Assembly (NCBI RefSeq): GCF_024623785.1
Contig: NZ_JANKBZ010000005.1
Location: forward strand, 372,001 to 436,000
From: Archangium lipolyticum
GTDB taxonomy: Bacteria; Myxococcota; Myxococcia; Myxococcales; Myxococcaceae
Reading direction: 5' to 3'
DNA length: 64,000 nt
Part shown: positions 1-64,000 of the stretch, one piece after another
Layout: each line of letters opens with the position of its first letter
Position numbering within the stretch: the stretch's first letter is position 1
Notes under the pieces: model-generated
What the model saw: only the letters and a program-made list of their open reading frames with translations
Told to the model about the DNA's origin: nothing
Database searches by the model: none
Position numbers and translations under genes: made by a program

Positions 1-1014
1 CTCGCCCTCGAAGGGGGTGGAAAGGGGGGCCGCGTCGAGGCCCTCGTGTTCACGCAGGTAGCGCGCGAGCGTGTCGCTGGAGCCATGGGTGACGAGGACG
101 CGAGAGGCGCCCGTCTCCTTCGCGGTGCGCAACAGACCCGGCCAGTCGGCGTGGTCGGAGAGGACGAAGCCGCGGTCATAACCCCGGCGGCGCCGGTTGC
201 CGCGCACGCGCATCCATCCCGAGGCGAAGCCCGTCTCGTGCTCGCCGAAGCGGCGCATCCAGGTGGAGCCGGCGGCGCTGGGCGGGGCGAGGATGAGGGC
301 ACCGGAGTAGGAGGTGCCCTTCTCCACCTCGGAGACAGGGCGGGTGGGAAGCATGTGCACGCCCGCTTCGCGGTAACACTCCACCAGTGCATGCGTGGCG
401 CCGTGGACCAGCACCTCGCGGTCCGTGAGGCGGGCCAGCTCAGCGAGGAGCCGCTGCGCCTTGCCCAGCGCGTAGCAGAAGAGCACCGAGGCGCGGCCGG
501 CCTCGCGGTTGCCGTCCCACCAGCGCAGCACCTCCGCGGCGACGAGCCGGGTGTCGTCCCAGCGGTAGATGGGCAGGCCGAAGGTGGCCTCGGTGATGAA
601 GGTGTCGCAGCGGACGGGCTCGAAGGGAGCGCACGTCGGATCCGGGTCTCGCTTGTAGTCGCCGGACACCACCCAGACTTCGCCCCGGTGCTCGATGCGG
701 ATTTGAGCGCTGCCCAGCACGTGGCCGGCGGGGTGGAAGCTGACCGTCACCTCGCCGAGGGACAGCCGCTCGCCGTAGTCGAGCGTGGAGATGTGCGAGT
801 CCGCGCCGAGCCGCTTGCGCAACAGACCCAGGGAGGGGCGCGCGCCGAGGTACCGCTGGCTACCGCCCCGGGCGTGGTCCCCATGCGCGTGGGTGATGAG
901 GGCGCGGGCCACGGGCCGCCAGGGGTCGATGTGGAAACCGCCGGGTGGGCAGAACAGCCCATCGGGGGTCACCGTCACGAGTGGCGGCCTGTCGAGAGAG
1001 GGGGAGACGTTCAT
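1..1014 (-). CDS. ligase-associated DNA exonuclease, metallo-beta-lactamase fold (3' end cut by window edge)
   Basis: 338 codons are visible from ATG at 1014; the frame is still open at base 1, so the C-terminus is missing. The metal-binding signature HAHGDH lies at residues 42-47. A downstream GHVLGSAQ and a SGDYKRDPDP segment fit the beta-CASP-like branch of the family that accompanies bacterial ATP-dependent DNA ligases and Lhr-type helicases (the 'Lig/exo' cluster). The expected role is nuclease processing of DNA ends in a repair operon. The family assignment comes from motifs and overall sequence character. I infer that an ATP-dependent DNA ligase gene follows just outside the window; this cannot be seen here. 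Confidence 0.85.
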   Translation of the reverse strand, partial: MNVSPSLDRPPLVTVTPDGLFCPPGGFHIDPWRPVARALITHAHGDHARGGSQRYLGARPSLGLLRKRLGADSHISTLDYGERLSLGEVTVSFHPAGHVLGSAQIRIEHRGEVWVVSGDYKRDPDPTCAPFEPVRCDTFITEATFGLPIYRWDDTRLVAAEVLRWWDGNREAGRASVLFCYALGKAQRLLAELARLTDREVLVHGATHALVECYREAGVHMLPTRPVSEVEKGTSYSGALILAPPSAAGSTWMRRFGEHETGFASGWMRVRGNRRRRGYDRGFVLSDHADWPGLLRTAKETGASRVLVTHGSSDTLARYLREHEGLDAAPLSTPFEGE

Positions 1015-1108
1015 CCGGCCTCTCCTGGATAACCGTCACACGGCGGAGCGGCGACGGGGCGAGCCTGGATTCGAGACCCGGCCCGCTCGCCCGCTGTGGA
1101 GACGGGAG

Positions 1109-1357
1109 TCACTCGTCCTTGGGCTCACCCCGCCCACCGTGCTTGTCGTACTCGTCGGACAGACCCCTCTCCAACGAGGTGTCCTTCCAAGGCAGACCGA
1201 CCTCGGAGCGCTGGCCACCATTCTGGCCGCTCACGTCGTTGAGTCGCTCGGCCCGGCCCTCGGCGGGAACCCTGTCACCGTCCTCTTCGGGGTCCTTCTG
1301 CTTCGCCGGATCCACCGGGATGCCCATCGGCCGGTTGAGCCATTCCTTCTTGTCCAT
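1109..1357 (-). CDS. small hydrophilic hypothetical protein (82 aa)
   Basis: A short, highly charged protein with no hydrophobic segment, starting MDKKEWLNRP and rich in Asp, Glu, Gly and Arg. An upstream in-frame ATG at 1432 would add 25 residues, but that extension looks arbitrary. The ATG at 1357 follows a GGATGGAG-like sequence and is preferred. It lies on the same strand as the exonuclease gene and ends 95 nt before that gene's start. No family is recognised and function is unknown. Confidence 0.5.
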   Translation of the reverse strand: MDKKEWLNRPMGIPVDPAKQKDPEEDGDRVPAEGRAERLNDVSGQNGGQRSEVGLPWKDTSLERGLSDEYDKHGGRGEPKDE

Positions 1358-1496
1358 GATGTCGCTCCATCCGTGAGGAACTGCATCACGCGCTCCGGGG
1401 ACGGACACGCGTCGTCCCTTCATCGTGTGCATCCTGGACGCCCGGATGAGGCTCGACGGTCTTGCGCTCCGTGGGCCGGATGGGGAGCGAGCAGGC

Positions 1497-2267
1497 CTAC
1501 TGGGGCCTCGGCTCGTCCTTCCAGAGCGCGAAGCCGCCGAGCAATCCGGCGATGTTCTCGGTGATCGTCACGTTCTTGGGCAGCGGGAAGTTGATGAGCT
1601 GGGCGTTGCCGCCACCCAGGTAGATGTGGCGCGGGTTCCAGATGGGTTGGATCTGCTCCAGCACCCGTTGCACGTGCTTGTTCCACTTCTTGGCGCCGAC
1701 CCGCTTCAGCGCGGCGTCGCCCACGTACTCCTCATAGGTCTTCTCGTGCCGGAACGGATGGTGGGCGAGCTCCAGGTTGGGCACGTACTTGCCATCGATG
1801 TACAGCGCGCAGCCCAGGCCGGTGCCGAGGGTGAGGACCATCTCCACCCCACGTCCCTCGATGACCCCGAATCCCTGGACGCCGGCGTCATTGAGCACGC
1901 GGGTCGGGCGGCCGGTCGCCTTGCTCAGGGCCTGAGCGAGGTCGAATCCCTCCCAATCCTTGTGGAGGTTGTGGGCCGTCTGCGTCACCCCTTCCTCCAC
2001 CACGCCAGGGAATCCCACGGACACACGGTCGAACTCGCCGAGGGGCTTGATCAACTTCGTCAGCGCCGCCATCACCGCCTTGGGGGTAGCGGGCTTGGGC
2101 GTCACCACCCGGTGGCGCTCGGTGAGCGCCTTTCCATCCGGACCGAGGACGAGCGCCTTGAGGCCCGACCCTCCAATGTCGATGGCCAACGTCCGGGGAC
2201 CGGGCGCGGCGGTCTCTCGGGGAGTCTTCTTGCGCGGGCTCGGGCGAGGAGAAGCTTCGCGGGGCAT
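1497..2267 (-). CDS. ppgK: polyphosphate glucokinase, ROK family
   Basis: 256 residues, the usual length for polyphosphate-dependent glucokinases. The N-terminus is a Pro/Lys/Arg-rich tail of about 25 residues. The phosphate-binding DIGGSGLK then lies at residues 30-37, with the second nucleotide/phosphate motif LTLGTGLGCALY near residues 145-156. The AHHPFRHEKTYEEYVGD stretch is typical of PpgK rather than of ATP-specific ROK kinases. It phosphorylates glucose to glucose-6-phosphate in the cytoplasm using polyphosphate (often also ATP). With glgA and glgX elsewhere in the window it suggests active glucose and glycogen storage metabolism. It appears monocistronic. Confidence 0.88.
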   Translation of the reverse strand: MPREASPRPSPRKKTPRETAAPGPRTLAIDIGGSGLKALVLGPDGKALTERHRVVTPKPATPKAVMAALTKLIKPLGEFDRVSVGFPGVVEEGVTQTAHNLHKDWEGFDLAQALSKATGRPTRVLNDAGVQGFGVIEGRGVEMVLTLGTGLGCALYIDGKYVPNLELAHHPFRHEKTYEEYVGDAALKRVGAKKWNKHVQRVLEQIQPIWNPRHIYLGGGNAQLINFPLPKNVTITENIAGLLGGFALWKDEPRPQ

Positions 2268-2390
2268 CCGTACCTCCAGCGGTGGAGCGCCAGTGTAGGG
2301 CCCGCTGCCCGGACGACAATGGCCCTATCGGCGAACCGTTCGCCGGGCGGACACAGCGCGGCCTGGCGGTGCCCGGTGGGCTTCAACCGC

Positions 2391-2807
2391 TCAACGGGCT
2401 TCCTGCTCGTAGATCTCGATCGGCAGGTCGTCTGGATCCCGGAAGAAGGTGAAGCGTTGGCCGGTCACCGGATCCACGCGAACCTCTTCGCTCTCGACGC
2501 CACGTGCACGCAGCTCCGCGAGTGTCTGATCGATGTCCTGGACGGCGAATGCGAGATGGCGAAGGCCGCAGGCTTCCGGGCGTGTGAGGCGTGCGGGTGG
2601 CGATGGAAACGAGAACAGCTCGAGGTGCTGTGTCGGGCTGATTTCGAGATCCAGCTTATGGGAGGCGCGGTCGGCCCGATAGACCTCGTGGATGATCCGG
2701 AAGCCGAGGACCTCCGAATAGAAGTGCTTCGACCGCTCGTAGTCCGAGCAGATGAGGGCGACATGATGCAGGGCTCGGAACAGAGGAGGTGACATTGGGC
2801 CGTCCAT
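2391..2807 (-). CDS. VOC-fold (glyoxalase-like) metalloenzyme
   Basis: 138 residues forming one vicinal-oxygen-chelate domain. Potential metal ligands are the His in ALHHVALICSD, the Glu in HLELFSF, the His in LRHLAFAV and the Glu in LPIEIYEQ. This order matches the YaeR/GloA2 group often annotated as glyoxalase-like or dioxygenase-like. Substrate is not predictable. ATG 2807 is used; an internal ATG at 2795 (MSPPLF) with GGACGG four bases upstream is equally plausible. It lies downstream of nothing obvious on the same strand, and ppgK follows it after 123 nt. Confidence 0.75.
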   Translation of the reverse strand: MDGPMSPPLFRALHHVALICSDYERSKHFYSEVLGFRIIHEVYRADRASHKLDLEISPTQHLELFSFPSPPARLTRPEACGLRHLAFAVQDIDQTLAELRARGVESEEVRVDPVTGQRFTFFRDPDDLPIEIYEQEAR

Positions 2808-2982
2808 TCACCGAAATGGCTCGACCCTATCGGATGCTCCCGAGGGAGTCATCTCCGGGGTACGACAGAAGGGTAAAACAAGTATTCATTGACAAACTAG
2901 CGCTTCAGGTTTCTCCTGCTGGCGGGATTCCGAGTCCCGTGAGGCGCCCCGAGGCGCTCACACCACGTCAGGAGACGACGCC

Positions 2983-3420
2983 ATGAAGAACCTCCGCATT
3001 GGCATGCTGGCCGTGTTCGCGCTGTTCCCCGTCATCGCCTGGAGCGGTCAGGTGCATAGCATCTGGTCGAGCAAGCCGATGTTCGTGTCCGACCCGTCGA
3101 CCACCAACGCCACCGCCGTGTCTGGCAATTGCTCCCTGAGCTGGAACGAGGCCACCGGTCAGGCCTTCGTCAACGCTCGCGCCAAGAACATCTCCGGGGA
3201 TATCTTCGAGTTCCAGCTCGTCTCCCTGACGGCCAACGCGGGAATGGACCATCTCGACGGCTATTGGAACATCACCAAGAACGGCGTCCCGGTGTGCACC
3301 CAGTGCCTCGGGACGGCCTACGGGTTGAGCAGCGGTGTTGGCAACTACTTCAAGATCTACGTCGACAACTCCAAGTATCACCTCAGCGCGTACATCTCGA
3401 ACCGCTTCGACTACTTCTGA
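2983..3420 (+). CDS. exported small protein of unknown function
   Basis: 145 residues starting with a clear Sec signal peptide (MKNLRIGMLAVFALFPVIAW, cleavage probably after the next Ser-Gly). The mature part is about 120 residues, polar, rich in Asn, Ser and Tyr, with three cysteines (one in SGNCSLSW, two in PVCTQC) that could form a disulfide. An AGGAGACGACGCC ribosome-binding stretch precedes the ATG. No family is recognised. It is probably periplasmic or secreted. Confidence 0.65.
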   Translation: MKNLRIGMLAVFALFPVIAWSGQVHSIWSSKPMFVSDPSTTNATAVSGNCSLSWNEATGQAFVNARAKNISGDIFEFQLVSLTANAGMDHLDGYWNITKNGVPVCTQCLGTAYGLSSGVGNYFKIYVDNSKYHLSAYISNRFDYF

Positions 3421-3471
3421 GGCGGCTGCCCCGATTGGCAATGGGGTGCCGATTCCTCCTAACCTGCGGGG

Positions 3472-4656
3472 GTGGCAGAGCGAGACGGCAACCCCCTGAA
3501 CAGGCCGAGGCCTCCCCGCGTGGAGCCCGCGGTCTCGTCGATCAAACCCCGCGCCGTGCGATCGGCACAGCGCCCCGTCCCCGCCCGTGAGGGGAGCGGA
3601 TGGCTGGCCACGGCCTGGGCCCGGCATCCACTCGTGGCGATGGCCCGGCACCGGTCACGCCTCACCTTCTTCCAGGGGCTCCACGGGATGATCCGGGCGG
3701 GGATGGCCCTGCCCATCGCCTTCTCCGACCTGTCTCGTGGTGCGGCGAAGGATCCATTCCGCCAGGCCGTGGCCCAGGTGGGCGAGGCCGTGGCCGCGGG
3801 CTCCGGCCTGGCCGAGGCGATGCGGCGTCAGCCCCGCTGGTTCGAGCCGCAGACGGTGGAGCTGCTGGGGGCGGCGGAAGTCTCGGGGACACTCGATACG
3901 GCCCTGGCGCGCATCGTCGAGCAGATGCAGGAAGCCCAGAGGATGCGCTGGCGCGCCGTCATGCTCTGCCTCTACCCCGGCTACCTGCTGGCGGCGTTCC
4001 TCTTCGGTGGCTCCCTCCTGGACACCGCGACCAGCATCATGGCTTCCGGGAAGGCGGACGCGATCCTCGCGACGTTCATCTCCCACCTGCTCCAGAATCT
4101 CCTGCTGGTGTCATCCATCGGGCTGGGGGCCTTCCTGGCGCCCCTGGTGCTGGCGGCCCCGGCCATCGAGCCACACTGGGAGGGCCTGCGCATGCGTGTG
4201 CCCCTGCTGGGCCGCGTGCACCGGGAGCTTCAGGCCAGCCGCTTCAGCCTCGTGCTGGGCGCGGCGCTCGGGGCGGGGGTGGAGGCGGGGCTGAGCCTGA
4301 AGATGGCGCTCGACGCCTCCGGGAGCGTGTGGCTCCGCTCCCGAACCACCCTGGCCGTCCATCGCCTCCGCTCCGGAGCCAGCCTGACGGATGTGGTGGA
4401 GTGGCTCGACGTGCTCGACGGGGAGTCGCTCCGGCGCGTCGCCACCGCCGAGCGGACGGGCGATCTGGAGCCGGTGCTCGCCCAGGTGTCCCAGGAGCAC
4501 ACCGAGTCCAGCATGCGCGCGCTGCGGACGCTGATGTTCGTGGTCATCGGGCTGTTGTCGGTGTTCCTCTTCGCCACGAACATCGGCAAGGTCGTCCGGC
4601 TCCAGGGGGGCTACCAGAGCAAGCTGGGCGAGCTGAACAAGGCGCTGGACGAGTGA
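3472..4656 (+). CDS. GspF/PilC-type (T2SSF-domain) inner-membrane protein, orphan
   Basis: 394 residues from GTG 3472. Residues 1-55 are Arg/Pro-rich and divergent. Two T2SSF half-domains follow: the first carries FFQGLHGMIRAGM and LGAAEVSGTLDTAL, the second ELQASRFSLVLGAALGAGV and TAERTGDLEPVL. Each is followed by hydrophobic segments (around LYPGYLLAAFLFGGSLL, LLLVSSIGLGAFLAPLVL and a C-terminal LMFVVIGLLSVFLFAT). Family members form the inner-membrane platform of type II secretion or type IV pilus machines. No ATPase, secretin or pilin gene is adjacent, so the partner machine is elsewhere or the protein acts alone. The annotation is domain-level only. Confidence 0.8.
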   Translation: MAERDGNPLNRPRPPRVEPAVSSIKPRAVRSAQRPVPAREGSGWLATAWARHPLVAMARHRSRLTFFQGLHGMIRAGMALPIAFSDLSRGAAKDPFRQAVAQVGEAVAAGSGLAEAMRRQPRWFEPQTVELLGAAEVSGTLDTALARIVEQMQEAQRMRWRAVMLCLYPGYLLAAFLFGGSLLDTATSIMASGKADAILATFISHLLQNLLLVSSIGLGAFLAPLVLAAPAIEPHWEGLRMRVPLLGRVHRELQASRFSLVLGAALGAGVEAGLSLKMALDASGSVWLRSRTTLAVHRLRSGASLTDVVEWLDVLDGESLRRVATAERTGDLEPVLAQVSQEHTESSMRALRTLMFVVIGLLSVFLFATNIGKVVRLQGGYQSKLGELNKALDE

Positions 4657-4668
4657 CGGGCGGCCCCG

Positions 4669-5409
4669 TCACAGCTTCATGCGTTTGAAGATGCGCTCGG
4701 GGATGCCGCGGATGGCGAACATGATGGGGCCCCAGAAGCCGGGCAGGTAGACCTCGTCCTTGCGCGAGTCGGCGGCCCGGACGATGCCGCGAGCCACCTT
4801 CTCGGGTGTGGCGAAGAGGGCGTTCTTCTTGATGTCGGCCGTCATCGGCGTGTCCACGAAGCCCGGCTTCACCGTCACCACGGCCACTCCCGAGCGCGCC
4901 AGCCGGTTGCGCAGCCCCTGGAGGAACACGCTCAGGGCCCCCTTGGAGGCACCGTACACGTAGTTGCTCTGCCGCCCCCGGTCTCCCGCCACCGAGGAGA
5001 TGACCACCAGGGTCCCCGCCTTCTGGGCCTCGAAGCGGTTGGCCAGCGGCGTCAGCAGGGACACCGCGCTCAGGAAGTTCGTCCGGAGGACCTTCTCCGC
5101 CTCCGCGTACGAGCGCTGCGCCGCTTCCTGGTTGCCGAGGATTCCATGGGCGAGCAGGGCTCCATCCAGACCGCCGAGCGCCAGCGCCGCGCGCTCCACC
5201 AGCGCCTCGTGCTGGGCGAGGTCGTCCAGGTCCAGGGCCTCGGTCTCCACCCGGGCGGCACCTCGCGTCCGGGCATCCTTCGCGACCGCATCCAACCGCT
5301 CGGCGTTGCGGCCCACCAGGTACAACGACACGCCCCGGGCGGCCAGCAGCCGCACCGTGGACTGGGCGATGGCGCTCGTGGCGCCGAGGACGAGGACCTT
5401 CTTCATCAT
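4669..5409 (-). CDS. SDR-family oxidoreductase, DprE2-like
   Basis: 246 residues from ATG 5409 (MMKKVLVLGATSAIA). A Rossmann glycine pattern near residues 8-15, an ISSVAG serine strand and the YGASK Tyr-x-x-x-Lys catalytic pair support an NAD(P)-dependent short-chain dehydrogenase. The tail PGFWGPIMFAIRGIPERIFKRMKL resembles the C-terminus of DprE2-type keto-sugar reductases, which fits an envelope-sugar role, but the substrate is not proven. An upstream in-frame ATG at 5436 would add nine unconserved residues. It converges on the GspF-type gene with a 12-nt gap. Confidence 0.8.
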   Translation of the reverse strand: MMKKVLVLGATSAIAQSTVRLLAARGVSLYLVGRNAERLDAVAKDARTRGAARVETEALDLDDLAQHEALVERAALALGGLDGALLAHGILGNQEAAQRSYAEAEKVLRTNFLSAVSLLTPLANRFEAQKAGTLVVISSVAGDRGRQSNYVYGASKGALSVFLQGLRNRLARSGVAVVTVKPGFVDTPMTADIKKNALFATPEKVARGIVRAADSRKDEVYLPGFWGPIMFAIRGIPERIFKRMKL

Positions 5410-5529
5410 GGGAGGTGATCTACCCGCGCCGTCCACCCCGCGCCAGGGGGCTCTCCCGGTGACACATCTCCGCGAGTCCGGTGTTCAAGGGCGCGAAGGA
5501 ACCCGAAACCCGCGAGAGAAGTGAAGACA

Positions 5530-7170
5530 ATGAAGAACAGACATCACGTCCGACGCCCCCTGCTGTGCGCCTGGAGCCTGCTCGTCGCCGCCGTTGGCTG
5601 CTCTCCCGACACCGCCCTGGACGGGGAGGAACTCGCGAGCCCCGTCGAGGTCTCGACCACGCAGGAGGCCCTGGCCCAGGTGGACCTGCGGACGTACGGT
5701 GCCGTCTGCGACGGCCTCCGCGACGAGCGCACGGCCTTCCAGAAGGCCTTCGCGGCGCTCTCGAAAGCGGGGGGCGGGACGCTGCTGATTCCCCCGGGCG
5801 ACTGCCGCGTGCTGACGACGGCCGGGGTGCCGTGGCTGAACATCCCCTCGAACGTGACGTTGCGTGGTGTCGCTGGCGCCTCGCGGATCTCCATGGACGC
5901 CGACACCGCGTACGACAAGGCTTATCGCTCGCTCTTCAGCGTCAGCGGGAAGAACGTCACGCTCGAGGATCTGGAGCTGGTCCGGACGGCGGAGTGCAGC
6001 GCCATGATCATCCGCCTGTCCCCCACGAGCAACTTCACGATGCGGCGGGTGACCATCGACGGGGGACTCACCGAGGGCTCGATCGATGCACACGGCGTGA
6101 TCTTCATGCCAGGCTCCGCGACCGCGATTCACAGCAACATCCGTCTCGAGCAGTGCACCATCCGCAACACGACCTATGGCGTGTTCCAGCCCGGTGAGCA
6201 CGAGACCCGTGTCTCTGGCGTCGTCGTCACCCAGAGCACGTTCCATGACAACTTCGCCGACGACCTCGAGTTCAACTCGCCCCAGGGAGAAATGACCGAC
6301 GTCGAGGTCTCCCACAGCACCTTCCGGGACAACCGGAGCACCGTGAACCACGCGGGCTTTGGTATCGGGCTCGCGAACGTGCAGCGCGCGAACCTCCTGA
6401 ACAACACGTTCGAGGGGTACAGCTTCGAGCCGATCCACATCGAGGACAGGAGCCGGGCGATCACCGTGGCCGGCAACACGTTCGCGCGCAGCTACACGGA
6501 ATCGACCTCGTGGAGCAGCCATGTCTTCATCATCAACGACTCACACGACATCACCATCCGCGGCAATGTCTTCGACATGAGCGCCAACACCCATTCAATC
6601 CATGCCATCTTCGCGGGACATGGCGGGGCAGCCATCTACCCGAGCAACATCCTGATCGAGCAGAACACGTTCGTGCCCGGCACGCAGGGGAAGAAGCTCT
6701 TCGCCACGAACGTGCAGGACGTCGTGATGCGAGACAACCGGGTGTACGTGAGTGACCTGCCGTGGGTCTCGCAGAAGAACGGCGTGGGCCCCGCCCAGCG
6801 GGACCGGAGCAACGGCGAGCAGGGCTCGACGGATGGACGCACCCTCACCCTGGCGGGGGTAACGTACTCCAAGGGCGTGGGCGTCCACGCCGCCTCGGAG
6901 ATCGTCATCAACCTGGAGGGGGGCGGCTACACCCGCTTCAAGTCAGACATCGGCGTGGATGACGAGACGGGCAGCGCGGGCTCCGTGGTCTTCTCCGTGT
7001 ACGCGGACGGGGAGCTGCTGTTCACCAGCGGCACGATGAAGGGGGCGAGCGCCACGCGGTCGGTGGACGTGAGCGTCGAGGGCAGGAAGCAGCTCCGGCT
7101 GGTCGTGGGCGACGCCGGGGATGGTGGCTTCTGTGACCACGCGGACTGGGCGGACGCTCGCCTGGAGTGA
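5530..7170 (+). CDS. secreted lipoprotein: right-handed beta-helix plus NPCBM domain
   Basis: 546 residues. The signal peptide ends in a lipobox (VAAVGC, Cys at about residue 24), so this is a lipoprotein. Residues ~45-420 form a pectate-lyase-like right-handed beta-helix: an N-terminal DLRTYGAVCDG strand typical of family-28/55-like helices, then repeated NxF/NVTL/FRDN turns. Residues ~435-546 match an NPCBM carbohydrate-binding domain (SKGVGVHAASEI, FKSDIGVDDE, ending HADWADARLE). It probably binds or cleaves an extracellular polysaccharide. ATG 5530, nine bases after GAGAGAAG, is preferred over GTG 5521. Confidence 0.8.
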   Translation: MKNRHHVRRPLLCAWSLLVAAVGCSPDTALDGEELASPVEVSTTQEALAQVDLRTYGAVCDGLRDERTAFQKAFAALSKAGGGTLLIPPGDCRVLTTAGVPWLNIPSNVTLRGVAGASRISMDADTAYDKAYRSLFSVSGKNVTLEDLELVRTAECSAMIIRLSPTSNFTMRRVTIDGGLTEGSIDAHGVIFMPGSATAIHSNIRLEQCTIRNTTYGVFQPGEHETRVSGVVVTQSTFHDNFADDLEFNSPQGEMTDVEVSHSTFRDNRSTVNHAGFGIGLANVQRANLLNNTFEGYSFEPIHIEDRSRAITVAGNTFARSYTESTSWSSHVFIINDSHDITIRGNVFDMSANTHSIHAIFAGHGGAAIYPSNILIEQNTFVPGTQGKKLFATNVQDVVMRDNRVYVSDLPWVSQKNGVGPAQRDRSNGEQGSTDGRTLTLAGVTYSKGVGVHAASEIVINLEGGGYTRFKSDIGVDDETGSAGSVVFSVYADGELLFTSGTMKGASATRSVDVSVEGRKQLRLVVGDAGDGGFCDHADWADARLE

Positions 7171-7188
7171 GCCTCGACCGCCGCCCGG

Positions 7189-8106
7189 TCACGATGCGAG
7201 CGGCACTCCCAGGTTCTCTCTCAGCCGCCGCAGGTCCCGCGCGGGCGGCGCCCCGAACATGCGGCTGTACTCGCGGCTGAACTGTGAGGGGCTCTCGTAG
7301 CCCACGCGGAAACCCGCCGTCGCCGCGTCCACGTCCTCGCTGAGCAGGAGGCGGCGGGCCTCCTGGAGCCGCAACCGCTTCTGGTATTGCAGCGGGCTCA
7401 TCGCCGTGACGGCCTTGAAGTGGTGATGCAGCGAGGACGTGCTCATGTGCACCTGCCGCGCCACGTCTTCGATCCGCAGTGGCTCCGCGAAGTGCTCCTT
7501 GAGCCAGCCGATGACCTTGGAGATGCGCTGCGTCTGGCTCTCCTTCGTCGCTATCTGGTGCAGGTGCCAGCCCTGTTCGCTCTTGAGCAGGCGGTAGAGG
7601 ATTTCGCGCACGGCGAGCGGCGCGAGCGCGGGGATGTCCTCGGGCGTATCCAGCAAGCGCACCAGCCGCTGCACCGCCTCCAGCAGCACCGGGGAGATCT
7701 GACCGAGGAACATGCCCCGGGAGGCGCTCCGTTGGGGCGAAGCGGGCAGTCCCGCCTGGAGGACCAGGTCGGCGAGCTCGCCAGGGTCGATGTCGAGACG
7801 AAAGCAGAGATAGGGAGCCCGGGGCGTGGCTTGCTCCACCTGGGCCGTGACGGGAAGGTCCACCGAGGCCACGAGGTAGCGGGAGGCGTCATATTGGTAC
7901 ACCTCCTCGCCCAGCATCACCCGCTTGCTGCCCTGGGCGATGACGCACACCGCGGGTTGATGAACGAGATGGAGCGGCTCATCACCGGGCCGCGAAGCGC
8001 GAATGAGTGACAGGCGCTCGATCGCCGTCGGATGCACGCCATCCCGAGGAGCGAAGCGTTGGATCGACGCGGCCAGCTCGGCCAGAAGCTGAGGGGTCGT
8101 TGCCAT
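7189..8106 (-). CDS. AraC-family transcriptional regulator (AraC_N cupin type)
   Basis: 305 residues. Residues ~20-165 are the AraC_N ligand-sensing cupin, with QPAVCVIAQGSKRVMLGEEVYQYD as its signature (read as two adjacent parts). Residues ~205-300 are the double helix-turn-helix, with the second helix pair marked by AGFRVGYESPSQFSREYSRMF. Regulators of this subtype usually sit divergently beside the oxidoreductase they control. Here an SDR gene starts 183 nt away in the opposite direction, so that gene is the predicted target. The inducer is unknown. Confidence 0.88.
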   Translation of the reverse strand: MATTPQLLAELAASIQRFAPRDGVHPTAIERLSLIRASRPGDEPLHLVHQPAVCVIAQGSKRVMLGEEVYQYDASRYLVASVDLPVTAQVEQATPRAPYLCFRLDIDPGELADLVLQAGLPASPQRSASRGMFLGQISPVLLEAVQRLVRLLDTPEDIPALAPLAVREILYRLLKSEQGWHLHQIATKESQTQRISKVIGWLKEHFAEPLRIEDVARQVHMSTSSLHHHFKAVTAMSPLQYQKRLRLQEARRLLLSEDVDAATAGFRVGYESPSQFSREYSRMFGAPPARDLRRLRENLGVPLAS

Positions 8107-8289
8107 GGGGCTCCAGCTTAACTCCGGCCGGTCGGGCGCGCCCCGACGTCTTCGCGGCGCCTTGCAGGATCAGGCAAGAACTGGCGGGTAATGGTCTACC
8201 GACCTCGGACACCCCGGTCTTAGTTTTCGCCCAGTTCCGCTGCTCACCCGCGGCGGGGCTTCTGAGACAACCCATCACGGAGATTACGA
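8107..8289. promoter_or_regulatory. divergent regulatory region between AraC regulator and SDR gene
   Basis: This 183-nt space must hold both promoters. A GCAGGATCAGGCAAGAA stretch at 8164-8180 contains two CAGG half-motifs 7 nt apart. Its form recalls sites I associate with AraC_N regulators next to oxidoreductases, but the match is from memory and not tested. GGAG precedes the SDR start at 8278-8281. Confidence 0.35.
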
Positions 8290-9027
8290 ATGTCTGGAAT
8301 CCAAGGGAAGGTCGTCGTCATCACCGGAGCGAGCAGTGGCATTGGCGAGGCGACTGCCCGGCTGCTCGCCAGACGCGGCGCTCATGTGGTGCTGGGCGCC
8401 AGGCGTACCGACAGGCTCGAGGCGCTCACGAAGGCCATCGTCGCCGAGGGAGGCTCGGCCCGGTACCGGCAGCTCGACGTGACCCGTCGAGAGGACATGG
8501 AGGCGTTCGTCGACTTCGCGCTTGGTTCGTTCGGCCGCGTGGACGTCATCATCAACAACGCGGGGGTCATGCCGCTGTCCATGCTGGAGGCCCTGAAGGT
8601 CGACGAATGGAACCGGATGATCGACGTGAACATCCGGGGCGTTCTGCATGGCATCGCCGCGGGCCTGCCGCTGATGAAGAAGCAGGGCGGTGGGCAGTTC
8701 ATCAACCTCTCGTCCATTGGCGGCCACTCGGTCGTCCCCACGGCGGCGGTGTACTGCGCGACCAAGTTCGCCGTCATGGCCATCTCCGAGGGGCTCCGCC
8801 AGGAGGCGGGTGACAACATCCGGGTGACGGTGATCTCCCCGGGGGTCACCGAGTCGGAGCTCGCCGACAGCATCTCGGATCCCGCGGCGCGGGAGGGGAT
8901 GAAGGCGTTCCGCCGGATCGCGATTCCGGCCGACGCCGTGGCCAAGGCCATCCTGTTCTCCATCGAGCAGCCCGCGGACGTCGATGTCAGCGAGATCATC
9001 GTGCGGCCGACCGCCAGCAAGCACTGA
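8290..9027 (+). CDS. SDR-family NAD(P)-dependent oxidoreductase
   Basis: 245 residues of classical SDR architecture: cofactor motif TGASSGIG near residues 13-20, NNAG near 90, the catalytic Ser strand INLSSIGG and the YCATKFA Tyr-x-x-x-Lys pair. It has no transmembrane segment, so it is cytosolic. The Arg pair after beta-2 (ARRTDR) suggests NADPH preference. It lies divergent from the AraC_N regulator at 7189-8106, a common pairing in which the regulator activates the reductase on exposure to a toxic carbonyl or similar compound. The exact substrate cannot be read from sequence. Confidence 0.88.
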   Translation: MSGIQGKVVVITGASSGIGEATARLLARRGAHVVLGARRTDRLEALTKAIVAEGGSARYRQLDVTRREDMEAFVDFALGSFGRVDVIINNAGVMPLSMLEALKVDEWNRMIDVNIRGVLHGIAAGLPLMKKQGGGQFINLSSIGGHSVVPTAAVYCATKFAVMAISEGLRQEAGDNIRVTVISPGVTESELADSISDPAAREGMKAFRRIAIPADAVAKAILFSIEQPADVDVSEIIVRPTASKH

Positions 9028-9064
9028 CGAATAAAACGCCTGGCTGCCTCGTCACGGGGCAGCC

Positions 9065-9595
9065 ATGCGCATCTCACGACTCGTCCTCCTCCTCCCGCTG
9101 CTTCTCGGAGCCGCCTGCTTTCCCCTTCGGTACACCAGCGGGAGCAGCTGGAGATATCTGAGCTACGAGCAGTCGCATTTCACCAGCGCCCAGCCTCCCG
9201 ACGAGCTGGCCCTCCGCGTCATCGATCTCCTCACCCGGCGCGGCTTTCCGCTGGTGAACCGGAAGGAGACCGCTCCCGGCAAGCTCGTCTACCAGTTCAA
9301 GGGCCTGCGTGAGACCGTGACCGAGCTGGACTCCACGGCCATCGGCTCCGTCTTCTACGCGGAGATCGAGCCCCTGGGGACCGGCTCTTCCCTCGTGCTC
9401 TCCGGCTGGGCCACGAGGAATGGATGGGAGACGTGCACGAAGGAGGATCCGACGCCACTCGGGTGTAACTCCGGGATTGGTGGCTCCTCCTGGACGGATG
9501 TCAGGCCGCTGAATGGCCGCGAGGAGGCCGAGCTCATCCGCGGCACGCTCATCGAGCTGAGCATGACGGAGAAGGCGGGCATGGCGGCTCGTTGA
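9065..9595 (+). CDS. hypothetical lipoprotein (176 aa)
   Basis: The signal peptide MRISRLVLLLPLLLGAAC ends in the lipobox LGAAC. The mature domain of about 155 residues has mixed alpha/beta character, with alternating strands such as KLVYQFKGL and SVFYAEIEPL and a Cys pair (WETCTKEDPTPLGC). No family is recognised. Translation starts 37 nt after the SDR stop, so co-transcription with that gene is possible. Confidence 0.7.
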   Translation: MRISRLVLLLPLLLGAACFPLRYTSGSSWRYLSYEQSHFTSAQPPDELALRVIDLLTRRGFPLVNRKETAPGKLVYQFKGLRETVTELDSTAIGSVFYAEIEPLGTGSSLVLSGWATRNGWETCTKEDPTPLGCNSGIGGSSWTDVRPLNGREEAELIRGTLIELSMTEKAGMAAR

Positions 9596-9635
9596 AACGG
9601 GACGCGAGGGCGGGAAGAGCCGCGCGGCGGGGGTT

Positions 9636-10196
9636 TCAGTCGCTCCCGGGGCGGAAGCGGGTGGCCGCCCAGGTGGCATCCACGGCCACCTGCGCGATGC
9701 CCCGCAGGCCGAGCCGCTCGACGGACTCCCAGCCGCGGTCCCGGTTGAGGTCCGTCTCCACCTTCGACGACTGCTTCGGGTAGGCCACCCAGAACACCGT
9801 GGTGGGCGTGAGCGCCGGGCCAATCTCCGCCATGCGCCGCTCGAGCTCGGCGCGGTTGCCCACGAAGGCGAGGATGAAGGGGGCACCGGTACCGAGCTTC
9901 GTCCGTACGCGGGCGCCCGCGGGCAGCTCGCCCAGCAGCGTGGCCGCGTCTCCAGGGGCGCCGAGCACCACCGCCTCCATGCCGGGCTTCAGGAACATCT
10001 TCTGCCCCAGGGGTTTGGTGCTCGGCGCGGGCCGGGCCGCCTTCGTCCCGGGCGTCTTCGCCGCCCGCTGCTCGGAGGCGGCGGTGCGGCGGGTGGAGAC
10101 CTTCTTCGCGGCGGGCTTCTTCGCGGTGGGCTTCTTCGCGGTGGGCTTCTTCACCGCGGGACGCTTCGTGGGCTTGCGGGTCGGGGCCATGCTCAC
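9636..10196 (-). CDS. DUF3052-type protein with histone-H1-like basic tail
   Basis: 186 residues. Residues 1-65 are a Lys/Ala/Pro-rich tail with three KKPxAKK-type repeats, like the C-terminal tails of histone H1 and bacterial H1-like proteins. Residues ~65-186 resemble the DUF3052 domain: a LKPGMEAVVLGAPG strand-turn, AFVGNRAELERRM, then VFWVAYPKQSSKVETDLNRD. A second ATG at 10190 removes two residues. The tail predicts nucleic-acid or polyanion binding; the function of the globular domain is unknown. Confidence 0.75.
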   Translation of the reverse strand: MSMAPTRKPTKRPAVKKPTAKKPTAKKPAAKKVSTRRTAASEQRAAKTPGTKAARPAPSTKPLGQKMFLKPGMEAVVLGAPGDAATLLGELPAGARVRTKLGTGAPFILAFVGNRAELERRMAEIGPALTPTTVFWVAYPKQSSKVETDLNRDRGWESVERLGLRGIAQVAVDATWAATRFRPGSD

Positions 10197-10230
10197 ATGC
10201 TTAGCACGGTCACTGCCCGCGAGGCCCGCG

Positions 10231-10761
10231 TCAGGGGGACGGGGGGAGCGCGAAGAACGGCACCTCGCCGAGGAAATCCCCCTTGCCCACGTCGACGCCG
10301 TTGTGGCGCAGGATGGAGTAGGCGGTCGTGGCGTGGAAGTAGAAGTTCGGCAGGGCGAAGGCGACCAGGTAATCGCTCCCCTTGAGGCCCTGGCCCGGCA
10401 GGAAGGGCAGGGTGATCGTCCGCTCGGCGGCGCCCTGGAACTGCTCCGGCGTGAGCGTCTTCAGGAAGGCGATCGTCTTGTCGATGCGCGCCCGCAGCTC
10501 CTCCACCGTCTTCTCGGTGTCCTCGAAGACAGGGGCCTGGACGCCGGCGAGGCGCGCGGCGGTGCCCTTGGCGTTGTCGGTGATGACCTGGACCTGCCGC
10601 GTGAAGTGGAACTGGTCGGGCGCGAGCCGCGCCGTCAGGAGCACGTTGACGTCGAACTTCTTCTGCTCGGCGTACTTCTGCGCCTTGTCGAGCCAGTGGT
10701 GCACCTGGCCCAGGGTCCGGATGAGCTGCGGAACGGTGAAGTGGTAGAAGTTCATGTTCAT
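10231..10761 (-). CDS. DUF1993-family protein
   Basis: 176 residues, predicted all-alpha, with the four-helix DinB-like character of DUF1993: an N-terminal MNFYHFTVPQLIRTLGQV helix, LAPDQFHFTRQVQVITDNAK, TPEQFQGAAERTITLPF and a C-terminal LPNFYFHATTAYSILRHNG segment. AAGGAGA lies six bases before the ATG. The start is 28 nt beyond the end of the MBL-fold gene (10789) on the same strand, so the two may form an operon. The biochemical role of the family is unknown. Confidence 0.82.
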   Translation of the reverse strand: MNMNFYHFTVPQLIRTLGQVHHWLDKAQKYAEQKKFDVNVLLTARLAPDQFHFTRQVQVITDNAKGTAARLAGVQAPVFEDTEKTVEELRARIDKTIAFLKTLTPEQFQGAAERTITLPFLPGQGLKGSDYLVAFALPNFYFHATTAYSILRHNGVDVGKGDFLGEVPFFALPPSP

Positions 10762-10788
10762 CTCCTTGGAGGTTCACTCAGCGCTGAA

Positions 10789-11769
10789 TCACTGGCCCAG
10801 GCTGTAGTTGACCGGGATCCAGGTATAGCCCTTTCCCTCGGCGCGCACATGGCCGATGCCCGGGAACGAGACGTGAGCGGCGCCCACCCAATAGCCCTGC
10901 TTCGCGGCATCGGCGTAGGCCTTCTTGCGTTGGGCCGCCGCCGCCTTGGAGTCGAGGTCGAACTGGATGGTCACCGACGGCTCGGGGAACTGCACCGCGG
11001 CGACATGCATCACGTCACCCCACAGCACCAGCTTCTGCCCCTTGCTCTCCACGGCGTAAAAGCTGTGTCCGGGGGTATGGCCCCGGGTCGCGATGGCCCG
11101 GATGCCGGGCTCCAGCTCGGTGTCACCATCGAAGGTCTGGAGCTTGCCCGCCTCGACATATGCGTTGAGTGAAGCCATCGCTTGCTGGAAGCCGGCTTTC
11201 TTGTCGGCCGGAGCCTTGTCCAGGTTGGCGGTGCTGAGCCAGTAATCGGCATCCTGCTTGTCCACGCGCACGACGGCGTTGGGGAAGGCCCGCTTGTCAC
11301 CGGCCATCAGTCCGCCCGAGTGATCCAGGTGGATATGGGTGATCAGCACCGCGTCGATCTGCTCCGGCTGGTAGCCCGCGGCCCGCAGGTTGGTGAGCAA
11401 TTGATTGCCAACGGTGGGGCCGAAAAGGGAACCGGCGCCCGTATCCACCAGGATCAGCCTGGAGCCGGTGTTGATCAGGTAGGCGTTGATCGAGGTCTCG
11501 GCGGGCAGGTCGACATACGAGGCGGCCAACAGCTTCTGGACCTGACCGGGCCGGGTGTTGGTCATCAGCTGGTCCACGGGAAGCTTCACGGTCCCATCGG
11601 ACAGCGCCGTGACTTCGAAGTCGCCCAGCATCATCCGGTAGAAGCCCGGGGCCTGGGTTCTGACCTGCGGTGCGGCGGCGTGTGCGGCGGGAGGCATGAG
11701 CCCCCCGCCAGTGGCGGCCGTGAGGGCTGCTACAGTGATGGTGCGCAAGAGCAGGGTGTGTCTCGACAT
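10789..11769 (-). CDS. exported metallo-beta-lactamase-fold hydrolase
   Basis: 326 residues with a long signal peptide ending near AAHAAAP (residues 28-34). The zinc motif HIHLDH is at residues 145-150. Further ligands are expected in RGHTPGHS and LVLWGDVMH, and the final metal-site His in VGAAHVSFPGIGH. The overall pattern resembles periplasmic lactonase-like or methyl-parathion-hydrolase-like MBL enzymes, so lactone or organophosphate-ester hydrolysis is possible. Quorum quenching would be a guess. It precedes the DUF1993 gene in the same direction. Confidence 0.82.
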   Translation of the reverse strand: MSRHTLLLRTITVAALTAATGGGLMPPAAHAAAPQVRTQAPGFYRMMLGDFEVTALSDGTVKLPVDQLMTNTRPGQVQKLLAASYVDLPAETSINAYLINTGSRLILVDTGAGSLFGPTVGNQLLTNLRAAGYQPEQIDAVLITHIHLDHSGGLMAGDKRAFPNAVVRVDKQDADYWLSTANLDKAPADKKAGFQQAMASLNAYVEAGKLQTFDGDTELEPGIRAIATRGHTPGHSFYAVESKGQKLVLWGDVMHVAAVQFPEPSVTIQFDLDSKAAAAQRKKAYADAAKQGYWVGAAHVSFPGIGHVRAEGKGYTWIPVNYSLGQ

Positions 11770-11973
11770 GGGTGGTCTCCAGAAGCCACGGGAACAGCGC
11801 GGCGCACTACATAAGGGGCCCCCAGTTCTCGCGCGATCCTTTTTGGCCCATCCCCTGGTAGGTGGGCGGACTTCGCTTGCGCGGGCACACCGGGAGAGGG
11901 TGGACGTGCCGGACCAGCGGCGGTATCCCCTCGGGCCATTCCAGGTGGATGAACCGTGCGAAGAAAGGCTTCC

Positions 11974-14900
11974 ATGCGGAGATGGCTGATTCCCGGAGTG
12001 GCCGCTGCCCTCCTGTTGGTGGCGGCGCTCCTTTGGTTCGTCGGGTCTCGTGGGGAGACCCGCACGGCGCCCGGCCCGTCCACGGGCTCGAGCTCCCAGG
12101 GCTCCGCCAGTCCCGCGGCCTCCCTGATGTCCGAGCTGCTCGCCATGCCCCTGGCCGCTTCACGGGGCGCGCTGTCCATCCAGGGCACGGTGGTGGGCCC
12201 CCAGGGTCCGGTGCCTGGAATCGTGGTCATCGCCACCGCGCTTCAGCGGAGCGGGGTGTTCGTGGAGCAGCCCTGTCTCTGTGAGGACCACTGCGCGCGG
12301 GACGTGCTGGAGCTGGGTTGTGGCTCGGTGGGCGCGCAGCTCGCGGAGTGGGTGGTGGCGCATGGGGACGACGCGCCTCCACTCGCGCGGGTCGTCACGG
12401 ACGCGGCGGGCCGCTTCCGGCTGGAGGGTCTGGAGGCTGGCCCCCACACGCTCTGGGCCCAGAGCGAGCAACTGGCCGGCGTGTACCCGGAGGTGACCGC
12501 GGGCGCGGAGGGCATCGAGCTCCGGGTGGACGATGGCACGTGGCTCTCCCGCGTGGCGCGCGACGAGGACGGCCGGCCCCTGGAGGGCGCGCGCTTCACC
12601 GCCCTGCTCCATGCGCCCGAGCGCCTCTTCGAGAAGTCCACCCGGGACGATGGCTTCGCCATCCTCGGTCCGCTGCCCCGGGGTGAGTACACGCTCCTGG
12701 TGGAGAAGGAGGGCCTGCTGCCGGCGGTCGTCCGGATGCTCTCGGCGTTCGACGTCGGGCAGGAGGTGACGCTGTACAGGCCCCGGCGCATCTCCGGCCG
12801 GGTGGAGGCTGGAGGCGGGCCGGCCGAGGGACTCACCGTCCTCCTCACTGGCGAGCACCGCCGGCTGCAAGCCACCACCGACTCGCGGGGGCTCTTCACC
12901 TTCGAGGGACTTCGCCGAGGCATCTATGAGGTGGCGGTGCGCCGGGACGAGCTGCTCGCGGCGCGGCAGGTGACGGTGGAGCCCGGGCTGGATGTGGAGG
13001 ACGTGGTGTTGGAGCTCGCGCCCGGTCTGGGACTCGGGCTGAGCGGGCGCGTCACCGACGAGGCGGGCCGTCCCATCGCGGGCGCTCGGGTCGATGCCGC
13101 TCGGGGCGCCGGGGAGTATCCCTCCTTCGATTGGCACACCCTCACGGACGCGCAGGGCCGCTACCTGCTCGCGCTGCCCGGGCCGGGGACGTACCGCTTC
13201 CTCTTCGACTCCGAGCGTCACCAGCAGTACCGCCTCCCCTCGCGCCCGTACGAGCACTCGGAGGAGCTGGACGTGACGTTGGAGCCCTCCGTGCTGGTGG
13301 AGGGCCACACCGTGGACGAGTCGGGCGCGCCCGTGAGCGGAGTGGAGGTGTCCCGCGTGGAGCCCGTGGAGGGCTCGGACTTCTTCGAGAGGGTGGGCCG
13401 CTGGGACACCTCTCGCCGGGATGGCTCTTTCGTGCTGGAGGGGCCGGAGCCTGGCACCTGGCACCTCGTGCCCGAGCACAAGGACTTCCTGGATGCGCGG
13501 CTGACGCTCCAGGCTCCGGCCCGCGAGGTGAAGGTGGTGTTGCGGCGGGGTGGCTCGGTGGAGGTGGAAGTGGTGGACGAGGCGGAGCGCCCGGTCGTCG
13601 ACGCTTGGGTGAAGCTGGAGCCCGAGCGGCGTGCGGGGGCGGCTTCGGGTTTCCAGGAGCACCAGCGGATGCGTCGGCAGACGAAGCAGGGCGCCACCGG
13701 GATGGATGGCCGGCGGGTGTTCAGCGGGCTGCTACCCGGGCGATTCAAGGTGGAGGTGACGGCGAGGCGGGTGCTGTCGCGGCGCGTGGCCCACGGGGAG
13801 GTGGAGGTGCGTGGCTCGGAGCAGGGGCGGGTGCGCCTGCGGCTCACCGAGGGCAAGGGGGGCTTCGCGGGGGTGGTGGTGGATGGGGAGGGCAAGCCGC
13901 TGGAGTACGCGATGGTGCGGGCGACGCCGGTGGAGCTCGCGCGGGTGAGGCCGGGCGAGCCGTACCAGGACGAGGGCGGGGAGGGGCTGGACATGGAGGG
14001 CACCGGGCCGGATGGGCGCTTCACCTTCTCGCGGCTGCGAGGCGGGGCCTGGGCCGTCACCGCCTACAAGGACGGGTACCTCCTCGACGTGGAGGCGAGC
14101 GGCGAGGCACTGGAGATGGCGGCTCCGCGCGAGTGGAACGTCCTGGCGCGAGGGACGGAGGAGGTGCGCCTGGTGCTGGCGCGGCTGCCGCACGTGTCCG
14201 GGCGGGTGGTGCGCGAGGACGGCTCGCCCGTCACGCGCTTCGAGGTGGACAGCAGGACGGTGAGCCACCCGGAGGGCCGCTTCTCGGTGGCCATGCGGAG
14301 CACGGGGGAGCAGCGGCTGTGGTTCAAGGCACCGGGGCTGAGCACGACACATCGCGTGGTGCAGGTGCGGCGGGGCGAGGACGTGGCCCTGGGAGACGTG
14401 GTGCTGCGGGCGAAGAGGACGGTGCGGGGGCGGGTGGTGGACGCGGTGACGCGGGCGCCGGTGGTGGGTGCCACGGTGGAGGAGGGCTTCGCGTCGAGGC
14501 GCGCCTACCGGCGGAAGACGGACGAGATTCCACAAGCGCGCACGCGGGGGGACGGCAGCTTCACCCTGACGGTGGGGACGGAGGGGGTGCTGCCGTTGAC
14601 GGTGCTCCACCCGTCGTACAGGACGGTGGAGCTGACGGTGGAGCCGGGGAAGGACGAGGTGGTGGTGGAGCTGGAACCGGGGGCGACGGTGGAGGGGCGG
14701 GTGCTGGCGGGGAGCCTTCCGGTGGAGGCGGGCCGGGTCGATCTGCGCGACGAGCGGGACGCCTCGGTGGGCGCGGCGGTCATCTGGCGGGGGCGGTACG
14801 TGCTGCGCGCGATGCCGGCGGGCCCGCATGTGCTGCACGTGGAGGGAGCTATGGCCGGGACGCAGGCGGTGGCGTTCCTGCCCAGACGGGTGGAGGTCCC

Positions 14901-15240
14901 CGCCAGGGGAGCGCTGACGGTGGACCTCCAGTTGGAAGGAGCGGGGACGGCGAGCATCCGGGTAACGGAGTCGGTCTCCGCGGTGTGGCTCGTTCCGGGC
15001 ACGCACGTGCTGCCGGATGAATCGGATGGGCTCTCCTCACTCCGAGGGCGGGGCGTCAGGGCGACACACGAGAACGGGCTGTACCGTGTTCGCGGGCTGC
15101 CGCCGGGGCGCTACACGTTGTTGGTGCAGCGCTTCGAGGAGTACTACTCGGAGGCCCACGCCGAGGAGGTGGAGCTGCTGCCCGGTACCGACCCGGCATG
15201 GGAGGTGCGCCCCCGCTGGCGCCGCTACGAGGATGGCTGA
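11974..15240 (+). CDS. very large membrane-anchored protein with repeated carboxypeptidase-regulatory-like domains
   Basis: 1088 residues from ATG 11974, preceded five bases upstream by GAAAGG; an upstream GTG at 11956 is less likely. One N-terminal hydrophobic segment (VAAALLLVAALLWFVG) acts as signal or anchor. The rest is a chain of roughly ten to twelve 80-90-residue beta-sandwich repeats of the CarboxypepD_reg type, marked by recurring SGRVxDExGxPxxGAxV and GxYxLxxLxPGxY patterns. There is no catalytic domain. Such modules usually act as adhesion, spacer or scaffold units in the periplasm or at the cell surface. Codon use is very G+C-rich and repetitive in the second half. Confidence 0.78.
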   Translation: MRRWLIPGVAAALLLVAALLWFVGSRGETRTAPGPSTGSSSQGSASPAASLMSELLAMPLAASRGALSIQGTVVGPQGPVPGIVVIATALQRSGVFVEQPCLCEDHCARDVLELGCGSVGAQLAEWVVAHGDDAPPLARVVTDAAGRFRLEGLEAGPHTLWAQSEQLAGVYPEVTAGAEGIELRVDDGTWLSRVARDEDGRPLEGARFTALLHAPERLFEKSTRDDGFAILGPLPRGEYTLLVEKEGLLPAVVRMLSAFDVGQEVTLYRPRRISGRVEAGGGPAEGLTVLLTGEHRRLQATTDSRGLFTFEGLRRGIYEVAVRRDELLAARQVTVEPGLDVEDVVLELAPGLGLGLSGRVTDEAGRPIAGARVDAARGAGEYPSFDWHTLTDAQGRYLLALPGPGTYRFLFDSERHQQYRLPSRPYEHSEELDVTLEPSVLVEGHTVDESGAPVSGVEVSRVEPVEGSDFFERVGRWDTSRRDGSFVLEGPEPGTWHLVPEHKDFLDARLTLQAPAREVKVVLRRGGSVEVEVVDEAERPVVDAWVKLEPERRAGAASGFQEHQRMRRQTKQGATGMDGRRVFSGLLPGRFKVEVTARRVLSRRVAHGEVEVRGSEQGRVRLRLTEGKGGFAGVVVDGEGKPLEYAMVRATPVELARVRPGEPYQDEGGEGLDMEGTGPDGRFTFSRLRGGAWAVTAYKDGYLLDVEASGEALEMAAPREWNVLARGTEEVRLVLARLPHVSGRVVREDGSPVTRFEVDSRTVSHPEGRFSVAMRSTGEQRLWFKAPGLSTTHRVVQVRRGEDVALGDVVLRAKRTVRGRVVDAVTRAPVVGATVEEGFASRRAYRRKTDEIPQARTRGDGSFTLTVGTEGVLPLTVLHPSYRTVELTVEPGKDEVVVELEPGATVEGRVLAGSLPVEAGRVDLRDERDASVGAAVIWRGRYVLRAMPAGPHVLHVEGAMAGTQAVAFLPRRVEVPARGALTVDLQLEGAGTASIRVTESVSAVWLVPGTHVLPDESDGLSSLRGRGVRATHENGLYRVRGLPPGRYTLLVQRFEEYYSEAHAEEVELLPGTDPAWEVRPRWRRYEDG

Positions 15241-15249
15241 GGCGGAGGC

Positions 15250-17763
15250 TCAGGGAGCCCAGGGGGACACCACGTTCCAGCTCGCGTCCTCGCTGAAGGA
15301 GAAGGCGCGGTCCCAGCCCGCTGCCGCTCCGCCCCCCGCGAGCCAGACCTGGGCGTCGGAGTGGCGCAGGTAGCGGCCCGGGAAGTTGTAGGACTCGAAC
15401 GAGGCGCCCGTGCCGAAGAGTGCCGGCTGCGCGCAGAAGGTGGCGTCCTGATCGAAGAGCGCCGTGCCGTCACGCGCGTCCAGGCGGACGCGATCCGAGG
15501 CGTGGCGCAGGTAGGAGCCGGGGAAGTTGCGCGCCTCGAGCGAGTAGCAGCTCGCGTCGGCCAGGCCGGGGACGAGCTTGAAGGTCGCGTCCTGCTTGAG
15601 CGTGGTGCTGCTCGCGCCGTCCACCACCTCGGTGTAGCCCAGGCTGCCGGAGTGGCGCATGTAACGGTTGGTGTAACCCGGCGTCACCACCTGGAGCGAA
15701 CGGTAGGTGTTCACCGGCAGCTCCAAGCCGTTCCTCCACCAGGGGGTCACCACGGCCCACGTCGCGTCCTGGCGGTCACCCTGGGTGTTCGCGATGGCCT
15801 CCACCCACAGCTCGCCGTTGCGGTGGCGCAGGTAGGAGCCCGACATGTTCCTGGACTCCAGCGACACGTTCTGGGAGCCGTCGAGCGCCGCGCGCGCGCA
15901 GAAGGTGGCGTCCTGATCGAAGAGCGCCGTGCCATTGCGCGTGTCGAGGCGGACGCGGCTGTTCTGGTGACGCAGGTAGGAGCCGGGGAAGTTGCGCGCC
16001 TCGAGCGAGTAGCAGCTCGCGTCGGCCAGGCCGGGGACGATCTTGAAGGTCGCGTCCTGCTTGAGCGTGGTGCTGCTCGCGCCGTCCACCACCTCGGTGT
16101 AGCCCAGGCTGCCGGAGTGGCGCATGTAACGGTTGGTGAAGTTCGGCGTCACCACCTGGAAGGAGCGGTACCTGTTGATGGGCAGCAGCCCCGCCTGGAG
16201 GGCCTTCCTGAGGTTGGGCAGGGGCCCGATCTTCCGGGAGTCCGAGGCCTGGGGCGTGCCGGTGTTGACCAGCAGGGAGCGCACGGCACGCGGGTCCAGG
16301 GAGCCCTGGCCCCGGGCCCGCACCGCGCCCTGGATGCTGATGGCCGAGCCGGCGACGATGGGCGAGGCGCTCGAGGTGCCGCTGAAGGAGGAGGTGTAGT
16401 ACTGGTCCTCGCCGTACGCCGAGCCGAAGCGATCGCCGTAACCCATCGTCACGACGCTCTCGCCCCAGCCGTGCACGTCCACGCGCGAGCCGAAGTTCGT
16501 CCAGCACGTGGGGGCGCGCGTCGTGGCGCCGCTGGCGCCCACCAGGATGGCGCCCGAGTCACGCACGCTCCGGTTGAAGGCACTGCCGTACGCGCCCTCG
16601 TCCAGGTTGGCGCTGCCGTTGCCGGCCGCTTCCACCACCGTCACGCCGTTGGCCGTGGCCGTGGAGATGGCGTCGAACTCTCCCTGCCAGTACTCCATGG
16701 CGATGTAGTTGCACTGGCCCTGGTTGCAGGTGCAGGGCGTGCTGTCCGCGGGCCCCTGCGCGTGCAACTCGACGAGGATGACGCCGCCGCGGCCCACGGC
16801 CGACGCCGCGCTGGAGATGGCGCTGGCGGCCGATTGATTGCCGATGCCCGACACACCCGTCGTCGCCCCGTACGCGATACCCCTCACGCCGTAGGCGTTG
16901 CCCACACCGACGGCCGCCCCCAGCACCGCGGTGCCGTGGTTGCGCCAGCCGAGGTCATTGATTTGCGAGCCAAGCTGGGTGAACAGGCCCGGCATGTCCT
17001 CGTGGGTGGTGCGCCAGCCGCCCTCGATGTCGACGAAGCGCACGCCGGCGCCGTCACCTCCCGGCACCGTCCAGGCATGGCGGGCATCCACGCCCGTGGG
17101 GGCCGCGTTGAGGTAGCCCTGAGCGCTCTCATACAGCGGGGTGGTGGGCGAGATGTCCACGGCGGCGAGCAGGCTCCGCAGGGCCTCGTCCATGCCGAAG
17201 TTCACCATGGCGGGCTCGGCGGGCGGCTGGACGTAGGCCACCTCCACGCTGTCCAGGGCGTTGAGCTCGGCCACCAGGTCGGCCACGTCCTCGGCGGTGG
17301 TGCGCGGCAGCAGGGGCACCTCGTAATAGAGGTTGAGGTCCGCCAGCTGCCGCCCGCTCTGGGCCTCTCCGAACTCCTTGCGCAACTCCAAGGTGAGCTC
17401 CGCCTCGCTGAAGAGGCGGCGGGGCGCGGCGATGCGCGGCGCGCGCTCGAGCAGGGCCTGGACGGACCGCACGTCACGGCTCAGGCGGGCCTCGGAGAGA
17501 CCCCGGTTCGCGAGCAGGGAACGCTCCGACTCGGAGCGCTCGGCGGCGAGGGACACCAGGGACTCACCGCGCAGGCGGACGCGGCTGCCCTCGTGGAACT
17601 TCACCACCAGGCGCTCCACGGGCGTTCCGGCGGGCAGCTCACGTTGTGCACGCTTGTCGGCGGCGAGGCGGGGCTGGAGGGAGGGCGCTTGAGCGGAGGC
17701 GGCGGGGGCCAGGGTCCATAGGGACAGGCCCACCAGCGCTCCCGCGAGACGGGAGGACTTCAT
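15250..17763 (-). CDS. secreted S8 (subtilisin-like) serine protease with two AbfB domains
   Basis: 837 residues. The signal peptide ends at APAASAQA (residues 19-26). A propeptide-like region to about residue 225 is followed by the S8 catalytic domain: Asp245 (FVDIEGG), His276 (RNHGTAV) and Ser464 in the canonical GTSSASP. Two tandem modules of the AbfB (CBM42) type, about 155 residues apart, fill residues ~528-837; each has the RSxQVVTPxxTNRYMRHSGS signature. AbfB modules bind arabinose-containing glycans in arabinofuranosidases; here they probably anchor the protease to a polysaccharide. The gene converges on the repeat-protein gene with a 9-nt gap. Confidence 0.88.
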   Translation of the reverse strand: MKSSRLAGALVGLSLWTLAPAASAQAPSLQPRLAADKRAQRELPAGTPVERLVVKFHEGSRVRLRGESLVSLAAERSESERSLLANRGLSEARLSRDVRSVQALLERAPRIAAPRRLFSEAELTLELRKEFGEAQSGRQLADLNLYYEVPLLPRTTAEDVADLVAELNALDSVEVAYVQPPAEPAMVNFGMDEALRSLLAAVDISPTTPLYESAQGYLNAAPTGVDARHAWTVPGGDGAGVRFVDIEGGWRTTHEDMPGLFTQLGSQINDLGWRNHGTAVLGAAVGVGNAYGVRGIAYGATTGVSGIGNQSAASAISSAASAVGRGGVILVELHAQGPADSTPCTCNQGQCNYIAMEYWQGEFDAISTATANGVTVVEAAGNGSANLDEGAYGSAFNRSVRDSGAILVGASGATTRAPTCWTNFGSRVDVHGWGESVVTMGYGDRFGSAYGEDQYYTSSFSGTSSASPIVAGSAISIQGAVRARGQGSLDPRAVRSLLVNTGTPQASDSRKIGPLPNLRKALQAGLLPINRYRSFQVVTPNFTNRYMRHSGSLGYTEVVDGASSTTLKQDATFKIVPGLADASCYSLEARNFPGSYLRHQNSRVRLDTRNGTALFDQDATFCARAALDGSQNVSLESRNMSGSYLRHRNGELWVEAIANTQGDRQDATWAVVTPWWRNGLELPVNTYRSLQVVTPGYTNRYMRHSGSLGYTEVVDGASSTTLKQDATFKLVPGLADASCYSLEARNFPGSYLRHASDRVRLDARDGTALFDQDATFCAQPALFGTGASFESYNFPGRYLRHSDAQVWLAGGGAAAGWDRAFSFSEDASWNVVSPWAP
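15431..15673. repeat. direct repeat copy 1 (C-terminal AbfB module)
   Basis: This segment reappears at 15896-16138 with a constant offset of 465 nt (155 codons). From 15506 to 15673 the two copies are nearly identical at DNA level; I see only a G/T difference in the ACGA(G/T)CTTG stretch. The first 75 nt show more scattered changes. Confidence 0.85.
15896..16138. repeat. direct repeat copy 2 (first AbfB module)
   Basis: This is the partner of 15431-15673, in phase with the reading frame. The near-absence of synonymous changes indicates recent duplication or ongoing gene conversion between the two carbohydrate-binding modules. Confidence 0.85.
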
Positions 17764-17799
17764 CGGGTTTCTCGATCGGACGGGGGGAACGGCCATCAC

Positions 17800-17828
17800 G
17801 GGCCCCCCTCCACACGAGAGGGGGGCCC
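17800..17828 (-). terminator. strong stem-loop after the chitinase gene
   Basis: A perfect 11-bp inverted repeat (GGGCCCCCCTC / GAGGGGGGCCC) with a 7-nt loop lies 25 nt beyond the chitinase stop, between it and the protease start. No T-run follows on the minus strand, so it may be a weak intrinsic or Rho-assisted terminator, or an mRNA 3'-end stabiliser. Confidence 0.6.
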
Positions 17829-17852
17829 CACTGCGGTTGCGTCCGGCGAGGA

Positions 17853-19049
17853 CTAGCAGCCGAGGTTGGAGCCGGGGCTCACGCCGAGCATGCTCGTGAA
17901 GCGCAGGTAGTTGTCGATGCGGCTCTGCACCTGGGCGGGGTTGCGGCCGTTGCACTCCAGCGCGCCGTTGATGGTGCGGATCGTCTCGCCGAAGCCGGCG
18001 CCGTTGACGATGGCGTTGTGCGCCGTCATGGAGCCAGCGCCGGTCTGCGTGGTCCAGAACCAGAAGCCCGAGCGCCAGGAGGCGGTCGCATCCCGCGAGA
18101 GGATGTCCGGGTCATTCATGAGGTTCAGCCCGAGCGCGTTGCCGGCGGCGCAGTAGTTGCCGTTCCACGACAGCTGGATGGGTCCACGGCCGTAGTACAT
18201 CTTGCCCGGCGCGCAACCGCAGCCCGGGGGGCCCCAGCTGGTGTCACACATCACGCTCTTGTTGATCTCCTCGATGTACACGAGGTTGCCGGTCTCGTGC
18301 GCGATGTTGGCGAGGAAGGCCGCCACCTCGCGCTTGCGGGTGTCGGTGTCGCCCGTGGTGGCGAACGAGGGGAAGGTCGCCGCCGCCGAGATCAGGGCGT
18401 TGTAGCTGTAGAACGGGTTGCGGCCCGGGAACATGCTGTTGAACGTGGACTCGCTGAGGATCGCGCCCAGTCCGTTGCCAGGGGTGCCGCCCGCCTTGTC
18501 GAAGGTAAAGAGCTGGTTGGCGGTGCCGGTGTACGGGTACTGGACGTACTCCGTGCCGTTGTTCGCCGAGCCCCAGTACAGGTCCATCGCCATGTCCGTG
18601 TGGCGCGCATGGATGCTGAACTGGTTGTTGCCCCGGGCCACGAACTTGAACTGCTGGTTGTTCCCGCCGACGTACGTCCACTGGTGGAACAAGGCGTTCT
18701 GCGCGGTGCTGACCTCCTTGATGTCGAGCGCCTTGTTGCTGTTGACGTTGATGATCTTCCAGTAACCATCCGACGTCGGGGAGATGTGGAACTTCTGCGC
18801 GTTGGTACCGTTACAGTCCCACTGCTGCACCTTGGCTCCATCCGCGGTGCTGGACGAGGCGATGTCGACACACTTGTTGGTCATGGCCGAGCGGATGACG
18901 TAGTCGCCCTCCGTGATGCTCGACACGATGGCCGCGCTCTCCAGCTGGGCGAGCTCCTCGGCGCCCTCCAGCTCGTTGGCGGCGCAGCCACCCAGTCCAC
19001 CCACGACACCCAACAGCGACAGACAACGGTACACGCTCATTCGGGACAT
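17853..19049 (-). CDS. lipoprotein chitinase: ricin-type lectin domain plus GH19 catalytic domain
   Basis: 398 residues from ATG 19049, preceded by AAGGAGAG five bases upstream. The lipobox GLGGC puts the lipidated Cys at residue 22. Residues ~47-180 are a ricin B-type lectin domain (NKCVDIASSS, VQQWDCNGTNAQKF, KALDIKE, then QFKFVARGNNQFSI). Residues ~190-398 are glycoside hydrolase family 19: catalytic Glu in FLANIAHETGN, then YYGRGPIQLSWNGNY, with the Cys pattern of class I/IV chitinases. It is expected to cleave chitin or a related beta-1,4-GlcNAc polymer at the cell surface. It lies just upstream of the subtilase on the same strand, suggesting a predatory or scavenging set. Confidence 0.88.
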   Translation of the reverse strand: MSRMSVYRCLSLLGVVGGLGGCAANELEGAEELAQLESAAIVSSITEGDYVIRSAMTNKCVDIASSSTADGAKVQQWDCNGTNAQKFHISPTSDGYWKIINVNSNKALDIKEVSTAQNALFHQWTYVGGNNQQFKFVARGNNQFSIHARHTDMAMDLYWGSANNGTEYVQYPYTGTANQLFTFDKAGGTPGNGLGAILSESTFNSMFPGRNPFYSYNALISAAATFPSFATTGDTDTRKREVAAFLANIAHETGNLVYIEEINKSVMCDTSWGPPGCGCAPGKMYYGRGPIQLSWNGNYCAAGNALGLNLMNDPDILSRDATASWRSGFWFWTTQTGAGSMTAHNAIVNGAGFGETIRTINGALECNGRNPAQVQSRIDNYLRFTSMLGVSPGSNLGC

Positions 19050-19334
19050 GTTGCTCTCCTTGGGGTTGGGCCCATGAAACGGATTCGGCGTTGTGGCTCG
19101 TGTTCGAATCCGTCCGGGCACGGCTTGGCGCACTGACAGGACCGTTCCGGCCGTCAGCGACTCCTTGCCCCTGTAGAGAGCCAGGCCTCCTTTTTCGGGT
19201 CATGGCCTGATTTGCCCGGAAAGGAGGTGGTATGCGCGCCCACTGTTGGGCACGGTGCTCGAATCAAGCGGACATCGGACTACAGAGGCCACCGTCTGTC
19301 CCCAGGGTTTGCGCTTGGGCGCAGCGCTCGTTCA

Positions 19335-20009
19335 TCAAAAGCTCGCGCCGATCCTCATGAGGTTGAGATTGAGATCGAAGACCCACTTGTCCTTGCGCGG
19401 GAGCTCCGGCCAGTCGAAGAAGGAGAAGAAGAGGCTGGAGCTGGTGACCGGGACGTTCCAGCCCCTCCCCACGCTGCCGCCCAGCACGAATGCCAGGAAG
19501 AGGTGCTCGCTCTTCACGCGATAGCCCACGTCGAGCCCCAGCGAGAGCTGGCTTCCCGTCTCCCTCCACACGCGAGCGTCCCACACGCCAATGTCGGTGA
19601 CGCCCTCGTCCTGGGACACCATCCCCATCACCTTCGGCTGGATGAAGAAGCTCCCCCGCGAGGAATGCGGAGACAGGCTCCAGGCGCTTCCCACCGACAG
19701 GGCGAGTGCTCGCGTGCTGCAGGGGCCCTCGCAGCCCTGACGGCTCACGAAGGGCGTGAGCTCGAACACCAGCTCTTGCGTGGGGCTCAGGGGGACATTC
19801 AGCCCCACGGGCAGCATGAAGTACGTGTTTCCGCCGGTATCGTCCAGCAGCGGCCCCGCGAGCCCGTATGCGAGCGCGCCCACCGGTTGCACCCAGACGG
19901 ACATCGAGGGCTCTGACTTCTCGGTGTCCGAAGGGAAGAGGGTCGCCTCGGGCTGGGCCCTTGCCGTTGCGGTGAAGAGGCCTGCCGCCAGGATCCACGT
20001 CTTCTTCAT
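19335..20009 (-). CDS. exported outer-membrane-type hypothetical protein
   Basis: 224 residues from ATG 20009, with the signal peptide MKKTWILAAGLFTATARAQ. The mature chain alternates short amphipathic strands with aromatic residues and ends in a segment close to a beta-barrel closing strand (WVFDLNLNLMRIGASF, terminal Phe). This suggests a small outer-membrane barrel; no family is recognised. An upstream in-frame ATG at 20057 would precede the signal peptide and is rejected. Confidence 0.65.
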   Translation of the reverse strand: MKKTWILAAGLFTATARAQPEATLFPSDTEKSEPSMSVWVQPVGALAYGLAGPLLDDTGGNTYFMLPVGLNVPLSPTQELVFELTPFVSRQGCEGPCSTRALALSVGSAWSLSPHSSRGSFFIQPKVMGMVSQDEGVTDIGVWDARVWRETGSQLSLGLDVGYRVKSEHLFLAFVLGGSVGRGWNVPVTSSSLFFSFFDWPELPRKDKWVFDLNLNLMRIGASF

Positions 20010-20171
20010 TGCACGACTCCCGTACACTTCGAGTGTGCCGGGCCCCTCAGCAAGCATCGGACCAGCACGCTTCCCCGTTACGAGTCTTCCCGGGGCCCGT
20101 CTTGTCTGACGCCCCTGCCGTGCTCCGTGGAAATCCGAGACCCTGACAGCCGTGTCTCGGTTCCCCGACGA

Positions 20172-21290
20172 CTAATTGTAATAGTCCGTGTAGCTCACGC
20201 CAATGCGCAGGCCAGTGACAGGCGCGTCCTTCGCTTCGACGAGGACGTAGTAGCGGCCCGTCTTGCCCCAGCCCATCAGGCACGAGGCGTCGTTCCCGTA
20301 ATTCTCATTCTTGCAGTCGTGGGAATAGGGAGTGGGCGCCTGTTCGTACTTCACGTACAGGTTCGCGTTACCGGTGCCGCCGGAGGTGAAGAACTGGACG
20401 TCGTTCTTTCCCCACGGCATGTCGATTTCGTACCGGCGCTGCTCTCCCGCGAACAGGGAGACGTCGACGTAGGGTTGTCCACGAACGAGGACGGGCGCGG
20501 TATAGGGGCGATCCAGGGTGGCCAGGAGCTGAACCCCGCTGCTTGCGGATGTGCCGTAGAGCTTGATGTAATACGTTCCAGCGCTCGGGTAATACACCGT
20601 GCACGTTTCGCTGTTGCTGTAGCCCGTCGACCTGCAATCGTACGCGTCTGCCCTGGGCCAGTCGCTTCTCCGGACGTAGAGGTCGGCGTTCCCCGTGCCC
20701 CCTGAAGTCGTGAACGTCACGCTGTTCACGCCGGAAGGAACCGTGAGCAGGTATCCGCACGAGAACAGCCCCTGCGGCGCGTTGATGTTCGAATACGTGC
20801 GCCCCACGTCCATGATGGTGGTGCTGGTGCAGGACACTCCGTAGGTACCAGTCAGGCTCGCGCCGCTGTAGTCGCCGTACCCGTAGAGCCGGACGTAATA
20901 CGTACCGGCCTGGGGCGACGCGATGAGGCATTGGTCCTCAGTGGTCGTACTCATCGAGCGGCAGTCGTACGAGGCCGCGTCCGGTGTGAGGCCATACCGG
21001 ACGTAGATATCCACGTCTCCTGTCCCACCTGTCGTCTTGAACGCAAGCCCCGCCGCACCACTCGGGACGGTCAACTTGTAGATGCAGGACCAGCTGCCCA
21101 CCGTACCCGAGAGGTTCGTTTTCGCCACGTCCTTGGTGAGCGAGTACGTGGAGGTGCAGTCCCCCGCGAGCGGCTGCTGGAGCGCCGCGATGTCGAGCTT
21201 CGGCGCGGGCTCCGGGGCCTCCGCCCCCGAGAGCTCATTCGGTCCACATGCCGCCGCCAGCGCGAAACACGCGGCGTACATCGTTCTCAT
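20172..21290 (-). CDS. lipoprotein with three pre-peptidase C-terminal (PPC)-like domains
   Basis: 372 residues from ATG 21290. The lipobox ALAAAC gives a lipidated Cys near residue 15. Three homologous modules of about 105-110 residues follow, each with the core pattern LTVPSG, FxTxGGTGxxDLYVR and YDCRSxxxxxxEtC, then AGTYYxxLYG. That is the PPC beta-sandwich often appended to secreted proteases. There is no catalytic domain, so this is a stand-alone binding or adhesion lipoprotein. Each module carries a Cys pair expected to form a disulfide. Asn/Tyr-rich composition and lower G+C than neighbours are noticeable. Confidence 0.78.
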   Translation of the reverse strand: MRTMYAACFALAAACGPNELSGAEAPEPAPKLDIAALQQPLAGDCTSTYSLTKDVAKTNLSGTVGSWSCIYKLTVPSGAAGLAFKTTGGTGDVDIYVRYGLTPDAASYDCRSMSTTTEDQCLIASPQAGTYYVRLYGYGDYSGASLTGTYGVSCTSTTIMDVGRTYSNINAPQGLFSCGYLLTVPSGVNSVTFTTSGGTGNADLYVRRSDWPRADAYDCRSTGYSNSETCTVYYPSAGTYYIKLYGTSASSGVQLLATLDRPYTAPVLVRGQPYVDVSLFAGEQRRYEIDMPWGKNDVQFFTSGGTGNANLYVKYEQAPTPYSHDCKNENYGNDASCLMGWGKTGRYYVLVEAKDAPVTGLRIGVSYTDYYN

Positions 21291-21606
21291 CGAAATCGTA
21301 TTCACGGATGGACCCCTTGGATTGAACAGGTCAATCATCAGTTCAAACTCAGCTGCTACCGTAACGAGGGGTCCTGACACTCCAGGTTCAACGCGGGCGG
21401 AATATCTGTCTTTTGGACGCGGCGGCCTCTCCCTCCAGGTGGATGCGCTGTCACGAATGACATCGCGGTCACGAATGACTTCAATCCGTTAGCCGGGCTG
21501 CGCTGGGCTTTCCGGACTCGGGCATCATGGCTCCAGAAATTTCGCGGCCACCTGTGGATGTCAGCCGCGTCTGGAGCCGGGCACATGGCTTGCTAACGGT
21601 AAGGAC
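21291..21606. promoter_or_regulatory. divergent intergenic region with a 12-bp direct repeat
   Basis: This 316-nt gene-free stretch separates the divergent PPC lipoprotein and 226-residue genes. It holds two identical GTCACGAATGAC sequences at 21450-21461 and 21468-21479, an 18-nt period that could place two protein contacts about 1.7 helical turns apart. No convincing -10/-35 pair is visible. Confidence 0.45.
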
Positions 21607-22287
21607 ATGCGAAGCCATATCGATGCTGGAAAATTCCAGGTCCTGGGTTCGAATCTGCAGATCGTCATCGATGGGTTCGGGTCGTTCACCCTCATCGCCA
21701 AGAGCATCCTCGTCGAGGAGGGCTTGGGAACCGAGGACGGCTCCGGGGCGGTGAAGTTCGACGCGGGCAGATGGTACCCGCTCGAGCGCTGGCTGAATGT
21801 GCTGACCCGGATCGAGAAGGAGTACGGCCGCTTTCTTCTCTATCAGTCGGGGATGACCACTCCGAAGAACGCGGTCTTTCCGCCAACGGTGACGGACATC
21901 CACAGTGCGTTGAAATGCCTCGAGGTGGCGTACCACATGAATCACGCCGTGCAGGGGGAGCCCATGTTCAACCCCAGCACGGGTGAGATCCTCGAGGGCA
22001 TCGGCCACTACGGCTATGCGCATGCTCCCGGGAAGAATCTGATCTCCGTCGAGAGCTCCACGCCGTATCCGTGTGATTTCGACCAGGGCATCATCTTCGC
22101 GATGGCGCAGCGGTTCCAACCCTCGGCCCTGCTCACCCATGATGCCTCGGGGCCCTGCCGCAAGAACGGCGGTGAGCGCTGCACCTATCACGTCACCTGG
22201 CTGGAGGCCGTTGACGCGGTGGGCAAGCCCCGCGCTTCATCGGCCTCCGCGTCCGTTCCCGCTCCCCGCGCTCCCACGGGGCTCTGA
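21607..22287 (+). CDS. hypothetical sensor-like protein with C-terminal CxYxVxW signature
   Basis: 226 residues with no signal peptide or membrane segment. The C-terminal half contains SGPCRKNGGERCTYHVTW, reminiscent of the Cys-x-Tyr-x-x-x-Trp ending of myxobacterial DUF2378/TIGR02265-type paralogues and V4R/heme-NO-binding-like folds. The N-terminal FQVLGSNLQIVIDGFG is not something I can place. The last 25 residues are a Ser/Ala/Pro tail. Family membership is tentative. It ends one base before the stop of the convergent P450 gene. Confidence 0.55.
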   Translation: MRSHIDAGKFQVLGSNLQIVIDGFGSFTLIAKSILVEEGLGTEDGSGAVKFDAGRWYPLERWLNVLTRIEKEYGRFLLYQSGMTTPKNAVFPPTVTDIHSALKCLEVAYHMNHAVQGEPMFNPSTGEILEGIGHYGYAHAPGKNLISVESSTPYPCDFDQGIIFAMAQRFQPSALLTHDASGPCRKNGGERCTYHVTWLEAVDAVGKPRASSASASVPAPRAPTGL

Positions 22288-22288
22288 G

Positions 22289-23515
22289 TCAGAACTCCAC
22301 CCGCAGCGTCTCCAGATGGTGACCGACGGGGGGCGTGGGGCGCCAGTCGGGTGTCTGGTAGGCGGGACGGATGTTCGGGAAGCGGCGCAGCAGGATGCGG
22401 AAGCACTCGTCCGCCTCCATGCGCGCCAGGGCCGCGCCCAGGCAGTAGAAGGCTCCCATTCCAAACGCCATGTGCCGGTTCGGCTTGCGGGTGATGTCGA
22501 AGCGGTCCGGATCCGGGAACACCTCGGGGTCGCGGTTGCCCGCGCTCAGCGCCAGGAAGATGTGCTGTCCCGGGGGCAACGAGCGGCCAGCCAGCTCCAC
22601 CGGCTCGGTGTTCACCCGGGTGATGGCTCCCGCGGGACCGTCGCAGCGCAGCATCTCCTCCACCGCCGAGGGCATCAGCTCCGGCTTCGCCTTGAGCAGC
22701 TCGAACTGCTCGGGGTTCTCGAAGAGCAGCACCAGCCCGTTGGCGATGAGGTTGGCCGTCGTCTCGTGTCCCGCGAAGAGCAGCAGCACGCAGTTGGTGA
22801 CGATCTCCTCCTCGCTGTGGATGGAGCCTTCCTTCTCGGCGGCCACGAGGATGCTGATGAGATCCTGGCGGGGCTCGCGGCGGCGCTCGGCGATGATGGG
22901 CCGCATGTAGTCCTGCATCTCCAGGACGCTGCGCTGGCAGCGGCGCAGCTGGTGGATGTCCGAGGAGGGAGTGAAGATGGCCGTGATGTCGCGCGACCAG
23001 AGCTGGAGCTGCTCGCGATCGCGCGTGGGCACGCCCAGCATCTCCGCGATGACGTTGGCGGGCAGGGGATAGGCCAGGTCCTTCACCACGTCCATGCCAC
23101 CCCGGTCCTTCACGAGCTCGAGCAGCTCCTCGGTGAGCTCGCGCACGCGCGGGCGCAGCCCGTCCACGGTGGTGGGCGTGAAGTAGCGCTTGAGCAGGAG
23201 TTGGAAGCGCAGGTGGTCCTTCTCGTTGGTGTGGCCCATCCACAGCTCGATGGACTTGCGCATCGGGAGCAGCTCCTCCTGCTCCGCGGGCGTCAGGCGG
23301 CCCATCCAGCCCGCCATGTTGGCGGGGGCGAAACGGCGATCCTTCAGCACCGCGAGGATGTCCGCATGGCGCGTCAGCAGCCACGAGTGCATCTGGGGAA
23401 TCCAGCACAGCGGGTTCTCGGCGCGGATCCGATGCATCAGCGGCGTCTGATTCATCAGCACCTCCGGCGCGAAGAGATCGTAGGAGGGCGGGGACGAGCT
23501 CGTGGGGGCGGTCAT
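22289..23515 (-). CDS. cytochrome P450
   Basis: 408 residues from ATG 23515, chosen because GAGGAGAA lies seven bases upstream. I-helix AGHETT is at 248-253 (acid-alcohol pair), the K-helix ExxR at 287-290, and the heme-ligand Cys at 358 in FGMGAFYCLGAALAR. The usual His two residues before the Cys is Phe here (F-Y-C). Bacterial class I P450s of this length are soluble monooxygenases supplied by separate ferredoxin partners, none of which is adjacent. The substrate is unknown. No polyketide or peptide synthetase gene is nearby, so a stand-alone tailoring or xenobiotic role is as likely as natural-product biosynthesis. Confidence 0.9.
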   Translation of the reverse strand: MTAPTSSSPPSYDLFAPEVLMNQTPLMHRIRAENPLCWIPQMHSWLLTRHADILAVLKDRRFAPANMAGWMGRLTPAEQEELLPMRKSIELWMGHTNEKDHLRFQLLLKRYFTPTTVDGLRPRVRELTEELLELVKDRGGMDVVKDLAYPLPANVIAEMLGVPTRDREQLQLWSRDITAIFTPSSDIHQLRRCQRSVLEMQDYMRPIIAERRREPRQDLISILVAAEKEGSIHSEEEIVTNCVLLLFAGHETTANLIANGLVLLFENPEQFELLKAKPELMPSAVEEMLRCDGPAGAITRVNTEPVELAGRSLPPGQHIFLALSAGNRDPEVFPDPDRFDITRKPNRHMAFGMGAFYCLGAALARMEADECFRILLRRFPNIRPAYQTPDWRPTPPVGHHLETLRVEF

Positions 23516-23667
23516 GGGGGGGTTCTCCTCGAACACAGGCGGGCTCATCCCGCCCGGCTCCAGCATGTTCTAATTGAACGGCCCTCCCGTCTCACCCCCT
23601 TCCTGTTTCCAGGTTTACGAGATTCTGGTGTTCCGCCGGAGGAGCCGTGAGCGGGCCGGGGGTCCGC

Positions 23668-24408
23668 TCACTCGCGATAGAGCTTGCGCCGGAGGAAACC
23701 GAGCGACCGGCGCCAGACATCGTCCCAATCCTCCTGCCGCATCATGTGGTCCGACTCGGGGTACTCGAAGTGTTCGACGTGCGAGCCCAGCCCGGGATGC
23801 CATTGCCAGATCGTCCGTGCGAAGTCGCGGGCCCAGTGTGGCGGTACGACGCTGTCGCGGCCCGCGTTGATCAGGAGCAGTGGATGGCGCGCGCAGTCCC
23901 AGGGGCGGTGGACCGGCGCGTGGTGCATCAGCTCGCGAATCTCATCGGTGATGGGCCCTTCCCGGGGCGTCCAGTCTGGCGAGCCGAGGATGGACACGGT
24001 GGCCTGCACCCGTGAGTCATTGGCCGCCACGGTCAGCGCCGTGTAAGCGCCGAACGAGATGCCGGCGAGCCCGATGGGCCAGTGGCCCTCGGCGGCCACG
24101 TGGTCGATGACCCGTGAGACATCGTGGGCTGCCTCGCGGATGGCGTGAAGCAGGCGGGCATGGGACTCGGGCGGGCCGAGCCACGCCATCTCATCGAGCC
24201 ACCCATCGCGCCGGGCACCGTGATGCGGGGCGTCCACGCCGATGGCACTCAAGCCCCAGGTGGCCAGCGCGTTCAGCTCCCAGCGCTGGGTATCCGCGTT
24301 CGCGCCAAGTCCGTGCAGGACGAGGACGGCCGGTCCAGGCCGGGGCTCGTAGTGCACCTTGAGCACGGGAATGCGTCCATCCACGAAGAATCGGTACTCG
24401 TCGGGCAT
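23668..24408 (-). CDS. alpha/beta hydrolase (dienelactone/prolyl-oligopeptidase-like)
   Basis: 246 residues. Oxyanion strand VLVLHGLGANAD is at 28-39, nucleophile Ser118 in GISFGAY, acid Asp185 in NAGRDSVVP and base His221 in ESDHMM, giving a complete triad in the usual order. There is no signal peptide, so it is cytosolic. The AGRDxxVPP loop and small cap suggest an esterase or acyl-peptidase-like enzyme; the substrate is unknown. It lies upstream of, and in the same direction as, the P450 gene with a 150-nt gap. Confidence 0.8.
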   Translation of the reverse strand: MPDEYRFFVDGRIPVLKVHYEPRPGPAVLVLHGLGANADTQRWELNALATWGLSAIGVDAPHHGARRDGWLDEMAWLGPPESHARLLHAIREAAHDVSRVIDHVAAEGHWPIGLAGISFGAYTALTVAANDSRVQATVSILGSPDWTPREGPITDEIRELMHHAPVHRPWDCARHPLLLINAGRDSVVPPHWARDFARTIWQWHPGLGSHVEHFEYPESDHMMRQEDWDDVWRRSLGFLRRKLYRE

Positions 24409-24534
24409 GGAAGGAGTCTACAGATGCGGATGACGGAACGTCGGTCAACGGGCGGATGTCCGACCACCGGTGTCATCTGGTGACCTCCCTGGCCGATGCC
24501 GTGCCGCGCCCTTCTTGATTCTGGAGCCCTGTTC

Positions 24535-25308
24535 ATGTCCCCGCGCCGCCTCTCCTTTCCCTCGTGCCTGTTGTTGTCCTGCCTGTGGATTTTGTCTTGT
24601 GGAGCCCCGGGTGTGTCGCGCGCGTCGGACTTCTCGTCCCAGTCGAGCGCACCAGGCGTTCCCGAGGTGGCCGCGGTGGAGTCGGACAAGACGGTGCGTC
24701 CGGACGTGCTCGTGGTGCGCTTCTCCGTGAGCCAGGAGACGGGCTCCTTGGAGCAGGCCCTGCCGGTGCTGAAGGCGGCGGTGGACCGCTACGTGCGCGC
24801 GGCGGCCGAGGCCACGAAGTCCGAGGTGGTGCCGCGCCTGGCCGGCTTCGGCGTGCAGGAGACGGGCTACGGGCGCAAGATCTCCTCGGACTCCTCCACG
24901 CGGTATGCGGTGGTGCACGGCTCGCTGGAGGTGGCCCTGCCCGCAACACTGGACTTCTGGGGCCGCTCGGCGTTGGCGGCGAAGCTGCACGAGCTGTCGC
25001 GCACCACCGCCTCGGAGGCGGAGAAGCAGAAGCTGTTTGCCTCGTTCGTGGGCCCCGTCCCCGCGTTGCGCGATCCCGAGAGCCACCGCGCCGAGCTGCT
25101 CGAGCTCTGGGTGAAGCGCACCCGCGCCTTCGCCGCCACCGCCCAGGCCGAGTCCGCCCCGCTGGCGCCCGTGGAGTGCACGCCGCCCGGTGCCGTGCAG
25201 CAGCGCGCCGTGTCGCTGGAGGAGGTGGCCCTGACGCTGCCGGTGAGCTGCCGGCTCGCGGTGGTGCCTGCCAGCGCCGGTGGCAGACCGGTGGCGGCAG
25301 GGAAGTAG
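24535..25308 (+). CDS. hypothetical lipoprotein, possibly SIMPL-like
   Basis: 257 residues from ATG 24535. The signal peptide ends in LWILSC (lipobox Cys at about residue 23). The mature domain contains the VRPDVLVVRFSVSQETGSLEQAL strand-helix unit (read as two parts) that recalls the start of SIMPL/DUF541 domains, which use a similar P-D-x-A-x-x-x-x-x-V pattern. The remainder is helical with two Cys (VECTPPG and VSCRL). The SIMPL link is tentative; function is unknown. Confidence 0.6.
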   Translation: MSPRRLSFPSCLLLSCLWILSCGAPGVSRASDFSSQSSAPGVPEVAAVESDKTVRPDVLVVRFSVSQETGSLEQALPVLKAAVDRYVRAAAEATKSEVVPRLAGFGVQETGYGRKISSDSSTRYAVVHGSLEVALPATLDFWGRSALAAKLHELSRTTASEAEKQKLFASFVGPVPALRDPESHRAELLELWVKRTRAFAATAQAESAPLAPVECTPPGAVQQRAVSLEEVALTLPVSCRLAVVPASAGGRPVAAGK

Positions 25309-25351
25309 CCACGGGCGGAGGTCTGGGGGAGGTGTTACATTCCAGTGCAAG

Positions 25352-26251
25352 ATGTCCGGAAACCGCTTGCACCCTCCGAGACCTCCCCGTGCCTCTCCGC
25401 CTGGCGGGGACTGGGTCGACATCTCTCGCGATGCGGCCACGGGCATCGAGACCATCCGGGCTCACTTCACCGGCCATGCCTATGATCCGCACTTCCATGA
25501 CGCGTACCTCGTCGGGGTGACGGAGCAGGGTCTCCAGGAGTTCTCCTGCCGAAGGGCGATCCACCGCAGCACGCCGGGCCGCGTCATCCTGATCGAGCCC
25601 GGAGAGACTCATGACGGGCAGGCCCGGGACGAGGCGGGCTTCACGTACCTGATGCTCTATCTGGAGCCGTCCTGGCTGCTCGAGACCTGCACCCGGGCGG
25701 CGGACGGCGCCTTCTCGCACCACCAGGTGGGCTTCCGCGCGACCCTCAATGAGGAGCCCCGGCTCGCGGCCGCCATCCGCCGGGCGTTCTGGATGCTCCA
25801 CGAGCCCGAAATGCGGCTCGCGAGGGATGGGGCGTTGGACGCCCTGGCGGAGGCACTCAATCCCCACCTCGGCGCGTCCGTGATGGCCAGGGCGGGAGGG
25901 GCCGCGACCCGCGCCGCACGCCGGGCCCGTGACCTGCTGCGCGAGCACATGGAACAGGACCTGGGGCTCGAGGAGCTCGCCCGGCTCTGCGGAGCGGACC
26001 GCTTCCAGCTGTCACGGGCGTTTCGCGCGGCCTACGGGCTGCCGCCGCACGCCTACCTCGTGCAGCTCCGGCTCGCCGCCGCGCGCCGGAAGCTCGCGGC
26101 GGGCGAGGCTCCCGCCGCCGTCGCCGCCGCCGTGGGGTTCGCCGACCAGAGCCACCTGGGCCGCTGGTTCCGCCGTGCGTTCGGGCTGACCCCCGCGGCC
26201 TACCGCGCGATCTGCACGAACGTTCCAGACCGGAAGTCCCTCCACCGCTGA
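25352..26251 (+). CDS. AraC-family transcriptional regulator
   Basis: 299 residues from ATG 25352. An N-terminal AraC-type ligand-binding cupin (HFHDAYLVGVTEQG, then GRVILIEPGETHDGQ) spans about residues 20-165. The tandem helix-turn-helix DNA-binding domain follows at 195-290 (LEELARLCGADRFQLSRAF and AAVGFADQSHLGRWFRRAFG). The family senses small molecules and usually controls an adjacent gene. The DUF2000 gene starts 27 nt downstream and is the obvious candidate. Confidence 0.88.
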   Translation: MSGNRLHPPRPPRASPPGGDWVDISRDAATGIETIRAHFTGHAYDPHFHDAYLVGVTEQGLQEFSCRRAIHRSTPGRVILIEPGETHDGQARDEAGFTYLMLYLEPSWLLETCTRAADGAFSHHQVGFRATLNEEPRLAAAIRRAFWMLHEPEMRLARDGALDALAEALNPHLGASVMARAGGAATRAARRARDLLREHMEQDLGLEELARLCGADRFQLSRAFRAAYGLPPHAYLVQLRLAAARRKLAAGEAPAAVAAAVGFADQSHLGRWFRRAFGLTPAAYRAICTNVPDRKSLHR

Positions 26252-26278
26252 GGATGCGCCTCGGCAACGGAGGAAACC

Positions 26279-26695
26279 ATGTCCGAGCAGCTCACGACCA
26301 AGGTCGCGCTCATCGTGCGCGAGGACCTCGCCATGTGGCAGAGGTTGAATGTCACCGCCTTTCTCGCCACCGGCATCGCCGCGTCGGCACCAGAAGCCAT
26401 CGGCGAGCCCTACGTGGATGCCGCGGGGCGGCGCTACAGCCGGCTGCTCGGTCAGCCGATGCTCGTCTTCAGCGCCACACGCGCGCAACTCCAGGGCGCG
26501 CATCGGACCGCCCTCGAGCGGGGGCTGACCGCCGCGGTCTACGTGGGCGCCATGTTCTCGACGGGCAATGACGAGGCGAACCGCGCGGCACTGCGGGCCG
26601 AGAACCCGGAGGACCTCGATCTGGTGGGCCTGGCGGTGCGCGGAGATCGGAAGCAGGTCGACAAGGCCGTGAAGGGGCTGGCGCTTCACAAGTGA
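26279..26695 (+). CDS. DUF2000-family protein
   Basis: 138 residues with the DUF2000 pattern: an initial TKVALIVREDLAMWQRLNVTAF segment (read as two parts), QPMLVFSATRAQL and GLTAAVYVGAMFSTGND. The fold resembles peptidyl-tRNA hydrolase 2, but the enzymatic function is unproven. AACGGAGGAAACC supplies a good ribosome-binding site. Tight spacing behind the AraC gene indicates one transcript, and AraC-DUF2000 pairs are a recurrent arrangement in bacteria. Confidence 0.85.
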   Translation: MSEQLTTKVALIVREDLAMWQRLNVTAFLATGIAASAPEAIGEPYVDAAGRRYSRLLGQPMLVFSATRAQLQGAHRTALERGLTAAVYVGAMFSTGNDEANRAALRAENPEDLDLVGLAVRGDRKQVDKAVKGLALHK

Positions 26696-26799
26696 TGAGG
26701 CTCTGAGCCTCAGCGCGCGTGACCTCGGCCTGGATGGGGGAGGGGGGCGCATCTCTCGGATTCGTTGACACCCGATCTGCGAATGCGAGGTTGGGCCGT

Positions 26800-28236
26800 A
26801 TGTGCTCAATCGCTCATCACCGCATGGTCCTGGCCGCGCTCCTGCTCGCCACGGGCTGCGCGACGCAAAACCTGTCGCGCTCCGACGAGGCGCGTAGCGG
26901 TGCGCCCGCCGATCCCGTGGACGACTACATCCATGCGGTCATGCGGAAGAACCATGTCCCCGGCGTAGCCCTGGCTGTCGTTCGTGACGGCCAGATCGAG
27001 AGGATCTCCACGTACGGCATCGCGGATCTGGAATCCGAGGTGAAGGTCGGGCCTGACACCTCGTTCCAGACCGCCTCCGCCACCAAGATCTACACAGGCA
27101 CGCTGGTGATGCTGCTCGTGCAGGAGGGCAAGCTCGGTCTCGACGAGCCAGTCTCGAAATACCTGCCCGATGCGCCCGCGACCTGGAAGGCCATCACCCT
27201 CCGGCACCTCGCCGCCCATGTGTCGGGCCTGAAAGACAATCCTGATGACCAGGAGAGCGCTGCCTCGGTCGCCGAGCGGTACGAGGCCGCCAGGAAGGAG
27301 CCCCTGGCCTATACGCCCGGCGAGCGCAGCGAATACGGCCTCACGGATTTCGTCGTGCTCACCCATGTCCTGGAGAAGGTCACGGGCCAGCGCTTCGAGG
27401 AACTGCTCCGGAGCCGCATCTTCGAACCGCTCGGCTTCTCGTGCACGCGCTACGAGCATGCGCAGCAGCAAGGGCCGGTGCGCGTGGCAGATGTCATCCC
27501 GCGCCGTGCCACCACCTACCGCTTCGTGGACGGTGTGCAGCGGCGCGCCTGGTTCCTCTATCCGGTCCACGCCTATGCTGCCGGTGGAGCTTTCTCCTGC
27601 GTGAAGGACCTCGCCCGCTGGGCCGTGGCCATGGACCAGGGCACGCTGCTGACCCCGGAGATGCAGCGGGTGGCAGCCACGGCCTTCAAGCTGAACGACG
27701 GCCGCGCGGGCGGCTTCGGCGTGGCGTTCACCCTGGGTAAGCTGCGGGGATCGTCGGCCTTCGGGCATGCCGGTGGCGGCTCGCTGGCTGACGTGCTGCG
27801 CGTCCCGGAGAGAAAGCTGACGGTCATCGTATTGACCAACGAGCAGGGGCTCCTCCCGCTCCTGGCCCCCAACGTCGCGAGCCTCTACATGCCGCCTCTG
27901 CCGGCATTGGACGAGCCCGGCATCACGGACGCGGAGCCCGCCCTGACCGCTGTGCTCCGCGGGGCCGTGGAGGGCTTGTTGAACGGCACCCTCGATGATG
28001 CCGCGTTCGCGCCGCGCGCCCAGCAGGAACTCCTGCCGATGCTGCGTGGGTTCGGAACCCCGGAGAACGCCCTCCTTCCGCCTCTCGGCCGGATGGTTCT
28101 GCTCGAGGAGCGTAGGGACGGCGAATCGCGCAAGCGCATCTATCGAGCGGTGTACGGCAAGGATGTTTCGCTGAAATGGACCTTCAACCTGGATGCCACA
28201 GGCAAGATCCTTGAGCTGGAGTACGACTGGGAATGA
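26800..28236 (+). CDS. serine-beta-lactamase-fold hydrolase lipoprotein (class C/EstB-like)
   Basis: 478 residues from ATG 26800. The lipobox LLATGC has Cys at residue 20. The catalytic SxxK is Ser93-Ala-Thr-Lys96 in TASATKIY. The second motif position reads SEYGLTDF (Tyr-Gly-Leu instead of Tyr-Ser/Ala-Asn), and the KTG-box equivalent is FGHAGGGS (His-Ala-Gly). These changes are common in esterases and D-aminopeptidases of this fold rather than true beta-lactamases. A C-terminal domain of about 100 residues follows. It is probably a periplasmic esterase or peptidase; antibiotic resistance is not implied. Confidence 0.82.
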   Translation: MCSIAHHRMVLAALLLATGCATQNLSRSDEARSGAPADPVDDYIHAVMRKNHVPGVALAVVRDGQIERISTYGIADLESEVKVGPDTSFQTASATKIYTGTLVMLLVQEGKLGLDEPVSKYLPDAPATWKAITLRHLAAHVSGLKDNPDDQESAASVAERYEAARKEPLAYTPGERSEYGLTDFVVLTHVLEKVTGQRFEELLRSRIFEPLGFSCTRYEHAQQQGPVRVADVIPRRATTYRFVDGVQRRAWFLYPVHAYAAGGAFSCVKDLARWAVAMDQGTLLTPEMQRVAATAFKLNDGRAGGFGVAFTLGKLRGSSAFGHAGGGSLADVLRVPERKLTVIVLTNEQGLLPLLAPNVASLYMPPLPALDEPGITDAEPALTAVLRGAVEGLLNGTLDDAAFAPRAQQELLPMLRGFGTPENALLPPLGRMVLLEERRDGESRKRIYRAVYGKDVSLKWTFNLDATGKILELEYDWE

Positions 28237-28243
28237 TCAGCAG

Positions 28244-29026
28244 TCACTGCTCAAGCGATTGCGGCGGCGGCGGGGCCTTGAAGACGGGCGCGTAGCACTT
28301 GCCTTGATACTCGAAGAGGGCATTCGGGAACGGTGCCTTCAGCTCGTGAGGCATCAAGCAGGCGCCTACCAGCTCGACCTCCACGTAGCGAGTGCGGGGG
28401 CGACTCTGACCTTTGAAAGGTTCACGCGGGAGGGCCGGGCGAGCCCGGGTTGCCCCTGGGGTGTGATGTCCCTGTACGTACTGGTGAACGAGTCCGACAT
28501 TTCGGTATCCATCGGCTCCTCATGCTCCAAGGGCGAGGCTCTCGCCACAGGGCTCGGTTCGCCTAGCGGTGGGGACGCGGGAGCCCTGTGGAGCAGCGCG
28601 AAGACCAGGACGCCCACCGCGGCGGCGCCAGCCAACACCCGCCCCAGAAGCCGCCAGGGGCGAGGCTCGTCGATGGCGGGGAAGGCCTCGGCCATGCGCC
28701 TCATTCCCTCACGCACATCCTCGAACAGGTACGCCAGCGCCTCCAGCGAGTGTCTGTCGGGGGCAGTGGACCAGCGCGAGTCCTCACCTCCATGGCCACA
28801 TAGCTGGGCGAGGCCGAGGAGACGCATCGCACCTGCCAGTCGTCCTTCAGCGGCACTTCGTCCTCCAAGGCGGCGGGATCGAGCACAAGGGCCGTAGCCC
28901 CATTCTTCTCGTTCGTGGCCCGGTAAAGCGCTCCCCGGGTGTGTTCGTTCTGCGGCATCTGCTCGCGCAGCAGGTACGGCCCACCTTCTCGGCTTCCTCC
29001 CAGTTCGACCCGGTCTTCTTCTCCAC
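28244..29026 (-). pseudogene. frameshifted membrane-protein gene (three frame breaks)
   Basis: Reading from GTG 29026 (GAGGAG five bases upstream) gives NWEEAEKVGRT. Then a frame change near 28978 leads to LLREQMPQNEHTRGALYRAT, another near 28785 to RWSTAPDRHSLEALAYLFED, and a third near 28415 to KGQSRPRTRYVEVELVGACL, ending EYQGKCYAPVFKAPPPPQ at 28244. The spliced product is one plausible protein: an N-terminal globular part, one membrane helix (LAGAAAVGVLVFALL) and a Cys-containing C-terminal EYQGKCY motif. I associate that motif with tails of myxobacterial kinase-like proteins. Loss of one ACCT unit and of one G would explain the first two breaks. No single frame is intact, so it is called a pseudogene unless the frameshifts are assembly errors. 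Confidence 0.75.
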
Positions 29027-29507
29027 GCGTTCTCCTCGTGGCCTCCCCACCCGTGCGAGGCCTGACCCTCTCGTTTGCACTGGGTCAAGAGAGTTACACG
29101 GTGATGCTGGGTCGTCCTACTCCTTGGGTGTGACCACTACTGGAGAGACATTCGCTTTAAGGGGATGTGCGCAGGGAAAGCTTGTTTTAAGGATTGGGTG
29201 GTGCAGGCACAGCATCCGCGTACTTGGCCTGCTCTACTCAATCACAATACACAGCCTCTGAGGCATGCGTGCCTCCGTCACCTCGTTCTGAGGTGGCGAC
29301 TCGATGTTGACCCTGACCACCTTTCCAGAGAATTACCAAATTTGGTCGATGTCAAAATTTTAGGAAGCGCCATCAGTTGTTTTCGCGTCGCCGGAGTGAA
29401 CAGGCAGTTGAGTCTGGTGCTTGGTGCTCACGGGTGCACTTGCTACGGGGTTTTCCCTTCGGCTCTTTGTTGTTGATTGGCGGTTGAGGATAATACTCGG
29501 AGCCCCA
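29027..29507. other. gene-poor, lower-G+C spacer at the edge of the accessory patch
   Basis: No convincing gene is present. An open frame on the plus strand (29165-29476) has no ribosome-binding site or recognisable motif. Two short hairpins, GAGGCA/TGCCTC at 29260-29275 and CACCTC/GAGGTG at 29279-29295, sit in the middle without T-runs. G+C falls here from about 70% toward 50%, marking the boundary of the region beginning with the ATPase gene. Confidence 0.5.
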
Positions 29508-30809
29508 TCAAACAAGCAGCTTGAACCTCGAACCAAGAATCGCCAGTGGGCGTGGCGCATAAGTGGCCGCATTGCCTTGGGTTGATTTGGCAAGAAGTCC
29601 CTTTTCTTGCAAGGGTTGGAGATAGCCCTGGATGAAATTTGGCGCATTTTGAATGCTGTAATCCTTGTAGTCTTTGGGGCGTGCTGATCCTTTTTCGCAG
29701 ATCAACCGCAATACCCGTTTCTCTCTATCCGAGAGCTTCAATCGGCCGAGCTGCTGCTTGGTGGAGGTTTGAAGAATTTTTTCAGCCTGCGAGGGCGGGA
29801 TGGTGCGCAATTTTGGATCGTCAGCAATGGCGTCAGTTATAATCTCATCTGCAACCTTGAATACGTATCGGATCTCTCCAGACGATGCGTCAAATAGAAC
29901 CCGAAGTAGCTCTTCGCCAATAGGCGCAACGGCATCATCTCTAAGTCGATAAAAGTTTAAGCGGGCTTGTGTGGCGAGATTGAAATCATCCCACGAAAGT
30001 CCTTCCAAGGTCGTTTCCGTGCCTTTGATTCGCTGCGTAACTCTCGGGGCTTCTGCGTCAATCAAGTCATATAGGCCCCGCTGGCCAATCAGGACCCACC
30101 AGATGGACTTCATTGCAAAAAGAGTGTCGCGGTATTTGTTTAATAGTTTGATAACATCGTCTGAGTCGACCATTTCTATATTGTCGATGGCCATGACGAT
30201 GCCGCGGTAACTGCGTATTTGTCTTGCGGAATCCGCAAGGGCCGCCAACCGATCAACCAAAGAATCTGGAGAAAAGTCTTCCAGCTTCCTCTTAGAAACA
30301 GTGGAAGAGAATGTAGCATTGGCGCCGACCCCCATGACTGTCCCGCCGCCTCCCTTTGATGTGCTCTCGGATTGATTAAGCGAGTCCATCCAATCCGCTG
30401 TTTCGGCAACGATAGATGGGATGGGTTCTCCGAGGAGGCTACAACTCCATTTGACGGAGTTGATCGCAGAGCGGATGAATCTGCCTAGTAGATTGTGTTC
30501 CTCGATCTTTTCTTCGAGCTGCACAGTTTTGACGCAAGGCATGATCAATGGAGGATCAAATACAAGGTCAAAATCTCTTTTCCCCATCAAACAAAGATAC
30601 TGACAGACGTTCAAGAAGCTGGTCTTGCCAGTTCCGATGTTTCCGCCAATGACTGTTGTAGTCCCTGTGGCGGAATCCCACTTCCCCATCAAGCGCCGTA
30701 TCTCTGCGCCTCGACCAACAAAAAGATCCACACCCTCTCGTGAAATACTCAGTGGAGTTGCGAAATATGGGTTTTCGCGAAATCCAAGTACATTCCAAAG
30801 ACTTTGCAT
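29508..30809 (-). CDS. AAA-type P-loop ATPase with C-terminal winged-helix-like region (accessory)
   Basis: 433 residues. Walker A GGNIGTGKTS has Lys62; Walker B is VMAIDNIE (Asp209, Glu212). A sensor-like GQRGL and a SGEIRYVFKVADE sensor-2-like helix follow, and residues ~350-420 read as a winged helix (KLSDREKRVLRLICEKGSA, YLQPLQEKGLLAK). The order resembles Orc1/Cdc6-, TniB- and STAND-related DNA-associated ATPases. A Gly-rich insert (SKGGGGTVMGVGAN, 151-164) separates the subdomains. G+C is near 50% with many AT-ending codons, unlike all flanking genes, which indicates recent horizontal acquisition. It lies 36 nt downstream of a small same-strand gene. Specific function is unknown; defence, plasmid or element maintenance are possibilities. 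Confidence 0.75.
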   Translation of the reverse strand: MQSLWNVLGFRENPYFATPLSISREGVDLFVGRGAEIRRLMGKWDSATGTTTVIGGNIGTGKTSFLNVCQYLCLMGKRDFDLVFDPPLIMPCVKTVQLEEKIEEHNLLGRFIRSAINSVKWSCSLLGEPIPSIVAETADWMDSLNQSESTSKGGGGTVMGVGANATFSSTVSKRKLEDFSPDSLVDRLAALADSARQIRSYRGIVMAIDNIEMVDSDDVIKLLNKYRDTLFAMKSIWWVLIGQRGLYDLIDAEAPRVTQRIKGTETTLEGLSWDDFNLATQARLNFYRLRDDAVAPIGEELLRVLFDASSGEIRYVFKVADEIITDAIADDPKLRTIPPSQAEKILQTSTKQQLGRLKLSDREKRVLRLICEKGSARPKDYKDYSIQNAPNFIQGYLQPLQEKGLLAKSTQGNAATYAPRPLAILGSRFKLLV

Positions 30810-30845
30810 TTTTGCCTATGTTTTTTTTGATGGGTGTTTTAATTT

Positions 30846-31241
30846 TTATATTTTGGAGGTTTGACTCGACAAGAGAAGCGTTTCCAGAGTTTCCCATTGG
30901 GTTCCGCCTAGTGGATCTCCGTTGAGATCTGTAGTCGGAACTCTCTCCTTGGCGAACCGTTGAGTCATGGGGTCCTTCTTCTTGGGTTCGTCGTTACTTC
31001 CCATGAGGCCAACCAACTGTCCCGTGCTCAATGATGCGAACTCGATGATCCAGTCGTTGTTGAAGTTCAACAGCTTCCGGAATGGCTTGCTCCATAGGAT
31101 TTTGCTCCCCTCGCGGATGGCTGCATCTACAGGGCCATTAGTTGATGCTTCGCTCTGGTTGGGCAGAAGGCTCCTAGCCACAGTGGCTCTGCTCGCTCTT
31201 TCGACAATTCTGAGGGAGAAGGAGATGTGGCGCAAGGACAT
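30846..31241 (-). CDS. hypothetical protein preceding the accessory ATPase
   Basis: 131 residues from ATG 31241; the start is uncertain, and an ATG at 31268 is also in frame. The C-terminal half is hydrophilic and protein-like (FRKLLNFNNDWIIEFASLS, then GSNDEPKKKDPMTQRFAKER). There is no signal or membrane helix, and G+C is low like that of the ATPase. Its stop is 36 nt from the ATPase start, so the two probably share a transcript. A competing plus-strand frame covers part of the same DNA; I favour the minus strand because of the operon fit. No family is recognised. Confidence 0.45.
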   Translation of the reverse strand: MSLRHISFSLRIVERASRATVARSLLPNQSEASTNGPVDAAIREGSKILWSKPFRKLLNFNNDWIIEFASLSTGQLVGLMGSNDEPKKKDPMTQRFAKERVPTTDLNGDPLGGTQWETLETLLLSSQTSKI

Positions 31242-31398
31242 CTGCACGCCGGCCCATGACAGGGGCATTGATGCTGGCGGAGGAATCATTGATGCCCGCG
31301 TCTGGCACGAGACACAGTGCAAAGTGTGCTTCGATGCCTCTAAGCGCTACCTGTTATGGCCCAAGGAGACCAACGATAAGCCCTGTCCGGGAACGTGA
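31225..31398 (+). CDS. very small hypothetical protein (57 aa), coupled to the next gene
   Basis: It begins at ATG 31225 directly after a GGGAGAAGGAG ribosome-binding stretch. The product has a Cys-x-x-Cys (TQCKVCFDA) and further Cys at either end, so metal binding or a disulfide is possible. Its stop overlaps the next start as GTGA (31395-31398), a classic translational-coupling arrangement, and this is the main reason for calling it real. It overlaps the 5' end of the opposite-strand gene by 17 nt. An open frame extends upstream to 30967 but lacks a better start. Function is unknown. Confidence 0.45.
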   Translation: MWRKDICTPAHDRGIDAGGGIIDARVWHETQCKVCFDASKRYLLWPKETNDKPCPGT

Positions 31399-31886
31399 GC
31401 ATGCGACGCACACGAAAAGAGCGAGGACTGGCGCGCGGGCCGGAAAAGGATCAGCTCCTCTTGAAGCTGCTGAAGGCCGATGCCCCATACGAGGAGATCA
31501 GGCGCGCATTGCTGGAGCTGGAGAAACGGTGGTTACGCGAGGCGAAGACCGAGGTCGAGCGTCAGCAGACCCGGCGCGGCATCGCGGAGGAGCTCGTCTC
31601 TCAGTCGTACTCGTTCGACATGCCCTGGGAGGAGTTCGGCCAGTGGCTTCGTCGTGTCCAACGGCTCGGCTTCTCCAACCTCGCCCTGCGCGTCCACAGC
31701 GCCTGTCTCTACGTGCAATCCCTCCACCTCTTCCCCCGTCGAGCTCGAGAGGCCTGGGACATGCTGGAGGACGCGGAGCGAAGGGTCCTGCGCATCCGCA
31801 AGGAGCACTTCCTCCGGAAGGAGAGCTTGAACGCCATTGCTCATGCGAAGGCCGTGGCCACAGTGAGCAGACCCTCCTCTCGATGA
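31395..31886 (+). CDS. hypothetical helical protein (163 aa)
   Basis: Starts at GTG 31395, overlapping the previous stop by four bases. The protein is Arg/Glu-rich and almost entirely helical (EEIRRALLELEKRWLREAK, QTRRGIAEELVSQSY, AWDMLEDAERRVLRIRKEH). It has no signal peptide or membrane helix, and its basic character suggests possible nucleic-acid or protein contacts. G+C returns to about 63%, nearer the host value. No family is recognised; the context (accessory patch, coupled tiny gene) allows a two-gene module of the toxin-immunity or regulatory type, which is inference only. Confidence 0.65.
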   Translation: MSMRRTRKERGLARGPEKDQLLLKLLKADAPYEEIRRALLELEKRWLREAKTEVERQQTRRGIAEELVSQSYSFDMPWEEFGQWLRRVQRLGFSNLALRVHSACLYVQSLHLFPRRAREAWDMLEDAERRVLRIRKEHFLRKESLNAIAHAKAVATVSRPSSR

Positions 31887-31904
31887 AGGGGGACCCGCGG
31901 TCGC

Positions 31905-32951
31905 TCAGGTGACGACGCCGGGCACGGGGCCGGAGCGGGGCAGGGTGACGGCGACTCGGGTGCGCTCCGCCTCGCTGGTGAGCGCGAGGCTCGCGCGTCC
32001 GGCGTATGCGAGCGCGAGCCGGCGCTCCACCGTGGGCAGGCCGCTGCTCCCCTCGCGCGGCCCCTTCGAGGTGCCGGGGTTCTCCAGGGTGAAGGCGATC
32101 TCGTCGCCTCGTGCCCGCACCGTGAGGGCGATGGGCCCCCGATGGCCAGCGGCGGGCCCGTGTTTCACCGCGTTCTCCGCCAGGGGCAACAGCACCAGCG
32201 GCGGCACGGGGAAGGACTCCAGCCCTGGCTCCACCTCCACCGAGAGCTGGAAGAGGTCCGGATCTCTCAGCAGGTGCAGGTCGAACAGGGTGCGCACCAG
32301 CTCCAACTCGCGCTCCAGCGGCCAGGTGGCGGCCCTCACCCCGGCCAGCACGCTGCGCAGCATGGCCGACAGCCTCAGCACCGCCGCCTCGGCCACGGCT
32401 CCATCCGTCTGGCACCACTCGGCGATGGCGTTCAGCGTGTTGAAGAGGAAGTGCGGATCCAGGTGGCTGCGCAGCGCCAGCAGTTGCGCCTGCTCCGCCT
32501 CCAGCTCGAGCCGGGCCGCACGGGCCCGTTCGCGAGCGAGGCTCTCCTCGAAGCCGATGTCCCTCCCCAGTCCCCAGCCACCCACCAGGAACAGGCCCAT
32601 GCACACCGCCAGGCTGTACCGGTCCGTGAGGAAGGTGCGCCCGATGTCCAGCAACTGCGGTAGCACCACGCCCACCGAGAGCACGACGCCCACTCCCACC
32701 GTGGCGTAGAGCAGCAGCCGGATGCCTCCGTGGCTGAAGTCGAGTCCCTCGGGGAAGATGACGCGGTAGGACACCGGGGCCACCGCCACGCACAGGGCGC
32801 ACATCAGCACCCCCAGCGGGCCCGCCATGCTCTGCTCGCTGAAGCGCGCCTGCGCCGCCACCAGCGGCAGGCACACGAGCACGATGGGGATCAGCCGCCT
32901 GGGCACCAGGAGCGCCTTGAGCGTGGCGCGGACGATGGAACCTTCGTTCAT
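31905..32951 (-). CDS. LytS/YehU-type sensor histidine kinase
   Basis: 348 residues from ATG 32951. Four or so hydrophobic segments lie between residues 15 and 130, followed by a short coiled linker (ARERARAARLELEAEQAQ). The His_kinase box HLDPHFLFNTLNAI has phosphoacceptor His167. The ATPase lid region follows (LPLAENAVKHG, ending LPTVERRLALAYAG). The family signals to LytTR-type response regulators, but no such regulator is adjacent, so this kinase is an orphan. It is the last gene of a possible run hemG, small membrane peptide, kinase on the minus strand. Confidence 0.87.
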   Translation of the reverse strand: MNEGSIVRATLKALLVPRRLIPIVLVCLPLVAAQARFSEQSMAGPLGVLMCALCVAVAPVSYRVIFPEGLDFSHGGIRLLLYATVGVGVVLSVGVVLPQLLDIGRTFLTDRYSLAVCMGLFLVGGWGLGRDIGFEESLARERARAARLELEAEQAQLLALRSHLDPHFLFNTLNAIAEWCQTDGAVAEAAVLRLSAMLRSVLAGVRAATWPLERELELVRTLFDLHLLRDPDLFQLSVEVEPGLESFPVPPLVLLPLAENAVKHGPAAGHRGPIALTVRARGDEIAFTLENPGTSKGPREGSSGLPTVERRLALAYAGRASLALTSEAERTRVAVTLPRSGPVPGVVT

Positions 32952-33001
32952 GGCGGATCGCGAGCCAGCATACCACCCGCCCTCGGCCCAGGCGGTGAGG
33001 C

Positions 33002-33130
33002 TCACGTGCTCGCTTCCCTCGTCTCCCTGGCGCCCAGTGCCAGCGCGCCCAGCAGAACCACGGGGAAGAGGAGGACGGCCAGGGGCACGAGCAGCGAGGC
33101 GCGCATGGTTGGCTCCGGAGTGGGGGTCAT
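33002..33130 (-). CDS. 42-residue single-pass membrane peptide
   Basis: From ATG 33130 the frame reads MTPTPEPTMRASLLVPLAVL, then continues with a hydrophobic stretch to ALGARETREAST and a TGA at 33002. It has one predicted transmembrane helix of about 23 residues with a short charged C-terminus. It sits between hemG (85 nt) and the LytS-type kinase (50 nt), all on the same strand. Such small membrane proteins are usually missed; a regulatory partner of the kinase or HemG is possible but unproven. An internal ATG (residue 9) is an alternative start. Confidence 0.45.
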   Translation of the reverse strand: MTPTPEPTMRASLLVPLAVLLFPVVLLGALALGARETREAST

Positions 33131-33215
33131 CCGGAGAGTGTCTCGTCCGCCCCTGACATGGGAGGCCGTCCTGGCGAGCGGTCGGAAGCCGCCGGTGAAC
33201 GGTCTCCCGCTCCCC

Positions 33216-34691
<1,476 letters not shown>

Positions 34692-35384
34692 ATGCGCTAT
34701 GCCATCACTGGTGCCAGTCGCGGTCTGGGTCTCGAGTTCGTTCGTCAATTGCTCAACCGCGGCGATTCCATCGACGCGGGCGTCCGTGCCCCCTCCGCGG
34801 CCCGGCACCTCCAGGAGCTCGCCCTCTCCTCCGGCGGCCGGCTCCGCGTACACCCGCTCGATGTCTCGGATCCTCACAGCGTGAGGGACTTCGCCTCCTC
34901 CGTGGGCCACGGCCAGCCCCTCGACGTCCTCATCAACAGCGCCGGCGTCTTCGGCAAGAACCAGCCCCTCTCCGGGCTCGACTTCGACGACGTCGCCGGC
35001 ACCCTCTCCGTCAACACCTTCGGTCCCCTCCGCCTCACCGCCGCCCTGTTGCCCTCGCTCCGGCTCGGCTCGGCGCGGCGCGTCGTCCACATCACCTCCG
35101 GCATGGGCTCCATCGCCGACAACGGCATGGGCGGCTTCTATGGCTACCGCCTCTCCAAGGCCGCCCTCAACATGGCCATGCGCAACATGCACCTGGAGCT
35201 GCGCGGCGAGGGCTTCGTCACCATCGCCCTCAACCCCGGCTGGGTCCAGACCGACATGGGCGGCCCCGAGGCTCCCCTCCGCCCTGAACAGTCCGTCCGC
35301 TCCATGCTCGAGGTCATCGACCGGTTGTCCGCCGAGCACGGTGGCCGGTTCTTCGACCACGATGGTCAGGAACTGCCCTGGTAG
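34692..35384 (+). CDS. csgA: CsgA (C-factor) homologue, short-chain dehydrogenase
   Basis: 230 residues starting MRYAITGASRGLGLEF, essentially the remembered N-terminus of M. xanthus CsgA (229 residues). NAD-binding TGASRGLG is at 6-13, NSAG at 82-85, catalytic Ser136 in ITSGMGS, and Tyr152/Lys156 in FYGYRLSKAALNMA, matching the essential Ser135 and Lys155 of the M. xanthus protein. The C-terminus GRFFDHDGQELPW also matches (GRFFDYQGTEVPW there). CsgA is required for rippling, fruiting-body formation and sporulation, either as a processed 17-kDa signal or as a lipid-acting dehydrogenase. Upstream ATG 34656 would add 12 residues absent from the known protein. A convergent PdxH/FprA-like gene follows, as in M. 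xanthus. Confidence 0.88.
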   Translation: MRYAITGASRGLGLEFVRQLLNRGDSIDAGVRAPSAARHLQELALSSGGRLRVHPLDVSDPHSVRDFASSVGHGQPLDVLINSAGVFGKNQPLSGLDFDDVAGTLSVNTFGPLRLTAALLPSLRLGSARRVVHITSGMGSIADNGMGGFYGYRLSKAALNMAMRNMHLELRGEGFVTIALNPGWVQTDMGGPEAPLRPEQSVRSMLEVIDRLSAEHGGRFFDHDGQELPW

Positions 35385-35426
35385 GTCCTTGGGTTGAACC
35401 CCAGGGGCTTCATCCCCTCACCCCGT

Positions 35427-35455
35427 CCCTCTCCCAGTGGGAGAGGGGTTTTTTT
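35427..35455 (+). terminator. intrinsic terminator of csgA (palindromic repeat family)
   Basis: A perfect 9-bp stem CCCTCTCCC/GGGAGAGGG with an AGT loop (35427-35447) is followed by one G and seven T's, a textbook Rho-independent terminator on the plus strand 43 nt after csgA. The stem sequence is shared with the elements at 42214-42315 and 59178-59247. The reverse strand can form the same hairpin for the opposing pdxH transcript. Confidence 0.85.
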
Positions 35456-35466
35456 GGAGGGGCGGG

Positions 35467-36063
35467 TTACGGGTAGAGGACTACCGTTCTCCAGCCGCTT
35501 CCTTCTCTCTCGTACACGAGCCGGTCATGCAGCCGGCTCGGCCTCGCGTGCCAGAACTCGATTCGCTCGGGCACCACCCTCAGCCCCGACCAGTGCGGCG
35601 GTCTCGGTACTTGCTGCCCCTCGTATTCGCGCGTCAGCTCCTCCACCCGCTTCTCCAGCAGCTCCCTCGACGGCAACGGCTGGCTCTGCAGGCTCGCCCA
35701 CGCCCCCACCTGGCTCCCTCTCGGCCGGCTCTGGAAGTACGCGTCCGCTTCCTCGTCCGACACCCGCTCCACTCGCCCCTCCACCCGCACCTGTCTCTCC
35801 AGCGGCTGCCAGAAGAAGCAGAGCGACGCCCAGGGGTGGGCCAGCAGCTCCCGCCCCTTGCGGCTCTCCAGGTTCGTGTAGAAGACGAAGCCCCGCGCGT
35901 CGAAGTCCTTCAACAGCACCACGCGCGTGGACGGTTTGCCGTCGGGCCCCACCGACGCCACCACCATGGCGTTGGGGTCCACCGGGATGACTCGCTTCGC
36001 CTCCTCGTAGAGGACCGCGAAACGCTCGAAGGGATCCTTGGGTAGTTCCACGCCCCCTACCAT
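35467..36063 (-). CDS. pdxH: pyridoxamine-phosphate oxidase family protein (FprA/PdxH)
   Basis: 198 residues from ATG 36063. FMN-binding and substrate motifs are present: PSTRVVLLKDFDARGFVFYTN (read as two parts), RKGRELLAHPWASLCFFW, EGRVERVSDEEADAYF, RPRGSQVGAWAS, and the C-terminal PERIEFWHARPSRLHDRLVY, which is diagnostic for true PdxH. It oxidises pyridoxine or pyridoxamine 5'-phosphate to PLP in the cytoplasm. In M. xanthus the homologous flavoprotein FprA was described beside csgA. An upstream in-frame ATG at 36120 adds 19 unconserved residues and is rejected. Confidence 0.9.
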   Translation of the reverse strand: MVGGVELPKDPFERFAVLYEEAKRVIPVDPNAMVVASVGPDGKPSTRVVLLKDFDARGFVFYTNLESRKGRELLAHPWASLCFFWQPLERQVRVEGRVERVSDEEADAYFQSRPRGSQVGAWASLQSQPLPSRELLEKRVEELTREYEGQQVPRPPHWSGLRVVPERIEFWHARPSRLHDRLVYEREGSGWRTVVLYP

Positions 36064-36136
36064 ACCAACCCACTCCCAGAGTGCGAGCCGCGTGTTTGGG
36101 TTGACTCGCCCGTCACACACGGCATCGTCTCATTCC

Positions 36137-37567
36137 ATGAAGATTCTCTACGTGGCCTCCGAAGTCACACCCTTCTCCAAGACGGGTGGGCTCGGGGACG
36201 TAGCCGGTGCCCTGCCCGCGGAGCTCGCGGCGCTCGGCCACGAGGTCAAGGTCGTCACCCCCCGGTACGCCTCCATCCAGGACGCGCGTCTCACCCCCAC
36301 CGGCCACCAGCTGGAGCTGCGCTTCCCCTTCGGCGTCGAGCGCGGGCCCATCCTCTCCCTCCGCCAGTCGCCCAACCTGGAAGTCCTCTTCCTCGAGAAC
36401 GAGCACTTCTACGGACGCTCCGGCATCTACGGCGACTCCTGGGGCGAGTTCGGCGACAACCACCGGCGCTTCGCCTACCTCTCCATCGGCGCCCTCCAGG
36501 TCGCCCAGCGCCTCCGCTTCTTCCCGGACATCATCCACCTCAACGACTGGCAGACCGGGTTGACGCCCGTGGCCCTCCAGCGCGGCTTCCAGGGCACCGC
36601 CCTCGCCCGCGCCAAGACGGTGCTCACCATCCACAACCTCGCCTACCAGGGCCAGTTCGGGAAGCACGTCATGGACGAGCTCGGGCTGCCGTGGGACCTC
36701 TTCAACGCCGAGCACGGGCTCGAGTTCTGGGACGCGGTGAACTTCCTCAAGGGCGGCATCCAGTTCTCCGACGCCCTCACCACCGTCTCGCCCACCTACG
36801 CCAAGGAGATCCAGGAGCCCGAGGGCGGAGCCAGCCTCGACGGGCTTCTGCGCCGCCGGCGCGGGGTGCTCACCGGCATCATCAACGGCATCGACGTGCA
36901 CGAGTGGAACCCGGAGACGGACACGTACCTCCCCACCCGCTACGGGGCCAATGACCTGAGCGGCAAGGCCGTCTGCCGGCGCGCGCTGCTGCGCCGCGCC
37001 GGGCTGCGGGAGGACACCCAGGCCCCGGTGTTCGGCATCGTCTCGCGGCTGGCCTGGCAGAAGGGGGTGGACCTGCTGCTGGAGGTGATGCCCCAGGCCC
37101 TCCAGTCCGACATCCGCTTCGTCGCGGTGGGCAGCGGCGAGGCCCGCTTCGAGGATGGGCTGCGCGCCCTCCAGCACCAGTTCCCCGAGCAGGTGGGGAC
37201 GTACATCGGCTTCGACCCGGCGCTGTCCCACCTGGTGGAGGCGGGGTCGGACTTCTTCATCATGCCCAGCCGCTACGAGCCGTGCGGCCTCAACCAGATG
37301 TACTCGCTGCGCTATGGCACCGTGCCCATCGTCCGGGCCACGGGCGGACTCGTGGACACGGTGGACGGGGGCATGGACGGGGATGGCATCCTCTTCGAGG
37401 CCTTCCACCCGGCGGCGCTGCTGGCGGCGCTGCGCCGCGCCCAGGCCCTCTACGCCGAGCCGGAGCGGCTGCTGGCCTTCCGGCGCAGGGGCATGGGCCG
37501 CGACTTCTCCTGGGCCGCTTCCGCTCGGAAATACGAGCGCCTCTTCGCCTCCCTGCTGACGGAATAG
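36137..37567 (+). CDS. glgA: glycogen synthase, ADP-glucose type (GT5)
   Basis: 476 residues from ATG 36137. The ADP-glucose motif KTGGLGDV starts exactly at Lys15, as in Escherichia coli GlgA. The HNLAYQG, FGIVSRLAWQKGVDLL and C-terminal MPSRYEPCGLNQMYSLRYG (E-x7-E region) motifs complete the two Rossmann halves. It elongates alpha-1,4-glucan from ADP-glucose in the cytoplasm. glgX lies 9 kb away rather than in a glg operon. A Ser/Thr kinase gene starts 35 nt downstream on the same strand and may be co-transcribed. Confidence 0.93.
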   Translation: MKILYVASEVTPFSKTGGLGDVAGALPAELAALGHEVKVVTPRYASIQDARLTPTGHQLELRFPFGVERGPILSLRQSPNLEVLFLENEHFYGRSGIYGDSWGEFGDNHRRFAYLSIGALQVAQRLRFFPDIIHLNDWQTGLTPVALQRGFQGTALARAKTVLTIHNLAYQGQFGKHVMDELGLPWDLFNAEHGLEFWDAVNFLKGGIQFSDALTTVSPTYAKEIQEPEGGASLDGLLRRRRGVLTGIINGIDVHEWNPETDTYLPTRYGANDLSGKAVCRRALLRRAGLREDTQAPVFGIVSRLAWQKGVDLLLEVMPQALQSDIRFVAVGSGEARFEDGLRALQHQFPEQVGTYIGFDPALSHLVEAGSDFFIMPSRYEPCGLNQMYSLRYGTVPIVRATGGLVDTVDGGMDGDGILFEAFHPAALLAALRRAQALYAEPERLLAFRRRGMGRDFSWAASARKYERLFASLLTE

Positions 37568-37602
37568 TGTGGCTCCAACGAAAAGCGGAGTAGGCTCGGA
37601 TC

Positions 37603-38523
37603 GTGTCGCATCAAGCAGCGGACCTGGGAGGTTATGAGGTCATCGGCCGTCTCGCGGTAGGCGGGATGGCCGAGGTGTTCCAGGTGCGAGCCAGGCCCAC
37701 CACGCAGCGCTCGCCCGGGGAGCCGGAAGAGGTGGTGCTCAAGCGGCTGCTGCCCACGTACCGCAACGATGGCGCGTACGTGAAGGCCTTCGTCGACGAG
37801 GCGAAGCTCACCGTACGCCTGCGCCACCCGCACATCGTCCGCACCTTCCGCCTCTTCAAGGCCGGGCCGGACTACCTGATGGTGCAGGAGCTGGTGGCGG
37901 GCCGGACGCTGGGCTTCATGCAGGAGCTGCTGATGAAGGCCGGGGCCGCGATGCCTCCGGCGGCGGCCTGCTACATCGCCTGGTGCGTCCTCAAGGCGCT
38001 GGACTACATCCACCGCGCGAAGGCGGGCGAGGGCGGTGCCACCATCGTCCACCGCGACGTCAACCCCGCCAACATCCTGCTGAGCGTGGCGGGGGATGTG
38101 AAGCTCACCGACTTCGGCGTGGCGGACGTGGAAGGGGTGATGCGCGGGGACACGGGGGCGCTGCGCGGCACGGTGTCGTACATGAGCCCGGAGCAGGTGC
38201 TGGGCCAGCCCGTGGACACGCGCAGCGACCTGTACTCGGTGGGCGTCATCCTCTGGGAGCTGCTGTCCAACCGGCGCCTGTTCACCGGGGATGGCGAGGC
38301 GGAGCTGATGCACCGGGTGCGCGATGCCCGTGCGCCGCTGCTGTCCGGCGTGCAGCCAGAGCTGCCGGACTACGCGGTGCAGGTGGTGCGCAAGGCCCTC
38401 TTCGCGGACAAGGCGCGCCGATTCCAATCCGCGGCGGAGTTCATCCGCGCCCTGGAGGTGCTGTCGCGCCGCACCGGGTGGCCGCTCTCGGTGGATGCGC
38501 TCAAGCCGCTCCTGGGGGGCTGA
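37603..38523 (+). CDS. eukaryotic-type serine/threonine protein kinase
   Basis: 306 residues from GTG 37603, containing only a kinase domain with no membrane helix. Gly-loop GRLAVGGMAEVF is at 15-26, ATP-site Lys47 (VVLKRL), the catalytic loop HRDVNPANILL with Asp152/Asn157, then TDFG (Asp170) and MSPEQ in the activation segment. The C-terminal 30 residues (FQSAAEFIRALEVL) are the usual kinase C-lobe tail. Myxobacteria encode many such kinases. The position 35 nt after glgA suggests, but does not prove, a link to glycogen control. It overlaps the next gene by one base (TGATG). Confidence 0.92.
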   Translation: MSHQAADLGGYEVIGRLAVGGMAEVFQVRARPTTQRSPGEPEEVVLKRLLPTYRNDGAYVKAFVDEAKLTVRLRHPHIVRTFRLFKAGPDYLMVQELVAGRTLGFMQELLMKAGAAMPPAAACYIAWCVLKALDYIHRAKAGEGGATIVHRDVNPANILLSVAGDVKLTDFGVADVEGVMRGDTGALRGTVSYMSPEQVLGQPVDTRSDLYSVGVILWELLSNRRLFTGDGEAELMHRVRDARAPLLSGVQPELPDYAVQVVRKALFADKARRFQSAAEFIRALEVLSRRTGWPLSVDALKPLLGG

Positions 38524-38996
38524 TGCGCTGGCTCCTGCCGCTGCTCCTGCTGCCGTGGCTCTCCGGGTGCGCCGGGGTGACGCTGCGCCCGCATGCCCTG
38601 GACGAGGCGGTGAAGGTGGAGGACGTGGGCCTCTCCTTCTCCCCGAAGGGCCCTGGCGAGCTCACCCTGCGCCTGGAGGTGGAGAACCCCACCTTCTGGG
38701 ACGCAGAGGTGACGGGGGTGGACTTCGAGCTGCGCATGGATGGCAGGCGCTACGCGGTGGGCACGCGCGGGGTGAGCCTGCGCCTGGCCTCGGATGAGCG
38801 CCGCGCCCTGACGGTGTCCTTCCCGCTGCAGTCCGAGCCGGGAGGGGCCGAGGTTCCTCCGCGCACATGGCGGGTGGAGGTGGGCGGCGGCGTGGCGCTC
38901 GATTTTGGCGGAGAGACGGTGCGCCTGCTGCCCTTCCGCGCGGAGCGGACCCTGCGGCTCCAGTACTTCCGGCCCATGGTGCTCGCGCCGGAGTGA
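38523..38996 (+). CDS. LEA type 2 (WHy-domain) lipoprotein
   Basis: 157 residues, with the start ATG sharing one base with the kinase stop, indicating translational coupling. The signal peptide MRWLLPLLLLPWLSGC ends in the lipobox LSGC. One LEA2/WHy beta-sandwich follows (VEDVGLSFSPKGPGELTLRL, then RLEVENPTFWDAEVTGVDFE with the diagnostic Asn-Pro). WHy domains are linked to desiccation and stress tolerance. A longer relative is at 55533-56372. Confidence 0.75.
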   Translation: MRWLLPLLLLPWLSGCAGVTLRPHALDEAVKVEDVGLSFSPKGPGELTLRLEVENPTFWDAEVTGVDFELRMDGRRYAVGTRGVSLRLASDERRALTVSFPLQSEPGGAEVPPRTWRVEVGGGVALDFGGETVRLLPFRAERTLRLQYFRPMVLAPE

Positions 38997-39163
38997 GGCG
39001 CTGAGGCGCGGCACCGGGTGTCGGACGGCTTGACCTGACCCATGAAGTCACGTCTCATGTCCCCATGTTCAAGGTGGGGTGGGAGGCAGGTGGCTGGCTG
39101 GACGCCGTCTGCTCGACGCTTGTTCGCCGGCCCCACTTGGTCACCTTCCTGGAGGGACTTAGT

Positions 39164-40015
39164 GTGTCTACCAGCACCATGAGCGCTGACTCCTATCGCT
39201 TCGATCCGGACGATCCGCGTGCGCCTCCCCAGGAAGTCTGGGAGCGGCTCACTCCCGAGGAGCGCGCCCGCATCGTCGACAGCCTGCCGTTCGAGTTTCC
39301 GGTCTCCGAGGCGAATCCTCCTGAAGGAGATCCGCACTTCGAAGCCAAGGTGCGTGTTCGCGAGGTGCTGGGAGGCTTCTTCTCCCGCATCGGACGCAAG
39401 GTGTACCTGGGATGTGAGCTGCCCGTGTACTACCCGGGCGAGCGCATGTTCGCTCCCGATGTCATCGCCGTGATGGACGTGGAGCCCCATTCACGCATGC
39501 GCTGGGTGGTGAGCGCCGAGGGCAAGGGGCTCGACCTGGCCCTGGAAATCCATGTCGCGGGTGAGCGGCGCAAGGACCTGGAGCGGAACGTGGAGCGCTT
39601 CGCCCGGCTCGGCATCCGCGAGTACTTCCTCTTCGACCGGGGGCGGCTGAAGCTGACCGGCTGGCGGCTGGCCGGGGAGGGACGGCGCGTCTACCAGCCC
39701 ATCGTGCCGCAGCACGGGTTCTACACGTCCGAGGTGCTTGGCCTGGAGCTGCAGCTCGAGGGCGAGCGGTTGCGCTTCTATCTCGGCCGGGCCGCGCTGC
39801 CGGAGGCGGACGAGATGATCTCCACGCTCGAACGGATGGTGGGGGAGGCGGAGGCTCACCGCACCGAGGAGGCTCAAATGCGTGCCGAGCTGGAGCAGCG
39901 GCTCGTCCAGGAGGCTCGGCTGCGCCTCGAGGAAACCCACCGTCGCGAGGAGTCCGAGCGCAAGCTGGCCGAGGCCCTCGCGGAGCTGGAGCGGCTGCGC
40001 GGCCGCCGCCGCTAG
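39164..40015 (+). CDS. Uma2-family PD-(D/E)xK nuclease-like protein
   Basis: 283 residues from GTG 39164, seven bases after GGAGGG; an internal ATG at 39179 is also possible. The Uma2 core is at about residues 55-195: MFAPDVIAVMDV (Asp), LALEIHVAGERRKDLERN (Glu), then GIREYFLFD. The Lys normally four residues after the Asp of the D-x-x-x-K element is Asn here (KDLERN), so nuclease activity is doubtful. Residues ~215-283 form a charged coiled coil (EAEAHRTEEAQMRAELEQRL). Uma2 genes occur in many copies in myxobacteria and cyanobacteria; their role is poorly defined. Confidence 0.82.
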   Translation: MSTSTMSADSYRFDPDDPRAPPQEVWERLTPEERARIVDSLPFEFPVSEANPPEGDPHFEAKVRVREVLGGFFSRIGRKVYLGCELPVYYPGERMFAPDVIAVMDVEPHSRMRWVVSAEGKGLDLALEIHVAGERRKDLERNVERFARLGIREYFLFDRGRLKLTGWRLAGEGRRVYQPIVPQHGFYTSEVLGLELQLEGERLRFYLGRAALPEADEMISTLERMVGEAEAHRTEEAQMRAELEQRLVQEARLRLEETHRREESERKLAEALAELERLRGRRR

Positions 40016-40016
40016 C

Positions 40017-41366
40017 TCAGACCTTGAGCTCCTGTCCCACGGAGTCCTTGCTCGGGGTCTCCTTGGGCGGCGTGGGCTCCTTGGTGGGCGTCTTGAGCTT
40101 GGTCATCCGCACGCGGTCGATGCGCGCCCCTTCCTTGGCGTGGACGGTGAAGGCCCAGCCGTTGAAGGTGAAGCGCTCGCCCACGTCCGGCAGGTGGCCC
40201 GCCAGCGAGGACAGGAAGCCGCCCAGCGTGTCGAAGTCGCCCTCCGGTAACGGGAAGCCGAAGGCCTGGGTGAACTGATCCACCTCCAGGGCCGCGTCCA
40301 CCAGGAAGCTCCCGTCGGCCTGCTTCTCCACCTGCTTCTCCTCCACCTCGAACTCGTCGCCGATGTCGCCGACGATCTCCCGGAGGATGTCCTCCAACGT
40401 CACGATCCCCATGAAGCCGCCGTATTCGTCCACCACGATGGCCATGTGGATCTTCTTGCGCTGCATCTCGCGCAGCAGGTCCCCGATGGGCTTGAGCCAC
40501 GGGACGAAGTGCGCGGGGCGGATGGTGTCCTGCAGCACGATGAGCTCGGGGTGCTGCAGCAGCGGGATGAGGTCTCGAGCGTGGAGCACGCCGAGGATGT
40601 GGTCCACGTCGTCCCGGTAGACGGGGATGCGCGAGTGGTTCTCTTCCGCCAGCAGGCGCAACACCTCCTCGGGCGGGGTGGAGATGTCCACGCACACCAC
40701 CTCCGTGCGCGGCACCATCACGTCCCGGCAGCGCTTGTCCGACAGCTCGAAGATGGAGCGGATGAGCTGCGGAGCACTCTGATCCACCTCCTCCTTGGCC
40801 GCCTGGGCGGCGAGCAGCTTCTCCAACTCCTCGAGCGGCGGCGGCGGGGGCTCGAAGCGCAGGGTGCGGCCGAAGCCGCGCGCCACCAGGTTGATGGGCC
40901 CCATGAGCAGGCGCATGGGCGGGTAGAAGAGCAGCACGAGCAGCGACACCAACCACGACAGGCGCAGGGCCCAGCGCTCGGGACCGGCGTTGGCCAGGCC
41001 GCGCATCGTCACCTCGACGAGCGTGGCCAGCAGGCCCACCAGCAGGGAGCCGGCCAGCACGGTGGCCACGTCCAGCCAGGGCGCCTCACCCAGACGGGTG
41101 AAGTCGAGCAACTGCGGCGGCACGAAGGCGCCGATAGCGGCGGCCAGGAAGCCGCTGAGCACCATGCCCACGCGCAACGCGGTGGCGGTGGGTTCCCGCT
41201 CCGTCTTGTGGCGCAGCACCCGGCCACCAGAGACCGGGGAGGCCTTCGCCAGCTCCTGGGCGCTCAGGTCCGAGGTCCCATAGAGGGCCGATTCGGCGGC
41301 GGCGATGAATCCTCGGGTGAAGACGAGGGCCAGGCAGGCGATCCAGAGGGCCCAGGTAGGAGGCAT
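40017..41366 (-). CDS. CNNM/CorC-type membrane protein with CBS pair (hemolysin-III-like)
   Basis: 449 residues. An N-terminal DUF21/CNNM membrane domain (three to four helices within 1-150) leads to a cytoplasmic CBS pair (RDVMVPRTEVVCVD and IHMAIVVDEYGGFMGIVTLED) and a C-terminal CorC_HlyC transporter-associated domain (DGSFLVDAALEVDQFTQAFG, read as two parts). CBS modules bind adenosyl ligands. The family is tied to magnesium/cobalt efflux or resistance. The tail is Lys/Thr/Pro-rich. It converges on the Uma2 gene with one base between stops. Confidence 0.87.
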   Translation of the reverse strand: MPPTWALWIACLALVFTRGFIAAAESALYGTSDLSAQELAKASPVSGGRVLRHKTEREPTATALRVGMVLSGFLAAAIGAFVPPQLLDFTRLGEAPWLDVATVLAGSLLVGLLATLVEVTMRGLANAGPERWALRLSWLVSLLVLLFYPPMRLLMGPINLVARGFGRTLRFEPPPPPLEELEKLLAAQAAKEEVDQSAPQLIRSIFELSDKRCRDVMVPRTEVVCVDISTPPEEVLRLLAEENHSRIPVYRDDVDHILGVLHARDLIPLLQHPELIVLQDTIRPAHFVPWLKPIGDLLREMQRKKIHMAIVVDEYGGFMGIVTLEDILREIVGDIGDEFEVEEKQVEKQADGSFLVDAALEVDQFTQAFGFPLPEGDFDTLGGFLSSLAGHLPDVGERFTFNGWAFTVHAKEGARIDRVRMTKLKTPTKEPTPPKETPSKDSVGQELKV

Positions 41367-41424
41367 ACGGCTTCTCTACATACCCCGTGCTAAGAGGACA
41401 CGCACACTTTCCGAGAGAATCGAG

Positions 41425-42195
41425 GTGCGTGTGCGTCCAACAGTGAGCCGCTCCCGCTTCCCCCGGCGGGGGCTCTTCCGCCTGCTCGCCCCCCTTTCCG
41501 TCTTCCTGCTGACACTGTCCGCCCCGCGTGCCTTGGCCTGGCCCGTGGACCTCCTGGTTCCGCTGGAGCCGGGCAAGGAGCGCTTCCACAAGCTGAGCGC
41601 GGTGGATTGGGTGGAGGTGGAGGACCCGTCCATCGTCACCGCGGAGGTGCTCCAGGGGAGCAACGAGCTGCTGCTCACCGGGCTGAAGCCGGGGCGCACG
41701 TTGCTGCTGCTGTACGCGGAGGGGAAGTTCGCCGTGTGGCGGCTGGTGGTGGGCGCACCGGGCAAGCCTCCCGAGCGCGAGCCCTCCGCGGAGCCACTCG
41801 CCGCGGCTCGCAAGGCCTGTCCGGGGCTGAAGGCCACCGAGGGCGCCGAGCGCTCCCTGACAGCCCTTGTGAAGGACGCGCGCTGCCGCGAGGCCCTGCT
41901 CGCGCTGCTGAAGACGGACGCGTATCTGGCGCGCGAGCTGGATCTCACCTTCGAGCTGCCCGTCCTGCAGGCGCAGCTCGCGGCACTGACGGGCGCGCTG
42001 AAGGGCTCCGGTCTCACCGTGAGCTATCACGGGGCCGGCGCGGTGCTGGCGGGCAGCACCACCCCGGAGGGGCATCGCCGGGCGCTGTGGGAGCTGTTCC
42101 GTCAGTCCGTGGGACGCGTACCGCTGGAGGACCGTGTGACCGTGCAGAGGCCGGAGCCTCCCGACGCGGGCAGGTCCGGCGACTCCGGGCCCTGA
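41425..42195 (+). CDS. exported protein with secretin/pilus-assembly N-terminal (BON-like) domain
   Basis: 256 residues from GTG 41425 (GTG 41431 also possible; GAGAG seven bases upstream). Arg-rich N-region, hydrophobic core LLAPLSVFLLTLSAPRALA and cleavage before WPVDL form the signal peptide. Residues ~40-105 match the T2SS/T3SS pilus-assembly N-terminal domain (VDWVEVEDPSIVTAEVLQG, ELLLTGLKPGRTLLLLY), normally found at the start of CpaC/RhcC-type secretins. No secretin domain follows; the rest is helical with a Cys pair (KACPG, DARCRE). Probably periplasmic. Confidence 0.72.
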   Translation: MRVRPTVSRSRFPRRGLFRLLAPLSVFLLTLSAPRALAWPVDLLVPLEPGKERFHKLSAVDWVEVEDPSIVTAEVLQGSNELLLTGLKPGRTLLLLYAEGKFAVWRLVVGAPGKPPEREPSAEPLAAARKACPGLKATEGAERSLTALVKDARCREALLALLKTDAYLARELDLTFELPVLQAQLAALTGALKGSGLTVSYHGAGAVLAGSTTPEGHRRALWELFRQSVGRVPLEDRVTVQRPEPPDAGRSGDSGP

Positions 42196-42213
42196 GTCGT
42201 TCCCGTGGATGTC

Positions 42214-42315
42214 CCCTCTCCCTCTGGGAGAGGGCTAGGGTGAGGGTCTTTCCTCCGCACCGTGAACGACCCGGGCGACGACCCTCACCCCCCGCCCTCT
42301 CCCAGAGGGAGAGGG
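42214..42315. repeat. palindromic repeat element, two inverted copies (MITE/REP-like)
   Basis: CCCTCTCCC-TCT-GGGAGAGGG at 42214-42234 and CCCTCTCCC-AGA-GGGAGAGGG at 42295-42315 are flanked inward by CTAGGGTGAGGGTC and GACCCTCACCCCCCGC, so the whole 102-nt unit is a long imperfect inverted repeat with an unrelated centre. It lies between convergent genes (stops at 42195 and 42341), and each copy can serve as terminator for one strand. Confidence 0.8.
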
Positions 42316-42340
42316 AGCATGCGCAACCCAAGAACCTTCA

Positions 42341-44431
42341 TCAGGGCACCGCCTGCTCGGGCTGCGCTCCGCTTCCATCGAGCACGCTCCGGGCCGCATC
42401 GATGGCGTCATGCGTGCCCGCGAGCGCGAGGATGTCTCCCTCACGCAGCTGCTCGTGCGCGGTGGGAACGACCACGTCCCCCTCGCCGCGCTTGATGGCG
42501 AGCACCGTGGCTCCCGTCATCCCTCGCAGGTTCAGCTCCGCGAGCGTCCGCCCCACGGCCGGGCTGGAGGCCACGAGCCGGATGGGGGTCGGCTCGCCCA
42601 GCCCGGGCAGTACCGGGTGGAGCGCCTCCAGGCTCTCGTCCTGCGCCTTCGTGCTCCCCCCACGAGACTGGGCCGCGAGCGCCTCGACGATGACCTGGGA
42701 GCCCGCCCGGACGTGTCCCTGGAGATTCCTGGCGCTGCGCCAGAACCCCACGCCGAACACCACCAACAGCAGCAGCAGCGCGACCGCGCCCTGGACGCCG
42801 GGGAGGAAGGGCTGCGTGAGGGCCACGACGGGGGCTCCCACGATGAGGATGCTCGCCAGCTGGAGCGTCACCACGAGCACGCGGCGCGGGGCGGCGGCCA
42901 GGTCCAGCCTGCCCTTCACCGCCGTGGCGGCGGGGAGGGCCGTCTCCGCGAGCAGCACACCCAGTTGGCGGGCCAGCCGGATGATGCCCACGCAGAAGGG
43001 AATCGCCAGGACGACCGCCAGCCCGATGCCGAGCAGGCGCGCCACCGAGGCGCTCAATCCCACCGTGTTCTCGATGGCCGTGGAGATCCTCCCCAGGGTG
43101 ACGGACGTCCCGATGACGAGCGCGGTGAGCAGCGCCGCGTCGAGCAGCAGCAGGCGGATGGTGCGGCGGATCTTCGCGCCCACGGTCTGCCGCGGGGGCG
43201 CGGTGCGGAGGTTCTCCACCCACGTTCCATAGAGCACGGCGAACGTCTGGAGCGGCCCGGGCAGCTTGCGGTCCACGTAGTTGGCGACCGGTCCCGAGGC
43301 CCGGATGAGGAACGGCGTGGTCAGCGTGGTGATGGCGGACACGGCCACGGCCACGGGGTAGAGGAAGGACCCCGTGGCGTTCAGCGACAGGCCCAGGCCG
43401 GCGATGATGAAGGAGAACTCGCCGATCTGCGCCAGGCTCATGCCCGACTGGATCGCCGTGCGCGTCCCGCTGCCGGTGAGGAACACGCCCAGGCCGACGC
43501 CCACGAGCTTGCCGACGATGACCACCAGCGTCAGTACGACCACGGCCGCCCAGTGCTGGGCGATGAGCCCCGGATCGATGAGCATCCCCACCGAGACGAA
43601 GAAGATGGCCGCGAAGACGTCGCGCACCGGTTGCACCAGGTGCTCGACGTCCTTCTCCTTCCCGGACTCGGCGACGAGGGTGCCCGCGAGGAACGCGCCC
43701 AGTGCCACCGAGTAGCCGAACTCCTGCGCCAGCAGCGCGATGGCGAAGCAGATGCCGATGCTCGCCACCAGCAGCGTCTCCGGGCGGTTCAGGCGATGCA
43801 CGGCACGGACCGTGCGCGGGATGAGCAGCAGGCCCACGGCGACGAGCCCCACCAGGAACAGGGCCAGCCGTCCCACGGTGAGGGTCAGCTGCCCCGCCGA
43901 TAGCCCCGCGCCGGTGGAGATCGCCGTGAGCGCCGCCATCAGCAGGATGGCGATGAGATCCTCGACGATGAGGACGCCGACCACCAGCTCGCGCAGCTTG
44001 CCATGGATGCCCTGCTCATCGAAGGCCTTGGCGATGATGGTCGTACTGGAGATGGCGATGATGGCCCCGGTGAAGATGCTCTCGCGCGACGTCCAGCCGA
44101 AGGCCCGGCCCACGACGAAGCCGAGCCAGATCATCAGGCTGCACTGGATGACGGCCGTGAGCCCCGCCGTCGGGCCGACCTGGAACAGCTTGCGCAGGCT
44201 GAACTCCAGCCCGAGCGAGAACATGAGCAGGATGACGCCCAGCTCCGACAGGGTCTGGACGATGGTGGCATCCGCGACGAGCGGAATGGGCACGTGGGGG
44301 CCGATGATGAGCCCCGCCAGGATGTACCCGAGCACCACGGGTTGACGCAGCCGCTGGAAGAGGACCGACGTCACCGCCGCGACGCCGAGGACCATCGTCA
44401 GGGCCTTGAGGAAATCGTGAGCACCGTGCAT
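42341..44431 (-). CDS. Kef-type cation:proton antiporter (CPA2) with C-terminal TrkA-C domain
   Basis: 696 residues from ATG 44431. Residues ~1-390 are the 12-helix CPA2 exchanger, with the typical GLIIGPHVPIPLV start, MFSLGLEFSLRKL and the FSFIIAGLGLSL helix. A second set of about three hydrophobic segments (ALLTALVIGTSVTLG, VALTQPFLPG, VALLLLLVVFGVGFW) extends the membrane part. Residues ~600-690 are a TrkA-C regulatory domain (RTLAELNLRGMTGATVLAI, EGDILALAGTHDAID). There is no NAD-binding TrkA-N domain, unlike KefB/KefC. It probably exports K+ or Na+ in exchange for protons. Confidence 0.87.
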   Translation of the reverse strand: MHGAHDFLKALTMVLGVAAVTSVLFQRLRQPVVLGYILAGLIIGPHVPIPLVADATIVQTLSELGVILLMFSLGLEFSLRKLFQVGPTAGLTAVIQCSLMIWLGFVVGRAFGWTSRESIFTGAIIAISSTTIIAKAFDEQGIHGKLRELVVGVLIVEDLIAILLMAALTAISTGAGLSAGQLTLTVGRLALFLVGLVAVGLLLIPRTVRAVHRLNRPETLLVASIGICFAIALLAQEFGYSVALGAFLAGTLVAESGKEKDVEHLVQPVRDVFAAIFFVSVGMLIDPGLIAQHWAAVVVLTLVVIVGKLVGVGLGVFLTGSGTRTAIQSGMSLAQIGEFSFIIAGLGLSLNATGSFLYPVAVAVSAITTLTTPFLIRASGPVANYVDRKLPGPLQTFAVLYGTWVENLRTAPPRQTVGAKIRRTIRLLLLDAALLTALVIGTSVTLGRISTAIENTVGLSASVARLLGIGLAVVLAIPFCVGIIRLARQLGVLLAETALPAATAVKGRLDLAAAPRRVLVVTLQLASILIVGAPVVALTQPFLPGVQGAVALLLLLVVFGVGFWRSARNLQGHVRAGSQVIVEALAAQSRGGSTKAQDESLEALHPVLPGLGEPTPIRLVASSPAVGRTLAELNLRGMTGATVLAIKRGEGDVVVPTAHEQLREGDILALAGTHDAIDAARSVLDGSGAQPEQAVP

Positions 44432-44530
44432 CGCCAAATCACCCGTTGGGAAATCTCGTTGGACATCGGGGACGGCACGCTCACACCCCACCTGGGGCCG
44501 GCGCGCGTCTCTACCTCTGGAACCGGAACG

Positions 44531-44989
44531 TCACGCGGTCCGCGGAGGTCCTTGCGCGGGGCAGTTGGCGACCACCGGCCGATCCGCGAGCCGGTCCTGG
44601 TACACGGGCTTCGTGCGCCAGAGGTGCGTCCTCGCCTGCACCGGCAGCCATGCCTCCAGCCGCGCCGCGAGGTCGTGGCGATCGGCTCTCTTGGGATGAG
44701 GGGTGGGCTTGTGGGCGGGCCGGGACAGCTCCAGCCGGCCGTGGAACGACGGATCCTGGATGGCAGCCCGTTGCTCCGGGGACCCGGGGCGAGCGGCCGA
44801 GACCGAGCCCATCGGCGCGGGTTGCCGCGTGACCGAGGTCCACCGGACCCCCGTGTCCGTACCCGCGTCCTCACCCCCCGGACACACTCCGGCCAGCACG
44901 GCCAGGAGGAAGGCGCAGGCCGCGCCCATCAGGACCGTCCATCGGGCGCTCTGGAGATCGCGCCGAGCTGTGCCGCCGGTGATGCCCAT
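44531..44989 (-). CDS. hypothetical lipoprotein or membrane-anchored protein
   Basis: 152 residues from ATG 44989. A hydrophobic stretch ACAFLLAVLAGVC ends in a Cys that could be a lipobox, but 20 residues precede the core, which is long for a signal peptide. The mature part is Arg/Pro/His-rich and probably largely disordered; RLEAWLPVQARTHLWRTK is the only ordered-looking piece. No family is recognised. It lies 99 nt before the antiporter start on the same strand. Confidence 0.45.
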   Translation of the reverse strand: MGITGGTARRDLQSARWTVLMGAACAFLLAVLAGVCPGGEDAGTDTGVRWTSVTRQPAPMGSVSAARPGSPEQRAAIQDPSFHGRLELSRPAHKPTPHPKRADRHDLAARLEAWLPVQARTHLWRTKPVYQDRLADRPVVANCPAQGPPRTA

Positions 44990-45176
44990 GGGGAGAAGTT
45001 CTCCATGTTCCACTACCACCCGGAGCGCACCGGGGAAAGGTGCTCATATGACCTCCAGGCAGGCATCCGGAGGGTGCCTCGCGGGGAGGGGGTGTCTGGC
45101 GGGGTCGGGTGCCTAGCTTCGGGCATCGGCGGCGCACAGGGGCCTCGCGGCCAACGTGGAGGGGGGAGGGGGCGCG

Positions 45177-45725
45177 GTGATTCGACACTCCTGGACGTTG
45201 AATCTGGACTGGGTGACACCCGAGCTGGCCGTGGGGGGGCGTTTCCCCCTCGACGCCGCGGAGCACCTGGCCCGGAGTCTCTCCATCCGTCACATCGTCG
45301 ACGTGCGCCGCGAGGCGTGTGACGACGAGTGCGTCCTGCGCCAGCACGGCATCACCCTGCTGCACCTGCCCACCGAGGATCTGTGCGCCATCAGCCGCCA
45401 CATGCTCGACCAGGGCGTGCGCTGGGTACACGACCACCTGAGCCAGGGACGCAAGGTCTACATCCACTGCGAGCACGGCATCGGCCGCAGCGCGCTGCTG
45501 GCCCTCTGCGTGCTCGTGGACCTCGGTCATGCGCCGCTGGAGGCGCTCTCGCTGGCCAAGCGCGCGCGCCCGCGCGTCTCGCCCAGTCCGGAGCAGCTGG
45601 AGACCTTCATGGCCTGGGCCGAGGAGCGCCGCGTGGGTCGCTCCCTGCCCTGGCGCACGCCCACCTTCGACGAGCTGGCCGACATCGCCTACAGCCACCT
45701 GCGGCCATCCCCCTCGGCGGGCTGA
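45177..45725 (+). CDS. dual-specificity/tyrosine phosphatase-like protein
   Basis: 182 residues from GTG 45177 behind a GGGGGGAGGG ribosome-binding stretch. The phosphatase P-loop is HCEHGIGRS, with nucleophile Cys98 and Arg104 fitting the Cx5R rule. The probable general acid is Asp68 in LPTEDL. The fold is that of compact dual-specificity phosphatases. There is no membrane helix. It could dephosphorylate Ser/Thr/Tyr residues set by kinases such as the one at 37603-38523, or act on a non-protein phosphate; this is inference. Confidence 0.85.
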   Translation: MIRHSWTLNLDWVTPELAVGGRFPLDAAEHLARSLSIRHIVDVRREACDDECVLRQHGITLLHLPTEDLCAISRHMLDQGVRWVHDHLSQGRKVYIHCEHGIGRSALLALCVLVDLGHAPLEALSLAKRARPRVSPSPEQLETFMAWAEERRVGRSLPWRTPTFDELADIAYSHLRPSPSAG

Positions 45726-45793
45726 CACCACCGCCGTGCACCGGCGCGCGGGTGTGCTTCTCCCTCGCGCCAGTGCCCGGTCAGGGACCTTCG

Positions 45794-46546
45794 CTACTTC
45801 CTCGGCTGGGGGCTGGTGCCCGTGGTGCCACCGGTGCTGCCGCCCATCGTGCCCGGGGTGCTGCCCGTGCCCGGGTGCGTGCCCATGTGGCCGCCCGTGC
45901 CCGACTCGCTCCCCGGCAGCGTGCCGCTGCCCGCGCCGCCGACGCCCGTCGCCTGCGGGTTCAGCTTGCCGAGCACCGAGTAGGCCTGCTGCCGGTGCTG
46001 CGCCACGTGCTGCGTCAGGTCATCCATCAGCGAGGTGAGCTGCGCGTTGCCGCTGATCGCCTGACGGCCGGCCAGCAGCTTGCCGAGCGTGGCGTCATGG
46101 TCGCCCACCTGGTTGGCGATGTAACAGGAGTCGAACGGCGCGCCCTTGAGCGCCTGGAGCTCCTCCGTGACGGCCTTGTCGGCCGCCATGGCCTTCTTCT
46201 CCATGTCGTTCATCGGCTTGGGCATGTCCGCCAGCTTGATGCCCTGGCTCTGGGCGAAGGACATCAGCTTCTGGTCGGCGTCGGTGTGCTCGCGCACCAT
46301 GGTCTCGCCGAAGGCCTTCACGTCCGGGTTGGTGGAGTTCTGCTGGGCAAGCTGGCCCAGCTTGATCTCCAGTTGGTTGGTGTAGTGCAGCCGCTCGAGC
46401 AGGGCCTTCTGATCGGTGGGCACGACGAATCCACGGTACTCGGCCGTCCCACCCTTGCCCGGGGCCTTGGCTCCCTGCTGTGCGAGCGCCGAGCTGCCGA
46501 GGACCAGCGTACCCGCGACGAGGAAACCTTGAATCATCCGCTTCAT
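45794..46546 (-). CDS. DUF4142-family exported protein
   Basis: 250 residues from ATG 46546. The signal peptide is MKRMIQGFLVAGTLVLGSSALAQ (read as two parts, cleavage after ALA). Residues ~45-195 form the helical, ferritin-like DUF4142 domain (RLHYTNQLEIKLGQLAQQNS, VKAFGETMVREHTDADQKL, YIANQVGDHDATLGKL). Its second His-x-x-Asp pair recalls bacterioferritin-type helices. The last ~50 residues are Gly/Thr/Ser/Pro repeats (GTHPGTGSTPGTMGGSTGG), a flexible low-complexity tail. A periplasmic role is expected; function is unknown. Confidence 0.85.
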   Translation of the reverse strand: MKRMIQGFLVAGTLVLGSSALAQQGAKAPGKGGTAEYRGFVVPTDQKALLERLHYTNQLEIKLGQLAQQNSTNPDVKAFGETMVREHTDADQKLMSFAQSQGIKLADMPKPMNDMEKKAMAADKAVTEELQALKGAPFDSCYIANQVGDHDATLGKLLAGRQAISGNAQLTSLMDDLTQHVAQHRQQAYSVLGKLNPQATGVGGAGSGTLPGSESGTGGHMGTHPGTGSTPGTMGGSTGGTTGTSPQPRK

Positions 46547-46776
46547 GTGCGTTCTCCCGTTCCCTTGAAAGGCGGCGCGCACCTTGGATGCGAGGGTGGC
46601 GGATCTTCGAGTGGCCCCCGGTCCTGAGCGTGCGGAACCGTACGGTGGGGCGCCGTGGCCGCTGGCTGCTGGACACTCCGTCTGTCCCGGGTCGGACGAA
46701 GCTTACTGTCCTTGAATAGCGTGACCTCCACGCACAGATTCCCCCGAGCACTGTGTTGGAAAGGATTCCGACGTCT

Positions 46777-48909
<2,133 letters not shown>

Positions 48910-49041
48910 CACGGCCGCCCTCCTGACGGGCAGGTGTGAAGGCTCGGGTCTCCCCGCCGATTGTCCCCCGTCTCCAGCATGCGGAGTGTGTGGCAGGGGA
49001 CGAAGTCCGGCGGGGGGGAAGGACCCCAAGGAGCCAAAACC

Positions 49042-49521
49042 GTGAGCGCGATCGAACTACTGAAGCAGCAGCACCGGGAAGTCGACGAGCTGTTCCGGCG
49101 CATCAAGGTCAGCGATGAGGACGAGCGCATCTCCTTGCTGGGCAAGGTGGCCGAGGCCCTCACCATCCACGCGGCGCTGGAGGAGCAGTTGTTCTATCCC
49201 TTCGCCCGGGAGCAGGGCGTGGACGGCATCATCGACGAGTCCTTCCAGGACCATGCCGAGGTGAAGCGGCTCGTGTCGGAGATCCTCCAGGTCAAGCAGA
49301 ACGACCCGAGGTTGATGGAGCTGTGCTCGCGCCTGGAGCGGATGGTGACCGAGCACGTGGGCCATGAGGAGAGCGCGCTGTTCCCCAAGGTGGAGTCCCT
49401 GGCGAACCGCGACGACCTGGTCTCCATGCGTGACGACATGCAGCAGGCGATCGACAGCTGGCGCAACCGTGAGCTGCTGCGCATGGCCGAGCACCAGGAG
49501 TCCCTGCCTCCGGTGATGTAG
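49042..49521 (+). CDS. hemerythrin-domain protein
   Basis: 159 residues from GTG 49042; AAGGAG lies eight bases upstream. The HHE hemerythrin pattern is intact: KQQHREVDELF (His), TIHAALEEQLFYPF (His, Glu), QDHAEVKRL (His) and EHVGHEESALFPKVE (His, Glu), enough for a di-iron site. It probably binds O2 or NO or buffers iron in the cytoplasm. Together with norB and bcp in the window it fits nitrosative and oxidative stress handling, though none is in an operon with it. Confidence 0.88.
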   Translation: MSAIELLKQQHREVDELFRRIKVSDEDERISLLGKVAEALTIHAALEEQLFYPFAREQGVDGIIDESFQDHAEVKRLVSEILQVKQNDPRLMELCSRLERMVTEHVGHEESALFPKVESLANRDDLVSMRDDMQQAIDSWRNRELLRMAEHQESLPPVM

Positions 49522-49704
49522 GCGAGCAGGCGGCCCACACCGCTGACGGGGCGTGGGCGCGAGCGGACTCAGGCAGGCCACGGGCTCCTGGCGGGCTCGT
49601 GGCTTTTGTCACGGGGGCTGCTCGTGTGCGATATAAAGAGGGTCCTCTAATGGACACTCGCGGATCGACCATCCGAGATGCAGAGCCAAAGGACTCTCTC
49701 GTCA

Positions 49705-51558
49705 ATGAGCCAAGGGCCTCGTGCGTGGTTGCTCGGGCGGCTGGACGCGTTCTTGACGGAGAGCCAACGCCGGCTGCCACCGGACGAGCTCAGCCGCTAC
49801 CGCGTGCTGGTGGGGGGCACGCTCTGCCAGGTGGTGCTCAACCTGGTGATGGCGCTCTCGGCGTCGTTCTTCCAGGAGGTCAGCCTCCCGCGCTTCCTGC
49901 TCGGGCTGGTGATGGCGGTGTTCTTCGGGCTGGTGCTGGTGGCCGTGCGCCGGGGGCGCTCCCACCAGCCGGCGGCGAGGATGCTGTGTGGTCTGTTCGT
50001 GGCCGGCTACATCGGCGCCACCTTCGCGATGCCCCATCCCGCCATGGCCTCGCACGCGACGGCCATGCTCATCCTGTGCCTGTCGGTCTACCTGATGGGG
50101 GTGCGGCCGGGGCTCATCGTCACGGGGTTCTTCTGCCTCAACGCGAGCGTCCTCCTCCCGCTCAGCCTGTCGGGGTTCGGCACCCTGGAGCCGCTCTTCG
50201 CCCAGCCCCGGCTGTGGGCCGCGGGGATGATGGATGCCCTCATCCTGCTGCTCGGCTGGGGGGTGAGCGCGCTGTTCTGCTTCGCGCGCGACGAGGCCAT
50301 CTCCACGGTGCGCGAGAGCGAGCGCACGCTGAGCAGCCTCCTGGAGAGCACGGATGAGCCGGTGTGCTCGCTGGACCTACAAGGGAACATCGTCACCGCC
50401 AATGCGGCGGCGAGGCGGATGTTCCGCCTGGCGTTCGGGCGGGACGTGAATCCGGGGGATGCGCTGGACCAGGAGTCCTCGGAGGAGGTGCGGGCCACGT
50501 GGCGCGCGAGCCTGGCCCGGGTGCTCGGGGGACAGCCCGTGCGTTACGAGATACCCTTCCGGCAGGAGGGCCGCCCCATCACGTTGGACATCTCCCTCCA
50601 CCCCATCCAGGGCGAGGACGGGCGGCCCAGGGGAGTGACCTTGTTCGGGCGGGACGTCACCGCGCGCAAGGCGGCCGAGTCGCGGCTGGACGAGCTGCAC
50701 CGCAACCTGGTGGACATGTCACGCCGGGCGGGCATGGCGGAGGTGGCCACCGGCGTGTTGCACAACGTGGGCAACACGCTCAACAGCGTCAACGTCGCGG
50801 CCACGCTCGTCATGGACGGCCTCCGCGGTTCGCGGGCGCCCCAGCTGGTACGCGCGGTGGAGCTGCTGCGCGAGAACGAGGCGCGGCTGCCTGCCTTCCT
50901 GCTGGAGGACGAGCGGGGGCGCAAGCTTCCGGAGTACCTCTCCACGGTCTCGCACCACCTGGTGAAGGAGCACGAGCGGCTGCTGGCGGAGATGCAGGGG
51001 CTGGCGCGCAACGTGGAGCACATCAAGGCCGTGGTGGGCATGCAGCAGGAGAACGCGCGCTTTGGCGGCGTGGTGGAGCAGGTGCCGGTGCCGGAGCTCA
51101 TCGACGACGCGCTGCGCCTGCATGCGACCTCCTTCGAGCAGCTGGGCATCCGCGTCCACCGCGAGTACGCCGAGCTCCCCGAGGTGCTGGTGGACCGGCA
51201 CAAGCTGCTTCAAATCCTCGTGAACCTGCTGGGCAACGCGCGTCATGCGCTGATGGAGAGCGGGCGCAGGGACAAGCAGCTGTCCATCCGCGTGCGGCGG
51301 GACGGGGCGGCGCGGTTGCTGCGCATCGAGGTGGGCGACAACGGGGTGGGCATCTCCCCGGAGCACCTCTCGCGGCTCTTCGCGCATGGTTTCACCACGA
51401 AGAAGGGTGGGCACGGCTTCGGGCTGCACGCCAGTGCGCTGGCGGCCGAGGAGCTGGGGGGGCGGCTCAGCTGCGAGAGCGCCGGACCCGGTCAGGGCGC
51501 CACCTTCATCATCGAGTTGCCCCTGCGCGAGCAGGGACGCAGGGAGGCCATGGAATGA
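49705..51558 (+). CDS. membrane PAS sensor histidine kinase (paralogue A)
   Basis: 617 residues from ATG 49705; the upstream ATG 49678 is an alternative. Five to six membrane helices lie within residues 35-195, a PAS domain at ~205-320 (LLESTDEPVCSLDLQGNIV, RDVTARK), and a linker with phosphoacceptor candidate His353 in GVLHNVGNTLNSVN. The HATPase domain has NLLGNARHALME (N box), DNGVGISPEHLSRLFAHG and GHGFGLHASAL. The H-box differs from the standard HisKA HExRTPL pattern but is a known divergent form. Its stop overlaps the next start (ATGA), so the receiver-kinase gene is coupled. A paralogue is at 52969-54837. Confidence 0.9.
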   Translation: MSQGPRAWLLGRLDAFLTESQRRLPPDELSRYRVLVGGTLCQVVLNLVMALSASFFQEVSLPRFLLGLVMAVFFGLVLVAVRRGRSHQPAARMLCGLFVAGYIGATFAMPHPAMASHATAMLILCLSVYLMGVRPGLIVTGFFCLNASVLLPLSLSGFGTLEPLFAQPRLWAAGMMDALILLLGWGVSALFCFARDEAISTVRESERTLSSLLESTDEPVCSLDLQGNIVTANAAARRMFRLAFGRDVNPGDALDQESSEEVRATWRASLARVLGGQPVRYEIPFRQEGRPITLDISLHPIQGEDGRPRGVTLFGRDVTARKAAESRLDELHRNLVDMSRRAGMAEVATGVLHNVGNTLNSVNVAATLVMDGLRGSRAPQLVRAVELLRENEARLPAFLLEDERGRKLPEYLSTVSHHLVKEHERLLAEMQGLARNVEHIKAVVGMQQENARFGGVVEQVPVPELIDDALRLHATSFEQLGIRVHREYAELPEVLVDRHKLLQILVNLLGNARHALMESGRRDKQLSIRVRRDGAARLLRIEVGDNGVGISPEHLSRLFAHGFTTKKGGHGFGLHASALAAEELGGRLSCESAGPGQGATFIIELPLREQGRREAME

Positions 51559-52859
51559 ACACGGTCACGAGGGATGGACGGCGCATCCTCGTCGTCGACG
51601 ACAACCCCTCCATCCACCAGGACTTCCGGAAGATCCTCGCCCAGCACGAGGACCTCGAGGAGCTGGATGCGATGGAGTCCATGATCTTCGGGTCCGTCCC
51701 GGGGCGCGTGCGGGTCTCCTCCTTCGAGGTGGACTCGGCGACGAACGGGGAGGAGGGCGTGCGGCGCGTGCGGGCCGCGATGGGCGAGGGGCGCCCGTAT
51801 GCCATGGCCTTCGTGGACATCCGGATGCCTCCGGGCATCGACGGGGTGGAGGCCACGCTGCGCATGTGGCGCGAGGAGGCGGACCTGCAGGTGGTGCTGT
51901 GCTCGGCCCACTCCGACTACTCGTGGGAGGACCTGGCCAGGAAGCTGGGCGCCAACGAGCGGTTGCTCATCCTGCGCAAGCCCTTCGACAACATGGAGGT
52001 GCGGCAGATGGCGCACGCGCTCTGCGAGAAGTGGGAGCTGCTGCGCGCCAGTCACCAGCGGATGGAGGACCTGGAGCGGGCCGTGGCGGAGCGGACGCGG
52101 GCGCTGGAGGAGGCCAACGCGCGGCTGCTGCACGCGCAGAAGCTGGAGGCGCTGGGGAGGATGTCGGCGGGGCTCGCCCACGAGGTCAACAATCCCTTGA
52201 GCTACGTGCTGTCCAACCTGCGCCACGTGCATCGGGGGCTCTCGGCCCTGCCGTGCAAGGACGAGGGCGAGGAGATGAGGGAGGAGCTGCGCGACTCCTG
52301 CCAGGACGCGGTGCTCGGTGCCGAGCGCATCGCGCGCATCGTCCAGGACGTGCGGCTCTTCGCCCGGATGGACGAGCCGCCGCGCGAGCCGGTGGACGTG
52401 CGCGCGGTGTTGGAGCTCTCCCTCTCCATGGCGGGCGAGGCGCTGCGTCCGGGCATCCGCGTGGTCCGCGACTTCCAGGCGGTGCCGCTCGTGCTGGGGA
52501 GCGATCACAGCCTGGGGCAGGTGTTCCTCAACCTCATCATCAACGCCACCCATGCGCTGGCGGGCCGCCCCGAGCCCTCCCTCCACCTGGGCCTGCGGCG
52601 GATCGCGGACGGCCGGGTGGAGGTGGAGGTGCGTGACAATGGCTGCGGGATTGCTCCGGAGAACCTGGGCCGCCTCTTCGAGCCCTTCTTCACGACGAAG
52701 CCGGTGGGGACGGGCACGGGGCTCGGTCTGTCCATCTGTCACGGAATCGTGACGCGGCTGGGGGGAGACATCAGCGTGGACAGCACGCCGGGCCGGGGCA
52801 CCGCCTTCCGGGTACTGTTGCCCGCCGCGCCGTCCCGGACGGGGGAGTTCTCGGCGTGA
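51555..52859 (+). CDS. receiver-histidine kinase hybrid
   Basis: 434 residues. An N-terminal receiver (ILVVDDNPSIHQDFRKIL, phosphoacceptor Asp in AFVDIRMPPG, Lys in LILRKPFDN) is joined by a coiled coil (EDLERAVAERTRALEEANAR) to a HisKA box GLAHEVNNPLSYVLSN and a full HATPase domain (NLIINATHALAG, DNGCGIAPENLGRLFEPFF, GTGTGLGLSICHG). There is no sensor or membrane segment, so it probably receives phosphate from the coupled membrane kinase upstream and relays it. The start overlaps the preceding stop by four bases. No DNA-binding output is nearby. Confidence 0.9.
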   Translation: MNTVTRDGRRILVVDDNPSIHQDFRKILAQHEDLEELDAMESMIFGSVPGRVRVSSFEVDSATNGEEGVRRVRAAMGEGRPYAMAFVDIRMPPGIDGVEATLRMWREEADLQVVLCSAHSDYSWEDLARKLGANERLLILRKPFDNMEVRQMAHALCEKWELLRASHQRMEDLERAVAERTRALEEANARLLHAQKLEALGRMSAGLAHEVNNPLSYVLSNLRHVHRGLSALPCKDEGEEMREELRDSCQDAVLGAERIARIVQDVRLFARMDEPPREPVDVRAVLELSLSMAGEALRPGIRVVRDFQAVPLVLGSDHSLGQVFLNLIINATHALAGRPEPSLHLGLRRIADGRVEVEVRDNGCGIAPENLGRLFEPFFTTKPVGTGTGLGLSICHGIVTRLGGDISVDSTPGRGTAFRVLLPAAPSRTGEFSA

Positions 52860-52968
52860 CACTTCGACCCCCCCGGCTTCTTTGCCCGGGGGGTGGTTCT
52901 GCGTTCATCATTCCCCCCAGGCCGTAACGCGAGAGGCCGGTCACCGCGCGCACGGGCTGGGGGCAGCG

Positions 52969-54837
52969 ATGCGCTGGGATTCGCGAGCGTGGTTCCTGAG
53001 GGGGTTGGATCGGCTTCTGTCGGAGGAGCAGCGGCGGTTGCCTCCGGCGGAGCTCGGCCGCTACCGGGTCCTGGTGGGGGCCACGGTCCTCAACCTGGTG
53101 CTGGCGGTGCAGATGTGCGTCTCCGGTCTGCGCTCGCCGCTCCGCTCGTTCTTGCTGGTGGCGGGACCCGGGGTCGTGGCGGGCTATGTGGCCGTGCTGG
53201 TGCTGGCGCGCCGGTCGCGCTCACCCCGGCTCCCCTCACTGCTCCTGTGCTCCCTGCTGTCGGTGGGCATGATCGCCGCATCCCTGTCCATGGGGACGCA
53301 ACAGGCGGCCACGCACGCGGCGCACATGCTGCTCCCGGCGCTGGCGGCCTATCTGCTGGGCGTCCGGCTGGGACTGCTCTTCACCGTGCTCTTCGGGCTC
53401 AACGCCCTGCTGCTCCAACCGCTCCTCCAGGTGGGGTTCGACCTGTCGCGTCCGCTCTTCCCGGACGAGATGTCGCGGATGATGAGCATCCTGGCCGGCG
53501 GCTCCTTCCTGGGGGGCTGGGCGCTGAGCTCGCTCCACGTCCTGGCGCGCCAGGAGTCCCACTCGGCGTTCGAGCGGACCCTGGAGATGTTGCGCAAGCG
53601 GGAGTGGCAGCTCTCCAGCCTCATCGAGAGCACGGATGACATGGTGGTGGCGCTCGATACGGAGGGCCGGTTGATCATCGCCAATCAGGCGGTGCGGAAG
53701 TTCTTCCCCCAGTTCCGTCCGGAGGAGCGGCCGTCGGACCAGGCCATCCTCGAGGCGTTTCCTCCGGAGCGGCGCGAGCACATGCGGGAGCGGTTCCAGC
53801 AGGCGCTCTCCGGGCAGCGCGCGCGGGTGGAGGGGGAATACCAGCTGGGGGGCCGGCGGGTGACGCTGGAGACGCTCATCAGCCCCGTGCTGGGGGAGGG
53901 CGAGCGCGTGATGGGGGCGCTCTTCGTCGGCCGTGACATCACGGCGCGCAAGGACGCCGAGGCGCGGCTGAGCGAGATGCACCGCAGTCTGTTGGACGTG
54001 TCGCGCCAGGCGGGCATGGCGGAGATCGCCAACGGCGTGCTGCACAACGTGGGCAACACGCTCAACAGCGTGAACGTGTCGGCGAACCTCGTGACCGAGC
54101 GGATGGGGAGCCTGCGCGTGGCCGGACTGGTGAAGAGCGCGGAGCTGCTGCGGGAGCACGCGGCGGACCTGGCCACCTTCTTCACCGCGGATCCCCGGGG
54201 CCAGCGGCTCCCGGCCTACCTCCAGGCGCTCGCGGAGCAGCTCTCGCGGGAGCGGGACGCGGTGCTGGAGGAGATGCGGCGGCTGCGCGACAGCGTGGAC
54301 CACCTCAAGCTCGTGGTGAGCATGCAGCAGAAGAACGCCCGCTTCTCCGGGGTGCTGGAGCAGGTGTCCATGCCGGAGCTCATCGACGACGCGCTGCGGC
54401 TGCACGCGGTGTCCTTCGAGCGGCTGGGCATCCAGCTGCGGCGCGAGTACTCCGAGCTCCCGCCGGTGGTGGTGGACCGGCACAAGCTGCTTCAAATCCT
54501 CGTGAACCTGGTGAGCAACGCGCGCCACGCGCTGCTGGACAGCCAGCGCGAGGACAAGCAGCTGGGCATCCGCGTGGAGCGGGTGGGGGAGCGGCTGCGC
54601 ATCTCCGTGCGGGACAACGGGGTGGGCATCTCCCCGGAGAACCTCGAGCGCCTCTTCACCCAGGGCTTCACCACGAAGAAGGAGGGGCACGGCTTCGGGC
54701 TGCACATCAGCGCGCTGACGGCCGAGGAGATGGGAGGCTCGCTCGGCGTCACGAGCGACGGCCCCGGGCAGGGGGCCACCTTCACCCTCGAGCTGCCCGT
54801 GGAGGGCATCGCGGCCCCCGCCCAGGCGACGGGGTGA
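52969..54837 (+). CDS. membrane PAS sensor histidine kinase (paralogue B)
   Basis: 622 residues from ATG 52969 (GGGGG five bases upstream), with the same order as the 49705 gene: membrane helices to ~195, PAS ~200-320 (LIESTDDMVVALDTEGRLI), H-box GVLHNVGNTLNSVNVSANLV and HATPase (NLVSNARHALLD, DNGVGISPENLERLFTQG, GHGFGLHISAL). A 39-nt block at 54472-54510 is identical to 51190-51228, showing a fairly recent tandem duplication. It lies 109 nt after the hybrid kinase on the same strand, so all three may be one signalling unit. Confidence 0.9.
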   Translation: MRWDSRAWFLRGLDRLLSEEQRRLPPAELGRYRVLVGATVLNLVLAVQMCVSGLRSPLRSFLLVAGPGVVAGYVAVLVLARRSRSPRLPSLLLCSLLSVGMIAASLSMGTQQAATHAAHMLLPALAAYLLGVRLGLLFTVLFGLNALLLQPLLQVGFDLSRPLFPDEMSRMMSILAGGSFLGGWALSSLHVLARQESHSAFERTLEMLRKREWQLSSLIESTDDMVVALDTEGRLIIANQAVRKFFPQFRPEERPSDQAILEAFPPERREHMRERFQQALSGQRARVEGEYQLGGRRVTLETLISPVLGEGERVMGALFVGRDITARKDAEARLSEMHRSLLDVSRQAGMAEIANGVLHNVGNTLNSVNVSANLVTERMGSLRVAGLVKSAELLREHAADLATFFTADPRGQRLPAYLQALAEQLSRERDAVLEEMRRLRDSVDHLKLVVSMQQKNARFSGVLEQVSMPELIDDALRLHAVSFERLGIQLRREYSELPPVVVDRHKLLQILVNLVSNARHALLDSQREDKQLGIRVERVGERLRISVRDNGVGISPENLERLFTQGFTTKKEGHGFGLHISALTAEEMGGSLGVTSDGPGQGATFTLELPVEGIAAPAQATG

Positions 54838-54846
54838 GCCGCCGGC

Positions 54847-55533
54847 TCAGGTACCCGTCCACTTCCCGCGGCGGGTGGGGGCCTCCAGGGCCGCGGCGAG
54901 CGCCTGGAGGTAGCGCTTCCTCGGCCAGTGCTCGGCGCCGAAGCGCGCCAGGTGCTCCGTCTCCACCTGACAGTCGATGAAGTGCAGGCCCCACTCGCGG
55001 AAGCGCTCCACGGCGGTGACGAAGGCCACCTTCGAGGCGTCCGGTGCCCGGGCGAACATGCTCTCCCCGAAGAAGGCCGCCCCCAGGGACACGCCGTAGA
55101 AGCCACCCTTCAGCTCGCCCTCCGCCCAGGCCTCCACCGAGTGCGCGAAGCCCAGCTCGTGCAGGGTGACATAGGCCTCGCGCATCTCGTCCGTTATCCA
55201 CGTCCCGTCCTGCCCGGGGCGCGGCACGCGGGAGCACTCGGTGATGACGTCCTCGAAGGCGGTGTCCCAGCGGATGTCATAGACGCCGGCCTTGAGCGTC
55301 TTGCGCAGGGAGCGGCCCACGTGCAGCTTGTCCGGCTCCAGCACGAAGCGCGGATCCGGCGAGTGCCAGAGCACGGGCTGGCCCTCGTTGTACCAGGGGA
55401 AGATGCCCCGGGAGTACGCGGCCAGCAGGCGCTCGGGACTCAAGTCTCCCCCCACCGCGAGCAGGCCGCTGCGGTCCGCCTTCTCCGGGGGCGGGAAGAG
55501 CTCCGGGTCTTCTCCGAGGAAATAGATGGGCAC
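54847..55533 (-). CDS. aat: leucyl/phenylalanyl-tRNA--protein transferase
   Basis: 228 residues from GTG 55533. Family motifs FPPPEKADRSGLLAVGGDLS, YSRGIFPWY, WHSPDPRFVLEP, TWITDEMREAY, GELKGGFYGVSLGAAFFGES (read in parts) and SKVAFVTAVERF are all present. It adds Leu/Phe from tRNA to N-terminal Lys/Arg of proteins, marking them for ClpS/ClpAP degradation. The start codon shares its G with the TAG of the upstream lipoprotein gene, so translation is coupled. Confidence 0.95.
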   Translation of the reverse strand: MPIYFLGEDPELFPPPEKADRSGLLAVGGDLSPERLLAAYSRGIFPWYNEGQPVLWHSPDPRFVLEPDKLHVGRSLRKTLKAGVYDIRWDTAFEDVITECSRVPRPGQDGTWITDEMREAYVTLHELGFAHSVEAWAEGELKGGFYGVSLGAAFFGESMFARAPDASKVAFVTAVERFREWGLHFIDCQVETEHLARFGAEHWPRKRYLQALAAALEAPTRRGKWTGT

Positions 55534-56372
55534 TACCGCGACACGTTGAGCTTCACGTCTCCGGACAGCGAGTAGGGGACGCGCACCAGCGGGCCCGTGA
55601 GCTCGCCCGCCACCTCATACGGCAGCGTCCCCTTGGCGATGAGCGCCCGCACGTCCTGCCCCCACGTCTCCGTCGTCACCGCCAGCTCCACGGGATACAC
55701 TCCGGTGGCCGCCGCGTCCACGGTGTCGTACTTGCCCTGTGTCCCCTCGCCCAGCTTCCGGCCGCCCACGGTGATGGCCCAGCGGAGCCCATCCAGCCGC
55801 AGCGGGAAGGGGTTGGGGTTGCGTACCCCCAGGCGCAGCAGCAGGTCCACCTTCTCCTCCGAGTAGCGCGCCCCCTCCAGGCTCTCGATGCGCACCTCGG
55901 GCAGCCGCGGCACGCGCACCTGCCTTGAGGCGGCGAAGGGCAGCGTGCGCACGGTCTCTCCCGAGCGCACCGTCAGCACGCCGCGCAGCGCCAGGAGCAC
56001 CGTTCCCCCCCGCTGGCTCATCGCCCGCAGGTCCTCCTCGCCCCGGACGTAGGCGGCCCCGGCCTGGAAGGAGAAGGGCGTGGGGGCCCCGGGGGCCAGT
56101 GCCACCCCCAGCGGCGCCGAGCCCTTCTCCACCACCTGCCCCTCGGAGACGAGCTCGTAGTCGGCCTTCTCCAGCACGGCGGGGCCGGGGCTGGTGAGCT
56201 GTCCGGCATAGCGGAGTGTCACCTCGGTGAGGCCCTGGGAGGCGACGGTGGTCTCCTGGGCCTCGAGCGAGGCGGGGCCACCCTCGGGCGCGGCGGGTGG
56301 CGTGGAGGCACACCCGGCGACCCAGGCGGCGAGCGTCAGGATGTGGACGATGGCACGCGGGGCGGAACGCAT
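55533..56372 (-). CDS. LEA type 2 lipoprotein with two WHy-like domains
   Basis: 279 residues from ATG 56372. Lipobox WVAGC places the lipidated Cys near residue 21. Two WHy/LEA2 beta-sandwich units follow: one at ~50-150 (YAGQLTSPGPAVLEKADYEL) and one at ~155-270 (VDLLLRLGVRNPNPFPLRLD, with the diagnostic Asn-Pro-Asn-Pro). It is an outer or inner membrane lipoprotein; the family suggests stress protection but no enzymatic role. It is upstream of aat, overlapping it by one base, which is an odd functional pairing. The shorter relative at 38523-38996 has one such unit. Confidence 0.78.
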   Translation of the reverse strand: MRSAPRAIVHILTLAAWVAGCASTPPAAPEGGPASLEAQETTVASQGLTEVTLRYAGQLTSPGPAVLEKADYELVSEGQVVEKGSAPLGVALAPGAPTPFSFQAGAAYVRGEEDLRAMSQRGGTVLLALRGVLTVRSGETVRTLPFAASRQVRVPRLPEVRIESLEGARYSEEKVDLLLRLGVRNPNPFPLRLDGLRWAITVGGRKLGEGTQGKYDTVDAAATGVYPVELAVTTETWGQDVRALIAKGTLPYEVAGELTGPLVRVPYSLSGDVKLNVSR

Positions 56373-56438
56373 GCCCGCCAAGGTGGGTCGGGTTCCGTCT
56401 GGCCTCAAGGGGTTTTCAGGTACACTGTTGACTACACC

Positions 56439-57098
56439 GTGGCCCCTCGTCGCCCGAACCTCAACAAGGCCGTCCGCGCCCTCATCCGTGACATCGCCGC
56501 GAAGATGCCCGAGTTCTCCCACGTGAGAGCCAGCCGCATCCTGGTGATCGCAGGCGAAGCCCGCCGGGCCTCCCGGGGCACGGTGAAGCCGCTGTGCTTC
56601 CGGGGCGGGCGCAGCACGGACCGCACCGGGCGCCGCAAGCCCATCATCCGCATCCGCGGCAGGCGGATGCTCTACTGCATCACCCTGCGCCCGCTCTTCT
56701 TCCGCTCCTCCACGGCCCAGGGGCGCATCGAGACGGTGATGCACGAGCTCTTCCACATGTCGCGGCGCTTCGACGGCACGCTGCACGCGGGGCGCAGGCA
56801 CTCGGTGCTGGGCAAGGAGTTCTCCCGCCGGTTGAAGCCCCTGGTGCGCCGCTACCTCAAGCACTGCCCGCCGGAGCTGCTGAAGGTGTTCTCGTACTCG
56901 GGGGAGATTCGGGTGCTGCAGTGGTTGGAGCGGCCCGGTCCCGCCTACGTCCCCGGCACGCCCCGCGTGCGCAAGGTGTACACCGAGGATCAGCTCTACT
57001 ACGGCATCGCCCGCATGGTGACGCGCAAGCGGCCCCATTCCCCGAAGGAGCCCAAGCCCCAGGGCAAGGAGCGCGGGGAGAAGGTGCGGTTGCACTGA
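56439..57098 (+). CDS. putative zinc metallopeptidase-like protein (HExxH)
   Basis: 219 residues from GTG 56439 (weak ribosome-binding site CAGG). HELFH at 102-106 gives two His ligands and the catalytic Glu. A following HAGRRHSVLGKEF could hold the third ligand, as in the WLM/SprT-like group. The protein is very basic (RRLKPLVRRYLKHC, KKxKP-rich tail) and lacks a signal peptide, so it is cytoplasmic or nucleoid-associated. It is divergent from the LEA lipoprotein with 66 nt between starts. Family placement is tentative. Confidence 0.6.
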   Translation: MAPRRPNLNKAVRALIRDIAAKMPEFSHVRASRILVIAGEARRASRGTVKPLCFRGGRSTDRTGRRKPIIRIRGRRMLYCITLRPLFFRSSTAQGRIETVMHELFHMSRRFDGTLHAGRRHSVLGKEFSRRLKPLVRRYLKHCPPELLKVFSYSGEIRVLQWLERPGPAYVPGTPRVRKVYTEDQLYYGIARMVTRKRPHSPKEPKPQGKERGEKVRLH

Positions 57099-57122
57099 GG
57101 CCCGCCCGCCCGGCGGACGTGC

Positions 57123-57470
57123 TCAGTTGAGGTAGCGCGGGCGGGGAGGGGCGGGCGGCTCCGGCGTCGTGCCGGACGCCATCATCTCCAACCCCTGGCG
57201 GGTGAGCAGGAAGCGCACCACGCCGGCACCGCGCTCCGTTTCGATCTCCGCCTCGAAGGCGGGGCCCGCGATGGCGCCCATCTGCACGTCCTTGCGCAGG
57301 TTGTGCACCTTGCCGGTCAGCAGGTCTCCCGCCACGGGCTGCACCGAGTCGCCACGCCGGTAGAGGTCGTACGCCGCCTGGTGCAGCGTCATGGCCAACC
57401 CGGGCGACAACGGCTGCGAGCTGAACAGGACCGAGATGAGGACCCAATAGGGAGGGGACTGTTCGGCCAT
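57123..57470 (-). CDS. hypothetical protein (115 aa)
   Basis: 115 residues from ATG 57470 (GGATGAGGG directly upstream; ATG 57479 also possible). It is mixed alpha/beta with PLSPGLAMTLHQAAYDLYRR and a C-terminal Pro-rich tail (EPPAPPRPRYLN). There is no signal peptide or membrane helix. No family is recognised. It is convergent with the HExxH gene (24-nt gap) and downstream of the 275-residue membrane protein gene on the same strand. Confidence 0.55.
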   Translation of the reverse strand: MAEQSPPYWVLISVLFSSQPLSPGLAMTLHQAAYDLYRRGDSVQPVAGDLLTGKVHNLRKDVQMGAIAGPAFEAEIETERGAGVVRFLLTRQGLEMMASGTTPEPPAPPRPRYLN

Positions 57471-57544
57471 GGCCCTCATCCTAACCCCCTCGCGCCGCGC
57501 TCCCACAAGATTTCGATGGGGTTGTGTTTTTCCCCGGTCCCCCG

Positions 57545-58372
57545 TCAGGGTGTGTCCCGCGCCGCGCCGGCCGGAGCCTCGGCCCCGCCGAACGCGCCGA
57601 GGAGCACCGCGTCCAGGCCGACGTTGCCCGCCCGCTCGATGCGCTCCTTGTGCTTCTCCAACAGCTTCAGGTTGGCGGCGACCGCGGCCTTCGACGCCTC
57701 GGACAGGGCAGGCGCCTGGGCCGCCTCCTCCCCCATGGACACGAGCTGCCGCATCTCCTCCTCGAGCTCGGCCCGCTGCTCGGCGTCGAGCGTCTCGTCC
57801 TGCAGCTTCTCGCTCACCTCCAGGAGCGCCTCGTCGCGGGCCGCTGCCATCTCCTCCCGCTCCTGCTCCGTCGTGCCCGTCATCTCCGAGGCGTAGAGCG
57901 TCTGGGTGATGGCGAGGTACTCGCCCGGAGACATGCGGTGCTTCTTCAGGCCCTCGATGTAGGAGCCGTGCACCTGGGTGAGCAGCCCGGTCATCATCCC
58001 GGTGGCCTGCATCGCCGCGCCAAAGTCCGCCTCCTTCGAGTCCTTGTGCTGCTCCTCGAAGCTCTGGGACTGCTTCTCGAACTCGGCGAACGCCGGCAGC
58101 ACCGCCTCGCGCACCCCGAGGTAGTCGAGCATGCGCGCCTCGGAGATCTCCAGCACCTCGCCCTCGGGCGGCGCCTTGAAGGGATGTTGCCGCTCGAGCT
58201 GCGCCAGCTCCTGCCCCATCGCCTGCATCTTCTGCCCCGCCTCCATCATGGAGGACATGGAGTCGCCCACCTGCCGCTTCAGCCACCAGGCCCCCACCCC
58301 CACGCCGATGACCGCCAGCAGCACCAGCGAGCCACAGCCGATGCCCACTCCCACCAGGACCTTCTTGTTCAT
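57545..58372 (-). CDS. membrane-anchored helical hypothetical protein (275 aa)
   Basis: An N-terminal transmembrane helix (VGIGCGSLVLLAVIGVGVGA) is followed by about 240 residues rich in Glu, Gln and Met that read as long helices (MMEAGQKMQAMGQELAQLER, EKLQDETLDAEQRAELEEEM). The orientation suggests a single-pass protein with a periplasmic domain. No family is recognised; the same style of 'short TM plus coiled coil' protein is common in myxobacteria. It is divergent from the zinc-ribbon gene (129 nt). Confidence 0.65.
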   Translation of the reverse strand: MNKKVLVGVGIGCGSLVLLAVIGVGVGAWWLKRQVGDSMSSMMEAGQKMQAMGQELAQLERQHPFKAPPEGEVLEISEARMLDYLGVREAVLPAFAEFEKQSQSFEEQHKDSKEADFGAAMQATGMMTGLLTQVHGSYIEGLKKHRMSPGEYLAITQTLYASEMTGTTEQEREEMAAARDEALLEVSEKLQDETLDAEQRAELEEEMRQLVSMGEEAAQAPALSEASKAAVAANLKLLEKHKERIERAGNVGLDAVLLGAFGGAEAPAGAARDTP

Positions 58373-58501
58373 GAACTCCCCCTCTTCAGGAAAGGAACCG
58401 ATGCGCCGGGTGGTAGCTCCATCGGGTCTCCGAGGGCAAGCCCCCCCTGGACAGTGCTACCGTGGCTGGCGCCGAGCTGTGCGAGGAGGAGGCCCACGCC
58501 C

Positions 58502-59143
58502 ATGGCGATGATTCAGTTCACCCGGAATTACACCGACCGCTCGAACGACAGCGGTTTCCAGTTCGAGTTCCACTGCGACAAGTGCGGCAACGGGCACATG
58601 TCGACCTTCATCACCAACAAGCTGGGACTGGCAGCCAGCTTCCTGCGCGCCGCGGGCTCCATCTTCGGCGGTGCGGTGTCTCGTGCCGCCTACGCGGGCG
58701 ACCATGTGAAGGATGCCCTGCGTGGCAACGCCTGGGACGACGCCTTCTCCGAGGCCGTCACCGAGGCCAAGACGCACTTCCAGCACTGCACCCGCTGTGG
58801 CAAGTGGGTATGTCCGGAGGCGTGTTGGAATGCGTCTCGCGGCCTGTGTGAGGCGTGCGCGCCGGACATTCAGGAGGAGGCCGCGCACATCCAGGCCAAG
58901 GTGTCCGTGGAGCAGGCCTGGGACAAGGCTCGCAAGGTGGACCAGGTCGAGGGCCTGGACATGAAGGCCCAGCACTCCGTCGTGACCTGCCCCCACTGCC
59001 GCGCTCGCACCAAGGGCGGGAAGTTCTGCGCCGAGTGTGGCAAGCCCCTGGTGGCCAAGGCGGTTCACTGCACCCAGTGCGGTACGGAGCTCGCCGCCAA
59101 GGCTCGTTTCTGTGCCGAGTGTGGCACGCCTCGCGGCGGGTGA
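58502..59143 (+). CDS. zinc-ribbon protein with multiple Cys pairs
   Basis: 213 residues from ATG 58502; GAGGAGGAGG lies nine bases upstream. Four metal-binding-type Cys clusters are visible: FHCDKCGNGH, CTRCGKWVCPEACW with GLCEAC, CPHCRARTKGGKFCAECG and CTQCGTELAAKARFCAECG. The last two are double zinc ribbons (DZR type). The middle (AGSIFGGAVSRAAYAGDHV) is Gly/Ala-rich and might bury in a membrane, but no clear helix is predicted. Function is unknown. Confidence 0.75.
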   Translation: MAMIQFTRNYTDRSNDSGFQFEFHCDKCGNGHMSTFITNKLGLAASFLRAAGSIFGGAVSRAAYAGDHVKDALRGNAWDDAFSEAVTEAKTHFQHCTRCGKWVCPEACWNASRGLCEACAPDIQEEAAHIQAKVSVEQAWDKARKVDQVEGLDMKAQHSVVTCPHCRARTKGGKFCAECGKPLVAKAVHCTQCGTELAAKARFCAECGTPRGG

Positions 59144-59177
59144 GCGGGCGGGTGAACGGTTCAGACCCTCACCCCAG

Positions 59178-59247
59178 CCCTCTCCCAGAGGGAGAGGGGG
59201 CATACACGGTGAGGAACCAGGTTGGACCCTCTCCCGGAGGGAGAGGG
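59178..59247. repeat. palindromic repeat element, third location
   Basis: Two copies of the same 9-bp stem, CCCTCTCCC-AGA-GGGAGAGGG (59178-59198) and CCCTCTCCC-GGA-GGGAGAGGG (59227-59247), separated by 28 nt and preceded by GACCCTCACCCCAGC, lie between the convergent zinc-ribbon and norB genes. The family recurs at 35427 and 42214. Confidence 0.8.
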
Positions 59248-59267
59248 AAGGGGGAGGAAAGGGGCGC

Positions 59268-61568
59268 TCAGCGACGGCGCAGGATCGCGTGGGCCGGGGC
59301 CGCCGCTCCGAGCCGCTCGGGCTCGGACTGCGGACTCGGCGCTTCCGCCTTCTCCAGCGACCAGCCCGTCTTCAGCCCCACGATGAACCACGCGAGCAGC
59401 AGCGCTCCCACCGCGAAGAGCACGTCCCCGGGCACCCTCAGCCACCGCAGCGTGTCCATCAGCGGCGTCTGCAGGAACTCCGCGCTTCGCGCCCACCACG
59501 TCCCCTGCTCGATCGCCGCCTTCGTCTGCAACACCCCGATCGGCAGCAGCGACAGCACCACCATCAGCACCAGCCCCGCGTTGATGCTCCAGAACGCCCA
59601 CGCCAGCGGCTTCGTCTTCCACTTCGCCTCCGGCTGCATCATCCGCAGCGAGAAGAGCATCAGCGCGATGCCCAGCATCCCGTACACCCCGAACAGCGCC
59701 GTGTGCCCATGCAGCGGCGTCAGGTTCAGGCCCTGCATGTAATACAGGGCGATCGGCGGGTTGATCAGGAAGCCGAACAGGCCCGCTCCCACCAGGTTCC
59801 AGAACGCCACCCCGATGAAGAACAGGATGGGCCAGCGGTATTGCTGCATCCATCCCTGCAACCGTGACAGCCGGATGTGGCTCCACACCTCGCGGCCCAC
59901 CAGCACCAGCGGTACCACCTCCAGCGCGCTGAACGTCGCCCCCAGCGCCATCGCCGCCGCCGGCGTCCCCGAGAAGTACAGGTGGTGGAACGTGCCGATG
60001 ATTCCGCCCGCCAGGAAGAGAATCGTCGTGAAGAGCACCGCCGGCACCGCCGTGCGCGCCGACAACACCCCCAGCCTCGTGAACAGGAACGTCATCACCA
60101 CCGTGGCGAAGACCTCGAAGAAGCCCTCCACCCACAGGTGCACCACCCACCAGCGCCAGTACTCCACCATCCCCATGTGGCTGCGCTGCCCGTACATCAG
60201 CCCCGCCCCGTAGAAGGCGGCGATCGCCATCGACGAGATGACGAAGAGCACCAGCAGTGGCCGGCCCTCGGTCGGCTTCTTCAGCGCCGGCAACACCGCC
60301 CGCGCCGTGAGGAACAGCCACACGAAGAGGCCCACGAAGAGGAAGATCTGCCAGAAGCGGCCCAGGTCCACGTACTCCCAACCCTGGTGGCCGAACCAGT
60401 ACCAGTAGTCTCCGCTGCCCATCCGCTGCTGCACCGACGCCCACTGTCCGAACAGCGCCCCCACCACGATGATGAGCAGGCACACGAAGAGGAAGTTCAC
60501 CCCCGCCCGCTGGTACTTCGGCTCCACTCCGCTCACCGCCGGGCCCACGAAGAGGCCCGTGGCCAGCCAGGCCGTGGCGATCCAGAAGATGCCCAGCTGC
60601 GTGTGCCAGCTGCGCGTCACCGCGTACGGCAGGTACTTCGCCAGAGGCACGCCGTAGAAGCCTGCTCCCTCCACGCCGAAGTGCGCCGTCACCCCGCCCA
60701 GCCCCACCTGCGCCAGGAAGAGCGCCACCACCACCAGGAAGTACTTGCCCGTGGCCCTCTGGCTCGGCGTGAGCTGGAGGCCGGAGAATGGATCCTTCTC
60801 GGGCGGCGCCACCTCCTCGTCCTCCTTCTTGCCGCTCAGGTACCAGAGGAGCGCGCCCACACCGGCCAGCAGCAGCACCACGGACGCCATGCTCCACAGC
60901 GTCACGCCTGCGGCGGGCTGGTTGCCCACCAGCGGCTCGTGCGGCCAGTTCTGCGTATAGGTGACGGTGTCGCCGGGCCGGTTCGTCGAGGCCACCCAAC
61001 TCGTCCACCAGAAGAAGGCCCCCAGGTCCTTCAGCTTCTCCGGGTTCGTCAGGGCGCCCTCGGGGATGGCGTAGGCCGCGCGGCCCTTGGAGAAGACGTC
61101 CGCGTAGTGCGCGGCGTTGGCCCGCATCGCCTCGGCGCGCACCGGTGACAGCGTCACCGTGCCCGTCCGGTCGTCATACGTGTTGGTGCGCATCTGCGCG
61201 GTGAGCCGGGTGCGCAGCGCCGCCTGCCGCTCGGCCGGAGCCTCCGCATAGGAGGTGAGGCCCTCCTCGCGCGCCCAGGTGTCCAGCACGAAGATGGCCT
61301 CGCGGTGCAGCCAGTCCGCGCTCCAGTCCGGCGCCACGTACGCCCCGTGGCCCCACACCGAGCCCACCTGCTGCCCTCCAATGGACTGCCACACGTTCTG
61401 CCCGCGCATGATGGACTCGCCCGTGAGCAGCACCGTGCCCTCGGGCGTCATCACCTTCTCGGGGATGGGTGGGAGCGTGCGTGAGATGCGGACTCCCTGG
61501 CCCCCCAGGACCAGGAAGGAGACGAGGACGACGGCGCCAAGGCCGAACCAGAGTTTTCGGTGTCGCAT
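59268..61568 (-). CDS. norB: quinol-dependent nitric oxide reductase (single-subunit qNor)
   Basis: 766 residues from ATG 61568. An N-terminal extracytoplasmic domain of about 200 residues (GESIMRGQNVWQSIGGQQVG, SVWGHGAYVAPDWSADWLH) replaces the cytochrome c subunit and identifies the qNor type. About 14 membrane helices follow with heme/non-heme-iron His ligands in WHTQLGIFWIA, FHHLYFSGTP and HGHTALFGVYG. It reduces 2 NO to N2O using quinol in the inner membrane. No norC, nirK or nosZ gene is near, so the role is probably NO detoxification. An NsrR-like operator lies 130 nt upstream. Confidence 0.93.
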   Translation of the reverse strand: MRHRKLWFGLGAVVLVSFLVLGGQGVRISRTLPPIPEKVMTPEGTVLLTGESIMRGQNVWQSIGGQQVGSVWGHGAYVAPDWSADWLHREAIFVLDTWAREEGLTSYAEAPAERQAALRTRLTAQMRTNTYDDRTGTVTLSPVRAEAMRANAAHYADVFSKGRAAYAIPEGALTNPEKLKDLGAFFWWTSWVASTNRPGDTVTYTQNWPHEPLVGNQPAAGVTLWSMASVVLLLAGVGALLWYLSGKKEDEEVAPPEKDPFSGLQLTPSQRATGKYFLVVVALFLAQVGLGGVTAHFGVEGAGFYGVPLAKYLPYAVTRSWHTQLGIFWIATAWLATGLFVGPAVSGVEPKYQRAGVNFLFVCLLIIVVGALFGQWASVQQRMGSGDYWYWFGHQGWEYVDLGRFWQIFLFVGLFVWLFLTARAVLPALKKPTEGRPLLVLFVISSMAIAAFYGAGLMYGQRSHMGMVEYWRWWVVHLWVEGFFEVFATVVMTFLFTRLGVLSARTAVPAVLFTTILFLAGGIIGTFHHLYFSGTPAAAMALGATFSALEVVPLVLVGREVWSHIRLSRLQGWMQQYRWPILFFIGVAFWNLVGAGLFGFLINPPIALYYMQGLNLTPLHGHTALFGVYGMLGIALMLFSLRMMQPEAKWKTKPLAWAFWSINAGLVLMVVLSLLPIGVLQTKAAIEQGTWWARSAEFLQTPLMDTLRWLRVPGDVLFAVGALLLAWFIVGLKTGWSLEKAEAPSPQSEPERLGAAAPAHAILRRR

Positions 61569-61697
61569 GACCGGGCTTCCCGAGAGGAGGGTGTCTGTAG
61601 GTTGGCGACTCCCAGAGCAAACCCCGTTCCAGGCCTCCTCCCTCGGGACCGCACACGCCGTGTGCGCAAGCGGTGCGTCCGGTGGCCCCGGTTCGCG

Positions 61698-61726
61698 CAA
61701 ATCGTGCATTTTGAATGCATGTTTTG
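61698..61726. promoter_or_regulatory. NsrR-like operator between norB and the DMT transporter gene
   Basis: A 29-nt imperfect palindrome centred on 61712 with a perfect core TGCATTTTGAATGCA (61705-61719) and matching outer CAAA arms. The pattern agrees with the NsrR/Rrf2-type site (ATGCATTTnAAATGCAT-like). The location upstream of a NO reductase makes NsrR control likely. Confidence 0.78.
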
Positions 61727-61785
61727 GGGGAGGGCAGGCGGGCGGACGGAGCCCCAAGGGGGAGGGAGGTGATAGGGGAGGTCCG

Positions 61786-62640
61786 GTGAGCTCCGCCGCG
61801 CTGGTGCTGGTGCTGTCGTCCGCGTTCTTCCACGCGCTGTGGAACGCGCTCCTCAAGCGTCACGAGGACCCGGAGTCCGCCGTGGTGGGCGTCATCGCCG
61901 TCACCGTGGCGTGCGGAGGGTTGTGGGCGCTCGGCCTGGAGGGCACGGCGTTCCCCACGTCACGGGCCCTGCTCTGGACGCTGGTGGCCGGCGTGCTGGA
62001 GAGCGGCTATCTGGTCACGCTCGCGCGCTCGCTGCGCCGGGCGCCCCTGGGGCTCGCGTACACGGTGGCCCGCGGTGGCGCGCTGCTGCTCGTCTGGCCC
62101 GTGTCCGTCCTGTGGCTGGGCGAGCGGCTCACCCCGTGGACCGTGGCGGGCGCCACCGCCGTGGCCCTGGGCATGGCGGGGATGAACCTCGAGCGGCCCC
62201 GGGGCGCGGTGGGCGAGGGCGTGCTCTGGGCCCTCGCGAGCGCCGCGTGCATCGCCGGGTTCAATCTCAGCTACAAGCGCGCCCTGGGCGAGGGGGTGCA
62301 GCCCCCGGCCCTGTTCACCCTGTCGCTCGGCGTGGCCCTTCCCCTGCTCGTCCTCCAGCGCCGCCGCGAGGAGGCCGGCTGGGGCGTGTTGTACCGCAAG
62401 GTGATGACCCGGCCCCTGTTGCTCGTGGCCGCCGGGGTGCTCTGCACGCTGTCCTTCTCGCTGCTGCTCATGGCGCTCGTGCGCAGTGGGGCGGGGGCCG
62501 TGCTCACGTTGCGCAATACGTCCATCGCGTTCGCCCTGGGGCTCGGCGCGCTCCAGGGTGAGCGGTTGGGACGGCGGCGGCTCGCCGGGGCGGGCCTGGT
62601 GATGCTCGGGGCCGTGCTGCTCGGCTGGCCCCGGGAGTGA
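61786..62640 (+). CDS. DMT-superfamily (EamA-type) transporter
   Basis: 284 residues from GTG 61786 with about ten hydrophobic helices arranged as two EamA repeats (FFHALWNALLKR opens the first; GEGVLWALASAACIAGFNLS opens the second). The family exports amino acids, metabolites or drugs; substrate cannot be predicted. The start lies 60 nt from the NsrR-like palindrome, so the transporter may share NO-dependent control with norB. It ends 11 nt before the convergent bcp gene. Confidence 0.85.
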   Translation: MSSAALVLVLSSAFFHALWNALLKRHEDPESAVVGVIAVTVACGGLWALGLEGTAFPTSRALLWTLVAGVLESGYLVTLARSLRRAPLGLAYTVARGGALLLVWPVSVLWLGERLTPWTVAGATAVALGMAGMNLERPRGAVGEGVLWALASAACIAGFNLSYKRALGEGVQPPALFTLSLGVALPLLVLQRRREEAGWGVLYRKVMTRPLLLVAAGVLCTLSFSLLLMALVRSGAGAVLTLRNTSIAFALGLGALQGERLGRRRLAGAGLVMLGAVLLGWPRE

Positions 62641-62650
62641 ATCTCGCGGC

Positions 62651-63121
62651 TCAGGTGGCCGCGGCGCCGGTGAGCTGCTTGACGATGTTCAGCGCCTCGG
62701 TGACGTGGCGCGTGGCATTGATCTGCGAGTTGAAGACGTGCCGGACGGTGCCGTCGCGGTCGATGACGTACGTCACCCGCCCGGGCAGCAGCCCCAGCGT
62801 GCTCGGAACGCCGTACTGGCTCCGCACCTTGCCGCCTTCGTCGCTCACCAGCGTGAACGGCAGCCGGTACTTCGCCGCGAAGGCCTGATGGGAGGCCGCC
62901 GACTGGGAGCTGATGCCCACCACCTCGGCTCCGGCGTCCTTGAAGGCTTCGTACGAGTCACGGAACGAGCACGCCTCCTTGGTGCAGCCGGGCGTATCGT
63001 CCTTCGGATAGAAGTAGAGCACCACCGCTGACTTCTGGAGCAGCTCCTTCAGATTCGCGGGGGTACCGTCCTGCTTCGGCAACGTGAAATCGGGGGCCTT
63101 GTCGCCAATCTTGATGCTCAC
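62651..63121 (-). CDS. bcp: thioredoxin-dependent thiol peroxidase, Bcp/PrxQ family
   Basis: 156 residues, the standard length. The peroxidatic Cys46 is in DTPGCTKEACSFRD, and the resolving Cys51 five residues later marks the classical Bcp/PrxQ two-Cys subtype. Conserved YPKDDTPGC, Thr43 and Arg near 118 complete the active site. It reduces peroxides with thioredoxin in the cytoplasm. Confidence 0.92.
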   Translation of the reverse strand: MSIKIGDKAPDFTLPKQDGTPANLKELLQKSAVVLYFYPKDDTPGCTKEACSFRDSYEAFKDAGAEVVGISSQSAASHQAFAAKYRLPFTLVSDEGGKVRSQYGVPSTLGLLPGRVTYVIDRDGTVRHVFNSQINATRHVTEALNIVKQLTGAAAT

Positions 63122-63267
63122 GGGGGGAGTCCTGACGTTCGACGTTCGCGGCCTTGCTAACGAGGTGCCCCTGGCGTTTCAACACCGAAGCGGGGGAATC
63201 CCAGTCTTCAACGTTGCGGGGGACGGCCGTCTTCTCCTTTCGGGCCGCTCATGTACTGTGACTGGCC

Positions 63268-64000
63268 ATGCGCTCCGCACCCCTTCCCACCGACCTCCTC
63301 GGCCTCATCGGCAACACCCCCATGGTGAAGGTCACCCAGCTCGACACGGGCCCGTGCGAGCTCTTCCTCAAGCTCGAGAGCCACAACCCCGGCGGCTCCA
63401 TCAAGGATCGCATCGGCCTGTCGATGATCTCCGCCGCGGAGCAGTCGGGCCTGCTGGGCCCCCACCAGAAGCACCTCGTCGAGGCCACCGCCGGCAACAC
63501 CGGCCTGGGGCTCGCCCTGGTCGCCTCCCAGAAGGGCTACCGGCTCACGCTCGTGATTCCCGACAAGATGAGCCAGGAGAAGGTGCTCCACCTCAAGGCG
63601 CTGGGCGCCGAAATCATCATGACCCGCTCGGACGTGGAGAAGGGCCACCCGGATTACTACCAGGACATGGCCGAGCGCATCGCCCGGGAGCTGGGGGGCT
63701 TCTACGTCAACCAGTTCGCCAATCCCGCCAACCCGCTGGCCCATGAGACCACCACCGGCCCGGAGATCGCCGCCCAGCTCGGCAACCGGCTCGATGCCAT
63801 GGTGTGCGGCGTCGGCTCCGGCGGAACCCTGGCCGGCCTGTCCCGCTACTTCGCCCGGGCCATCCCCGAGTGCGAGATGGTGCTCGCCGACCCCCAGGGC
63901 TCGGTGCTCGCGGACTACGTGAAGACGGGCACGATGGGCAAGGCGGGCTCCTGGGTCGTCGAGGGCATTGGCGAGGACTTCCTCCCCCCCAACGCGGACC
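63268..64000 (+). CDS. PLP-dependent cystathionine beta-synthase / cysteine synthase (3' end cut by window edge)
   Basis: 244 codons are visible from ATG 63268, the frame still open at base 64000. The PLP Lys46 is in NPGGSIKDR, the phosphate loop near VEATAGNTGLGLALV, and the GVGSGGTLAGLSRY glycine loop follows. The N-terminal half resembles beta-synthases more than OAS sulfhydrylases, and a long C-terminal part (possibly CBS domains) would decide between them but lies outside. It forms cysteine or cystathionine from serine-type substrates in the cytoplasm. Confidence 0.82.
   Translation, partial: MRSAPLPTDLLGLIGNTPMVKVTQLDTGPCELFLKLESHNPGGSIKDRIGLSMISAAEQSGLLGPHQKHLVEATAGNTGLGLALVASQKGYRLTLVIPDKMSQEKVLHLKALGAEIIMTRSDVEKGHPDYYQDMAERIARELGGFYVNQFANPANPLAHETTTGPEIAAQLGNRLDAMVCGVGSGGTLAGLSRYFARAIPECEMVLADPQGSVLADYVKTGTMGKAGSWVVEGIGEDFLPPNAD

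Follow-up and report, generated by a model that had tools for sequence, protein, structure and literature searches.

A predicted NsrR-type operator upstream of a sigma54-type norB promoter in Archangium lipolyticum, with the divergent EamA gene as a likely bystander

The analysed stretch of Archangium lipolyticum DNA (64,000 nt, hereafter the window) carries a palindrome that had been noticed from the letters alone and attributed to the NO-sensing repressor NsrR, with norB and, possibly, an EamA-family exporter gene as its targets. The open reading frames and Pfam bore out the position of the palindrome between the divergent norB and EamA genes. The features of the locus are the following:

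59268..61568, minus strand: norB, quinol-type nitric oxide reductase with a fused cytochrome-c-like domain (Pfam PF22085, E 1e-68; PF00115, COX1, E 2e-56)
61616..61631, minus strand: predicted sigma54-type -24/-12 promoter of norB, TGGAACGGGGTTTGCT (TGGAACN5TTGCT in 12/12 orthologues)
61665..61677, minus strand: second conserved dyad, CGCA-N5-TGC, candidate activator site (12/12 norB orthologues)
61696..61709, minus strand: right half-site plus TTTGCG (ATGCAN3TTTGCG), invariant in 12/12 norB orthologues
61701..61723, minus strand: 23-bp NsrR-type box centred on 61712, AACATGCATTCAAAATGCACGAT when read in norB orientation, with the palindrome at 61705-61719 as its core
61786..62640, plus strand: EamA/DMT-family transporter gene with a GTG start (PF00892, E 1e-16), judged a bystander

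The core of the palindrome, TGCATTTTGAATGCA (window 61705-61719), is indeed perfect, with two 6-nt arms flanking TTG, and 11 of the 14 opposed pairs are complementary over the 29-nt span 61698-61726. A genome scan (12.6 Mb, 75 contigs), which the sequence-only reading had proposed, returned the exact TGCATTN3AATGCA a single time, at the window site. The looser TGCATN5ATGCA was found at four places (vs. one for the reversed control), namely the window site, two sites before glbN, and one site within an open frame (C8:25457) that we judged to be due to chance. At window position 29643, a match with two mismatches lies within a stretch (~29100-31100) that is visibly AT-richer by eye. Considering that TGCATN5ATGCA occurs 2-5 times per Archangium genome, the window site could itself be a functionless chance palindrome. 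However, an aligned site precedes norB in all 12 orthologues, and the combination of half-box and sigma54-type promoter described below was found only at norB. These results confirmed that the palindrome is more than chance, and we give the chance explanation very little credence.

With regard to the regulator, the lack of any NsrR homologue would have spoken against an NsrR-type site, and an NsrR-like gene was found. Specifically, four Rrf2 proteins of the genome are above the Pfam cut-off, and one of them (C4:137956-138411; PF02082, E 6.4e-36) is encoded by the last gene of a three-gene run, glbN-reductase-nsrR. Its best PDB match was Streptomyces NsrR (5n07, E 3.7e-17), and its three cluster cysteines line up with those of 5n07. 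It scored 118.8 bits with the NCBIfam NsrR model vs. 60.4, 33.7, and 20.8 bits for the other Rrf2 proteins, which were scored as matched stretches and not as whole proteins. Because 118.8 bits is below the NsrR equivalog cut-off (182 bits), we refer to the protein as NsrR-like and not as a certified equivalog; the RirA model scored slightly higher (126.6 bits), also below its own cut-off (193). What decides for NsrR is the neighbouring genes and the DNA motif, not the profile. The nsrR gene occurs in 53 of the 96 family genomes. In our genome, cydAB (cydA by Pfam, cydB by eye; L022:1933-4300) is located ~2.7 kb from the glbN-reductase-nsrR operon, and the locus scan revealed no box outside the glbN promoter.

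We read 41 of the 53 nsrR loci with wide flanks (our own plus 40 others), and glbN was found in 40 of them; in the remaining locus (L225), the contig ends before glbN. In this operon, glbN encodes a truncated haemoglobin (PF01152), while the reductase has Fer2, FAD- and NAD-binding domains. A perfect GCAT-N5-ATGC core was present in 37/40 glbN operons, including our own, where two boxes lie 25 bp apart and have arms that are complementary over 9 and 7 nt. In 33/40 operons, the core followed a TTGAC by at most 45 bp (mostly 22-23 bp), a position that appears to be as expected if the repressor covers a sigma70 promoter. A position weight matrix (PWM) was built from 42 of the 44 glbN sites, leaving out two overlapping, out-of-register sites, and these operators were collected without norB. 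Its consensus, AAGATGCATTTAAAATGCATCTT, agrees with the published NsrR motif gATGyAT-(N5)-ATrCATc, as given in the section of Rodionov et al. 2005 used here (PMC1274295). When compared with this motif, the window site agrees in core and spacing (CATGCAT..ATGCACG), but keeps the weakly conserved outer g/c in neither half, and one inner position of its right half is changed by pairing from A to G. The window site scored 29.3 bits, which is inside the range of the glbN training sites (25.0-46.3 bits); the best of 2000 shuffles reached 4.7 bits. The earlier attribution to an NsrR-type site therefore gains support from the NsrR-like gene, from the matching operators of its own operon, and from a score within their range.

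Relatives of norB were detected in 18 of the 96 family genomes, and 12 of them were orthologues (at least 79% identity), six in the genus of the window and six in one other, Myxococcus-type genus. Since they are confined to two genera, these 12 genes are not independent. One further norB (G040), incomplete because its contig ends there, was left out of scoring. Among named records, the norB of the window was closest to those of Archangium violaceum (92%) and A. lansinium (90%), in a search that may have lacked records very close to our genome. The best window of the glbN-derived PWM fell at the same aligned place in all 12 orthologues, 145-172 bp before the norB start. In 11 of them, the score was above all 2000 shuffles, which were drawn from the norB upstream region of the window and kept only its base composition; the weakest box (G004, 0.2 bits) was matched or exceeded by 0.25% of shuffles. 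Scores ranged from 0.2 to 44.0 bits, and four of the 12 boxes reached the training range. The highest-scoring site, AAGATGCATTAAAAATGCATCTT (G079, 44.0 bits), matches the glbN operators in core and arm spacing. The symmetry was not strictly kept: half of the orthologues (6/12) had a perfect GCAT-N5-ATGC core and the others a degenerate one. The right half ATGCA together with TTTGCG was the sole invariant part; the left arm was poorly kept within the genus of the window. The boxes of norB start with AAC in 9/12 cases, and those of glbN mostly with AAG.

All 12 genomes with a norB orthologue also have nsrR. No PWM score above zero was obtained for the norB relatives of five genomes lacking nsrR (G001, G031, G032, G033, and G087) or for two paralogues, although two of these boxless relatives were only mildly negative (G032, -2.3 bits, reached by 0.6% of shuffles; G033, -8.2 bits, 4%). 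The co-occurrence of nsrR and box is confounded by orthology, given that the boxless norB relatives are only 37-63% identical. Our genome itself contains a second norB paralogue (G000:C13:176805-179036; 59% identical), and neither a box nor a sigma54 motif was found in the 300 bp upstream of it. We also note that repeats resembling CCCTCTCCC..GGGAGAGGG lie between genes 3' of norB (window 59163-59255) and again 5' of glbN (L022 ~8990-9045); they probably represent a dispersed extragenic palindrome.

Sigma54 promoters share a TGG-N10-GC core with TTGC at -12. The element TGGAACN5TTGCT, which starts 53-69 bp before the norB start codon in the 12 orthologues, is a strong match to this consensus and the candidate promoter of norB; the sequence-only reading had not mentioned it. 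The centre of the box is located 93-94 bp upstream of the GC of the -12 element in nine norB genes and 105 bp upstream in three, two spacings that differ by about one helical turn. Between box and promoter, the second dyad CGCA-N5-TGC starts 44-46 bp after the start of the box in 12/12 orthologues. Its longer form, TGCGCAANCGGTGCGTNC, has an exact match in our genome only at norB, and matches with one mismatch were at about control level, so we rejected this dyad as a repeated regulon signal. Perfect box core and sigma54-type promoter at the norB spacing occurred together in six of the 96 family genomes, and ATGCAN3TTTGCG with the promoter in 12 of 195 Myxococcota genomes; both were found once per genome and always at norB, and the controls gave zero. 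As the latter pattern was derived from the same 12 genes, its value is in its absence elsewhere: none of the 195 Myxococcota genomes had it at a gene other than norB.

It is possible that the box is instead the upstream activating site of a sigma54 enhancer-binding protein, perhaps NorR-like and NO-sensing, and that its likeness to NsrR sites is incidental or ancestral. This would be consistent with a box kept at enhancer distance (93-94 or 105 bp) from the -12 element of norB and with an invariant part that consists of the half-box plus TTTGCG and not of the full palindrome. In four of the six Myxococcus-type norB genomes, we also found an opposite-facing sigma54-like sequence, TGGCACN5TCGCA, with 42, 43, 53, and 75 bp between it and the centre of the box; it was not found in the other two. 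The four values differ from one another by nearly whole helical turns, but do not suffice to prove phasing. A GAF-AAA-Fis protein with NorR as its best NCBIfam model is encoded in our genome (G000:C8:274012-275610), on a different contig from norB, and scored 391 bits over nearly the whole model, below the cut-off of 476 bits. Nonetheless, a protein as widespread as this NorR-like one (70/96 genomes) is not tied to norB by being present, and we rejected it as a linked norB activator. In addition, the core, the arm spacing, and the G079 site match glbN operators that were gathered without norB, and a different dyad, CGCA-N5-TGC, is available as an activator site. On balance, we consider an activating site, the chief rival reading, rather unlikely.

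The EamA gene was evaluated using its orthologues in 41 of the 96 family genomes, for all of which upstream DNA was examined (only ~210 bp in L185). Divergent adjacency to norB was observed in five of the 41 loci, all in the genus of the window (5/6 Archangium genomes). This adjacency, together with the 23-bp box ending 62 bp before the EamA start codon, could suggest that in the lineage of the window the exporter is a true NsrR target along with norB, repressed through the shared site and induced by NO. However, the core was found upstream of none of the 36 EamA orthologues without an adjacent norB (best score 4.4 bits, L181), and the earlier proposal that the exporter belongs to the NsrR regulon was not borne out. 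In the closest relative (G006), norB (98%) and EamA (93%) are separated by 3.9 kb that include a short-chain dehydrogenase gene and a gene judged by eye to encode an AraC-like regulator; there, the box, which is degenerate (18.6 bits), has remained at norB, and the EamA upstream region scored -15.8. Conversely, the box has decayed in G004 (0.2 bits) and G002 (5.2 bits) despite an adjacent EamA. The flank on the EamA side is 9% invariant over 55 bp within the genus, in an alignment that includes the different DNA of G006 at this place. No TGGMACN5TTGCW was detected on the gene strand in the examined DNA upstream of EamA in any of the 41 loci, and a sigma70 consensus scan of 61500-61850 found no match, which is weak evidence in GC-rich DNA. 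EamA thus appears to be an accidental neighbour of the norB box, and we view its role as an NsrR target as quite improbable.

The surroundings of EamA vary among the relatives. In 30 of the 41 loci, EamA has a convergent TPR gene as its neighbour; in the 10 loci from the genus of the window and those nearest to it, the 1.5 kb flank did not include this gene, but in our genome and G006 (L027, L242) it is found a few kb beyond EamA. In two Myxococcus-type genomes (G053 and G068), norB is divergent from a cytochrome c-nosZ cluster, and EamA follows beyond it, at 11-12 kb and on the strand that it has in the window; the intervening DNA also holds a few other genes. A third such genome, G063, is without nosZ and has EamA ~5 kb from norB. 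Overall, NosZ was present in 5/6 norB-bearing Myxococcus-type genomes vs. 0/6 of the genus of the window. The simplest history would be that EamA adjoins norB because the separating region, including the nos cluster of the Myxococcus-type relatives, is absent in Archangium. A Sec-dependent nosZ (TIGR04246), cytochrome c, and nos-like genes were seen near norB in L243 (10748-13199), G056, G067, G068, and G079; the identities of nosZ, cytochrome c, and the short-chain dehydrogenase of G006 were verified, and nosD, nosL, and nosFY were named by eye from translations. Shortly 5' of EamA in five loci of Myxococcus-type genomes (L173, L177, L181, L184, and L187), we observed a long inverted repeat, CTGTTCGGAAATGTCGGG ... 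CCCGACATTTCCGAACAG, which varies slightly among them and may be a mobile element, an operator, or an RNA hairpin.

Taken together, we regard it as probable that the palindrome is an NsrR operator that serves norB by anti-activation at a sigma54 promoter and that EamA is not its target. What the sequences provide for this reading are the box, the regulator gene, the glbN operators, the sigma54-type promoter, their conservation with norB, and the absence of the box at EamA; from these, we infer NsrR binding at norB, the response to NO, action by anti-activation, and how EamA came to lie beside norB. In the proposed mechanism, the three-cysteine NsrR-like repressor would bind the norB box when NO is absent, and NO would react with its Fe-S cluster so that NsrR leaves the box. 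Transcription of norB would start from the sigma54-type promoter ~94 bp downstream of the box centre. Given this promoter type and distance, NsrR would most likely act as an anti-activator and not by covering the promoter, as it apparently does at glbN. Specifically, bound NsrR would occlude or disturb the enhancer of a sigma54 activator, and its release would free the enhancer.

As a more tentative possibility, NsrR may not block promoters here but be a partner or anti-activator at the sigma54 enhancer, with its box helically phased to the norB promoter and, in the Myxococcus-type relatives, also to a divergent sigma54-like promoter of the cytochrome c-nosZ cluster. If so, a single NO-sensitive box would act through the enhancer to switch NO as well as N2O reduction. 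The myxobacterial NsrR regulon predicted from our comparison comprises glbN-reductase-nsrR and norB, and possibly the nos cluster in some Myxococcus-type genomes. The weak lead of an exporter in the nitrosative-stress regulon gives way to a testable regulatory layout.

The predicted regulon resembles that of beta- and gamma-proteobacteria, as described in the parts of Rodionov et al. 2005 (PMC1274295) drawn on here, in its motif and in its norB and glbN-reductase targets. In that study, norB was predicted as an NsrR target in Neisseria, Chromobacterium, Polaromonas, Ralstonia solanacearum, and two Burkholderia species, the glbN-reductase operon was the sole target in Legionella, and narK-like and tehB-like transporters were already among the regulon members. 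The myxobacterial arrangement differs in that nsrR is located inside the glbN-reductase operon and that the norB box lies ~94 bp upstream of a sigma54-type promoter; the parts consulted here assign sigma54 promoters to NorR sites and not to NsrR sites (PMC1274295). What is unexpected in the predicted layout is that an NsrR-type box is coupled to a sigma54-type promoter at norB. NsrR derepression and sigma54 activation, two proteobacterial NO-responsive schemes, would meet at one promoter. In an open-access literature search that was not exhaustive, no title or abstract described a myxobacterial norB/NsrR/sigma54 layout.

With NorR/sigma54 control of norVW, norAB, and hmp, as covered by the sections used of PMC1274295 and PMC4601167, the locus shares an NO reductase gene, a sigma54-type promoter, upstream dyads, and a NorR-like GAF-AAA-Fis protein in the genome. 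It differs in its DNA sites, which are tandem GT-N7-AC for NorR but GCAT-N5-ATGC and CGCA-N5-TGC for the conserved dyads at norB, and in its NorR-like gene, which is on another contig (C8) and below the curated cut-off. Streptomyces coelicolor NsrR (PMC4432287, in part; 5n07) is likewise a three-cysteine Rrf2 protein, which has an 11-1-11 bp inverted-repeat operator and targets its own gene as well as globin genes that detoxify NO, and the sites predicted here are similar in operator type, own gene, and globin targets. Its sites are described there as significantly different from those of E. coli and B. subtilis (PMC4432287), whereas the boxes found here follow the proteobacterial consensus of Rodionov et al. 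(PMC1274295). Finally, Myxococcus xanthus RisR (PMC9973013, in part) is a myxobacterial Rrf2-family regulator that is phylogenetically nearer to NsrR than to IscR; the regions bound by RisR have a GAC-N7-GTC core and it controls isc/suf, whereas the gene for the protein considered here belongs to a globin operon and the boxes predicted for this protein have the form GCAT-N5-ATGC.
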